A stretch of 48,253 nt of DNA from Nitrospira sp. (GTDB lineage Bacteria; Nitrospirota; Nitrospiria; Nitrospirales; Nitrospiraceae): positions 1 to 48,253 of the forward strand of contig VGXB01000013.1 of NCBI GenBank assembly GCA_016873515.1. Direction: 5' to 3'. The position numbers and the translations under genes were made by a program. Shown in pieces: positions 1 through 48,253 of the stretch. The first letter of the stretch is position 1, and the number at the start of each line of letters is the position of its first letter. The notes below the pieces were generated by a model. That model had not been told where the DNA came from. It saw nothing but the letters and a program-made list of their open reading frames with translations, and did no database searches.

Positions 1-32
1 ATGACTTGTAATGCTTTTAGGCAACGTACGTG

Positions 33-1181
33 TCAGTCGAGTTGAAACTCTTTGGGAAAGTTCGTGAGATTCCGACATCCATCGTGGGTCACCAGCACCA
101 TATCTTCGATGCGGACGGCGCCGAGACCGGGATAGTACAGCCCAGGCTCCACCGTGACGACATGCCCCTCCTGCAACAACGAACCGATGCGGCTGATCCG
201 AGGTGCTTCGTGAATGTCGAGTCCGACACCGTGGCCCGTTCCATGGAAATAGCCCTGCATCCTGCCGTTCACCATACCCGTCTTGTAGCCGGCCTTCTCG
301 AAGCGCGCGCAAATTCCTTGATGGATCTTCATGCCGTCCGCCCCGTCTTTGATCTTGGTAATGGCTTCTTCCTGCGCATCCTTCACCGCCTGATAAAGCT
401 TCACCAGCTCGGGGCTTGGCATACCACGCACCACCGTACGCGACATGTCGGCAAAGTACCGCGTCGTCGCAGAGCGCGGGAACACGTCAAAGATGATGCT
501 GCCGTGAGCCGGTAAAGGGCCGCTGCCTTCGTTGTGGGGATCGCAGGCCTGCTCTCCGCCCGCCACGATCGTGTGCTGAGCAATACAACCCCGCTCCATC
601 AGCGCGATGTTAATGAGCTGCTTGACTCCTTCTGAAGTGACCGGCGCGCCGTTGCGCCACAACTGCCCGTCCTTGGTTTCCGTCCGTCGCAACATCGCGT
701 GGGCCGCGGCCACGGCTTCTTCCGTCGCCCGCTGCGCCTCTTCGATATGACGCACTTCTTCCGCCGTTTTCACAACACGCTGTTCATAGAACGGATCGCG
801 CTTCGACTTGAGGCTATATCCCAATTCCTGCAACTGAGTAGCATGAATGAAGGGGAAATTCGCCGGAACCAGGAGCTGGCGGATTTTGGACTCTTTCAAA
901 ACCATGTGCACGATATCGACCGTCGTCGGCGCCTTGATGCCCTTGGCTTTCACTTTCTCTTCGACCTCGGAATAGGACAAGACTCGATCGACCGTTGCCT
1001 GAGACTTGGCGCGATCCATTTCGAGATCGCTCATCACCAGCACCCGTTCTCCCTTGATCTCCAGATAGATGAATGGATCCGGCGCCATGAACTTGGTCGC
1101 ATAATACAAATTCGAATCTTGTTCGCTGGTGGCGACAAACAGCGTGGCGACTTCAGGCTGTGCAGCAGAGGTGTGTTTCAT
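33..1181 (-). CDS. M24 family metallopeptidase (Xaa-Pro aminopeptidase/prolidase type)
   Basis: Cytoplasmic metallopeptidase of the pita-bread M24 family, whose members remove N-terminal residues before proline or split Xaa-Pro dipeptides. The C-terminal two thirds shows the five metal ligands in family order: Asp in FDVFP, Asp in ADMSRT, His in GTGHGVG, Glu in TVEPG and Glu in RIEDM. The first 130 residues correspond to the non-catalytic creatinase-like N domain. The 382 aa length is normal for the prolidase branch. I chose the ATG at 1181; the frame stays open to 1250, but the extra 23 residues look non-coding and neither start has a clear ribosome site. It is transcribed away from the gene at 1379. 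Which M24 substrate it prefers cannot be told from sequence. Confidence 0.88.
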   Translation of the reverse strand: MKHTSAAQPEVATLFVATSEQDSNLYYATKFMAPDPFIYLEIKGERVLVMSDLEMDRAKSQATVDRVLSYSEVEEKVKAKGIKAPTTVDIVHMVLKESKIRQLLVPANFPFIHATQLQELGYSLKSKRDPFYEQRVVKTAEEVRHIEEAQRATEEAVAAAHAMLRRTETKDGQLWRNGAPVTSEGVKQLINIALMERGCIAQHTIVAGGEQACDPHNEGSGPLPAHGSIIFDVFPRSATTRYFADMSRTVVRGMPSPELVKLYQAVKDAQEEAITKIKDGADGMKIHQGICARFEKAGYKTGMVNGRMQGYFHGTGHGVGLDIHEAPRISRIGSLLQEGHVVTVEPGLYYPGLGAVRIEDMVLVTHDGCRNLTNFPKEFQLD

Positions 1182-1378
1182 CGATGACGGTGTGTGAGGA
1201 GACTGGACGGCTCGTAGAATACCCGCATGTGTGTGAGGTGATGCTATCATGCAGTCACAGGATGGTCAAGAAATGCGGGGAGTCGCATGATGAATCAGGT
1301 ACATTGACCACGGCTGAGTAGCGATTGCTCCTGCCGAATGGTATCGTGAGATCAACATTTTGATGGAGTCTCACATCC

Positions 1379-1894
1379 ATGGCAGCATTGACCAGTCAGA
1401 ACGTACAAGATGCGTGGTCTGCACTGACGCAGGAGGTCCGCACGGCCGTCTTGCTGACAATTCGAAACGGCCATCCGTTTGGGTCCCACGTCCCCTATGT
1501 ATTAGGATCGGACTGGACGCACGCCTATCTCCACCTCAGCAGGCTGGCCCTACACACGCAGCACCTGCTCGCCAATCCCCATGTTTCCCTGTTCATCGCT
1601 GAACCGGACGGGCCTGGCAAGAATCCGTTGGCGTTGAGGAGAATAAATCTTCAAGGTGAGGCCGCGATCCTGTCACTCGATACGCCAGCGCATGACACGA
1701 TCAAACAGCGCTATCTCGCTCAATTCCCACAAGCTGAAATGATGTTCGGCTTTGGGGACTTCGCCCTATGGGAACTGCGGCTTGAAGACGCCCACTTCGT
1801 GCTCGGCTTCGGCCAAGCCTTTGTCTCAACTGCTACAATCCCATCCAGATGGGCATATCAGAAAGTCGACCGGCCGTCTTCTCCAAAAGCTTGA
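1379..1894 (+). CDS. Pyridoxamine 5'-phosphate oxidase-fold protein (HugZ-like)
   Basis: A 171 aa protein with the split-barrel flavin-binding fold of the PPOX/HugZ group. The N terminus (VLLTIRNGHPFGSHVPYV) is the typical first strands, followed by a strand pair ending near LFIAEPDGPGKNPLALRRI and a conserved tail with GFGDFALWEL and GFGQAF. Family members bind FMN, F420 or haem and serve as oxidoreductases or haem-degrading proteins; HugZ-like proteins often carry a second domain for haem handling, which this short protein lacks. The ATG is preceded by a weak ATGGAGT site about 9 nt upstream. It stands alone, convergent with the PilZ relic downstream. Substrate unknown. Confidence 0.75.
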   Translation: MAALTSQNVQDAWSALTQEVRTAVLLTIRNGHPFGSHVPYVLGSDWTHAYLHLSRLALHTQHLLANPHVSLFIAEPDGPGKNPLALRRINLQGEAAILSLDTPAHDTIKQRYLAQFPQAEMMFGFGDFALWELRLEDAHFVLGFGQAFVSTATIPSRWAYQKVDRPSSPKA

Positions 1895-1934
1895 GCATAT
1901 GCCTAGCCACATATTTCTCGCCTGGCCATACGCC

Positions 1935-2236
1935 TCATGCTTGCCCGCCTTCGTTCAGCGCAATGTATTCGTCAATCAGCTGCTCCAGTTCATCCAGTTC
2001 CGACTGCCGGATCTCCAGGAACCTGACGTCGAATGTTTGATCGTGAATCCACTGGATTTGAGCTTGCTCCATATCGATTGGAATGTCGGTGCCCGGGATA
2101 AACAGTCTCACTGTCACCTGCTTGCCAAGTTCCACCGGTCACGAGCTTGTGAATTTGGTACTGCCAGCCAACAGATTGATGGTCGCACTCTCGCTTTCGT
2201 GGGAATTCGCGCAAAGTTAACTCTTAAGTTGCGCAT
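1935..2236 (-). pseudogene. Decayed PilZ-domain gene (frameshift plus in-frame TGA)
   Basis: PilZ domains bind cyclic di-GMP through RxxxR and (D/N)xSxxG motifs. The open stretch from a GTG at 2135 to 1935 encodes only the C-terminal half (LGKQVTVRLFIPGTDIPID, then IQWIHDQTFDVRFLEI). Directly upstream in the same frame, beyond a TGA, lies a continuation reading SATINLLAGSTKFTSS, which fits the second PilZ motif with two degraded positions (NLLAGS where NLSxGG is expected). The remaining N-terminal residues (RVNFARIPTKARV) are in another frame behind an ATG at 2236 with a G-rich ribosome site. One frameshift and one nonsense codon therefore separate three recognisable pieces. The alternative is a short expressed 66 aa protein starting at 2135, lacking the ligand-binding half. 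Confidence 0.6.
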
Positions 2237-2341
2237 ATCCCCCCCGATGCCGTCGTCGTTCCATAGGAAATTAGAATGCCACTTTCATTGAGAAAAATTA
2301 CGCAGCAAACCACTCAAACCCATGATTATTTGAACGATCTC

Positions 2342-2370
2342 TTGCAAGTCTCCGGTGCTTTCGCTATCGT
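2342..2370 (+). promoter_or_regulatory. Possible sigma70-type promoter before lnt
   Basis: TTGCAA, a 17-base spacer and TATCGT lie just upstream of the lnt start. Each hexamer matches the consensus at four of six positions. The -10 element ends 8 bases before the ATG at 2379, so a transcript from here would be nearly leaderless, which agrees with the absence of a ribosome site in front of lnt. Weak evidence only. Confidence 0.25.
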
Positions 2371-2378
2371 AATTCTCG

Positions 2379-4001
2379 ATGGACCCACCTCGTTCGCGCC
2401 AACTGCTCCTTGCCTGTGCGAGCGGTGTCCTGTTACCCCTGTGCTTCCCCAATTTTGAAATTGGGTTATTGGCCTGGATTGCCCTTATCCCTCTGCATCT
2501 GGCACTGGATCAGTGTTCCCACCGCCGCGCGTTCTGGCTCGGATGGCTGACCGGCATGATCGGCTTCACCGGCATCATGGCCTGGGCGGTCACCGCCATG
2601 ACGACCTACGGCAAAGTGCCTCTCCCCATCAGCTATGCTATCCTACTGCTGCTCACGTCGTATCTCGGAATCTATATTGGACTGTACAGTCTTGCCATCG
2701 TCTGGTTACATCGCCTCATTCCACGGTATGGCATTTTCTTTGCCCCCTGTTTCTGGGTCGCCTTTGAACTCCTACGCACCCATGCTCTGTCCGGACTTCC
2801 TTGGTGCCTCCTAGGCTATTCGCAGTACCGGGAACTCGATCTCATCCAGATCGCGGATCATACCGGAGTCTATGGCGTCTCGTTCCTGATCGTGCTGGTA
2901 AATGTGGCGCTGGCAGAGCTGGTCCTCTGGCTGATGCCGTTCTTCCGGGGGGTTCATCCTGCCAGGCTGCCCTGGGAACTGCTCACGACGTCGGCGGCCC
3001 TCATGGTGCTGTCCTGGGTCTATAGCGCCATCGTGCTCTCGAACGAGAACTCAACGCGATCGCCCGTTTCCATTACCGTGGGCGTCATCCAACCCAATAT
3101 CGATCAAGCCATGAAATGGGATGCCGCATTCCGCGACAAGACGATGCATCGGTTCGACCGCCTCACCGCCACCCTTGGCACTGAGACTGATTTGATTGTG
3201 TGGCCTGAAGCCGCAACGCCGTTCTTTCTTGAGCGGGAGCAGGACTATCAGCTTCAGTTGATTAAGTGGGCGGCTCGCGCGAACGCGCCAATCCTCCTGG
3301 GTAGTCCGGTCCTACGCTACTATTCAGACCGCCGGCCGTACCTGTTGAACAGCGCCTATCTGCTGGGACCTGACGGTACCCTCCTCGGCCGGTACGACAA
3401 ACACCACTTGGTGCCGTTTGGGGAGTACATCCCACTCAAAACGTCGCTGTTGTTCTTTCTTGACAAAATGGTGGAAGGGATCGGCGACTTCGAGGCAGGA
3501 CCAGGCGCCACACTACTGACGTTCACTCCCAAATCGTTGGCCAGCGGTAATCCATCCAGCTCGCGGTCTGTGAAATTTGGGGTGGCCATCTGCTACGAAG
3601 TGATTTTTCCGGATCTGGTCCGCCAGTTCGCCGCCAACGGCGCCGAGTTTCTTGTCACCATTACAAACGACGGATGGTTCGGACCGTCGTCAGCCCCCGC
3701 GCAACATTTCTCCATGGTGGTTTTTCGCTCAGTGGAAAATCATCTGGCCTTCGCGCGCTCCGCCAACACCGGTATCTCCGGGTTCATCGATCCCTTCGGT
3801 CGGATCCTGTACGCCACACCGTTGTTCACGGAACATGCACTACTGGCCACCATTCCTGTCGGCTATTCCCGAACATTTTATGGCTGGCATGGAGATGTGT
3901 TTGCCTACGGCTGTGCTATAATCAGCGCACTCTTGTGTCTGTACGGCTACTTCCGCACCAAGGAACCCGCCCCCGACACAACCGTCATTGAAACCGTGTA
4001 A
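2379..4001 (+). CDS. lnt: Apolipoprotein N-acyltransferase
   Basis: Integral inner-membrane enzyme that adds the third acyl chain to the N-terminal cysteine of lipoproteins, the last maturation step before Lol-dependent export. Residues 1 to about 215 form several hydrophobic membrane spans; the rest is a nitrilase-like periplasmic domain. The Glu-Lys-Cys triad is visible: Glu277 in VWPEA, Lys341 in [13 protein letters not shown] and Cys405 in AICYE. The 540 aa length is slightly longer than the E. coli enzyme. It is the first gene of a plus-strand run lnt-prfB-lysS-lolC-lolD, and its pairing with the Lol genes is functionally coherent. No Shine-Dalgarno precedes the ATG. Confidence 0.95.
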
Positions 4002-4019
4002 CAGAAGAAAGGTCGTGCT

Positions 4020-5166
4020 ATGCTGGATGAAGTGCAAGGTCGAGTCCGTGCCATCGGTGAGCAAGTCTCCGAGTTACGAGGGCATCTTTGACCTCGCCCG
4101 CATGACCACCAACCTGCAAGAGTTGGAAGCCCAGATGGGGCAGCCGCATTTCTGGAGCGATGCCCGCACCGCCGCTGCGGTCAGCCGAAAGAAGGCGACC
4201 ATCGAGCGTGAATTGGCGACGTGGCGCGACATCGAAACCACACTGGACGACTTGAACGCACTGCTGGAGCTGGCAACCGAAAGCGGCGACATTGGACTGG
4301 AACAAGAACTATCCACAGAGTTGCACCGATTAGAGCCACGTTTGGCAGCTCTTCGCCTGGAAATACTCCTCGCTGGCGAACTCGACCCGAACAACGCCAT
4401 TCTCGAAATCCATCCGGGCGCGGGTGGCACGGAATCGCAGGACTGGGCCCAAATGCTCCTGCGTATGTATGTGCGTTGGGCGGAGGCCAAGAAGTTCAAA
4501 GTGGAGACCTTGGATCTGCTGGCCGGCGATGAAGCCGGCGTCAAGAGTGTGACACTCTCAATCACTGGCCCCTATGCCTACGGGTATTTAAAGGCAGAGG
4601 CGGGGGTCCACCGGCTGGTGCGCATTTCCCCATTCGACTCCAATAAACGCCGACATACGTCATTTGCATCTGTCTTCGTTTACCCGGAGCTAAGCGAAGA
4701 CATCGACGTGGCGATTGAGGAGAAGGATCTCCGCATCGACACCTTCCGTGCGGGCGGCGCCGGCGGCCAAAACGTCAACAAAGTGGAAACGGCCATCCGT
4801 ATTACACATTTACCGACCGGGATCGTCGTGCAATGTCAGAACGAACGATCGCAGCTGCAAAACCGCAATGGTGCGATGAAGATTTTGAAAGCGCGCCTGT
4901 TTGAAGTGGAACAGCAGAAAAAAGAGGCAGAGTTCATCGCGATCGTCGGTGAGAAGAAAGACATCGCGTGGGGCAGTCAAATCCGGTCCTATGTGTTTCA
5001 GCCCTATCAAATGGTGAAGGACCATCGGACCGCCTATGAAACGGGTGATGTCTCCTCCGTCATGGACGGTGAAATCACTGGCTTCATCGAAGCCTATTTG
5101 AAGAAAAAACCGGTGAAAGGAAGCACCCAGATGTCGGCTGTCGATGAACCGGAAGATGACGTGTAG
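4020..5166 (+). CDS. prfB: Peptide chain release factor 2, with programmed +1 frameshift
   Basis: RF2 recognises UGA and UAA stop codons and triggers peptide release. Translation starts at the ATG at 4020 (AAGG site about 8 nt upstream), reads 23 codons to an in-frame TGA at 4089, and must shift +1 at CTT-TGA-C to continue from GAC at 4090. The shifted frame encodes the rest, including the stop-codon-reading SPF motif (RISPFDS) and the GGQ loop (GAGGQNVNK) that enters the peptidyl transferase centre. The total product is about 381 aa. It follows lnt by 18 nt and precedes lysS, the same prfB-lysS neighbourhood known from many bacteria. Low RF2 promotes the shift, so expression is self-limiting. 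Confidence 0.96.
4077..4092 (+). promoter_or_regulatory. prfB autoregulatory recoding site
   Basis: The bases CGAGGGCATCTTTGAC contain an internal Shine-Dalgarno-like AGGG a few nucleotides before CTT TGA C. This is the known RF2 slippery site: tRNA-Leu slips from CUU to UUU when UGA is decoded slowly. The spacing and the CTTTGAC core are seen directly in the sequence; the mechanism is established knowledge from E. coli and relatives. Confidence 0.93.
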
Positions 5167-5187
5167 AATCAGTCCATTTGATGCGCG

Positions 5188-5255
5188 ATCTGTCTGGTCT
5201 AGCTTAGTGCTAACGGACAAAACAGACCAGACGAACCAAATAGACCAGATAGACA
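5188..5255 (+). repeat. Quasi-periodic AGACCAGA-type repeat in the prfB-lysS spacer
   Basis: The spacer contains GTCTGGTCT (5192-5200), its exact reverse complement AGACCAGAC (5224-5232) and a further variant AGACCAGATAGAC (5242-5254), separated by GAACCAAAT. The first two can form a 9 bp stem with a 23-base loop; the third copy could compete for the same arm. The element ends a few bases before the lysS start codon. I see no conventional ribosome site there. It may be an intergenic repeat unit, a translational control hairpin, or both. Confidence 0.6.
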
Positions 5256-5259
5256 AATT

Positions 5260-6741
5260 ATGGATGAACTGAACGAACAACGGCAGCAGCGGATCAAGAA
5301 GCTCGACCAACTCCGTCAGGCCGGCGTGGCCCCGTACGGGTCCCGCTTCGAGGTGAAGGACCGAGTCGGACAACTCATCATGCTGCACAGTGAGAAAACC
5401 AAGGACGTTCTCGAACAGGAGAAAATCCCCTGCACCATCGCGGGCCGTGTTGTAGCGCTACGCCGCTTCGGCAAAGCCGGGTTCGCCGTGCTGCAAGACG
5501 GATCAGACCGCTTGCAAGTCTATCTCAAGAAAGATCTGCTCTCAGAGCAGGCCTATATCGTAACCGAACAACTCGACCTCGGCGACTGGATCGGCATCAC
5601 GGGCGTGCTGTTTCGCACCAAGACGAACGAGTTCACCGTCGAGGTCCATCAATTGACGTTTCTCAGTAAGGCACTCCGGCCTCTCCCGGAAAAGTGGCAC
5701 GGACTCACCGACGTGGAAACCCGTTATCGGCAGCGATACGTCGATCTCATCGCAAATCCGCAAGTCCACCAGATCTTCGCGTCCAGAAGCCGGATCATCG
5801 CTGGCATCCGGGCCTTTCTGATCGAGCGGGGCTTCCTCGAAGTCGAAACGCCGATGATGCATCCGATTCCCGGCGGCGCAGCGGCCAAACCCTTCGTCAC
5901 TCACCACAATGCGCTCGGCGTCGATTTGTATTTACGCATCGCGCCGGAACTCTATTTGAAGCGCTTGATTGTCGGCGGATTTCCCAGGGTGTTCGAGATC
6001 AATCGCAACTTCAGGAATGAAGGCATTTCGACAATCCACAATCCTGAATTCACGATGCTGGAGTTTTACGTCTCCTATGCGGATTACGATGATCTGATCC
6101 AGTTGACCGAGGAGATAATTTCGACTCTCGCGCAACAGATTCTGGGGAACACCGTCATCACGTATCAGGGCAAGGAGATCGTGTTGACCCCTCCATGGAG
6201 ACGCTGGTCCTATCACCAGGCCATTTGTGAAGTAAACTCACTCGATCCGTCAGTCCTACGCGATCGCAATACCGTGCTGGCTGCGGCCAGACGGCTGCAT
6301 GTGCCGGTAGACTCCGACGCCTCGTTGTTCAACATCGTCAACGAGATTTTCGAGAAGACCGTCGAGCCCAATCTCCAGCAGCCTACGTTCATCACGGATT
6401 ACCCCATCGACATTTCGCCGCTAGCCAGGCGCAAGGATTCGGACCCTACCCTCACCGATCGATTCGAACTATATATCGCTGGGCGGGAGATCGCCAACGC
6501 TTTTTCCGAGCTGAATGATCCCCTGGACCAGCGCGAACGGTTCGAGGGCCAAGCGGCTCAACGCAAAGCCGGCGACGAAGAAGCCCATCATGTCGATGAG
6601 GACTTTCTCCGCGCTCTGGAATTCGGCATGCCTCCTACGGCCGGCGAAGGCATCGGCATCGATCGCCTGATCATGCTCTTCACCGATCAAGCCTCGATCC
6701 GCGACGTTGTCCTGTTCCCTCAATTGAGACCTGAGAAATAA
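5260..6741 (+). CDS. lysS: Lysyl-tRNA synthetase, class II
   Basis: Charges tRNA-Lys with lysine using ATP. The 493 aa protein has the N-terminal OB-fold anticodon-binding domain (about residues 55-150, with [19 protein letters not shown]) and the class II catalytic domain. Motif 1 lies around [17 protein letters not shown], motif 2 around [18 protein letters not shown] and motif 3 in the C-terminal [13 protein letters not shown]. The length matches bacterial LysRS. The ATG at 5260 follows the AGACCAGA repeat element. lolC starts 2 nt after its stop codon, so the genes are almost certainly co-transcribed. Confidence 0.97.
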
Positions 6742-6743
6742 CA

Positions 6744-8021
6744 ATGGTTCTGCCTTATGAAATTATCGTCGGCCTCCGGTATTTGCGTGCCAAGCGGCGC
6801 AACCGGACGATCTCGCTGAACACCTTCGTGTCAATCGCCGGCATCACGCTGGGTGTGGCGGCATTGATCGGCACGGTCGGCATCATGACGGGCTTCAGGG
6901 AAGATATTCAGGCCAAAATTCTGGGCACCACCGCGCACGTCATCGTCCAGGAGCGGATGAAAGAACATGTCTCCGACTATGATTCGCTGATCGAGAGGAT
7001 CCGCGCCGTGCCTGAAGTTGTGGCAGCCACACCATTCGTGCTCCGGCAAGTCCTGCTGACCACCCAATCTGGTGTGCAGGGCATTGTCCTGCGAGGAATC
7101 GACCCGCAGCGCGAGGCCACCGTGACCGAGTTGGCCAAAAACATGTCGGCGGGACAGCTGACCGATCTGCTCACGCCCGTGAAGGTCAGACAAACACCGG
7201 CCGATGATCCACAAGGTGCGCCGCAGCTGCTCGAGAAGCCCGGTATCATTCTCGGCAAGGAACTGGCCATGCACCTCGGCGTGTTCCCCGGTGACACGCT
7301 CAATGTGGTGTCGCCGGTCGGTCCGATCAGCGCGGTGGGTATGGTCCCGAAAATTCGAACCTTCATCGTTGTCGGACTGTTCCATTCCGGCATGTACGAA
7401 TACGACTCCTCGCTTGCCTACATTGAACTCGGCGAAGCACAGAAATTCTTCAACATGGGTGACGGGGTTTCCGGCATCGAAGTGAAAGTGACGGATGTAT
7501 TCCGCGCCGACGAGATTGCCCATACCATCGAACAAGTCCTTGGATTCAGCCACGGAACCAGAGACTGGATGCAGATGAATCGCAATCTCTTCTCGGCCTT
7601 AAAGCTCGAAAAAACGATGATGTTTCTGCTGCTCGTTCTCATCACCATCGTCGCGTCATTCAACATCGTGAGCACCCTCACGATGATCGTGACGGAGAAG
7701 CAAAAAGAAATTGCGATTCTTAAGGCCATGGGAGCGACCAATCGCAGCATCCGGCGGATCTTCATGCTGAACGGCTTAATCATCGGACTGTCAGGAACGA
7801 CCATCGGCATTCCGCTGGGATATGCTTTCCTCTGGCTGATCGAGAAGTTTTGGACCTTCGATGCGACCGTATACTACATCTCGAAAATTCCCGTCCATGT
7901 GCTGGCCGAAGACGTCCTGCTTGTGGCCGGATCAGCCATTCTAATCAGCTTCGCTGCAACTGTATACCCAGCCAATCAAGCGGCCAAACTCGAACCTGTT
8001 GCGGCGCTGCGCTATGAATAG
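6744..8021 (+). CDS. lolC: Lipoprotein-releasing ABC transporter permease LolC/LolE
   Basis: Inner-membrane subunit of the Lol system, which extracts mature outer-membrane lipoproteins and hands them to LolA. The 425 aa protein has one N-terminal membrane span (about residues 25-50), a large periplasmic MacB-like domain and three C-terminal spans forming the FtsX domain (MMFLLLVLITIVASFNIVS, then the coupling-helix region KEIAILKAMGATNRSIRRIF). A single permease gene here suggests a homodimeric (LolF-like) arrangement rather than separate LolC and LolE, though another copy could lie elsewhere. It follows lysS by 2 nt and precedes the ATPase lolD, interrupted by an 85-base repeat-bearing spacer. 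Confidence 0.9.
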   Translation: MVLPYEIIVGLRYLRAKRRNRTISLNTFVSIAGITLGVAALIGTVGIMTGFREDIQAKILGTTAHVIVQERMKEHVSDYDSLIERIRAVPEVVAATPFVLRQVLLTTQSGVQGIVLRGIDPQREATVTELAKNMSAGQLTDLLTPVKVRQTPADDPQGAPQLLEKPGIILGKELAMHLGVFPGDTLNVVSPVGPISAVGMVPKIRTFIVVGLFHSGMYEYDSSLAYIELGEAQKFFNMGDGVSGIEVKVTDVFRADEIAHTIEQVLGFSHGTRDWMQMNRNLFSALKLEKTMMFLLLVLITIVASFNIVSTLTMIVTEKQKEIAILKAMGATNRSIRRIFMLNGLIIGLSGTTIGIPLGYAFLWLIEKFWTFDATVYYISKIPVHVLAEDVLLVAGSAILISFAATVYPANQAAKLEPVAALRYE

Positions 8022-8026
8022 GACAC

Positions 8027-8101
8027 AAGCTATCAGCCATCGGCTCTCTGCTGCCAGCACAGGCTGAATGCTGCCCGCTGAAGGCTGATCGCTGAAAGCT
8101 T
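8027..8101 (+). repeat. GCTGA/TCAGC inverted-repeat element between lolC and lolD
   Basis: Nearly the whole spacer is built from variants of the word GCTGA and its complement TCAGC. Arms include AAGCT (8027-8031) with AGCTT (8097-8101), ATCAGCC (8032-8038) with GGCTGAT (8083-8089), and CAGCA (8055-8059) with TGCTG (8069-8073), giving one long imperfect hairpin. The element sits inside an operon and ends 5 bases before the lolD ATG. A related element lies between trpD and trpG at 13767-13836. Confidence 0.65.
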
Positions 8102-8106
8102 TTGTC

Positions 8107-8769
8107 ATGATTAACGTTACTGACCTCCATAAGTCTTTCTCGATGAGTACTTATGACCTGCCAGTGCTCAAGGGCATCAATCTAGAGGTTCAGCGTGGTG
8201 AATTTATTGCGATCGTCGGTGCGTCCGGAGCGGGCAAGAGCACGCTGCTCCATATCATCGGAACGCTCGATAAACCCACCAGCGGCACGGTGACGTTCGA
8301 CGGCCAAGACCTGTTCCAATTGACAGAGACCCAACAGGCGGAGGTGCGCAACACGCGCATTGGCTTTGTCTTCCAGTTTCATCATTTGTTGCCGGAGTTC
8401 ACAGCTTTGGAGAACGCCGGCATGCCCGCCCTCGTCCAGCGACGTGACGCCGCTGCAGTTGAAGCCGATGCGGTAGCATTACTGACGGAAGTCGGGTTAG
8501 GCAAGCGCCTGCATCACAAACCTGGCGAACTGTCTGGAGGCGAGCAACAGCGGGTCGCGGTGGCACGGGCGCTGATGCAGAAACCGGATCTGGTTTTAGC
8601 CGATGAACCGACCGGGAATCTCGACACCCATAGCGGCGATGCCTTGTTCGGCCTGATGCGTGACCTCAACAAGTCCCGAGGCACTACATTTGTAATCGTG
8701 ACCCACAATGATAAACTGTCCTTCCAGACGGACCGTATCGTGCATATGCAAGATGGCCTGGTCATCTAA
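8107..8769 (+). CDS. lolD: Lipoprotein-releasing system ATPase LolD
   Basis: Cytoplasmic ABC ATPase that powers lipoprotein release by LolC/E. All ABC motifs are present: Walker A GASGAGKST near residue 40, Q loop in FVFQFHHLLPEF, signature LSGGEQQR, Walker B LVLADEP followed by the D loop, and the switch histidine in VTHND. The 220 aa length and the LPEFTALEN region are typical of the LolD/MacB branch. It is the last gene of the plus-strand operon. The start is the ATG right after the GCTGA repeat element, with no recognisable Shine-Dalgarno. Confidence 0.93.
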   Translation: MINVTDLHKSFSMSTYDLPVLKGINLEVQRGEFIAIVGASGAGKSTLLHIIGTLDKPTSGTVTFDGQDLFQLTETQQAEVRNTRIGFVFQFHHLLPEFTALENAGMPALVQRRDAAAVEADAVALLTEVGLGKRLHHKPGELSGGEQQRVAVARALMQKPDLVLADEPTGNLDTHSGDALFGLMRDLNKSRGTTFVIVTHNDKLSFQTDRIVHMQDGLVI

Positions 8770-8811
8770 TTACAAAGATTGATCGTGGTGAGGAGGATTT
8801 TAGGTTAGACT

Positions 8812-9183
8812 GTGCCGGGGCTGCGAAACATGGTGAGCAAGAACCAAGCCCTTGCCTACATACTCCTGTCGGCTGCTCTCGCCGAAGTCCCAGCCCAAGC
8901 GCTCGCTCTGAAATTTGTGATAGCCTGGACGCGAGCGAGCGGCATATGTAGCGCCGGCGTTACGGTGACAACCAACTCTCTCGGAACCTATTGGAACCTC
9001 GCTGGCCTGGCCATGACATAGACAGTGGACATCCGTGTGGACGCGACAACCGGGACCACGGTGTGGGAAGCGCGCCACGAACGGTCAGGCAGCTACATGT
9101 TCTTCAAACCGAATCTCAAGGACATCGCTAAAGAACTCGCTTTTGAGATGATCTCCTACATGTCTCTCCAGCCGAAGAATTGA
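8812..9183 (+). pseudogene. Stop-interrupted exported/lipoprotein-like gene remnant
   Basis: One frame runs from a GTG at 8812 to a TGA at 9181 but is broken by an amber codon at 9019-9021. Both parts look coding: before the stop VTTNSLGTYWNLAGLAMT, after it TVDIRVDATTGTTVWEARH and then SYMFFKPNLKDIAKELAFEM. The second part resembles the 'variable in time and class of envelope lipoproteins' pattern in which a VDxxTGxxxWE strand precedes a C-terminal helix, as in GNA1162/DUF799 or CsgG-like proteins; this family assignment is tentative. A strong GAGGAGG lies upstream at about 8790. There is no good signal peptide in the first part. It is best read as a decayed gene; readthrough or an assembly error are alternatives. 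Confidence 0.5.
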
Positions 9184-9219
9184 CTCCGTCCTGCGCTGTG
9201 TGATCAGACAATCGTCTAA

Positions 9220-10029
9220 TTATCGCACCGCTTCAGCCATAGCCGTTTTCAACGACCGCACAAACTCGGCAACATGGCCAACCATCGCAGGATCCTGCTG
9301 GTAGGACGCAATACGCTTCACGATAGCACTGCCGACGATCACCCCGTCGGCCATTTTAGAGACCTGTGCGGCATCCTCAGGTGTCGCCACCCCGAAGCCA
9401 ACGGCGACAGGAGATGCAGAGACCTTCTTGAGCTTTTGAACATTCTGTTGAATATCTGTCACATTGCTGAGCTTTGCCCCGGTAATACCGGTCAACGAGA
9501 CATAGTAGACAAATCCGTGCGATTCTTCCGCTACCAACCTTCGCCGGCTTGGCGTGCTGGTTGGTGCCAAAAGAAAAATGAGCGGCAACCCGGCGGCATC
9601 GGCCGGCCCCTTGAGTGGGTCTGCTTCATCCGGCGGCATATCGGGAACAATCAATCCATCCACTCCAGCAGCCTTCGCAGCCGTGCAGAACTTCTCATAT
9701 CCCATGGCATGGATCGAGTTGTAGTACAACATGAGGACAATCGGAATCTCAGTGCGCTGTCTGAGGGACTTCACCGAATCTAAGATTTTGCGCAGTGACG
9801 TGCCACTCTTCAATGCCCGCTCAGCGGCCTGCTGGATCACCGGTCCATCCGCAATCGGGTCGGAAAAAGGCACACCAAGCTCAATGATGTCGGCTCCTGC
9901 TTGTTCCAGCGCCACGACCAGCTGTTCCGTCTCAGCCAATCCAGGGTCGCCAGCCATAAGATACGCAATAAGCGCTTTCTCACCCTTGTCACGCAATCGC
10001 GTAAACGTCGCGCCCAGCCGCTTGCTCAT
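9220..10029 (-). CDS. trpA: Tryptophan synthase alpha subunit
   Basis: Cleaves indole-3-glycerol phosphate to indole and glyceraldehyde 3-phosphate; indole tunnels to the beta subunit. The TIM-barrel signature [16 protein letters not shown] carries the catalytic Glu and Asp, and the phosphate-binding loop appears as [11 protein letters not shown] followed by [12 protein letters not shown]. The 269 aa length is standard. Its ATG overlaps the trpB stop by 4 nt (ATGA), giving translational coupling of the two subunits. It is the last gene of the tryptophan operon and converges with the remnant at 8812. Confidence 0.97.
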
Positions 10030-11219
10030 AACTCCACCCCTCGCATCCTGGCGACTTGCTGAACATCTTTATCTCCACGGCCAGACAGATTGGCGATGAT
10101 GACCTGTGATTTCTTGAGCTTCGGGGCCAGCTTGATAACATGGGCAATGGCATGGGCGCTTTCTAATGCGGGAATAATCCCTTCTTCACGAGCGAGGAGA
10201 TCAAAGGCGGCCATGGCTTCAGTATCCGTCGCATAGGTGTAGTCGATCCGGCCTTGGTCATGATAGAGGCTATGCTCCGGCCCAACGGCCGCATAGTCCA
10301 ATCCAGCCGAGACCGAATGAGTCAGATTGATCTGCCCATTCTCATCCTGAAGCAGATAGGTCATAGTCCCTTGCAAGACGCCCGGCTTCCCGCCGGAGAA
10401 CCGTGCGGCATGTTTCCCGCCCACAATCCCGCTCCCTCCGGCTTCGACACCTACCATTTTCACCTTGCGATCACTCAGGAATGCATGAAAAATCCCGATG
10501 GAATTGCTCCCACCGCCGACACAGGCGACAAGATAATCGGGCAACTTCCCTTCTGAAACCAGAATCTGCTTCCGTGCTTCTTTCCCAATAATCGCTTGAA
10601 AATCTCGAACCATCATAGGATAGGGATGCGCCCCGAGAACTGAGCCCAAAATGTAATGGGTGGTTCGCACATTTGTCGTCCAATCGCGCATCGCTTCACT
10701 GATGGCATCTTTTAACGTTCGACTTCCGGCATCGACCCCGATCACTTTCGCACCAAGCAATCGCATGCGGAAGACATTCAACGCCTGGCGTTGCATATCC
10801 TCCGTCCCCATATAGATCTCGCATTCGAGGCCGAACATCGCGGCGGCTGTGGCTGTGGCCACCCCATGCTGGCCGGCCCCAGTCTCTGCGATAATTCGTG
10901 GCTTTTTCATGCGTATCGCCAGCAGCACTTGGCCAATGGCGTTGTTGATCTTATGCGCCCCGGTATGACACAGGTCTTCCCGCTTCAGATAAATCTTAGC
11001 TCCACTTAATTTCTTGGTCAGTCGGTCGGCCCGGTAGAGACTTGTCGGACGCCCAACGTACTGTTTTAGATAGTAGCCAAGATCAGCCTGAAAGCGGCGG
11101 TCCTTCTTCGCCTTAGCATATTCCGTTTCCAATTCAAGCAACGCCGGCATGAGAGTTTCTGGCACATACCGGCCGCCATAGGGTCCAAATCGGCCATGGT
11201 TGTCGGGAAGTATCGCCAT
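10026..11219 (-). CDS. trpB: Tryptophan synthase beta subunit
   Basis: PLP enzyme that condenses indole with serine to form tryptophan. The Schiff-base lysine lies in [11 protein letters not shown], the substrate loop in ETGAGQHG, and the PLP-phosphate glycine loop in [10 protein letters not shown]. At 397 aa this is the common TrpB1 type that forms an alpha2-beta2 complex with TrpA. The ATG at 11219 has a GAGGAAGGG ribosome site about 8 nt upstream, one of the stronger sites in the operon. It follows trpF by about 47 nt. Confidence 0.98.
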
Positions 11220-11266
11220 CTGATCAACCCTTCCTCAATGAATGGTCGGGAGTATAGCCAGAGCCA

Positions 11267-11896
11267 TCACGCAGGCACAAGTCTCGCCGCCACAATGAAG
11301 GCTTTGACTTTTTCCGGATCCTTCTTGCCCGGACATTCTTCTACTCCACTACTGACATCGACTCCGTAGGGCCGGACTAGCCTGACCGCCTCGGCCACGT
11401 TCGACGGGGTCAACCCGCCGGCCAACAGAATGGGCACAGACCGAGCCACCTCCTCCGCTAACGTCCAATCGACCATATGCCCCGTACCTCCGTAGGCCTG
11501 TTCTGAAAATGCGTCGATCAGCACCCCTCGCACGCTGGCCCGTCTTTGATATTCAGCCAGAGCCAGGAACGATCCGCGATCTTTCACGCGCATGGCCTTC
11601 AACACCGGACGGCCGAGCTGCTGACAATAGGCCGCAGTTTCGTCTCCATGCAGTTGGGCCAAGACAAATCCACATTCGTCCATCAGGAACCGCACGGCGG
11701 CAGCATCCTCGTTGACGAACACTCCAACCGGCAAAACAAAAGGAGGCAGCTCTGCAATGATCGCTTTTGCCACCTCCGGCTCTACATAACGAGGGCTCTT
11801 TCGGTACATCACGAAACCCAGCGCATCTGCCCCTGCCGCCACGGCTACTTGAGCATCATCACGATTGGTGATCCCACAAATTTTGATCTTCATCAT
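11267..11896 (-). CDS. trpF: Phosphoribosylanthranilate isomerase
   Basis: Amadori rearrangement of N-(5-phosphoribosyl)anthranilate, the third step from chorismate. The catalytic Cys is in KICGITNRDDA at the N terminus and the catalytic Asp in LIDAFSEQAYGGTG; the phosphate-binding end shows LAGGLTPSNV and GVDVSSGVE. The protein is about 209 aa from the ATG at 11896; an upstream GTG at 11911 would add five residues, but family members begin near MKIKICG. It is a separate gene here, not fused to trpC as in E. coli. The gap to trpC is short. Confidence 0.96.
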   Translation of the reverse strand: MMKIKICGITNRDDAQVAVAAGADALGFVMYRKSPRYVEPEVAKAIIAELPPFVLPVGVFVNEDAAAVRFLMDECGFVLAQLHGDETAAYCQQLGRPVLKAMRVKDRGSFLALAEYQRRASVRGVLIDAFSEQAYGGTGHMVDWTLAEEVARSVPILLAGGLTPSNVAEAVRLVRPYGVDVSSGVEECPGKKDPEKVKAFIVAARLVPA

Positions 11897-11913
11897 ACTG
11901 TCTTCTCGCACAT

Positions 11914-12741
11914 CTATGACGATTGCCGGTTGCCAGAATTGACTCCAAGCAGCTCGCGCACCTTCTCACCGGTATGCTCAGCGCGAATGAGCGACTCTCC
12001 GATCAGCATGGCATGGATACCGGCTTGGACCAGCTGCTCCACATGGTTGCGCGTGTGGATCCCGCTTTCACTGACGATGAGCTTATCGGCCGGAATTCGC
12101 TTCGCCAATCGAAAGGTCACTCCCAGATCAGTCGTGAACGTCTTCAAGTCGCGATTGTTGATCCCGATCAGCCTGGCGGCAGGCACCCATTCCAGCACTA
12201 GATCGAGTTCCCGCTCATGATGCGTTTCAAAGAGCACGTCCATCCCAAGCTCAGCAGCCAACGCATTGAAATCTATCAGCTGCCGCCGCTCCAGCGCTGC
12301 CACGATCAGCAGGACCGCATCGGCGCCATGAGCCCGCGCTTCGTAAAATTGGATGTCCTCGACCATGAACTCCTTGTTCAGCGCAGGTAGTGGCACAGCT
12401 TGCTTGATCTCCGCCAAATAGCGGAGGTTGCCCTGAAAGAAATCCTGATCCGTTAAGACGGATACGGCCGACGCGCCATGTTCATGGTAGGCGCTGGCGA
12501 TGGCCAGATGATCGAACTGCTCGGCGAATTCTGGTCGCAAGAGCCCCAAACTAGGCGAGGCCTTCTTCACTTCCGCAATCAGAGCCGGATTCGTTGCAGT
12601 TCTGGTGGCGTCGAGAGTTACGGCAAACCTCAACGGCGGAGCCAGATTTCGAATCGTCGACTTCAGTTCCGCGAGATAACCACGACTCTGCTTGTGCCGC
12701 AGCTCAGCTTTCTTGTGTTCGAGAATGCGATCGAGAATCAT
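11914..12741 (-). CDS. trpC: Indole-3-glycerol phosphate synthase
   Basis: Closes the indole ring with loss of CO2 and water. The 275 aa TIM barrel shows the lysine-bearing IAEVKKASPSLG, ALNKEFMVEDIQFYEA, the NNRDLKTF loop and VSESGI phosphate-binding strand, all expected of TrpC. The ATG at 12741 has an AAGGTG site about 10 nt upstream, within the end of trpD. Only 6 nt separate it from trpD, so it is clearly co-transcribed. Confidence 0.97.
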   Translation of the reverse strand: MILDRILEHKKAELRHKQSRGYLAELKSTIRNLAPPLRFAVTLDATRTATNPALIAEVKKASPSLGLLRPEFAEQFDHLAIASAYHEHGASAVSVLTDQDFFQGNLRYLAEIKQAVPLPALNKEFMVEDIQFYEARAHGADAVLLIVAALERRQLIDFNALAAELGMDVLFETHHERELDLVLEWVPAARLIGINNRDLKTFTTDLGVTFRLAKRIPADKLIVSESGIHTRNHVEQLVQAGIHAMLIGESLIRAEHTGEKVRELLGVNSGNRQSS

Positions 12742-12747
12742 CGGCGG

Positions 12748-13761
12748 TTACACCTTGTTCGTGTAGGCAATGAGCCGTTCTAATTTCTCGACAGCGGCGC
12801 CTGAATCAATGGTCTGTTGGGCCGAACGGAACCCCTCTTTCAACGTCTTCACCTTACCCCCAACAACCATGGCAGCAGCGGCGTTGAGACAGATAATGTC
12901 TCGTTTCGGGCCTTTTCTACCCCGCAAAATGTCTCGCGCAATGCGCGCATTGTCCTCAGGCAGGCCGCCGGCAACTTCTTTCCGCAGCGTGCGCGGGACA
13001 TTAAACTCTTCCGGAGTAATGAAATAACTCGACACGACGCCGCCCTTGCCTTCGGAGATTTTCGTCCGATCCGATACCGTGATCTCATCCAGTCCGTCCA
13101 TGCCATGGGTCACGAGGCAATGTTGCGCACCCAATTCCAGTAGCACCCGTCCAAGAATCTCGGTCAAACCCGCATCATAAACACCCAGCACTTGATGCGT
13201 GGCCCCGGCCGGGTTTGCCAGCGGCCCCAGAATATTGAGCAGCGTTCTGATGCCCATCTCCTGCCTCGGTCCAGCACACTGTTTCATCGCTCCGTGATAA
13301 AGGGGGGCGAACAAGAAGCCGATGCCCACTTCATCGATGCAGTCCGCCACCCGATCTGGCGGCAGATCGATCTTAACGCCCAGAGCCGTCAGCACATCAG
13401 CGCTGCCGGACTTGGACGAGATCGACCGATTGCCATGCTTGGCCACAGTGATGCCGGCTCCGGCGGCCACAAAGGCCGCCGTAGTGGAGATGTTGAACGT
13501 GTGTGCGCCGTCGCCTCCGGTCCCGCATGTATCGACGACGACTTTGGCGCCAACTTGGATCCGAACGGCGCGTAACCGCATCGCTTTGACCGATCCGACG
13601 ATTTCCGCGACTGTTTCGCCTTTTTGTCGGAGGCCCATGAGATAGGCCGCAATCTGCGCAGGCGTCGCCACCCCGTCCATTATTTCGGCCATGACGGCTT
13701 CCGCTTCCGGTTCGGAAAGATCGGCTCGGTCAGCCAGTTTAGCTAGCGCGTCTTTGATCAT
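12748..13761 (-). CDS. trpD: Anthranilate phosphoribosyltransferase
   Basis: Transfers phosphoribose from PRPP to anthranilate. The glycine-rich CGTGGDGAHTFNIST motif and the KHGNRSISSKSGSADVLTALG stretch bind PRPP and magnesium; the small N-terminal helical domain has MGLRQKGET. The 337 aa length is typical. The gene is not fused to trpG. Upstream is an 80-base spacer filled with a GCTGA/TCAGC repeat element, and no ribosome site is evident before the ATG at 13761. Confidence 0.97.
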   Translation of the reverse strand: MIKDALAKLADRADLSEPEAEAVMAEIMDGVATPAQIAAYLMGLRQKGETVAEIVGSVKAMRLRAVRIQVGAKVVVDTCGTGGDGAHTFNISTTAAFVAAGAGITVAKHGNRSISSKSGSADVLTALGVKIDLPPDRVADCIDEVGIGFLFAPLYHGAMKQCAGPRQEMGIRTLLNILGPLANPAGATHQVLGVYDAGLTEILGRVLLELGAQHCLVTHGMDGLDEITVSDRTKISEGKGGVVSSYFITPEEFNVPRTLRKEVAGGLPEDNARIARDILRGRKGPKRDIICLNAAAAMVVGGKVKTLKEGFRSAQQTIDSGAAVEKLERLIAYTNKV

Positions 13762-13766
13762 ATTTT

Positions 13767-13836
13767 GATTGTTAGCCCTCAGCCATCAGCCTTCAGCAGG
13801 AGTTGATCTCAAGCTGAACGCTGACGGCTGATTGTT
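13767..13836 (-). repeat. GCTGA/TCAGC inverted-repeat element between trpG and trpD
   Basis: The spacer carries ATCAGCC (13785-13791) and TTCAGC (13792-13797) opposite GCTGAA (13813-13818) and GGCTGAT (13826-13832), forming an imperfect hairpin around AGGAGTTGATCTCA. A direct repeat GATTGTT bounds it (13767-13773 and 13830-13836), which could be a target duplication or chance. The words are the same as in the lolC-lolD spacer (8027-8101). Confidence 0.65.
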
Positions 13837-13841
13837 CCCGC

Positions 13842-14405
13842 TTAAAGTTTCAGAAAATTTCGCAGCAGATCTTTTCCGGTGGCCGTCAGGATCGATTCCG
13901 GATGAAACTGGACCCCTTCGACGCCCAGTGTCTTATGGCGGAGTCCCATGATTTCTCCCTCGGCAGTCTCCGCCGAGATCTCGAAGCAACCGGGAAGATT
14001 AGCCCGATTCACGATCAGCGAATGGTAGCGCGTCGCCTCGAACGGATTGGGCAGCGACCGGAACATCTTCTTGCCGTCATGGGTAATCTGGGAGGTCTTG
14101 CCATGCATCAAACGGGACGCACGGATGACTTCGCCGCCGTACGCCACGGCCAGGGACTGATGCCCCAAACAGACACCAAGAATGGGCACCTTGCCTCCGA
14201 AACGACGGATCGTCTCGACCGAGATCCCTGCTTCATTAGGCGTGCAGGGCCCTGGGGAAATCACGATCCGCTCTGGACGGAGCGACGCAATCCCGTCCGG
14301 AGTAATAGTGTCGTTACGGTATACCTGGACCTCTTCACCCAGTTCGCTGAAATACTGCACCAGGTTGTAGGTGAATGAATCGTAGTTATCGATAATCAGC
14401 AGCAT
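13842..14405 (-). CDS. trpG: Anthranilate synthase glutamine amidotransferase subunit
   Basis: Class I glutamine amidotransferase supplying ammonia to TrpE; in many bacteria the same protein also serves aminodeoxychorismate synthase (PabA), and no separate pabA is visible here. The nucleophile Cys lies in [10 protein letters not shown], the oxyanion loop in [12 protein letters not shown], and the His-Glu pair in QFHPESILT. The 187 aa length is normal. It lies between two repeat-bearing spacers, 93 nt after trpE and 80 nt before trpD. Confidence 0.96.
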
Positions 14406-14422
14406 GGCGAAAAATGGATACC

Positions 14423-14479
14423 GGTTAATGTTTTATGATGAAAACAAGAACGATCTTGTGCTTCTTCACTACATTAACC
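14423..14479. repeat. Inverted repeat GGTTAATG/CATTAACC in the trpE-trpG spacer
   Basis: GGTTAATG at 14423-14430 and its exact complement CATTAACC at 14472-14479 bracket 41 bases. Adjacent bases 14475-14494 read AACCATAAGCCATGAACCAT, a word-like series of CCAT units of the same style as other spacers in the window. Too weak to call a terminator: there is no following T run. Confidence 0.4.
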
Positions 14480-14498
14480 ATAAGCCATGAACCATTCT

Positions 14499-15995
14499 CT
14501 ATTCCAGTCCCTGCTCAGCCAATTCGATGGCGCGCATCATCGCCTGAGCCTTATTGCATGTCTCTTCGTACTCATGTTCAGGATGTGAATCGGCGACGAT
14601 ACCGGCTCCGGCTTGAATGAACGCCCGATGGCGGGATACCACCACCGTCCGAATGTTGATGCACATATCCATGTTGCCGGAAAAACTGATGTATCCCACC
14701 GCCCCCGCATACGGACCACGCGTGGTGGGCTCCAGCTCATCAATAATCTCCATGGCTCTGATCTTGGGCGCGCCGGACACGGTGCCGGCCGGGAAACAGG
14801 CCTTCAAGACATCATAGACGGTCTTGGACTTATCCAGTTTCCCGGTCACGTTTGATACGATATGCATCACGTGCGAATACCGCTCCACGGTCATCAATGA
14901 TTCCACCTGGACAGAGCCTTGTTCGGCCACCCGCCCGACATCGTTGCGACCCAAATCAACCAACATGATATGTTCGGCCCGTTCCTTGGTATCCGCCAGC
15001 AGCCGGCGTTCGAGCTGTATATCCTCCTCGGTCGTCGCTCCCCGCCGCCTCGTTCCGGCGATCGGACGCACCGAAACAACCCCATCCTCGCATCGCACGA
15101 GAATTTCCGGGGAAGAGCCGACAAGTTCGACTCCGGCAATGCGCAGATAATACATGTAGGGCGACGGATTCACGATGCGCAGTGCCCGATAGAGCTGAAA
15201 CGGCGGCGCCTGCAAGTTGGTCTCCCACCGCTGGGACAGCACACACTGAAAGATGTCACCGGCCTTAATATATTCCTGAGCCCGGACAACCATCTTGTCA
15301 AAATCCGTCTTGCTCATATTCGGCACAAATCGAATGGGGAGCCGCCGCCGTTTCGGTGTAACCTTCCGAAGGGGCCGGCGAAGCCTGGCGATCATCTGTT
15401 CAATCTTGCTGGTTGCCTCGCGATAGGCTGAACGAATATCGCGGTCCGATCGAGATTTCACATACGCATTGGCGACAACTTTGATTTTTTGTGAGATGTT
15501 ATCGAAGATGAGCAACGTATCGGTGAGCAAGAACGCGAAATCCGGCAGGCCAAGATGGTCCTTCTTCCCGGAAGGAAGATCCTCAAACGTCTTTACCATA
15601 TCGTAACCGAGATAGCCCACCGCCCCCCCCACAAAGCGGGGCAGGCCGGGAACCGTCACTGGACGGTAGGCCTCCATGAACTCGCGCACTCGGTCCAGCG
15701 GAGCGCCCAGACTGGGGATCCGGCTGGCGCGTGCGCCCTTTCGGACGCAGAGATCGCCACGATCCTCAACCATGACGAGCGGAGATCCGCTCCCTAGAAA
15801 CGAATACCGCGCCCACTTTTCTCCCCCCTGGATGCTTTCCAGCAGGTAGGCCGATGGGCCGTGATCGATCTTGGCGAAGGCCGACACAGGCGTATCCTGG
15901 TCCGCCAAAATTTCCCGGTACAACGGAATGAGGTTGCCTTTCTTCGTATACGATCGAAACTCGTCCAAACTGAGTGAATAGATCGACACTGCCAT
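14499..15995 (-). CDS. trpE: Anthranilate synthase component I
   Basis: Converts chorismate to anthranilate with ammonia from TrpG, the committed step. The N-terminal region has the LLES motif ([20 protein letters not shown]), which in TrpE forms part of the tryptophan feedback site, so the enzyme is probably inhibited by tryptophan. The chorismate-binding half shows [24 protein letters not shown] and [18 protein letters not shown]. The 498 aa length is normal. It starts 13 nt after the LysM gene, leaving no room for a leader peptide or attenuator immediately upstream. Confidence 0.97.
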
Positions 15996-16008
15996 CTCGC
16001 TTCGCTCG

Positions 16009-16659
16009 TTACTCTGTTCCGACGATCAGCTTTTGGCCGACTTCAATGATGTCGTTGGGCAACTTGTTCATCTTCATCAGCTTTTCCGCTTCGATGCCGT
16101 AGCGCCGGCTGATACGGTAGAGCGTCTCACCCGGTTTGACAACGTGCAGCGTTGAACTAGACTTGGCGACCGATGCTGATTCCATCCTGCCCCCGGCGTC
16201 ACGTACCTTCGATTGTGAGGACGACTTGGCAACAATTTCGTCCAGTGCCTCAAAGGATTCTGCCGGCTTCTTCGGCTTGGCCCCCGCAGCCCCGCTCTTA
16301 CGCATGTCTTCCATCGCCTTGCGCTCAAGCACCACCGATTCCCCGATCACTTTGGCTTCTTCCTGAAGCCGTGCCATCTGCTCACGCTCGGTCTGTACTT
16401 GCGCGGCCAATTCGTGATTTTTTGATTCGAAATCGGCCATTTCGATCTTCATTCGCTTGACTTCACTTTCCAGCTCAAGTGACCGTTTCTCCTCCTGAGC
16501 CAACAAGCGCTGGAAGTTCAGACTTCTTGCCTTTTCAGCATCAAATTTTTCCTGCAGGACAACACACCCTCCGACCATCGGACTCATACCAATAATGAGG
16601 GTCCCCATCACCCATATTCTTAGCACCCGCCCACACACTCCCGGCTTCACGACTTCCAT
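16009..16659 (-). CDS. LysM-domain coiled-coil lipoprotein heading the trp operon
   Basis: The 216 aa product has an N-terminal hydrophobic stretch (VLRIWVMGTLIIGMSPMVGG) followed by Cys, a plausible lipobox, so it is probably a lipoprotein. Residues about 35-115 are charged and heptad-like (many Glu, Lys and Leu), suggesting a coiled coil. The C terminus is a LysM domain (HVVKPGETLYRISRRYGIE to VGQKLIVG), which binds peptidoglycan. Start chosen at the ATG at 16659 because AAGGAGGGG stands 4 nt upstream; the frame opens 6 codons earlier. It has no obvious role in tryptophan synthesis but shares the promoter at 16746-16775 with trpE, 13 nt downstream. Confidence 0.85.
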   Translation of the reverse strand: MEVVKPGVCGRVLRIWVMGTLIIGMSPMVGGCVVLQEKFDAEKARSLNFQRLLAQEEKRSLELESEVKRMKIEMADFESKNHELAAQVQTEREQMARLQEEAKVIGESVVLERKAMEDMRKSGAAGAKPKKPAESFEALDEIVAKSSSQSKVRDAGGRMESASVAKSSSTLHVVKPGETLYRISRRYGIEAEKLMKMNKLPNDIIEVGQKLIVGTE

Positions 16660-16745
16660 ACACCCCTCCTTCGCCACGCCGGCTGCCCGTCGCTGTCACA
16701 ACCACAGCCCCTCCAATCGATACTCATCCATCCAGAAAATAAACT

Positions 16746-16775
16746 AGAATAGAGGGCTACGATAATAAAAGTCAA
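16746..16775 (-). promoter_or_regulatory. Sigma70-type promoter for the LysM-trp operon
   Basis: On the minus strand TTGACT (16775-16770), an 18-base spacer and TATTCT (16751-16746) lie about 90 bases before the LysM start. Five of six positions match in the -35 and four or five in the -10. It is divergent from the ligA promoter candidate. No TrpR-type operator could be recognised around it. Confidence 0.55.
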
Positions 16776-16798
16776 AGCGAAATGGGCCGCAATCGGGT

Positions 16799-16828
16799 TT
16801 GACCGTTTCTGCAGTCCTATGCTACGGT
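16799..16828 (+). promoter_or_regulatory. Possible ligA promoter
   Basis: TTGACC (16799-16804), an 18-base spacer and TACGGT (16823-16828), with a TG one base upstream of the -10, lie 30 bases before the ligA start. Match to consensus is moderate. Together with the opposite promoter it makes a compact divergent control region of about 200 bases. Confidence 0.35.
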
Positions 16829-16840
16829 CCTCTCTGTTAA

Positions 16841-18919
<2,079 letters not shown>

Positions 18920-18939
18920 TCAATCTACAGTAAGGAGAG

Positions 18940-20220
18940 TTAGCTCACTGGGTTCAAGTTGGTCTCTTCGACGGTCACTGCGACTTTTTCATCCTTGAAG
19001 ATTTTCACGCTTCGTATCGAGCGTGGGTCCGCCTCATTGACGACCAAGCGGCAATTCTCTATGCGTAGCTCTTCCCCGGCCTTGGGAATCAGGCCAAGAC
19101 TTTCCTGAATCAATCCCCCGATTGTCAGCGCTTCATCTCCAAGTTCGACCTTGAGAAAGTCGTTCACTTTCCGGACTTCTGTCCGGCCGTGCACCAGAAT
19201 TTGGTTCTTCCCGATACGCTTGATCAACTCTTCAGTGATATCCGTCTCATCGACGATTTCGCCGACAACCTCTTCCACCAGATCTTCCAGCGTCACCAGC
19301 CCCATGACACCGCCAAATTCATTGACTACGATACCCATATGCCGTTTTTCCTGCTGGAACTGCTTCATGAGATCGTCCGCGGTCTTTCCGGCTGGAACAA
19401 AAAGCGGTGGATGGGCAATCTCCCGTAACCGCACATCAGACCGGTTCTTCGCCAATTCCGTCAACGCCTTCGTCTTATACAAAATACCTGTAATGTTATC
19501 GAGCGTGCCGTCGTACACCGGAATCCTGGAATATTTCGATTGGTATAACAGCTCCTGCGCCTCTTTCAGTTGAAGATTGCCGTCCAGAGCGAACACATAG
19601 ATCCGCGGTGTCATGGCGTTTTCCGCCGTAATATCCTTCAATTGAAAGACGTTCTTGATCATTTTGACTTCTTCCGACTCGATCTCGCCGGCTTTCCCCC
19701 CTTGGTCCAGCATGATCTTTAGCTCTTCCTCCGTAACCAAGGGAAGCGTTAGCCCCTTTCCTCCGGTCAGTTTATGGATCAGGGGTACCATGAAAAAGAG
19801 AAGTGGCGTTAGCAGCAGTTCTACCCAATAGATCGGGTAGGCCATATTCAAAGTTACCGGCACGGCAAATTTGGCAGCCAAGGTCTTTGGAATAACGTCC
19901 ACGGATACCAGCAGCACGAAGGTCAAGATTCCGACCATCACCGCGATGGCCTCCTCAAACACGCTCTGGCCCCCGTAGAGACTCAATGTCATGAAGGTCG
20001 CGAACATGGGGATAGCCGTTCCCACCAGGCGATCGCCGACGAGAATGGTCGAAAGGAGCTTTTGCGGATCACTTCTCAGCTTCAACGCCTTCACAGCACG
20101 CTTACTGCCATTCTGGGCCAGCGCTTTCAGGCGTGTTTCATTGACCGAGAAGAACCCGATCTCGGCAGTAGAAATAACCGCAGATAACCCTATTAATCCC
20201 AAAAGGATCAGGATATCCAT
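18940..20220 (-). CDS. CNNM/CorC-family membrane protein with CBS pair (HlyC/CorC-like)
   Basis: Probable divalent cation (Mg2+/Co2+) efflux or homeostasis protein of the inner membrane. It has the DUF21/CNNM transmembrane domain (about residues 1-190, four hydrophobic segments, starting with the STAEIGFFSVNETRLKALA signature), a CBS pair (TPRIYVFALDGNLQLKEA and VVNEFGGVMGLVTLEDLVEE) and a C-terminal CorC_HlyC domain. The older annotation 'hemolysin' rests on weak evidence. The 426 aa length is typical. It follows rlpA and a small ORF on the same strand after a leader of about 160-270 bases with small hairpins. Confidence 0.92.
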   Translation of the reverse strand: MDILILLGLIGLSAVISTAEIGFFSVNETRLKALAQNGSKRAVKALKLRSDPQKLLSTILVGDRLVGTAIPMFATFMTLSLYGGQSVFEEAIAVMVGILTFVLLVSVDVIPKTLAAKFAVPVTLNMAYPIYWVELLLTPLLFFMVPLIHKLTGGKGLTLPLVTEEELKIMLDQGGKAGEIESEEVKMIKNVFQLKDITAENAMTPRIYVFALDGNLQLKEAQELLYQSKYSRIPVYDGTLDNITGILYKTKALTELAKNRSDVRLREIAHPPLFVPAGKTADDLMKQFQQEKRHMGIVVNEFGGVMGLVTLEDLVEEVVGEIVDETDITEELIKRIGKNQILVHGRTEVRKVNDFLKVELGDEALTIGGLIQESLGLIPKAGEELRIENCRLVVNEADPRSIRSVKIFKDEKVAVTVEETNLNPVS

Positions 20221-20382
20221 AACTGTTACGTATTACACGCGTTTGACCAGAATGGACGGCTTGGTCAGAAGGCAGGTGTTACCGAGAGGATGCCTCTCTG
20301 CCCACCCTTCAGAGGGTCTCAATATCAGAACGATCAGGCCGCTGTTCACGATGCTCACAGGACATAAGAACTACCATAGCGG
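20221..20382 (-). promoter_or_regulatory. Structured leader upstream of the CorC-like gene
   Basis: This 162-base stretch contains no gene. Two small perfect hairpins stand close together: GAGAGG/CCTCTC (20284-20289 and 20293-20298) and ACCCT/AGGGT (20304-20308 and 20313-20317). Nearer the start codon TGACCA and TGGTCA face each other around 20244-20265. I could not match it to a known magnesium riboswitch, and there is no clear promoter. Its regulatory role is inference from position and structure only. Confidence 0.25.
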
Positions 20383-20502
20383 CTAGCGTGAGGCAAGCGA
20401 ATCAAGCAACGCCTCAAATAAATCAATGCCTTCCAACAAGAGTGTGCTGGTTTCACAGCCTGCCACATACAAAAACGTGTTCTGCCTGAAGCTAACCGTC
20501 AT
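20383..20502 (-). CDS. Candidate 39-residue small protein overlapping the rlpA end
   Basis: An ATG at 20502 lies inside the last codons of rlpA and opens a 39-codon frame ending in TAG at 20383. The product (MTVSFRQNTFLYVAGC, then LLLEGIDLFEALLDSL) is balanced in composition with an amphipathic, leucine-rich C-terminal half; its 11-nt overlap with rlpA would allow coupled translation. I do not recognise a family. The frame is short enough to be chance; the regular amino-acid pattern is the reason to list it. Confidence 0.35.
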   Translation of the reverse strand: MTVSFRQNTFLYVAGCETSTLLLEGIDLFEALLDSLASR

Positions 20503-21172
20503 CTCGCACCACAAACGATTGGAGATTGAACTTACGGTCGAGGCGGGATGAGGCCACCTCAGCTTCAGTCTCCATCATGAACTGCCCGACTTGAACCCGG
20601 TAGCGCCGCCCCTCTGCCAGGTCAACTTGCATGATCCTTCCCCCCTGAAACTCGCTCCGGACCTGAGCAAACACCGCCCTGGCATTCCCAAGGTCTGAGA
20701 ACGCACCGATCTGTACCCGCAGCACTCCCATCCCCTCACGCCTAGGCGAATAGTCAATCACTTTGAGTTCAATCTGATCTGTCCCGTTTCCTATCATCCC
20801 GATGGCTTGAGCTCCGGCCAGCGACAGATCCAAGATTCTCCCTCGTGCAAAAGGCCCTCGGTCATTGATCCTCACAGTCACTTCTCGACTGGACGTGAGG
20901 GATCGGACGAGAGCAACGGAACCAAGGGGCAGTGTTCGATGCGCAGCAGTCAGTTGATGCATGTTATACCGCTCACCGTTGGCGGTCTTGTTCCCGTGGA
21001 AGCCTGGTCCGTACCACGAGGCCACCCCGCGTTCGATAAATCCTATTGGATATCCAGGGAACTTATGGACCGGAGGAGAGGAGGCTCGACAACCTTGAAA
21101 CGTAACTGCACCGAATAGAATGACCGCAACGCCTACTCCGTAGGCGACTCTTTGAAGCGGCTGCGGCCGCAT
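20492..21172 (-). CDS. rlpA: RlpA-family septal ring lytic transglycosylase with SPOR domain
   Basis: Probable outer-membrane lipoprotein that cleaves naked glycan strands at the septum. The signal peptide ends with a lipobox-like TFQGC near residue 28. The double-psi beta-barrel domain shows ASWYGPGFHGNKTANGE, AAHRTLPLGS and VRINDRGPFARGRILDLS, including the catalytic Asp. The C-terminal 75 residues (VLRVQIGAFSDLGNARAVF onward) form a SPOR domain that binds denuded peptidoglycan. 226 aa. It starts 3 nt after the ACT-protein stop codon, so the two are co-transcribed. Confidence 0.92.
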   Translation of the reverse strand: MRPQPLQRVAYGVGVAVILFGAVTFQGCRASSPPVHKFPGYPIGFIERGVASWYGPGFHGNKTANGERYNMHQLTAAHRTLPLGSVALVRSLTSSREVTVRINDRGPFARGRILDLSLAGAQAIGMIGNGTDQIELKVIDYSPRREGMGVLRVQIGAFSDLGNARAVFAQVRSEFQGGRIMQVDLAEGRRYRVQVGQFMMETEAEVASSRLDRKFNLQSFVVRDDG

Positions 21173-21175
21173 AGA

Positions 21176-21586
21176 TTAAAATTCATCCAGTGACTGGTTA
21201 CGGAGAATCGTTAATGCCTTGTCAGTATTTGAAACGGTCAAGACAACAATAGCTCGTTTCCCCTCCCTGGAAGGCGTGCAATATCCACACTTGATATTGA
21301 TCCGGCTTTTGGCCAACAGATCAGCCACTTTTTTAAAGGCCCCCGGCGTATTTTCGAGACTGAGTAGCAACGCTGTTTCCTCGGTAAATTTGATTCTGTC
21401 TGCCTTGAGCACAGACCGGGCCGTCTCCATGTCCGCCACGAGCAATCGCAACTTCGCCGTTCCCCTTACCTCAGGAACACAAAGGGCCTTGATATTCACA
21501 CCGGCTTCTCCAAGCACCGACATCACCTTGGCCAACACAGCCGGTTTGCTCTGGCCGCTGATGACAAGCTGAGTGGTTGTAGGCAT
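21176..21586 (-). CDS. Double ACT-domain protein
   Basis: A 136 aa cytoplasmic protein made of two ACT domains, small-molecule (usually amino-acid) binding modules: residues about 5-65 (QLVISGQSKPAVLAKVMSVL, with GEAGVNIKAL) and about 70-135 (LLLSLENTPGAFKKVADLL, with SRINIKCGY). No catalytic domain is attached. Homologues are usually annotated only as ACT domain-containing proteins; a ligand-sensing regulatory role is inferred. It is directly upstream of rlpA, with no obvious functional link. Confidence 0.8.
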   Translation of the reverse strand: MPTTTQLVISGQSKPAVLAKVMSVLGEAGVNIKALCVPEVRGTAKLRLLVADMETARSVLKADRIKFTEETALLLSLENTPGAFKKVADLLAKSRINIKCGYCTPSREGKRAIVVLTVSNTDKALTILRNQSLDEF

Positions 21587-21870
21587 ATCGTCAACTCTGT
21601 CTCTGGCTGATTACTGTACGGTTATATATAGATTGAGAATCCTCCTGTCAACGAGAGGCCACACGCTGACCCGGGCGCGGCGATCCTGCGAGCCGCGCGA
21701 GCCGGTTGCAACGATGGCTACCGCCAGCAGGGGCAGCAGGGGCACGAAAACCAGCGCGGTCATGCCCGCTCTCGATGGCTCTCTGTCACAATGAACACAC
21801 GATTACTCCCGTTTGTAGCCAACAAAAAAGCCAGCCGACTCATTCGAACGGATCGAATGAACACCGACTG
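21587..21870. other. Gene-poor stretch between the ACT gene and the RM fragment
   Basis: I find no convincing gene. The segment around 21660-21730 is rich in G and C with repeated GAGCCGCGCGAGCC-like and CAGCAGGGGCAGCAGGGGCA motifs, differing in texture from the neighbouring genes. It may be part of the degenerate region that includes the methylase fragment next to it. Confidence 0.3.
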
Positions 21871-21984
21871 GCCGTAGAGCACATACACCAACTGGTCTAT
21901 TTCCCGCTCCAACGCACTGGCATCCGCCTCCGCGTCCTGCGCCTTCGCGGCCAGGATGCGGTCAACCAATCGTGCATGTAGGCC
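21871..21984 (-). pseudogene. C-terminal fragment of a restriction/DNA methyltransferase-like protein
   Basis: After a TGA at 21987 the minus strand reads LVDRILAAKAQDAEAD, then SALEREIDQLVYVLYG. This is the very characteristic end of Eco57I/type IIG-like and related N6-adenine methylases (pattern ILxAKxxxxxADTxxLExEIDxLVYxLYGLTxEE). The family normally continues with an LTPEEI-type ending, but here the homology stops after LYG, and no catalytic NPPY motif or other domain is present upstream. It is a 38-codon fossil, presumably left when a restriction-modification gene was lost. Confidence 0.6.
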
Positions 21985-22047
21985 TCATCCATCGGCGCCA
22001 CTTATGAACGGACAAAGACTGTCCACACAAGCGAAGCTATCTCTACT

Positions 22048-25000
22048 TTACGAGCACCCGCTCGTGGCGCCGCAGCTGACACACTTCAAGCAGGTGCCGT
22101 TGCGCACCATGGTGAATTGTTTGCACTCGGGGCATGGATCGCCCTCATATCCCTTCACCTTGGCGGTTTGCACTTCGGTCAGCGTGAGGGTTTCGCGCAT
22201 AATTTCGACTTGCCGGGCGACACTGTGCCCGTTTCCATGACCATTGCCGTCCCCCTTGCCGCCGTTCCTGCGAATCGGGAGATGTTCCGTCAGCACCGAG
22301 GACTTGGCCAGCGCATCCATGTCGGCTTCTTCGTCGAAGCACTCGGGATCCAAGTCATCTTTCTTCATCGAATCCATTCGCAGATCTTCTTCTTTGACTT
22401 GCGCCAAGTCGTAGCGGTCCAGATAAGTGATCGCCAGTTCACGGAAAATGTAGTCGATGATCGATGTTGACATTTTGATGCGGTCGTTCAATTTCACCGG
22501 CCCGTTGGGCTCAAACCGCGTGAAGACGAACGCTTCGACAAACTCCTCCAGCGGCACCCCGTGCTGCAACCCCAAGGAAATCGCGATGGCGAAGCAGTTC
22601 ATGAGGCTGCGGAAGGCCGCGCCTTCCTTATGCATGTCCAAAAAGATTTCTCCGATCGTGCCATCTTCGTATTCGCCGGTGCGGAGATACAGCTTGTGCC
22701 CGCCGATGATCGCTTTCTGCGTATACCCATTCCGCCGGCTCGGCAACGGCCGCCGCTTGGCGAGATACCGCACGAGCACGCGTTTGGCGACTCTCTCCGC
22801 CATCGACACAACAGTCTCCTGAGCTTCAACAACCTGTCCGCTGTCGGACGAAGCGTTCAACGGCTGACTGAGCTTGGATCCATCACGGTAAAGCGCCACC
22901 GCCTTGACCATGCTCTTCCACGCCAACAGATACGCGGCCTTGACGTCCTCGATCGTCGCATCGGCCGGCATATTGATCGTCTTGCTGATTGCGCCGCTGA
23001 TGAACGACTGCGCTGTGGCCATCATGTGAATATGAGCGTTGACCGCGATTGACCGTTGGCCGATTCGGCCGCAGCGGTTGGCGCAATCGAAGACCGGCAG
23101 ATGCTCAGCCTTCAGATGCGGCGCCCCTTCCACGGTCATCGTCCCACAACAGAAATCATTCGCCGCCGCGATCTCTTCCTGTGTAAAACCGAACGCCTTC
23201 AGCATATTGAAGTTGGCTTCACCCAACTGCGCATCAGTGAATCCGAGTTTCTCCGTGCAAAAAGCTTCTCCGAGCGTAAACTTGTTGAAGGCGAACTGAA
23301 TCTCAAAGGCCTGAGCCAGACTGCTTTCCAATCGATCCAGCGCCGCGTCATTGAATCCCTTGAGGCGCAATGACTGATGATTGATGAACGGGGCATTCTT
23401 GAGGGTCTGGGCACCGACGCAGTAGCACATGATGTCCTGAGCCTGTTCCTTCGTATACCCCAACGTTTTCAACGCGGCTGGAATGCTTTGGTTGATGATC
23501 TTGAAGTATCCCCCACCAGCCAGCTTTTTGAATTTCACGAGCGCAAAGTCCGGCTCGATGCCGGTCGTATCGCAATCCATGACCAATCCAATCGTGCCCG
23601 TCGGAGCGATCACCGTCACTTGAGCATTCCGATACCCATAGGCTGTTCCCAGTTCGAGCGCACGATCCCAGGCCCGCCTGGCGGCGATCAGTAAGTCGGG
23701 CGGACAATGCTCTGGCTGAATACCAGTCGGCGTGATCGTCAGGTTTTCGTATTCTTCTCGAGGAGTATTATAGGCAGCCCGCCGGTGATTGCGGATCACC
23801 CGCAGCATAGACTCACGGTTTGTCGCATACCCAGGAAATGGCATCAGTTCTGCGGCCATTTCCGCGGACGTCCCATACGATTCGCCGGTCATGATGGCGG
23901 TCAGGGCCCCGCAGATCGCCAGGGCCTTGGGGGAGTCATAGGGAATCCCTTGCCGCATAAGGACTGTGCCCAGGTTGGCATAACCCAATCCGAGCGTGCG
24001 GAATTGGTAGCTCTTCTCGGCGATGGACCGGCTTGGGAATGACGCCATCAACACGCTGATTTCCAGCGCAATCGTCCACAACCGCACCGCGTGCCTGAAG
24101 TTGTCCAGCTCGAATTGCCCATCAGGCGTGTAAAACGTCGTCAGATTGAGCGACGCCAAATTACACGCAGTGTCGTCCAAGAACATGTACTCGGAACAGG
24201 GATTCGAGGCATTGATGCGACCGTTTTCTGGACACGTGTGCCATTCGTTGATCGTCGTATCGTATTGCGTCCCCGGATCAGCACATACCCATGCCGCCCA
24301 CGCGATCCGATCCCACAGGTCGCGGGCCTTGACGGCCTTGCAGACCTTGCCGTTCGTCCGACGCTTGAGTTGCCAATCACCATCTGCTTCGAGCGCAGCA
24401 AAAAACTCGTTCGGGATTCTGACGCTGTTGTTCGAATTTTGCCCCGAAACGGTTTGGTAGGCTTTGCCGTCCCAATTCGTATCGTATTCGTGAAAGACGA
24501 AATGTGTGAAGCCCTGTTTTGCGTACGAAAACATCCGCTGAATATAGGCTTCCGGCACCATATCCCGCCGGGCGGACGACAGAGCATCCCGCAACACCGG
24601 ATTCGTCTTGGCATCGAGATCCAGCTTCACCCCCCCCTCGCTATCAACAGCATGGCAGGCTTTGAGCACGGCGTTCAGGCGCTGGGCACAGATTTTTGAG
24701 CCTGTCACCATCGCCGCGACTTTCTGCTCCTCAATGACTTTCCAATCGATGAATTCTTCGATATCTGGATGATCCAGGTCCAAACAGACCATTTTGGCAG
24801 CACGGCGAGTCGTTCCTCCAGACTTGATGGCACCGGCAGCCCGGTCGCCGATCCTCAGGAAAGACATGAGCCCAGACGATCTGCCGCCTCCGGAAAGGCC
24901 TTCACCATCTCCCCGCAGTTTGGAGAAATTCGTTCCGGTCCCAGAGCCGTACTTAAACAGCCGCGCCTCACGCACCCACAGATCCATGATTCCGTTTTCG

Positions 25001-25581
25001 TTCACCAGATCGTCTTCAATCGACTGGATAAAACAGGCATGGGGCTGAGGGTGCTCGAACGCGTTCGTGGCCTTAGCCACTTCCTGGGTTTTAGGATCGA
25101 CGAAATAATGCCCCTGGGCGGGGCCGGACAGACCATAGGCATAATGAAGCCCCGTATTAAACCATTGCGGCGAATTCGGGGCGGCCATTTGGCACGCCAG
25201 CATGTAGCACATTTCGTCATGGAAGGATTCGGCATCGTCCGGCGTTTTGAAATAGCCATACGCCTTACCCCAATGGGTCCAGCAGCCAGCCATCCGCTCA
25301 AACACCTGGCGCGCATCGCGTTCCCCCCCAAGCACCAGCTTGCCATCACCCTCTGTCATCGTCTGCCCCTGCTGATCAAGCTGGGGGACTCCCGCTTTCC
25401 TGAAATACTTCTGAGCCAGAATGTCGATGGCCAGCTGGGACCACTGCTCCGGGACATCGATATTGTCAAGCTTGAAGACGGTGGATCCGTCCGGATTGCG
25501 AATTTCGGACGAACGCTTGACGAACGTCATCTCATCATAAGGACCTTGCCCACGACGAGTAAATCTCCGTTCAATTTTCAC
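22048..25581 (-). CDS. nrdJ: Adenosylcobalamin-dependent (class II) ribonucleotide reductase
   Basis: Reduces ribonucleotides to deoxyribonucleotides using a thiyl radical generated from adenosylcobalamin, so it works with or without oxygen. The 1177 aa length marks the large NrdJ form. Visible are the first redox Cys region ([20 protein letters not shown]), the active-site [20 protein letters not shown], and the C-terminal cysteine-rich tail ([28 protein letters not shown]), a zinc-ribbon/redox-shuttle module. The GTG start has an excellent AAGGAGG site 6 nt upstream. NrdR-like boxes, a promoter and a DnaA box lie upstream. The cell must make or import B12. Confidence 0.96.
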
Positions 25582-25698
25582 AGCCTTCCTCCTTCCAGAG
25601 GCGGATAAACAATCGGCGCTGGCATGCCAAACGGCTCATAATCCGATAGCGGCGGGGGCTGTCATACGTCCAGAGAAAGCGAACAATAGCTATTGAGG

Positions 25699-25746
25699 AG
25701 ACTACATATAGCTATTACGAAATTTTGTCAATGCTAAATATTGTGG
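25699..25746 (-). promoter_or_regulatory. Pair of NrdR-like boxes before nrdJ
   Basis: Two 16-base near-palindromes, 25699-25714 and 25731-25746, are separated by 16 bases, the spacing known for NrdR repressor box pairs. Against the consensus ACACWATATMTTGTGT (from memory), the distal box matches 12 of 16 and the proximal one, read on the minus strand, 10 of 16. NrdR is the ATP/dATP-sensing repressor of ribonucleotide reductase genes. The boxes overlap the predicted nrdJ promoter. Confidence 0.6.
25703..25731 (-). promoter_or_regulatory. nrdJ promoter
   Basis: On the minus strand a perfect -35 hexamer TTGACA (25731-25726) is followed after 15-17 bases by TATATG/TATGTA as a weak -10 (25710-25703). 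The -35 lies between the two NrdR-like boxes and the -10 inside the proximal one, so repressor binding would block RNA polymerase. Confidence 0.5.
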
Positions 25747-25772
25747 GTAGGCTGTGAACTGTGAGGGAAAGC

Positions 25773-25781
25773 TGTGGATAA
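25773..25781 (-). promoter_or_regulatory. Perfect DnaA box upstream of nrdJ
   Basis: The minus strand reads TTATCCACA, the strict E. coli DnaA-box consensus, about 30 bases beyond the distal NrdR box. DnaA is known to regulate nrdAB in E. coli, so a link between replication initiation and dNTP supply is plausible. A 9-base match can also occur by chance. Confidence 0.45.
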
Positions 25782-25892
25782 CTGCGAAACAATTCTTGAA
25801 GTCTGATTTTATTCTGTTCCTATATAGGAGTTACCCCTAGAAAGGGCCTCGTCAGTAGACTGCACTTGACATTTTGTCCGGTCTCAAGCCCT

Positions 25893-26276
25893 CTAAAAGG
25901 CCATCCGTTCGATTTTCAGCGTCGCTTCATCTACGCCTTTGATCGGAATGAACTGGCCTCCGATACCCAGCACGACCAACCTTGTCTCTGCCACCCTAGT
26001 CTCATAGCGACTGAGTAATCCCCAATTGTGCCGGACCGTCGATGGCCGGACAATCCCCTCGATGAGCTTCTTGCCTTGGGAACGTAATACTTGGCGGATC
26101 AGGTCTTGCTCTCGAACAGGGGTGCGTTGATCCATTCGGTCAAGTGCCCCATTCAATTCCCGTTCGACGAATTGCACATAGTCGTCCATCGTCGGGTTCG
26201 ACAGCACCAAGCAGACTGCCCCGGCTAATCCCACCACTAACACGGCTAGACGGACAAGACTCATCGCCCCCCTCAT
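25893..26276 (-). CDS. Small anchored/exported protein, DUF4359-like
   Basis: About 127 aa with an N-terminal hydrophobic segment (LVRLAVLVVGLAGAVCLVLS) that anchors or exports it, followed by NPTMDDYVQFVERELNGAL and a C-terminal conserved patch (WGLLSRYETRVAETRLVVLG then GGQFIPI). The NPxxxDY start after the membrane segment and the closing strand resemble DUF4359 proteins, recalled from memory. Function unknown. Start set at the ATG at 26276 (GGAG 5 nt upstream); a longer frame to 26408 would overlap ampG by 50 bases and is unlikely. An ATG at 26264 with a G-rich site is a second choice. Likely co-transcribed with ampG. Confidence 0.6.
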   Translation of the reverse strand: MRGAMSLVRLAVLVVGLAGAVCLVLSNPTMDDYVQFVERELNGALDRMDQRTPVREQDLIRQVLRSQGKKLIEGIVRPSTVRHNWGLLSRYETRVAETRLVVLGIGGQFIPIKGVDEATLKIERMAF

Positions 26277-26358
26277 TGGCACTCCATTTACAAGAGAACA
26301 GGTACAAGTGGTGTCGGAAGGGACGTTGCCGTATTCGATCCAACACACACGTACACGA

Positions 26359-27624
26359 TCACACGGCAGGAGAGCAGGCCTGCGTCCTTTCCTTCTGATC
26401 TTGTTCAATATGATGCCGCAGCCGCCAGACGGCCCAAAGACCCGGCAGAGCTACCACCAGTGTGACGACGAAGAATTGCGCCCATCCCATCAAATCAACC
26501 AGATCAGCCGAGGGACGCCCGGCGAAGACTCTACCCAGGGCCTCCAAAGACGACAACAATGCAAATTGCGTGGCGGTATACCGCGGGTCACAGAGTGACA
26601 TGACCAACGCTACGAACGCGGCTGTACCCATGCCACCAGTCACATTTTCAATCACGACCGCTGCGGTTAGAATCGCGGTACTTTTTCCAACCGCCGCCAA
26701 TACGGCAAACCCTAGGTTGGATACGGCCTGTAAGAAGCCAAAGAGCAGCAGCGACGGGACAAGGCTGGACCGCGTCATCATGACGCCGCCGAGCAATGCC
26801 CCGAACAGTGTCGCGAAAATCCCGAGGCCTTTCACAGCTCCAACCTCCGCCGCCGAAAAACCCATTTCGCCGATCAGAAATGCGGTTTGCAAGGACGATG
26901 CGAATGCGTCACCGAGCTTGTAGAGTATGATCACCGCTAAGAACCACAGGGCTTGCGGCCGGGAGAAGAACTCCCGGAGCGGTGCTCCAATAGCCTCCCC
27001 GAGACTCTTGGGAGGACCTGCAATCCGAGTAGGCTCTGGACTCGCGATGATGATTGCGACCCCCGCTAACATGACGGCGGCCATCGTCAGATACATTGCC
27101 TGCCAGCCGACAGAGTCAGCCAGCCACAAGGCTCCTGCACCAGCTACCAGGAGGGCGATGCGATACCCATTCACCCACACCGCCGCGCCTAATCCACGCT
27201 CGTACGGCTGGAGCGTGTCGGTTCGGTAGGCGTCGGAAACAATATCCAGCGAGGCGGAGAGAAACGCAACCAGCACCGCATAGGCCGCCAGCCATTCGGG
27301 ATGTGTGCGTGGGCTGGTCATCGCCATGAGCGCCAAGCCGAGGGCAACGCACAATTGGGTTAACAACATCCAGCCGCGCCGCCGCCCAAGCCAGGGCGGC
27401 ATGATTCGGTCCATGAACGGTGCCCAGAGGAATTTCAACGTATACGGCAGGCCGACCAGAGTGAAGATGCCGATCGTCTTCAGATCGACTCCTTCTACCG
27501 TCAACCACGCTTGCAACGTACTGGCGGTCAGGGCTAAGGGCAGACCTGATACAAAGCCCAAAGGCAGCATCACGCCGAGCCGCCGATTCATCACTGCAGC
27601 CAGGCCTATCATTTGTTCATTCAC
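26359..27624 (-). CDS. ampG: AmpG-family muropeptide permease
   Basis: Inner-membrane MFS transporter that imports anhydro-muropeptides released during cell-wall turnover. The 421 aa sequence has about 12 hydrophobic spans and the AmpG-typical opening LGFVSGLPLALTASTLQAWL, then LVGLPYTLKFLWAPFMDR, SLDIVSDAYRTDTL and RGLGAAVWVNGYRIA. It fits well with the cell-wall enzymes elsewhere in the window (RlpA, LysM protein). The GTG at 27624 opens the frame; ATG at 27612 or 27591 are possible starts, because the family motif begins just after 27591. Confidence 0.9.
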   Translation of the reverse strand: MNEQMIGLAAVMNRRLGVMLPLGFVSGLPLALTASTLQAWLTVEGVDLKTIGIFTLVGLPYTLKFLWAPFMDRIMPPWLGRRRGWMLLTQLCVALGLALMAMTSPRTHPEWLAAYAVLVAFLSASLDIVSDAYRTDTLQPYERGLGAAVWVNGYRIALLVAGAGALWLADSVGWQAMYLTMAAVMLAGVAIIIASPEPTRIAGPPKSLGEAIGAPLREFFSRPQALWFLAVIILYKLGDAFASSLQTAFLIGEMGFSAAEVGAVKGLGIFATLFGALLGGVMMTRSSLVPSLLLFGFLQAVSNLGFAVLAAVGKSTAILTAAVVIENVTGGMGTAAFVALVMSLCDPRYTATQFALLSSLEALGRVFAGRPSADLVDLMGWAQFFVVTLVVALPGLWAVWRLRHHIEQDQKERTQACSPAV

Positions 27625-27776
27625 GTGAATCGCTCACATCGGAAAGTATTGATGAAACCCAGGCTTCAAAACGGCTTCACCCCCTAGGTGGAACGCAGAA
27701 TATCACTAGAGCCCAGTACTTTCTCAAAAGAATTTCAAAGGCTTGTGGGAGACACTTTCACCGACCAGCGCAGCAG

Positions 27777-28181
27777 CTAACAAGATTGGCCATTGAACAG
27801 ACACGGTTTGTAGCGTGAGATGTCAAAATCAGTATGCTCTTGATAGACTCGTTCATTGCCGTTTACTCCATCCTGTTCCGGATCATTCCACATCGTGTGG
27901 TTCCACCAATAAAACAGCGGCTGGACCTCAGTCTGATACACGGGATTTCCGTATGCACTGTGGGCATGTTCCCTAACTAAGCGACCCGTCACATAATCAA
28001 TTTGGCCGTTCCCCGCCAGCGAATATAGAGTGATAAAGAGCCGAGCCTCATGGTCATAGAGCTCATCGAGACGGGTACTGACGTCCGGTTCGGCAGGAAG
28101 AAGATCTTTGGCCTCTCCCATCGGGAACGAGCTACCCAGCGCCATCATGAGCATACACACAAGCACCAGCCGATGCGCCAT
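27777..28181 (-). CDS. Exported hypothetical protein
   Basis: A 134 aa protein with a clear signal peptide (MAHRLVLVCMLMMALGSSFP, cleavage probably near GEAKD). The mature part is rich in aromatic residues (LFYWWNHTMWNDPEQDG, HTDFDISRYKPC) and has two cysteines near the C terminus that could form a disulfide. I do not recognise a family. It stands alone, divergent from mtaB. It could be a periplasmic protein specific to the lineage. Confidence 0.65.
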   Translation of the reverse strand: MAHRLVLVCMLMMALGSSFPMGEAKDLLPAEPDVSTRLDELYDHEARLFITLYSLAGNGQIDYVTGRLVREHAHSAYGNPVYQTEVQPLFYWWNHTMWNDPEQDGVNGNERVYQEHTDFDISRYKPCLFNGQSC

Positions 28182-28318
28182 ATCACACTCACAGGCATAA
28201 ATGGGATTATTAAGATGACGGGCATCCTAGCACGCAGAATTTTTCCGATCAAAGAACAATCTGAGCAATGACTGCTCTGCAGGCGCAGTCTTGCCGGAAC
28301 CGCTGCAACGTCCCTATA

Positions 28319-29665
28319 ATGCACGACATGACACAGGCACGCGCGTCAATTCATACGCTGGGCTGCCGGTTGAACCACGCTGAAACGATTGTACTGGGGG
28401 AAGGACTCCGCCGTAGGGGGTTCGAACTGGTTGAATTCGGCCGGCCGACGGACGTGCTGGTACTGAATACCTGTGCGGTAACGGAAGAAGCTGAACGCAC
28501 ATCACGGTACGTGATCCGAAAAACCCTCAAACATTCTCCCCATGCATTCGTCGCCGTGACCGGCTGTTACGCCCAAGCCGGGCTGGACGGACTCAAGCGC
28601 CAGGAAGGCATCGACCTCATTGTCGGCCACCAATACAAGCTCGAGCTACCGTCCTACTTGCCTCCTTCCCATGCCTTACAAAAACGTGCAGTCCCGGAGA
28701 TACGCCATATCAGAACGATGTCGCGGGACGACTTTGACCTACCCTACTTTGGGGAACCGGATTCCACCAGGGCACCACTAAAAATTCAGGACGGCTGTAG
28801 CGCCATGTGCAGTTTCTGCATCATTCCATTCTCACGAGGGCATGAGAGGAGCAGGCGGCTGGAGGATATCCTGTGCGAAGCGGCTGACTTGGCCGCACGT
28901 GGATACCATGAGGTCGTGCTGACGGGAGTCAATATCGGCCAGTATCGCCATAACAATCATGATTTTTGCTCATTACTTCGGCAACTTGATCAGGTCCAGG
29001 GGCTTGAACGCATCCGTATCTCGTCGATCGAACCAACGACCGTCGGTGACGAACTCCTGGACATCCTGGCCGGTTCGACGAAGTTTTGCCCCTTCCTTCA
29101 TATCCCGTTACAGAGCGGAGACGATCAGATCTTAGAGGCCATGAACCGGCGCCATACCGTCAAAGCCTATGTCGGATTGATCGAGCAAGCCACCGCAAAA
29201 ATTCCTCACTTGGGGTTGGGAACCGACCTAATGACGGGATTTCCCGGCGAGACCGAGGCCGCCTTCCGTAATACCCTCGCGATCGCTGCCGATCTACCCT
29301 TTTCCTACCTGCATGTGTTTCCCTATTCACCAAGGCCGGGCACCGCAGCATTGCGCTTGAAGCAAGCAACGGCTCCCGCGACCATCAGAAAGCGAACCAC
29401 GCTTCTCCAGAATCTCAGCCATACTAAGCGGCTCGCATTCCATCAGAAGTCAATCGGAACCACTCTCTCCGTTCTCTTTGAAGCAGATACTGAGGACGGC
29501 TTTCGCCACGGCACCACCTCGAACTTCACCAAGGTTGCGGTTGCCGGTTCTGCCGAACTCCGGAACCAGATCAAACCAATCACCATTACCGCAGCCACCG
29601 AACGCTGGGCCATCGGTCATGCTGCGGGTGAGAAACCCACAATACTCTCCGTGATCCAGCTATGA
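28319..29665 (+). CDS. mtaB: tRNA t6A37 methylthiotransferase
   Basis: Radical-SAM enzyme converting t6A37 to ms2t6A in ANN-decoding tRNAs. The N-terminal MTTase domain has three cluster cysteines in HTLGCRLNHAE, NTCAVTEEAE and VTGCYAQ; the radical-SAM CxxxCxxC is DGCSAMCSFCIIPFSRG. GCxLNHAE and the missing MiaB-type signature assign it to MtaB rather than MiaB or RimO. The frame is open from 28268, but conserved sequence begins after the ATG at 28319 (or 28328). About 448 aa. Its stop overlaps the start of miaB by 4 nt, a pairing of paralogues in one operon. Confidence 0.9.
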   Translation: MHDMTQARASIHTLGCRLNHAETIVLGEGLRRRGFELVEFGRPTDVLVLNTCAVTEEAERTSRYVIRKTLKHSPHAFVAVTGCYAQAGLDGLKRQEGIDLIVGHQYKLELPSYLPPSHALQKRAVPEIRHIRTMSRDDFDLPYFGEPDSTRAPLKIQDGCSAMCSFCIIPFSRGHERSRRLEDILCEAADLAARGYHEVVLTGVNIGQYRHNNHDFCSLLRQLDQVQGLERIRISSIEPTTVGDELLDILAGSTKFCPFLHIPLQSGDDQILEAMNRRHTVKAYVGLIEQATAKIPHLGLGTDLMTGFPGETEAAFRNTLAIAADLPFSYLHVFPYSPRPGTAALRLKQATAPATIRKRTTLLQNLSHTKRLAFHQKSIGTTLSVLFEADTEDGFRHGTTSNFTKVAVAGSAELRNQIKPITITAATERWAIGHAAGEKPTILSVIQL

Positions 29666-30993
29666 CGCACAAATCCCCTCCTCAAGTTCATATTGAAACG
29701 TTTGGTTGTCAGATGAACGAATCCGACAGCGAGCTGGTCCGGTCGATGCTGAAGCAAGAGGGCTTCACCTTCACCCCGGATCGTGAGCGGGCTGACGTGG
29801 TGCTGATTAACACTTGTGCCATTCGAGAAAACGCCCACAACAAAATATATGGACATCTATCCGAGCTGAAAGAGCTCAAGAACCAGCGTCCATTAGTCAT
29901 TGGCGTGCTGGGCTGTATGGCTCAAAATCTCAAGAACGAGCTGGCCGACAAAGAACCACTCGTCGATATCCTTGCCGGGCCGGACGCGTACCGGCAACTG
30001 CCGATGCTGGTCTCCCGTGCACTCGACACCCAGGAACAGGGGTTTGCCCAGAAAGGGTTTGCGCTCGACCTGTCGGAATATGAAACCTACGAAGGCGTGC
30101 TGCCAGACCGGAACAACGGGGTGAATGCCTGGATCACCATCATGCGGGGCTGTGATAATTTCTGTTCGTTCTGTGTCGTCCCCTATACCCGTGGACGGGA
30201 ACGATCCCGTGCCTCAGAAGCCGTGCTGGCTGAAGCGCGCGATGCTGCAGCCCACGGGTTCAAGCAAATCACTCTGTTAGGCCAAAACGTCAATTCTTAC
30301 CGGCATGATGACTGGGATTTTGCCAAATTGATCAAGGCCGTCGCGGATACGCCCGGCATTGATCGCGTCCGATTTACCTCACCCCACCCCAAGGACTTCT
30401 CGCTGGCGTTAATCGATGTCATCGCGGCCCATCCACAGATCTGCAAACACATTCATCTGCCGCTTCAGGCGGGAAGCGACCGAATCCTCGGTCTGATGGA
30501 ACGCACTTATACGGCATACGACTATCTGGCCCTGGTGGAGCGGATCAGAACAGCCATTCCCGACATCGTGCTCACGACGGATATCATCTGTGGATTCTGC
30601 TCAGAGTCCGACGAAGAGTTTCACGATACGCGCCGCATCGTGGAACAAGTGCGATTCGACTCAGCCTACATTTTTAAATATTCGGAACGGAAAAACACGA
30701 TCGCCGCAAGAAAGTTTACCGACGATGTCCCGGATTCCGTCAAGGGAGCCCGCGTTTCGGCATTAGTGGAAATCCAGCGCTGTATCACGTTGGAACGCAA
30801 TCGGCGCTATATCGGCCAGGATGTGCAGATCTTGGTCGAAGGCGATGCCACCCGCTCATCGACCCAAGGAATGGGGAAAACAGATGGGAATATCACCGTG
30901 GTTTGGGATAAGGGAACGAGTCCGTTCGAACCCGGCACCGTGGTGAGAAAGCACATCTTCGAGGCTTCCTCCGCAACCCTCTACGGGGAATGA
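29662..30993 (+). CDS. miaB: tRNA i6A37 methylthiotransferase
   Basis: Converts i6A37 to ms2i6A in UNN-decoding tRNAs. The MTTase cysteines are in ETFGCQMNESDSE, INTCAIRENAHNK and VLGCMAQ, and the radical-SAM motif is RGCDNFCSFCVVPYTRGRE. The C-terminal TRAM domain (about residues 380-440) binds tRNA. FGCQMN is diagnostic of MiaB. 443 aa, full length. Its ATG overlaps the mtaB stop (ATGA), so the two methylthiotransferases are translationally coupled. The i6A-forming MiaA is not in the window. Confidence 0.96.
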   Translation: MTHKSPPQVHIETFGCQMNESDSELVRSMLKQEGFTFTPDRERADVVLINTCAIRENAHNKIYGHLSELKELKNQRPLVIGVLGCMAQNLKNELADKEPLVDILAGPDAYRQLPMLVSRALDTQEQGFAQKGFALDLSEYETYEGVLPDRNNGVNAWITIMRGCDNFCSFCVVPYTRGRERSRASEAVLAEARDAAAHGFKQITLLGQNVNSYRHDDWDFAKLIKAVADTPGIDRVRFTSPHPKDFSLALIDVIAAHPQICKHIHLPLQAGSDRILGLMERTYTAYDYLALVERIRTAIPDIVLTTDIICGFCSESDEEFHDTRRIVEQVRFDSAYIFKYSERKNTIAARKFTDDVPDSVKGARVSALVEIQRCITLERNRRYIGQDVQILVEGDATRSSTQGMGKTDGNITVVWDKGTSPFEPGTVVRKHIFEASSATLYGE

Positions 30994-31423
30994 CTCTCAC
31001 ACGGTCATCAGACCAGGCCTCACCACTTTCACAAAACATTTCTGCACGCTCATCTGCCCAGAGTGAACATTTTTTCGCTCTCTTCAAATAAAGCGTCTCG
31101 CCGACCTCAATAGTCTGACTTCCCAGATGTGAGATCCGACCATTGCCTTAGGGCATCCGCCGGCTGATGCGATTGATCGCCTACGCGAACAACACCTCAC
31201 CCCTAACAATCTGATTTCACGTGTACCGCCGATTATTTTCCGCAAGCATACCAGCGACCTAGAAATCAGGGTTCCACAAAGTTGTAACGCTTTGATATCG
31301 AATGTTCCCCTTCTTGGCAGCACAATCACGTGGAACCACCTGAAGGCACGGTCCTTGCTGGGAAATAGTCCACACATTCAGTACGTACATGTTCAACAAC
31401 CATTGAAGGAGTGTTCGCACGCT
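30994..31423. other. Intergenic stretch after miaB with no convincing gene
   Basis: About 430 bases hold no frame that looks coding by composition on either strand. I see no tRNA cloverleaf, no strong hairpin with a T run and no clear promoter. A GAAGGAG near 31405 could serve the small ORF starting at 31424. Confidence 0.3.
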
Positions 31424-31645
31424 ATGAAGCCCCTCAACCCTGATACAAAACACCCTGTGTCAGAATCTCGCGTTACGCTTGAAACGATTATTTCCGTCGG
31501 CGTCGTTGGCTGGCTCGCCATGGGTATCGTGCTAATGGGACTGAGGATCTGGCAGATCGCAGCTGGCGCAGCTATCAGCTCGACTCGGGACTGCATCATT
31601 TCAATAATCATTTTCTGCCCAACGACTATCTTGATACCGTGGTGA
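31424..31645 (+). CDS. Possible small membrane protein
   Basis: A 73-codon frame starting at ATG 31424, preceded by GAAGGAG about 11 bases upstream. After a polar N terminus it predicts a membrane span (IISVGVVGWLAMGIVLMGL) and a second hydrophobic stretch near the C terminus (IISIIIFCPTTILI). It ends 20 bases before the exported protein at 31666. In the overlapping region 31540-31660 another frame, continuous with the downstream gene, also looks reasonably coding (SYQLDSGLHHFNNHF, PNDYLDTVVTRMRK), so a frameshift joining the two genes is an alternative. Confidence 0.35.
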   Translation: MKPLNPDTKHPVSESRVTLETIISVGVVGWLAMGIVLMGLRIWQIAAGAAISSTRDCIISIIIFCPTTILIPW

Positions 31646-31665
31646 CACGGATGAGGAAAACCATC

Positions 31666-32646
31666 ATGCATACTTTCTTTCACGCTCAGACGATCCGCTA
31701 CGCTGGCGCAGTGGTTTCCCTCAGCCTTCTGGCAACAGGATATTCGACTCTGTATGGAGGGTCGAACGTCCACAAAAGCGCCAGAGGATCGGTGTATATC
31801 AAGGATGTCGCCGATCGGTCGTTTGGAGCGAACCATCCGGCTGTGATCGACCAAGCGACCTTGCTCAGCGTAGTCAAAGGCATGGTCGCCGATGATGCCA
31901 TCAAATCGTCCACGAAAATGCCCGCCAGCGGCAGCACGCCGATGAGAGTATGCAGCGATGAAGACGCCGAGTTTCTTGCTCCCCTGCTAGTTCAAAGCTT
32001 ATCGCAAGTGAAACCGGAGCAGATTGTCGGTTTCATGGTGTCTCTATCGACAGGGTTAGGCGCTGAACTCGCAGCGGGCACCCTCTATGTGTCCAGAGGC
32101 TCGCTCCATCTCACCATCACTCCGACCAAGAACCGAAGAGTCTCGGGGTTCACGCCCAGCGGGATCGCCCGCATTGCACGATCGCCAGTCTACGCCTCAG
32201 ATTGGACTCCTCACACCCTCGCCATAGTGATTGACCGCCAGGTACTCGCTAAAGCCTCCTTGCTTGGGACCATAGCGATTGCGGCTGATTCGAAACCTCT
32301 GTCATCTTCGGCGATGTCGCCCGTTCCAGTCGCGAAAACAATGCCCGCACAGAAGGATGTCTCCGTAGCCACTCAAACGATTGAAGCCAATGCTGCGTCA
32401 TTCGCATCCGGCCAGTCTGAGGATATCGACACGGCGAATAGCAAACTCCCGTCCAAGAAGCTGGACGAACTTCGAGAAGTCCGCGAAGCCAACCGGATGA
32501 AGGAGTCCGAGATCACGATGCTGAAGGAAGAAGTCGAATGGATGAAGCAAGAGCTTCGGGAACGCTCGACGAAGGACAAAAGCAGCACCGTGTCCAAACG
32601 TTCGGCACCGAAGCGAAAAGCAGCCGAGGCCTATCCAGCACGCTAA
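31666..32646 (+). CDS. Exported protein with C-terminal coiled coil
   Basis: A 326 aa protein of no recognised family. The N terminus is signal-like (IRYAGAVVSLSLLATGYST); where a lipobox would place cysteine (LLATGC) there is tyrosine, so lipidation is not expected as written. The middle (CSDEDAEFLAPLLVQSLSQV to SRGSLHLTITP) looks like a globular domain of the type found in lineage-specific lipoproteins. The C terminus, about residues 260-325, is charged and heptad-like (LDELREVREANRMKESE), then basic. Start chosen at ATG 31666 because GAGGAAAA lies 8 nt upstream; an ATG at 31651 is also in frame. Confidence 0.7.
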   Translation: MHTFFHAQTIRYAGAVVSLSLLATGYSTLYGGSNVHKSARGSVYIKDVADRSFGANHPAVIDQATLLSVVKGMVADDAIKSSTKMPASGSTPMRVCSDEDAEFLAPLLVQSLSQVKPEQIVGFMVSLSTGLGAELAAGTLYVSRGSLHLTITPTKNRRVSGFTPSGIARIARSPVYASDWTPHTLAIVIDRQVLAKASLLGTIAIAADSKPLSSSAMSPVPVAKTMPAQKDVSVATQTIEANAASFASGQSEDIDTANSKLPSKKLDELREVREANRMKESEITMLKEEVEWMKQELRERSTKDKSSTVSKRSAPKRKAAEAYPAR

Positions 32647-32658
32647 CTAGCCGATCGT

Positions 32659-33375
32659 TTAGCCGACATCGACCAGCTCAGGTTGTAACAACACGACTTC
32701 ACGGGACAGGGGCTGCCGGAAATTCATGCGGCAATAGCAAGCATACGTGACATACGTATCTTGCAGGCAATAGCGAGCAAGTTCGAGCCCTTGCCCCTTC
32801 TCCCACATTTCAGCCACCTGTTCGCCACTGCCGGACTTTGTTTCGACCTGTAACGCCCGGGCCAGCACGTCCAGTTTTACCCATCCCCGCGTATCCCAAT
32901 TGCTCCACACCGCCATCGTGTCGTAGACCGGCTCGGTCCTGAACTTCGCCAAATTGATATCCAGGCTCGGCTTTACTTGGTGGATGATCGACCGTTTCTT
33001 GAGAAAGGGAAGATCGAATCCCAACCCATTGTGTGTGATGAACAGCGTCGCCCGATCCTGGGCGAGGCGTGCCCAAAACCGGCGAAGCAGTTCACGCTCG
33101 TTTCCGCCGTACCATGCAACGGCACTCCGGGCCTCCATCTGATCGGAAAACTCCAGCAACCCGATGCACACAATGCGGCTGAAGGTGCCGTCGAACACCG
33201 ACTTGGCGTACAACTCATCCTCCGCGCGCCGCCGCTCTTCAGCCGCCCCTGCCGTGAAGAGATCGCCGCCTTCGCCGAACCCGGTAGAGTCATCATCCGA
33301 TGAAATCTTACCAGCCAATCGGGCCCACTCTTCACGGGAGGCTTGGACGGTCTCAATATCCAGTACAACCTTCAC
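32659..33375 (-). CDS. DEDD-type 3'-5' exonuclease (DNA polymerase B exo-like)
   Basis: RNase H-fold exonuclease resembling PF10108 'predicted 3'-5' exonuclease related to the PolB proofreading domain'. The metal-binding acidic residues are visible: DIE at the very N terminus (VVLDIETV), Asp in ITHNGLGFDLPFL, and Asp in the C-terminal YCLQDTYVTY. 238 aa, no polymerase domain attached. GTG start with AAGGAG 7 nt upstream inside the end of mutT; the gap to mutT is 2 nt, so it belongs to the mutY-mutT operon and probably acts in DNA repair or nucleic-acid clean-up. Confidence 0.85.
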   Translation of the reverse strand: MKVVLDIETVQASREEWARLAGKISSDDDSTGFGEGGDLFTAGAAEERRRAEDELYAKSVFDGTFSRIVCIGLLEFSDQMEARSAVAWYGGNERELLRRFWARLAQDRATLFITHNGLGFDLPFLKKRSIIHQVKPSLDINLAKFRTEPVYDTMAVWSNWDTRGWVKLDVLARALQVETKSGSGEQVAEMWEKGQGLELARYCLQDTYVTYACYCRMNFRQPLSREVVLLQPELVDVG

Positions 33376-33377
33376 CG

Positions 33378-33782
33378 CTAAGCTCCTTCCCGAACTGCGT
33401 CACGCTGCAAGGCTTCAATGATAACGTGGTCCGCCGGTGGAAACGTGAACTGCGTCAATTCCCCTGGTAACACCCATCGAATTTCCGCACACTCGACAGG
33501 CACCGGCTCCCCCTCTTCAATCGCACAACGGAAAAAATGCAGTTCCACCGTCTTTTCAGGATAGTCATGCCGGACAATCCGATAGGGGATCGGCAGATCG
33601 ACTCTGACACCCAGTTCTTCAAACAACTCCCGCTGCAGACATTCCACCAAAGACTCGTCCGTCTCCCGCTTCCCTCCAGGGAATTCCCAAAACCCCGCCA
33701 GATGAACGCCCGGCTTCCGGCGGGTGATCAAGTACCGCCCGTCCTGCCAAATGAGCCCCGCCGCCACTTCAATGACGTTCAT
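33378..33782 (-). CDS. mutT: MutT-type Nudix hydrolase (probable 8-oxo-dGTP diphosphatase)
   Basis: A 134 aa Nudix protein with an intact Nudix box matching GX5EX7REUXEEXGU (GKRETDESLVECLQRELFEE, then LGV), preceded by FWEFPGG as in MutT. MutT removes 8-oxo-dGTP from the nucleotide pool and prevents A:T to C:G transversions. It starts 12 nt after the mutY-like gene and is followed within 2 nt by the exonuclease, giving an oxidative-damage repair operon. Standalone MutT next to a MutY that lacks its own MutT-like domain is notable. Confidence 0.88.
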   Translation of the reverse strand: MNVIEVAAGLIWQDGRYLITRRKPGVHLAGFWEFPGGKRETDESLVECLQRELFEELGVRVDLPIPYRIVRHDYPEKTVELHFFRCAIEEGEPVPVECAEIRWVLPGELTQFTFPPADHVIIEALQRDAVREGA

Positions 33783-33794
33783 AGGCGCACTCGA

Positions 33795-34517
33795 CTACCT
33801 GCGAGGGGGCGGACTAAATGGATACGTCTTGCAGAACGATTTCATCGGACAGAAACGGCAATAGGGATTGCGTGCCATGCACACCATCGCCCCGAAATCC
33901 ATGATCGCTTGATTAAAGTCGTATCCTTTCCCGCGGGGGATCATCGCTTTGGACATCTCCCACAATATAGCCTTCTGTGTCTTGGGATCACCCTTAGCCA
34001 CGAAGACCCGATACAACACCCGAATCACGTTGGTGTCCAAAATCGGGGCATCCTCATTGAAGGCGAAGGAACGGATCGCGCCGGCGGTATACCGGCCGAT
34101 ACCTTTGAACGACAACAGCTCCTCCGCTTCGTTGGGCAACTGTCCCCCGTAGCGCTCGACGGTTTCGCAGGCGATGCTGTGCAGCCGCTCCGGCCTGATA
34201 TTGTATCCCAGGGGGTACCAGGTCTTCTTGACATCGGCCACCGGGGCCTCAGCCAACTCCTCGAAACTGGGATACCGCTCCAAAAATTCGTGGTACTTGG
34301 GGATAACCCGATCCACCTGGGTTTGTTGCAGCATCACCTCGGATACGAGGATGTGATACGGGTCCGACGTCTTTCGCCAGGGCAGATCGCGGCCATGTTC
34401 CCGGTACCACTTCAAGAGCCGCTGTTGAAACCGGCGTTTCGCAGACTCATCGAGCAAAACCGATCGACGGGCACGTTTCTTGAGACGAGGCTTCTGCGGA
34501 AGGGCGGAACTGGCCAT
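33795..34517 (-). CDS. mutY: MutY-type A/G-specific adenine glycosylase, single-domain form
   Basis: Removes adenine mispaired with 8-oxoguanine. The catalytic Glu lies in SEVMLQQTQVDRVIPKYHEF, the helix-hairpin-helix in LLSFKGIGRYTAGAIRSFAF, the catalytic Asp in ILDTNVIRVLYR (DTN where MutY usually has DGN), and the 4Fe-4S cysteines in Cx6Cx2Cx5C order (CMARNPYCRFCPMKSFC). At about 240 aa it ends right after the cluster and lacks the MutT-like C-terminal 8-oxoG-reading domain of classical MutY (about 350 aa). Start uncertain: ATG 34517 chosen; 34544 and 34622 are also in frame. A different mismatch or thymine specificity cannot be excluded. Confidence 0.8.
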   Translation of the reverse strand: MASSALPQKPRLKKRARRSVLLDESAKRRFQQRLLKWYREHGRDLPWRKTSDPYHILVSEVMLQQTQVDRVIPKYHEFLERYPSFEELAEAPVADVKKTWYPLGYNIRPERLHSIACETVERYGGQLPNEAEELLSFKGIGRYTAGAIRSFAFNEDAPILDTNVIRVLYRVFVAKGDPKTQKAILWEMSKAMIPRGKGYDFNQAIMDFGAMVCMARNPYCRFCPMKSFCKTYPFSPPPRR

Positions 34518-34726
34518 AGCTTCACCATTCACAACCGCCGGCATTGTAGGGGACCCGCTTTTCCAAAAGCAAACGCGCGATCTATATTTGTTGAATTCGT
34601 TAACAAGATTCCCCCAGGCCAATAGCCTGCGGTGAAGACCCAGGCTCCGAGCTAGCCCTGCTGAAGGTAGTGCTATGGGAATGAGTTTCGCCCAGCGTGA
34701 TTGGCGACCGACACCGAGGATGCGAC

Positions 34727-35065
34727 ATGGTTGTCCGTAAGTACCTGCGATTCCCCGTTACGATTCCAAGCCCCCTCATCCAGAGAGATAAATTGTGATA
34801 CACGAGATCGGTGAAGGATCTCTCACAGAAGGGTTGTCGGATCGAGAACGTGATCCAACCCTTTACCGGCATGCAACTCGAATTGCTGATCCACCCATCC
34901 GACGAATCCACACCGATCACGATCAACAACGCGACGGTCCGATGGACGGGCACCCATGGCATCGGATTCGAGTTTCTGGCTCTCGCCCCCTCGGAACAGA
35001 ACCGGCTCAATCGAATGGTCAAAGAATTTGCCTCACCCACCAGAAAAATCTCGACCCCTTCCTGA
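34727..35065 (+). pseudogene. PilZ-domain gene interrupted by a single in-frame TGA
   Basis: From ATG 34727 (GAGG 6 nt upstream) one frame encodes a complete PilZ domain of about 112 codons, broken only by TGA at 34796-34798. Before the stop is the RxxxR motif (VRKYLRFPV), after it the DxSxxG motif (KDLSQKGCRIE), then ITINNATVRWTGTHGIGFEF and a closing helix. Both c-di-GMP-binding motifs are intact but on opposite sides of the stop. A GTG at 34811 could start an 84 aa truncated protein without RxxxR. Possible explanations are recent nonsense mutation, sequencing error, readthrough, or reinitiation. Confidence 0.65.
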
Positions 35066-35172
35066 ACTCAACTCCTTACCCAATACATCCTAGTCGGTAG
35101 CTGCACACACAGAGATCTGGCCCTCTGTGCACAATGCCTTCTCCCGATATCGAGTATTAATGGAACCTAGCC

Positions 35173-35709
35173 TTAAAGACGATCTGAGAGGGTGGCGAGA
35201 TGCAATTGGGATCGGCCGGTCGTCACATCGATGACGTACCGCCTGAGGGCTTCGCGCACGACCGGAAACGCAATCTGCTCCCAAGGAATCGAGGAAAAAG
35301 AAAACAACCCCACCTCCAAGCTTTCCGTTCCTGCCTCATACGTCGGCGAACGCATCCGTCCGCGGAAGACAAGATATACCTGTCCGATATGAGGCAGACT
35401 GAGGACGGCATGGAGCGCCGTAATCTCTACGTCTGCCTGAGCCTCTTCCTTCGTCTCACGGATCGCCGCCTCCTCGGTGCTCTCACCGAGTTCCATGAAA
35501 CCGGCCGGAATGGTCCAGAGCCCACGCCGCGGCTCGATGGCACGGCGGCACAAAAGAATTTGTCCCGCCCATTCCGGAATGCAGCCCGCGACGATCTTGG
35601 GATTATGATAATGAATCGCCTCGCACTGCCCGCACACATGACGAAGCAGATTGTCCCCCGGTGGGATCTTTTGAATGAGTGGAGCACCGCACTGGCTACA
35701 GTAGTTCAT
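35173..35709 (-). CDS. Nudix hydrolase with N-terminal zinc ribbon
   Basis: A 178 aa hydrolase of nucleoside diphosphates linked to other moieties. The N terminus is a four-cysteine zinc ribbon (YCSQCGAPL and HVCGQCEAIHYHNP), as in NudC-like and ADP-ribose pyrophosphatase-related families. The Nudix box is GFMELGESTEEAAIRETKEE, with the late glycine replaced by Gln. Start chosen at ATG 35709, because the zinc ribbon begins there; the bases just upstream are a CACG-type repeat, not a ribosome site. Substrate unknown; NADH pyrophosphatase activity needs further C-terminal motifs not clearly present. Confidence 0.82.
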   Translation of the reverse strand: MNYCSQCGAPLIQKIPPGDNLLRHVCGQCEAIHYHNPKIVAGCIPEWAGQILLCRRAIEPRRGLWTIPAGFMELGESTEEAAIRETKEEAQADVEITALHAVLSLPHIGQVYLVFRGRMRSPTYEAGTESLEVGLFSFSSIPWEQIAFPVVREALRRYVIDVTTGRSQLHLATLSDRL

Positions 35710-35732
35710 GCGTGAGACGTGTCGCGTGATGC
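35710..35732 (-). repeat. CACG-word repeat abutting the Nudix start codon
   Basis: On the minus strand CACGCGACACGTCTCACGC stands directly before the ATG at 35709. It consists of three CACG words at intervals of 7 to 9 bases (CACGcgaCACGtctCACG). The same words precede proA (38650-38676). No Shine-Dalgarno is present between it and the start codon. Confidence 0.5.
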
Positions 35733-35953
35733 ATATTTCATCATTCGCCCAACACTTCTTCACCCTACGGGAATGAGGTAGACTGCATAGCACAAACTCT
35801 CGCGGCTTTCCACCAACGACATACCACGCTGATATACAGGGAAGATTTCCTGGAGACAAACAAGACGCAAGTGAACGATTGCCGTCAACGGGGAACTACG
35901 TTCGTATCTTCAATGCAGACCTGCATAACCCAAACCTTCCAATTCAAAAACAC

Positions 35954-37147
35954 TTAGGCTACACTTTCAACGATTTCCTGATAATAGGATTCGAGCAAAG
36001 CTGCACGAGGCTGCTCAACAATGGCCAATTGCCGTTGGTCAAACGTATTGGCACAGTAGAGGTACACGAATTCGTCCACTGTGCCAAGCTCGACATGTAG
36101 TTGACGCCCCTCCGACTCCTGACGAGTCGTTTCTTGAATGACACAACGATTATTGAGACGTTCCCACGCTGCTTGTGCAGAGGGCCCATGATTTTCGTAT
36201 AACGGAGAATCAGCACCGCGAGGCTGCCGTGACAGATCGGAAAAGTTGAGTGGCATACTGTCGTCTGGCTCTGTTGTTTCGTCCCAATCCAACACAGCTG
36301 CACACTCCTCCTGTAGATGATATAAAGGTCCATCGTCCGTCACTTCTTCACCCGACTGATAACGGATCAATTCAGACGGTTGACTCAACTTCAAACCTCT
36401 CTCCGCCAACGCCCGTTGAAAGGGCACCCGTCTGGCCAACTGCCTCGTTTTCTCGCAGACAATCATGCGACTGTTCGGACCGAGCACCGCGCGAAGTTGA
36501 TTCAGCTTCATGCCCAGTCCCGTGCGTTGCTCAAATAATGTTTGCCAGCCGACATCCCGAGTCCGCATGAAAGTTCTCCAGCTGTCGCTTGGGATGCCCG
36601 GATCGTGTTCGGCCTGCACCAGCGCATGAGTGGCGACGATCAGATCGTATTGGCCTGACAACTGCTCGGTCTCTGCATCCACACAATCGAAACGGACGTT
36701 GGGCAATCCTAACTCTCTCGCTTTCTGCTGCGCGGCAGTAATGGAGGCCGCCGAACGATCGAGACCGACAAATTCCCGATCAGGGAACTCGCGGGCATAG
36801 AACGTCGTAAGAATGCCGACTCCGCAGCCGAAATCAAGGACGCGCGTGGCACTACCAACACAAGCCAGCACCCGCAATCCAACCGTGTCGTAGTAGTCAT
36901 ATCGCTGGCTGTGTAGAATGGGGAGCACCGACGGTTGGGCGGCCAGGTCGTAGAATGATACGTCTTCGCGGCGATCGCCGTTTCGTTTTCGTTCGACTTG
37001 CGCAAGGAGCTGATTCAGATCCGCGCGGGACAGCTGCCGCTTTTGCCAGGCGAAATACTCGCGGTCGGTGGTAAATCGTCTGAGTCCCCACCAGGCCAAA
37101 TGCTCGTGTAGCGATTGTTGCGGTGAGTGGTGAGGCATTATTGCCAT
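35954..37147 (-). CDS. Class I SAM-dependent methyltransferase
   Basis: About 397 aa. A Rossmann methyltransferase domain lies at about residues 85-200, with motif I VLDFGCGVGILTTFYA, the acidic ribose-binding position in EFVGLDRSAASI, motif II-like RFDCVDAETEQL and motif post-II YDLIVATHALV. The N-terminal 80 residues (WWGLRRFTTDREYFAWQKRQL) and the long C-terminal part have no recognised domain. Substrate unknown. The longest frame begins with TTG at 37180; I prefer ATG 37147. It follows proA on the same strand across a repeat-bearing spacer of about 100 bases. Confidence 0.75.
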   Translation of the reverse strand: MAIMPHHSPQQSLHEHLAWWGLRRFTTDREYFAWQKRQLSRADLNQLLAQVERKRNGDRREDVSFYDLAAQPSVLPILHSQRYDYYDTVGLRVLACVGSATRVLDFGCGVGILTTFYAREFPDREFVGLDRSAASITAAQQKARELGLPNVRFDCVDAETEQLSGQYDLIVATHALVQAEHDPGIPSDSWRTFMRTRDVGWQTLFEQRTGLGMKLNQLRAVLGPNSRMIVCEKTRQLARRVPFQRALAERGLKLSQPSELIRYQSGEEVTDDGPLYHLQEECAAVLDWDETTEPDDSMPLNFSDLSRQPRGADSPLYENHGPSAQAAWERLNNRCVIQETTRQESEGRQLHVELGTVDEFVYLYCANTFDQRQLAIVEQPRAALLESYYQEIVESVA

Positions 37148-37169
37148 CTCATCACGCCTGCTCAAAACG

Positions 37170-37272
37170 TTTTCCGGCAAGGCCGCAGGGTGCGAGAACC
37201 ACGAGGCGTACGCGGCGAGGGTACGTTGAGTAGTTCGGGCAACTGAGAACGAAGCGGGGGAGCGTTTTTAGC
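37170..37272 (-). repeat. Mosaic intergenic repeat between proA and the methyltransferase
   Basis: On the plus strand the spacer reads GGCAAGGCCGCAGGGTGCGA, then GAACCACGAGGCGTACGC, GAGGGTACGTTGAG, CAACTGAGAACGAAGC and finally TTTTTAGCAG. From memory this order of blocks (gcaaggccgca, gaggcgtac, gtacgttgag, gagaacg, tttttcagca) recurs between genes in Nitrospira and some other environmental genomes. It includes the palindrome GCGTACGC. It starts at the edge of the methyltransferase frame and stops just past the proA end. Confidence 0.5.
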
Positions 37273-37278
37273 AGGTGA

Positions 37279-38643
37279 TCACGGTCTCTTTAGCATGATG
37301 GCATCAAAGTAGGTTTCCGGCACCGGGTGCGGCAATCGTAACTGTCCCAACCCGAACCCGACGTACTTCTCGCACGTCAATTGGTCCAAGCCAATCGGCC
37401 CCCTCGCATGCAGGCGTGATCCGCTGAGGCCGATATCGGCCCCCATACCGTAGCTGTCTCCCGCATTGAGCCTCGACGACGCGTTCACGAAGACCGCCCC
37501 GGCATCGACCTCGCGTGTGAAGCGCATCGCCGATTTATACCGAGTCGTCATGATGACGGCAGTCAGGCATGGCCCGTACTCCGCGATGTGGACCAGTGCT
37601 TCGTCCAGCCCTTCCACCATTTTCACAGCCAAAACAGGCCCTTGGAACTGCGTGCGCCAATCGGTTTCCGTTGCCGGCACGATCGCGGTATGGCCCGTCA
37701 TGGCCATCTGCCCCATCAGCGCGATCGTCTTGGGACACCCGCGCACTTCAATCTTGAATTGGTCCAGCAGCCGGTTGATCAATGGAGGTAAGAACTGCCG
37801 CCCAATGACCTGTTGCACGAGCAAGGTGTCGAGCGAGTTGGCTGCTCCCGGCGCTTGCACTTTGGAATTGATCACGACGTTTTGGGCCAGGGGGATATCC
37901 GTATCGTCATCGACGTACAATTGGGTGAGCCCACCGTCATGGCACAACACCGGCATCTTGGCCTGTTCCATGACTGCCTTACGAAGGCCAACCCCACCTC
38001 GTGGGATGATTGCATCCAGAATCTTCCCCGATCGTATCAACTCAAGCGCGAACTCTTTCTCCGGGCGATCGATCACAATCCAGGTGCCGGCCGATACGCC
38101 GCACTTTTCCACGGCTTCCCGCAGAGATCGTTCAATCGCCTGGTGCGTCACGCTCCATTCAGACGCGCCACGAAAAACACAGAGGTTGCCCGACTTCACG
38201 CAGAGCGCAATTGATTCCACGGTCACCAGAGGAATCAACTCAGAAATGACTCCGATCACTCCGATAGGTACCCGCACCCGTTCCACCTGAAATCCATCCG
38301 GCCGTTCCCATCTGGCAGTCACGGCGCCGACCGGATCGGGCAAATCGGCAATCATCCGAAGCCGCTCAGCCATTTCCTTAATGGAGTCGGCCGTCATTCG
38401 CACACGCGCGACGACGGCTTTCATCCGGTCCTTCTTGACATTGCCTTCAAAGGACTTTCCGACTGTATCGACGTCTTTCCCATTGGCCGCCAGAATGGCG
38501 CCGCCATCGGCCTCCAGCTGATCCGCCATCGCCCGCAAGGCTTTGTCTTTATCCGGTCCGGAGAGCAAGGCCAGCTTCCGTGCAACGGCCCGAGAATCTT
38601 TCAACAGCTTATCGAGATACAATTTCACCGGAACGTCCGGCAT
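37279..38643 (-). CDS. proA: Gamma-glutamyl phosphate reductase homologue lacking the catalytic cysteine
   Basis: ProA-family aldehyde dehydrogenase-fold protein of 454 aa. The family features are clear: VPIGVIGVISE, IPRGGVGLRKAVM, and the C-terminal NASSRLNAGDSYGMGADIGL with LHARGPIGL. In active ProA the nucleophile sits in a PGVCNAxET motif; here the equivalent reads PGAANSLDT, with Ala268 at the Cys position, and the preceding GVGNCH-type region is replaced by HDGGLTQ. Acyl-enzyme chemistry on glutamyl phosphate is therefore doubtful. No proB is adjacent. It may be a paralogue with another role, and a canonical proA may exist elsewhere. The start is preceded by GGGGGTGAGGG. Confidence 0.85.
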   Translation of the reverse strand: MPDVPVKLYLDKLLKDSRAVARKLALLSGPDKDKALRAMADQLEADGGAILAANGKDVDTVGKSFEGNVKKDRMKAVVARVRMTADSIKEMAERLRMIADLPDPVGAVTARWERPDGFQVERVRVPIGVIGVISELIPLVTVESIALCVKSGNLCVFRGASEWSVTHQAIERSLREAVEKCGVSAGTWIVIDRPEKEFALELIRSGKILDAIIPRGGVGLRKAVMEQAKMPVLCHDGGLTQLYVDDDTDIPLAQNVVINSKVQAPGAANSLDTLLVQQVIGRQFLPPLINRLLDQFKIEVRGCPKTIALMGQMAMTGHTAIVPATETDWRTQFQGPVLAVKMVEGLDEALVHIAEYGPCLTAVIMTTRYKSAMRFTREVDAGAVFVNASSRLNAGDSYGMGADIGLSGSRLHARGPIGLDQLTCEKYVGFGLGQLRLPHPVPETYFDAIMLKRP

Positions 38644-38649
38644 CCCTCA

Positions 38650-38676
38650 CCCCCGTGTTGCGTAAAACGTGACGCG
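38650..38676 (-). repeat. CACG-word repeat before the proA homologue
   Basis: On the minus strand GACACGCGTCACGTTTTACG is made of CACG-type words at intervals of 8-9 bases, close to those at 35710-35732 before the Nudix gene. Both lie immediately upstream of minus-strand start codons 3 kb apart. Confidence 0.45.
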
Positions 38677-38859
38677 TGTCTCTTCAAGAGGCACATGACT
38701 GGCGACGCGGGCTTCACAAACAACGCAGGGCCGGACTATACCACGAGATTTTTTCGGCAGTAAAGGCGCCGAGACTGGTGAATACTCACTGTACAATCTC
38801 GCCGGCAACCCGCAGTTACAGTAGAAACTCAGGAATCATGCGAGCTAGAATGTTTGCCC

Positions 38860-40086
38860 GTGACACAAGACGACGCACGCGCGCAATACAACTATTTGAT
38901 GACCCTCTGCATCCGACGCGAAGAAGCTTTCGGCCCCCTCGCGTTGGCGTTTCTCCGCGAACCGGGCTTTGACCGGCTAGGCCTGACGGCGGAGGAGCAG
39001 TTCAATCTCTATATGGCCACGGCGAACGCCTTTACAGCTGAACCGAAACGCTACGCCGCCAAACTTGAGTGTTTGCAGAAAGCCCGCGATATCCTCCCTC
39101 GCACGACGTTCCAGGACCACGAGTTAACTCGGCATCTCCACCAAACTATACAAAAAACCGAAGCGGAGCTTGAGATTTACACGCAGGCGATGAAAGTCGC
39201 ACGTCCCCCATCTTTGGCAGGCCAGCGCCTGTTCGTGGAAACGGACGCCCCAGAATATTTTCTTGACCTGGCCCAGAAATGTGCCAGAGACTATTATCAA
39301 ACCAAGTATCGAGTCTCCACGGAAACCAAGACGGCGCAGCACTTCGGCGGTACGCATGGACGGTTTGCCCCCGACAATCCAACCGTCCAAAATGAATACC
39401 CCGGTGCCTGTGCCCCATTCATGGCGGCGCGAGCACATGGGTTTCATCTGCTGCTGCCATTCGATTTGAAGATCAGCTGCAAGCCGGATGGTCCGCTTGA
39501 CGGCGGTGTGAGGATCTTCTACGCCAAACTCGGCTATTCCTATCCGCTGCGCTACGACATGGGCAAACTCTGTGGCTATCATGACGGACAAATGCTCGAT
39601 GTTGCTTTGGACGACCCGCATCTCCTGTTCGTCTCCGTATCCGCCGTCAAAGAGCCGGATTTTCGATTCCTCCCGCCGGACCGCGAACCGGACGTGCCAG
39701 ACAACTTGGCCTATCCCCTGGCCGTGTTGAAGACAGTCGGATCGCTAGGGCCCTTCATCCAAATAAGTTGCAAATTCAAGATTTGGTTCGATGCCTCGAT
39801 CATCTCGTTGCTAATCCAGGGCGCGCCGGATCTTGAGGAGTACGGGCTTCGTGGCGCCACAGGACTCATGACTCGCACCTATGCCTCTGACCGAGTCGAA
39901 GCCTACGCCGAATCTTCCCGCCAACCCTGGCAAGAAGGCTTGAGCTACAATTTCATCAATCTGCATCTGGGCCTGCTGCCCGGCATCGAAAGCGCCACTA
40001 TTCCCTTCAACACACCGATCTTTACCCTGTACCCAGTCCTGAACCGACAGACTTACACGATGCAAGAACGCCCGGAAGCTCTATGA
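38860..40086 (+). CDS. Conserved-looking hypothetical protein
   Basis: A 408 aa soluble protein of no family I recognise. The N-terminal 100 residues are helical and charged (NYLMTLCIRREEAFGPLALA, then KLECLQKARDILP), the middle and C-terminal part are strand-rich with many aromatic residues (GFHLLLPFDLKISCKP, YSYPLRYDMGKLCGYHDG, LSYNFINLHLGLLPGIE). There is no signal peptide and no evident catalytic motif. Start is GTG 38860 or TTG 38854; neither has a ribosome site. Its stop overlaps the start of the beta-barrel gene by 4 nt, suggesting a functional pair. Confidence 0.65.
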   Translation: MTQDDARAQYNYLMTLCIRREEAFGPLALAFLREPGFDRLGLTAEEQFNLYMATANAFTAEPKRYAAKLECLQKARDILPRTTFQDHELTRHLHQTIQKTEAELEIYTQAMKVARPPSLAGQRLFVETDAPEYFLDLAQKCARDYYQTKYRVSTETKTAQHFGGTHGRFAPDNPTVQNEYPGACAPFMAARAHGFHLLLPFDLKISCKPDGPLDGGVRIFYAKLGYSYPLRYDMGKLCGYHDGQMLDVALDDPHLLFVSVSAVKEPDFRFLPPDREPDVPDNLAYPLAVLKTVGSLGPFIQISCKFKIWFDASIISLLIQGAPDLEEYGLRGATGLMTRTYASDRVEAYAESSRQPWQEGLSYNFINLHLGLLPGIESATIPFNTPIFTLYPVLNRQTYTMQERPEAL

Positions 40087-40650
40087 ATTCTGAACAGATC
40101 AAGCAACTCGGTCCGTTGGCAACGCTGGCTGACATATGGGAGGGAGATAAGGGGGCAGATGTCGCGCCGTCAGACCATCGGGGAACGGAGCAAAGCGCGT
40201 TTCGCGAGCGGATTACCTTTGCGCCAATCAGCCCCGTGCACAATCACGAACAGGTCTTGCATGGCTTGCGCTACATGACGGTGGCGCGGCGAATCGGGGA
40301 AACCGATCTCTTCCATGAAGAAGTGGGCTACTGGCTCTGGGGTCCGGGAGAGCGTCAAGTATTGCACTGCCTCATCGTGCCGCGCGGAGTGGCATTGATT
40401 GCCGGCGACACGGCAGAACCGACGGCTACAAGCTTTACCCTGCTGGCGAAGGCGGGGTCAAAGACCTATGGGATTTGCTCGAACCGGTTTCTCGACAAAG
40501 AGTTTAAGACCGTCCGGTTACGAGTTGACCGTAACCGTCCTTGATCAGAACCGCTTTCACTACAAAGAGGACACCCAACTCCGCATGCCGGGAAAGCCTG
40601 ATCTATTTCACCACACCGATGAGAACACACTCGCACGGGTAACAGGCTAG
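40083..40650 (+). pseudogene. Haem-binding-like (FABP-like) beta-barrel gene with single-base frameshift
   Basis: The first frame (40083-40544) encodes most of a beta-barrel protein of the nitrobindin/DUF1794-related type: RERITFAPISPVHNHEQVLH, EEVGYWLWGPGERQVLHCL, VPRGVALIAG and TYGICSNRFLDKEF. It then runs into unrelated residues and stops. In the +1 frame from 40518 the family ending appears (YELTVTVLDQNRFHYKEDTQ, then DLFHHTDENTLARV). Deleting one T of CGGTTACGAG at 40518-40519 restores a continuous 188-codon gene. The ATGA overlap with the upstream gene shows it was coupled. Either a recent frameshift or a sequencing error; the ligand of the barrel is unproven. Confidence 0.75.
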
Positions 40651-40674
40651 TGCGCATGCATCTGACTACTGTTT

Positions 40675-41973
40675 CTAGTTGTGACTGGGCCCCCTATTCG
40701 GCACCATTTGCTCCTTTTGCCTAGCCAGCAAATCAGCCAGCCAGGCCCAAAGGAGCATCAACGGTACCAAGGCCCAGGCGATGTGTGCCGTCGTCGCCCC
40801 CAGCGCTTTCACGCCGGTGATCAACCAGGCTGTTGATGCGTCGCCACCACGTGAGACGGCTGTATCAATAAAATTCTTCGCCTTGTACTTCTCTTCGCGA
40901 GTAAGGACGGTAAACAGCACTTCGCGCGATGGTTTGGACAGGGCATACTCCCCCACCCTGCGCAGAACCGAAAAGACAACATAGACGGCCAGTGTCGGCC
41001 AGATGGCGATACCCAGAAATCCCACTACACTGATTGCTGGAAGAAACACGAGACCTGCCACCAGACCAAGCTTGCGAATGACCCGATTCGTCATGAAGAG
41101 CTGAGTCACCCAGGTCAACGAACCAGTTACAAAATCGAGCGTAGAAAAGAAACGGGTGCGTGCTTCCGGTTGATCGAGATATTCCGAGACCAGACGGGTC
41201 TGCTCAAGGTAAAGGAACGTGGCTGTCATGGTGAGCAGCGCCAGGTACCCGCAGATCCCCAGTAAATAGGGCGATGCGCAGGTCAGCCGCACTCCCGCCA
41301 GAAAGCTTCCCTTGAGGGGATCGCCTGGATGCGGTTGATGATGCGCAGACCGTTCTCCGCCCCATCGCTCAAGCCGGGTGATGCAGCCCAGGCACAGCAC
41401 AAGGAAGACCGCCGAGGCCAGCATCAGCACCGGGACCGAGAACACGAACGTCAATCCTGTGGTGAGGAGAGGACCGAGCAACGCGCCGCTGCTCCCTCCC
41501 GCGGCAATGATCCCGAACAACCGTGCCCCCTGCTCCGGCAAAAATAGATCGTCCATGAAACTCCAAAACACGGAGACTACGAACAGATTGAAAACCGAAA
41601 GCCACACAAAAAAACCACGGGCGATCCATTCGGGAGAGACATGACTGGTCATCAAGGCATAGAACGCCAGCAGATTGGTAATGAAGAAGGCATAGACTGT
41701 CAGCAACAGTCGATAGCGTGAACAGCGCGCGGACACCCATCCAAAAAGCGGGGTTGCCGCCAACATGGTCAGAAAGGTCCCCGTCATCATCCACGGAAGA
41801 TTCTGAATACCACTTTCAATGGCCATTTCGTCCCGTACCGGACGGAGAATGGAGTAGCCGCAGAGGAGACAGAAGAAATAGGCGAAAGCCCAGACCAAAG
41901 GGACGACTTCTTCCCGCTTGGCGCCCAGTAAGACGGCCCATCGGGTAATGACAGCGTGATCTGGTTCAGCCAT
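40675..41973 (-). CDS. Tlc/NTT-like nucleotide carrier or related MFS transporter
   Basis: About 432 aa with roughly 11-12 hydrophobic spans. The opening VWAFAYFFCLLCGYSILRPVRDEM and the late SKPSREVLFTVLTREEKYKA followed by KNFIDTAVSRGGDA match the Npt/Tlc ATP:ADP antiporter-like family, whose intracellular-parasite members exchange host nucleotides. Free-living bacteria carry divergent members of unknown substrate, often listed as MFS transporters. The start is ATG 41973; an upstream GTG at 42003 is in frame. Lone gene, divergent from ltaE. Confidence 0.75.
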   Translation of the reverse strand: MAEPDHAVITRWAVLLGAKREEVVPLVWAFAYFFCLLCGYSILRPVRDEMAIESGIQNLPWMMTGTFLTMLAATPLFGWVSARCSRYRLLLTVYAFFITNLLAFYALMTSHVSPEWIARGFFVWLSVFNLFVVSVFWSFMDDLFLPEQGARLFGIIAAGGSSGALLGPLLTTGLTFVFSVPVLMLASAVFLVLCLGCITRLERWGGERSAHHQPHPGDPLKGSFLAGVRLTCASPYLLGICGYLALLTMTATFLYLEQTRLVSEYLDQPEARTRFFSTLDFVTGSLTWVTQLFMTNRVIRKLGLVAGLVFLPAISVVGFLGIAIWPTLAVYVVFSVLRRVGEYALSKPSREVLFTVLTREEKYKAKNFIDTAVSRGGDASTAWLITGVKALGATTAHIAWALVPLMLLWAWLADLLARQKEQMVPNRGPSHN

Positions 41974-42067
41974 GAACTCGCAGTGTACCAGGTATGAATT
42001 CACCTACCACGGAAATAATCTGCTAGAATGCACTCGGCCAGTCGTAGGCTTTTAAGGACATCCGCGC

Positions 42068-43099
42068 ATGATCGACCTTCGCAGCGATACGGTCACCATG
42101 CCCACCGATGGGATGAGAAAGGCCATGGCCAGTGCCGCGGTGGGCGACGACGTGTATGGGGAGGATCCTACCGTCAATCGGCTGCAAGACATGGTGGCAT
42201 CCCTACTTGGCAAGCGCTTTGCTCTCTTCGTTCCCTCCGGCACCATGGCAAACCAGCTCGCCATCCGATCGCAGACCCAGCCGGGTCAGGAAGTCATCAT
42301 CGAAGGGACCAGCCACATCATCCGGTACGAGCAAGGCGCCGCCGGCGCGCTCGCGGGTGTACAGCTCCATTGGGTACCGGGCGAGCGTGGCATCATGAGC
42401 GCAGAGCAGGTCAAGGCCGCGATCAGACCCAAGGATCCCCATAGCGTCCCCACGGCGCTCATCTGCCTGGAAAACACGCACAACGCCGGTGGCGGAACCA
42501 TCTATCCCCTGTCAACGATCGAAAAGATTCGGACCGTTGCCGTCAAACACGGCATTCCGATGCATCTTGACGGCGCCCGGCTGATGAATGCCGTGGCCGC
42601 CACGACACTGCCTCCCGCTGCCTATGCTCAACACTTTGAAACCGTGTCCATGTGCCTCTCCAAAGGCCTTGGCGCGCCGGTGGGATCGTTGCTCGTTTCC
42701 AGCGATGAGCAAATCATTGATCGCGCTCGCCGTTTCCGCCGCATGTACGGAGGCGCCATGCGGCAAGCGGGCATCCTCGCCGCCGCAGGCATCTACGCGC
42801 TGGAACATCACATCACACGCCTGACAGAAGACCACACGCACGCGAAGAAACTGGCCCGTCAACTTCAGCAAATCCCGTCGGTCCTGGTGACGCCGCAACA
42901 TGTCGAAACCAATATCGTGATCTTTCAGATCAACGACCAGCGACGTTCGCCTGCTGAAATCGTCGCCACGTTGAAACAAAACGGCGTGCTCGTCAACGCG
43001 ATCGGTGGGTCAAGTTACCGAGCCGTCACTCACCTCAATATCTCCGCGAAACAGATCGACAAAGCCGGCAGCGTGTTCACTCGTGTGCTCATCTCATAG
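42068..43099 (+). CDS. ltaE: Low-specificity L-threonine aldolase
   Basis: PLP-dependent aldolase splitting L-threonine and allo-threonine to glycine and acetaldehyde. The 343 aa protein begins with the family signature [19 protein letters not shown] and [15 protein letters not shown], has the cofactor aspartate in MHLDGARL and the Schiff-base lysine in [31 protein letters not shown] is the conserved dimer-interface loop. The ATG has AAGGA about 10 nt upstream. Monocistronic. Confidence 0.95.
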
Positions 43100-43123
43100 T
43101 GCCCTTGCACACACTGTGTCGCA

Positions 43124-43152
43124 TTGACACCACTGACCACCCCACATAGAAT
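43124..43152 (+). promoter_or_regulatory. Strong sigma70-type promoter before the nucleotidyltransferase pair
   Basis: A perfect -35 TTGACA (43124-43129), an ideal 17-base spacer and TAGAAT (43147-43152, five of six consensus positions) stand 27 bases ahead of the ATG at 43180. It is one of the best promoter matches in the window. Confidence 0.7.
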
Positions 43153-43179
43153 GCCCGTGACCGATCGAAAGTGAACAGC

Positions 43180-43407
43180 ATGTCCCTACAAGTAATCACG
43201 TTTCAGCACATCAGCAAGATTTTTGATGTAACCGATGCGCTCGGACTGAATCGAGAGTGGGTGGAAATTCTCTTGTCTTCGGAAAATCCCGGGGCGGTTC
43301 GCCGATTGACCAATGGCAAACTCGAAATCGTCGTGGATGCGGAACAGCCGTTCGACCAATGGCTCATCAGCCTTCCTGACCTCATTCAACACACCCAGGT
43401 CTCGTGA
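43180..43407 (+). CDS. Small hypothetical protein coupled to the nucleotidyltransferase
   Basis: A 75 aa acidic soluble protein (FQHISKIFDVTDALGLNREW, then GKLEIVVDAEQPFDQWLISL) without recognised domain. Start chosen at ATG 43180; a GTG at 43171 is in frame. Its TGA overlaps the following ATG (TGATG at 43405-43409), so the two proteins are made in a coupled way, in the layout of a small partner next to a nucleotidyltransferase. Whether it is an antitoxin-like partner cannot be decided. Confidence 0.6.
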   Translation: MSLQVITFQHISKIFDVTDALGLNREWVEILLSSENPGAVRRLTNGKLEIVVDAEQPFDQWLISLPDLIQHTQVS

Positions 43408-44192
43408 TGGATTCAAACTCGACCGCCAGCCTGCCCACGCGTGAAGAACTCAACGCCGAACTCGTAACCGTACCGGAACCGCCGGAACAGCCGGAAACGC
43501 CTCCGCCCCCGGGTTTCGAAGACAGTCTTGATGTGGCCCTGCGGCACATGAAGGGCCGGCGCGGCGGCGATTTGGTCGGCGTCATCCTTGTTGGGTCTAG
43601 CGTACGGCGCGCCATCACGCCTCACAGCGATATCGACCTGATCGCTCTAGTGAAAGGTGACAGCGACGGCCATGAAATCCTTCGAGTCGGCGAACGTCTC
43701 CTGGACATCCGCTACTATGGCTACAGGTCCGTTGAAGACGAGCTCGCCCATTCACTCCAGCTCCCGTCGCTCCTCCGCAAAGGACGTATCCTGTTTGACC
43801 ATGAGGGGGTTACCGCGCAATTACTCGAAAAGGCCAACCAGCGTTTTCGCCAAGGCCCCAAACCAGCATCGATCAACGAACAAATTCGCCTGAAAGCCTC
43901 CTGTTATCATTGGCTGGGCAAAGCAGAAGATCTCACGGAAAAACCAGGTACCGCCCAATACGTGCTGACCCTGTTCTATGAAGATTGCATCCTGGCGTTC
44001 TTCAGGCTGAGAGGCTATTGGCTGACGGCTCCGGTAGACGTTCACCGGTTCATGTTTTCTCGTGAACCGGCGCTTGCCGACCTGGCTGGTCAGTACCTCA
44101 ATGCCATTACCCTGACCGACCGGCTCAACTTTGGCCGGCAATTTGCCAATCTCCTCTTCAAGGATATCCCAAACCCTGCTCGCATTGACTGA
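43407..44192 (+). CDS. Nucleotidyltransferase-domain protein with helical C terminus
   Basis: A 261 aa protein of the polymerase-beta-like nucleotidyltransferase fold. The motif GSSVRRAITPHSDIDLIAL matches GSxxRx8-10SDIDL, giving the first two metal-binding aspartates; a third acidic position may be in RLLDIRYYGY. The C-terminal 120 residues are helical (INEQIRLKASCYHWLGKAED and on) and resemble the HEPN-like or kanamycin-nucleotidyltransferase C domain. The N terminus has a proline-rich linker (PEPPEQPETPPPPG). Family members nucleotidylate small molecules, tRNAs or proteins; substrate unknown. Confidence 0.75.
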   Translation: MDSNSTASLPTREELNAELVTVPEPPEQPETPPPPGFEDSLDVALRHMKGRRGGDLVGVILVGSSVRRAITPHSDIDLIALVKGDSDGHEILRVGERLLDIRYYGYRSVEDELAHSLQLPSLLRKGRILFDHEGVTAQLLEKANQRFRQGPKPASINEQIRLKASCYHWLGKAEDLTEKPGTAQYVLTLFYEDCILAFFRLRGYWLTAPVDVHRFMFSREPALADLAGQYLNAITLTDRLNFGRQFANLLFKDIPNPARID

Positions 44193-44333
44193 GGGAGGCT
44201 GGATCGGTCCGGCCTGTGTATAACACGGGGAACCAGTTCGACCAAGCATACGATTCACGGAACATGTGACCGACCCAGACTATCACCGGCCAACATGTCT
44301 CCATCACATCGGTCTACGCACCAAGGAGCTGTT

Positions 44334-45227
44334 ATGGAGCTGGGATTCATCGGGCTTGGCAAAATGGGTATGAACATGGTCACCCGTCTGCGTCGGGACC
44401 AGCACCGGGTGGTGGTCTTCGACCGTTCGACCGATCTTGTCAAACAAGCGGAGAACCACGGCTGTATCACCGCATCGTCGTTGACCGATCTGGTCGGCAA
44501 ACTCAGTCCTCCTCGCGCGATCTGGATCATGGTGCCGTCCGGCGCCCCAACAGAAGAAACCTTCCAGGCGGTCGCGGCCCTGCTCAAATCAGATGACACC
44601 ATCATCGACGGGGGAAACACCCGGTTCCACGACGATGTGCGGCGCGCCGCCGAGCTCAAGAAGTCCGGCCTTTACTATGTGGACGTCGGTACAAGTGGCG
44701 GTATCTGGGGTCTGAAAATCGGATACTGCCTAATGATCGGGGGCGACGAGGCGCCGGTGAAAAGGCTGGAGCCGGTGTTTAAAACCCTGGCGCCTGAACA
44801 AGGCTGGGCCCACGTCGGTGCTGTCGGCGCCGGACACTACGTAAAGATGGTCCACAATGGGATCGAGTACAGCATGATGCAAAGCTATGCCGAAGGTTTC
44901 GAATTGATGTCGAAGAGCGAATACAAACTCGACCTAGCGCGCATCGCCAACCTCTGGATGCACGGCAGCGTCGTCCGCTCGTGGCTACTCGAGCTGACGG
45001 CCGGCACACTCAAAGACGATCAAAAACTAGAAAAATTGAAAGGGTACGTGCAAGATTCCGGTGAGGGTCGTTGGATGATCGCGGATGCGATCGAAAAAGA
45101 CGTGCCCGTACCAATGCTCACGACGGCGCTCTTCACTCGATTCCGATCGAGGCAAGACGAGTCATTTGCGGAGAAGATGCTGGCGGCGTTGCGAAACGCA
45201 TTTGGCGGCCATTCCGTCAGACGGTAG
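44334..45227 (+). CDS. gnd: 6-phosphogluconate dehydrogenase, decarboxylating, short form
   Basis: Oxidises 6-phosphogluconate to ribulose 5-phosphate and CO2. The NAD(P)-binding loop GFIGLGKMGMNM is at the N terminus; DGGNTRFHDD, GTSGGIWGLKIGYCLMIGG and VGAGHYVKMVHNGIEY carry the substrate-binding and catalytic residues (Lys and Asn in the last). The 297 aa length marks the short GndA-like form, often NAD-preferring, compared with about 470 aa for the E. coli type. Start at ATG 44334 with AAGGAG 6 nt upstream. Followed by zwf after 29 nt. Confidence 0.94.
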   Translation: MELGFIGLGKMGMNMVTRLRRDQHRVVVFDRSTDLVKQAENHGCITASSLTDLVGKLSPPRAIWIMVPSGAPTEETFQAVAALLKSDDTIIDGGNTRFHDDVRRAAELKKSGLYYVDVGTSGGIWGLKIGYCLMIGGDEAPVKRLEPVFKTLAPEQGWAHVGAVGAGHYVKMVHNGIEYSMMQSYAEGFELMSKSEYKLDLARIANLWMHGSVVRSWLLELTAGTLKDDQKLEKLKGYVQDSGEGRWMIADAIEKDVPVPMLTTALFTRFRSRQDESFAEKMLAALRNAFGGHSVRR

Positions 45228-45256
45228 TCACTCATTAACTTCACTAGGACGCAGCG

Positions 45257-46801
45257 ATGGCCCCTACGAGTCAACGCGTCGATATCACTCCCGCGCAGGA
45301 AACCTTGTCCCCCGTCGAACCCTGCATCTTTGTCATTTTCGGTGGATCGGGCGACCTGGCTCGCCGTCGCCTAATTCCGGCCTTATACAACCTGCTCCTT
45401 GACGGATTGTTGCCCTCCAACTACGTCGTGCTGGGCTTGGGCCGTACCGCCATGAGCGACGAAGAATTCCGTGCTTCCGTGCGGGATGGTGTCGTCAAGC
45501 ATTCCCGGCAGGCCTTGGTTGAGGACCCGTGGAACTCCTTTGCCCGGCATGTGTTCTATTTGGCCGGCGACAATAATGATCCCCAGACCTATACCAGGCT
45601 TAAAGCGCGCGCTGAAGAGCTCGAGCGCTCGTTTCAACTTCCGGGAAACCGCATTTTCTATCTCAGTATTCCGCCCAGCTCGTTCACCCCGGTCTGTGAC
45701 GGATTGGCCGGTTCAGGGCTGGCCGGAGTGCCTGCCACCCGTTCGCCCTATGCCCGCATCATTGTCGAAAAGCCGATCGGCCGCGATCTCGCGTCCGCGC
45801 AGGCGATCAACAGGGTCACGGGACGGGTCTTCGATGAATCGCAAATCTTCCGTATCGATCATTATCTGGGCAAGGAAACCGTCCAAAATCTGATGGTCGT
45901 GCGGTTTGCCAACAGCATTTTCGAGCCGATCTGGAACCACAAGTACATTGATCATGTCCAGATCACCGTCAGCGAGACGGAAGGGGTCGGCACTCGCGCT
46001 ACCTACTATGAAGAGGCCGGCGCCTTGCGAGATATGGTGCAGAATCACATGCTGCAGCTGCTCTTCTTGGTCGCCATGGAGCCGCCCTATTCACTGGCCT
46101 CCGACGTCGTGCGAAACTCTAAAATGGAAGTACTCCGTTGCCTGCGGCCCATTACCGCAAAGGACGTGGAACAGTTCACCGTGCGGGCGCAATACACGAA
46201 AGGCACCGCACACGGCAAACCCATGCCGGGCTATCGCTGCGAGAAGGGGGTCAAGCCCGACTCGACTACTGAAACCTATGTCGCATTGAAATGCTTCGTG
46301 GAGAACTGGCGCTGGTCCGGCGTACCGTTTTATTTGCGTACGGGCAAAGCTCTCCCGCTGCGGGCCAGTGAAGTCGCGGTGCAATTCAAAGACACTCCGC
46401 AGATCCTCTTCAATGCCAATTCACAGATGCCGCAAGCCCCGAACGTGCTGACCTTGAGAATTCAGCCGGAAGAAGGGCTTTCGCTTCGCATCGTCTCCCG
46501 TGTACCGGGCACCAGAGGGCAAACCCATCCGGTCGAGATGAACTTCAAGTATGGAGAAGTCTTCGGCCGCCCGTCACCGGAAGCCTATGAACGCCTCTTG
46601 CTCGACGTCATGGCGGGGGATGCGTCCCGATTCATGCGGCGCGACGCCGTGGAAGCATCTTGGGCTTGGATCACCACGATTCTCGACGCCTGGGAGAAAT
46701 TAGAGCAACGCTGGCTCCCTGAATACCAGGCTGGTACCTGGGGACCGGTCGAAGCGGATCGTTTGATTCAAGATGACGGCCGAACCTGGCAAATACCATA
46801 G
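45257..46801 (+). CDS. zwf: Glucose-6-phosphate 1-dehydrogenase
   Basis: First enzyme of the oxidative pentose phosphate pathway, making NADPH and 6-phosphogluconolactone. The coenzyme loop is FGGSGDLARRRLIPALYNL, and the active-site signature RIDHYLGKETVQNL contains the substrate-binding His and catalytic Lys; EKPIGRDL provides the conserved Lys-Pro. 514 aa, full length. Co-transcribed with gnd; no lactonase (pgl) gene follows directly. The ATG at 45257 is preceded by AGGA. Confidence 0.97.
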   Translation: MAPTSQRVDITPAQETLSPVEPCIFVIFGGSGDLARRRLIPALYNLLLDGLLPSNYVVLGLGRTAMSDEEFRASVRDGVVKHSRQALVEDPWNSFARHVFYLAGDNNDPQTYTRLKARAEELERSFQLPGNRIFYLSIPPSSFTPVCDGLAGSGLAGVPATRSPYARIIVEKPIGRDLASAQAINRVTGRVFDESQIFRIDHYLGKETVQNLMVVRFANSIFEPIWNHKYIDHVQITVSETEGVGTRATYYEEAGALRDMVQNHMLQLLFLVAMEPPYSLASDVVRNSKMEVLRCLRPITAKDVEQFTVRAQYTKGTAHGKPMPGYRCEKGVKPDSTTETYVALKCFVENWRWSGVPFYLRTGKALPLRASEVAVQFKDTPQILFNANSQMPQAPNVLTLRIQPEEGLSLRIVSRVPGTRGQTHPVEMNFKYGEVFGRPSPEAYERLLLDVMAGDASRFMRRDAVEASWAWITTILDAWEKLEQRWLPEYQAGTWGPVEADRLIQDDGRTWQIP

Positions 46802-46894
46802 AAAGCACTTGCGCATTTCCGCCCACTTGATTTTCACTGCAGATGTCCCACGTAGACATCCGATCGTGTTGGCACAGGACGACCAGTCTTTTCG

Positions 46895-47257
46895 CTAGGA
46901 ACATCTGCCAGAAATCTCATCAACCATTAGACTTAGCTCACGTTTCACCTGTTTCACGATGTCGTCCCGTTTTCCTATCCCTCCAATGAACGTTTGAAAG
47001 TGCCCATTTCGATAGAATGCGAGCGCGGGGAGCGAGGTGATGCTCAGCTCCGCTGGGATTTGTGGATTCTCCTCCACATTCATCGTGAGAACGAGTAGAT
47101 TTAGACCAAACTCTTCCTGCACCTGCTCGAGTTCGATGGCTAATGCTTGGCAATGGCCACAATCGGGCTTCCAGAATTCGACAAGAACGGGCACCAAACT
47201 CGCTTCGACCATATGATCAAACTGTCGGTCGGTGATCGCTTGCAATCCGGTCCTCAC
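46895..47257 (-). CDS. Thioredoxin-like protein with CGHC active site
   Basis: A 120 aa thioredoxin fold: VLVEFWKPDCGHCQALAIEL contains the redox pair Cys-Gly-His-Cys (the dipeptide typical of PDI rather than CGPC), and SLPALAFYRNG holds the cis-proline. There is no signal peptide, so it is cytoplasmic. GTG start at 47257 overlaps the stop of the esterase gene (GTGA), so it is translated together with it. Convergent with zwf. The partner protein is unknown. Confidence 0.88.
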   Translation of the reverse strand: MRTGLQAITDRQFDHMVEASLVPVLVEFWKPDCGHCQALAIELEQVQEEFGLNLLVLTMNVEENPQIPAELSITSLPALAFYRNGHFQTFIGGIGKRDDIVKQVKRELSLMVDEISGRCS

Positions 47258-47892
47258 GATCGTCCACCATGAGATAGCAAGGGTGCCAGCACCATGGCGG
47301 CCTCCTCCGCGAACAGGCGATATCCGGCGGTCGTCAGATGCAGTCCGTCGTTGGAATATCTCGCGGCCAGTTGGTTGGTATCCGCATCGACTGTGGCACG
47401 AAACAGATCGATGTAGGCCAGGTGCTTCGCCTCTGCGTACTCACGAATCAACTGGTTCAGCCGTCCCCGCTGGGTTACATGCCCGGCCACCCATTCACGC
47501 TCTTCCCGGCTCTCTTGGCCGTTTTCTATTCGGAGCGAGGGAACGGTCACGGGAATTGGGATGCCACCGCCTACAAATGTCTGCTCGTAGAGCTTGACCA
47601 GGTTGCGCATGACGTCCTCAGGCGCTCCATTCCATCCAAGATCATTCGCCCCCCCCAAGATCGATACATACCCTGGCTTGTGATCCAATACATCGCGATA
47701 GAATCGCAGCACCATCTCACCGGTCAGTTCGCCGCAGACGCCACTGGTACGAACCTGCGCTGATCCACCAAGGAGGTCTTGCAGGTACTGCCCATACGGC
47801 GTCTCCTGTCCTGTTGGATTCGCAACAGTCGGCGACTGAAATCCCGCCGTCAGACTGTCGCCGAAACATATGATCAGCGCAGATCGGATCAT
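47254..47892 (-). CDS. SGNH/GDSL hydrolase (TesA-like arylesterase/lysophospholipase)
   Basis: A 212 aa esterase of the SGNH superfamily. All four blocks are visible: Ser in CFGDSLTAG (block I), Gly in SGVCGELTGEM region (II), Asn in GGANDLG (III), and Asp and His in DGLHLTTAGYRLFAEE (V). Members act as lysophospholipase, thioesterase or arylesterase. Unlike E. coli TesA it has no signal peptide from the chosen start, ATG 47892; the frame is open to 47970. Coupled to the thioredoxin gene downstream. Confidence 0.88.
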   Translation of the reverse strand: MIRSALIICFGDSLTAGFQSPTVANPTGQETPYGQYLQDLLGGSAQVRTSGVCGELTGEMVLRFYRDVLDHKPGYVSILGGANDLGWNGAPEDVMRNLVKLYEQTFVGGGIPIPVTVPSLRIENGQESREEREWVAGHVTQRGRLNQLIREYAEAKHLAYIDLFRATVDADTNQLAARYSNDGLHLTTAGYRLFAEEAAMVLAPLLSHGGRS

Positions 47893-48064
47893 CGAATATA
47901 CCCCGCGTCTTCTCATCTGTACAGGAACGCCTCGAAATCTCTTTCGCGACTGGAATTGTATCGGTACCATCGACCTGCGGCAATATCCATCTTTGCCAGA
48001 TCGATCGTCGTGTAGAACTGCGATTTTCCTGACGAATCACGGGTCTCCCAGTAAGTGTAGCTCC

Positions 48065-48253
48065 ATGACCAATCTCAAGACCGCACAGGACATGATGGCC
48101 GCGACCGTGGCAGCAAAAGGCACGGAGGATCCGGAAACCGCATCTGTCAGACGCATCTTCCCGGACCTATGGGACAACCAACCTCGTGGCTCAAAAGTTT
48201 TCGCAGCAGCTGTTCGAAGAATTGACCGTCCACCTCAATACCTACTCTGTACT
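48065..48253 (+). CDS. 5' end of a hypothetical gene cut by the window edge
   Basis: An ATG at 48065 opens a frame reading MTNLKTAQDMMAATVAAKGT, then DPETASVRRIF, which looks coding and helical. From about 48150 a second frame (GTTNLVAQKFSQQLFEELTV) looks at least as good, so the true frame after that point is uncertain and a frameshift is possible. The gene continues beyond the window. Family not recognised. Confidence 0.35.
   Translation, partial: MTNLKTAQDMMAATVAAKGTEDPETASVRRIFPDLWDNQPRGSKVFAAAVRRIDRPPQYLLCT

Follow-up and report, generated by a model that had tools for sequence, protein, structure and literature searches.

The window, that is, the whole stretch of 48,253 nucleotides of a Nitrospira contig that was analysed, contains a gene for a homologue of gamma-glutamyl phosphate reductase (ProA) without the catalytic cysteine and, directly downstream on the same strand, a gene for a methyltransferase.

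37279..38643, minus strand: Cys-less ProA paralogue, 454 aa, ALDH/GPR fold; best PDB matches in both sequence and fold are the gamma-glutamyl phosphate reductases 4ghk and 1o20
37840..37842, minus strand: codon GCC (Ala268), which occupies the position of the ProA nucleophile Cys in alignments with solved structures and in the column comparison
37843-37845, minus strand: codon GCA, Ala267
38224..38247, minus strand: altered substrate loop, residues 133-140, ISELIPLV where canonical ProA has IYESRPNV
37282..37332, minus strand: paralogue-specific C-terminal tail, residues 438-454 (17 residues), PHPVPETYFDAIMLKRP, with near-invariant PHPVPxxYxDAxML that is absent from canonical ProA
35954..37147 (upper end approximate), minus strand: class I SAM-dependent methyltransferase of about 397 aa (uncertain start codon), with the C-terminal domain PLYENH...GRQxHxELG...YLYCANTFDQRQ

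The initial annotation held that alanine stands in place of the catalytic cysteine, and comparison with solved structures bears this out. The residues around codons 267 and 268 read NSKVQAPGAANSLDTLL, and GCA GCC at 37840-37845, within NSKVQAPGAANSLDT, encode Ala267-Ala268; in phmmer alignments with the enzymes of Thermotoga maritima (1o20) and Burkholderia (4ghk), the Cys of PGTCNAAE or GTCNTMET pairs with Ala268. The equivalent of this cysteine in Drosophila P5CS, C598, is the catalytic nucleophile (PMC8963878). Among 136 distinct paralogue sequences from the two families in which they were found, the nucleophile column holds Ser in 72, Ala in 39, Pro in 17, Thr in 7 and Gly in 1; no other cysteine takes the nucleophile's place, which the initial annotation had named as one refutation of its reading, as Cys occurs in 0 of the 136. 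In canonical ProA, the column is Cys in 37 of 37. Because it tolerates A, S, P, T and G, the position in the paralogues is not that of a catalytic residue. The missing ALDH oxyanion Asn was considered as the mechanism of inactivation and dropped, since the active site of human ALDH18A1 is described as keeping the Cys alone (PMC10650815).

GCC is two base changes away from TGC, and thus a single-base sequencing error does not explain Ala268, nor does an error or change private to one genome, the non-Cys state being common to all 136 sequences. The broader suspicion of a pseudogene or an assembly error, which a single draft assembly of 83 contigs might raise, is refuted by the recurrence of the same state in these 136 sequences, by their open frames and by dN/dS values far below 1. 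Across ten close pairs, dN/dS of the paralogue is 0.03-0.12 (Nei-Gojobori counts, rough at dS near 0.8), and that of the methyltransferase neighbour is higher, 0.20-0.24. Values of this kind indicate a protein under constraint, not one that is decaying.

Membership of the ProA family is supported by full-length homology, with about 37% identity to the solved enzymes, and by profile scores above the cut-offs that NCBI uses for naming: 404 bits for NF001221 (cut-off 289) and 327 bits for TIGR00407 (cut-off 317), the latter a threshold below which some other members of the clade fall. The cut-off of NF001221, an equivalog model, was exceeded by all five Cys-less paralogues tested (37279-38643 of the window, L053, L118, L177 and L183). 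The top Foldseek matches of the predicted structure are 1o20, 4ghk and EcGPR, at E values of 1e-29 or better, and these confirm the GPR fold; the model is of modest confidence (mean pLDDT 68.7, below 50 in the tail) and too weak for judging the pocket or the docking of the tail.

Beyond the nucleophile, the initial annotation was right that the substrate loop is changed, from YESRPNV to SELIPLV, but its statement that all other ProA landmarks remain proved too strong. When full-length sequences only, 132 paralogues and 35 canonical ProAs, were compared, canonical Tyr162, Arg165, Asn167, Glu351 and Lys262, each of which is present in 34-35 of the 35 canonical sequences, were found to be mostly replaced in the paralogues, the Tyr, Arg and Asn of the YESRPN loop in more than 90%. 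Glu351 gives way to Gln, Lys or Pro, Lys262 to Cys, Gly or Ser, and Ala191 to Trp; most paralogues have also lost the Arg292 and Cys268 of canonical ProA, and the 17-residue tail is new. At the same time, S134, W163, D272 and R221 have become near-invariant in the paralogues. Three cysteines were considered as substitutes for the lost nucleophile. C234, which takes the place of a Lys near the HD motif, is Cys in 111 of 132 paralogues and G, S or A in the remaining 21, which include all members of the second family that were read, and it is therefore not an obligatory substitute; C303 and C148 are both common to canonical ProA as well.

Judged by its sequence, the paralogue cannot use the thiol mechanism of ProA and, with high confidence, would have no ProA activity, and the loss of this chemistry in the whole Cys-less clade is well supported. 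Catalytic residues gone, fold kept and purifying selection in force are what characterize a pseudoenzyme, and on this reckoning the paralogue would be one, a gene product of lost chemistry and new constraints rather than a decaying relic.

Proline synthesis does not depend on this gene. Besides the paralogue, the assembly to which the window belongs (1.98 Mb, draft, 83 contigs, 99.8% complete) has a single ProA match, which is canonical, scores 494 bits and lies on a different contig; its motif RPSTCNAMET retains the Cys. The one proB neighbours obg and nadD and is on a third contig. With canonical proA and proB both present, proline synthesis is explained without the paralogue, and another route to proline need not be invoked. 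The initial annotation had offered a different enzyme for proline and a non-thiol or non-catalytic paralogue as alternatives; the two hold together, the canonical genes being present and the ProA thiol mechanism of the paralogue lost, by its sequence. It had proposed looking for a second proA next to proB; both canonical genes are in the genome, though not side by side.

In a maximum-likelihood tree, the Cys-less sequences form a single clade with support of 100, as the initial annotation had suggested a ProA tree might reveal, and this clade adjoins the canonical ProAs from the two families that carry it (SH-aLRT 99). The groups were unchanged when the tree was repeated without doubtful rows and with the Xanthomonas outgroup row dropped. 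This placement suggests a duplication in the common ancestor of the two families. In an AU test on a thinned set, a position outside the ProAs of the phylum was not rejected (p 0.277), so duplication within the lineage is favoured, not proven.

These findings bear on the proposal that the paralogue is a dead regulatory subunit of proline synthesis, which would join oligomers of canonical ProA (or ProA-ProB) or sequester glutamyl phosphate and thereby tune flux. The retained fold, the apparent derivation from the ProA of the same lineage and the presence of canonical ProA alongside it in the genomes inspected are all in keeping with this proposal, and dead subunits that activate a live paralogue are known, as in the AdoMetDC prozyme of trypanosomes (PMC6221367). 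However, the loci that were read link the paralogue to neither proA nor proB, its constant neighbour is a methyltransferase, and only 43 of the 150 columns conserved in canonical ProA remain conserved with the same residue, which makes a proline regulator improbable.

Two ProA matches, one canonical and one second copy, are present in nearly all of 147 genomes of the same family, and the second copies are 50-94% identical to the paralogue of the window; Nitrospira moscoviensis, N. lenta and many Nitrospira MAGs are among the carriers. The exceptions, judged by eye, are mostly drafts of low completeness or fragments at contig edges, and the most complete genome seen without a second copy (G032) stands at 92%. 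In a phylum-wide search, a second copy was found in another family of the same order as well; a third family of that order, represented by a single genome, has canonical ProA alone, and the other Nitrospirota families sampled gave ProA scores at the canonical level. Even small genomes, of 1.7-2.0 Mb and 98-99% complete (G006, G051 and that of the window), have kept the paralogue.

The constant methyltransferase neighbour, on which the initial annotation had not remarked, is the best clue to the function of the paralogue. In 119 of 119 loci with downstream DNA, drawn from both families, it is the next gene downstream on the same strand; the sole locus without it ends inside the paralogue and lies outside the 119. 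The upstream genes are wholly different between the families, with a transporter, ltaE, a nucleotidyltransferase-like gene and gnd in the first and rpsB, tsf and pyrH in the second. This constant pairing in both families, while other neighbours change, is the new observation here, and among the papers searched none combined Nitrospira with this Cys-less ProA paralogue. Between the two genes, a terminator scan found no site on their strand, and the one weak promoter-like match, at 37137-37165, is no more than expected by chance.

Other genes around the pair vary. An MFS/ADP-ATP-translocase-like transporter (40675-42003, minus strand) lies upstream of the paralogue in the window; it is upstream on the same strand in more than 60 first-family loci, often within 150 bp, and is absent from second-family loci. 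In the window, two divergent genes (38854-40544, plus strand) are inserted between the transporter and the paralogue, encoding a 410-aa protein without a Pfam or NCBIfam match and a THAP4/nitrobindin-like haem-binding protein. A functional link of the paralogue to these two was set aside, as both are restricted to part of the family. In one genome, Cys-less ProA paralogues lie on two different contigs, and each is accompanied by a methyltransferase gene. The paralogue and its methyltransferase may have been duplicated or moved there as a unit, which is unsure given 5% contamination in the assembly.

The methyltransferase has an intact SAM core, with Pfam Methyltransf_31/25/12 above their cut-offs and the motif VLDFGCGxG, and its fold model reaches a pLDDT of 92. 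The core of the model matches many class I enzymes, with Z of about 16-18 over 175-200 residues, and indicates no substrate. Its C-terminal domain has no Pfam family above cut-off (a match to PF22062 is below it) and exists in two arrangements: a single-domain form of 390 aa, as in Nitrospira, and a 500-aa form with the domain in apparent tandem, in the second family and some first-family genera (L051, L055, L057, L060, L176-L187). In genomes sampled from the two families, the full-length methyltransferase profile scores above 400 bits; in other sampled Nitrospirota families the full-length form was not found, the best score, 58 bits, being that of a generic SAM domain. Relatives on plasmids were dismissed as generic SAM-domain matches covering 27% of the query.

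From gene order and co-occurrence, we infer a partnership of the two proteins, and their joint function can be proposed with good confidence. Our preferred explanation, to which we assign a probability of roughly 55%, is that a ProA-derived pseudoenzyme serves as the non-catalytic partner, a substrate-binding or regulatory subunit, of the adjoining methyltransferase. A duplicate of ProA would have arisen in the stem of the order that contains Nitrospira, lost its thiol chemistry and been kept for another job. It would retain the ALDH fold, probably as an oligomer; its altered pocket may bind a ligand or substrate, such as a glutamate-like metabolite or a dinucleotide; its tail may dock on the methyltransferase, which, with its intact SAM motif, would perform the chemistry. 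Proline would meanwhile be made by normal ProA and ProB. The dead ProA as binding or regulatory subunit of the methyltransferase is thus the leading but unproven reading.

Constant adjacency can also be read as consecutive steps of one pathway, and a novel enzymatic activity would account for very low dN/dS and newly invariant residues as well. The paralogue might accordingly be an enzyme of non-thiol chemistry that shares a pathway with the methyltransferase. It could, for instance, carry out hydride transfer or phosphate/amide chemistry on a glutamate-like metabolite, with methylation preceding or following that step. Its purifying selection is very strong (0.03-0.12 against 0.20-0.24 for the methyltransferase), S134, W163 and D272 are newly invariant, the gene pair is constant, and dehydrogenases without the catalytic Cys are known elsewhere. 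On the other hand, the nucleophile, the RPN loop and the conserved Glu are all gone, the place of the nucleophile holds no conserved residue and Cys234 is not universal, and we regard such an enzyme as unlikely, if deserving of serious attention. Less credible still is the idea that the paralogue is a protein substrate of the methyltransferase, its tail, for instance, being methylated as a switch. The dedicated and strictly linked pair and the almost invariant tail residues would suit this, but methyltransferases of small molecules, of tRNA and of proteins all resemble the core of this one, and we consider the idea a long shot.

Known systems resemble the preferred partnership of pseudoenzyme and methyltransferase in part. 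Compared with ProA (TIGR00407, NF001221; PDB 1o20, 4ghk, 8zok), whose homology, fold and naming scores it shares, the paralogue has no nucleophile Cys, has its RPN loop and Glu replaced, carries an extra tail and is always linked to the methyltransferase rather than to proB. ALDH16A1 and other pseudoenzymes of the ALDH superfamily likewise retain the ALDH fold without catalytic residues and are thought to work through protein contacts (PMC10650815), but ALDH16A1 is an animal protein of another ALDH branch, is not derived from ProA and has no known methyltransferase partner. The trypanosomal AdoMetDC prozyme, too, arose by duplication of a metabolic enzyme and was kept after catalysis had been lost, although a partner-subunit role is only proposed for the paralogue; the prozyme activates its own live paralogue, whereas the constant genetic partner of the Cys-less ProA is an unrelated methyltransferase (PMC6221367). 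The partner itself has the core and SAM motif of class I SAM methyltransferases (Methyltransf_31/25; ChlM, NodS, METTL6 and UbiG folds) and differs from them in its C-terminal domain without a Pfam family and in a full-length form limited to two sampled families.

The paralogue is thus, as far as sequence can tell, a pseudoenzyme with an unexpected constant partner. Annotation with NCBI models, which name it glutamate-5-semialdehyde dehydrogenase, risks adding it to the count as a second ProA, with a function that it almost certainly does not have. It provides a clean natural case in which the nucleophile of an enzyme was free to drift (A, S, P, T, G) and selection continued to act on most of the protein. 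We tentatively propose, at somewhat less than even odds, that the two genes form a previously undescribed system for methylation in the Nitrospira order, made up of a dedicated methyltransferase and a dead enzyme of proline biosynthesis that has turned into its substrate-binding or regulatory subunit. Few nitrite-oxidising or comammox bacteria are as widespread as Nitrospira, and the gene pair is present in almost all members sampled from their own family and the neighbouring one, even in streamlined genomes; being near-universal in both, it probably serves something basic to the group. A strongly conserved dead ProA beside the same methyltransferase suggests a new role, outside proline synthesis, in these important nitrifying bacteria.
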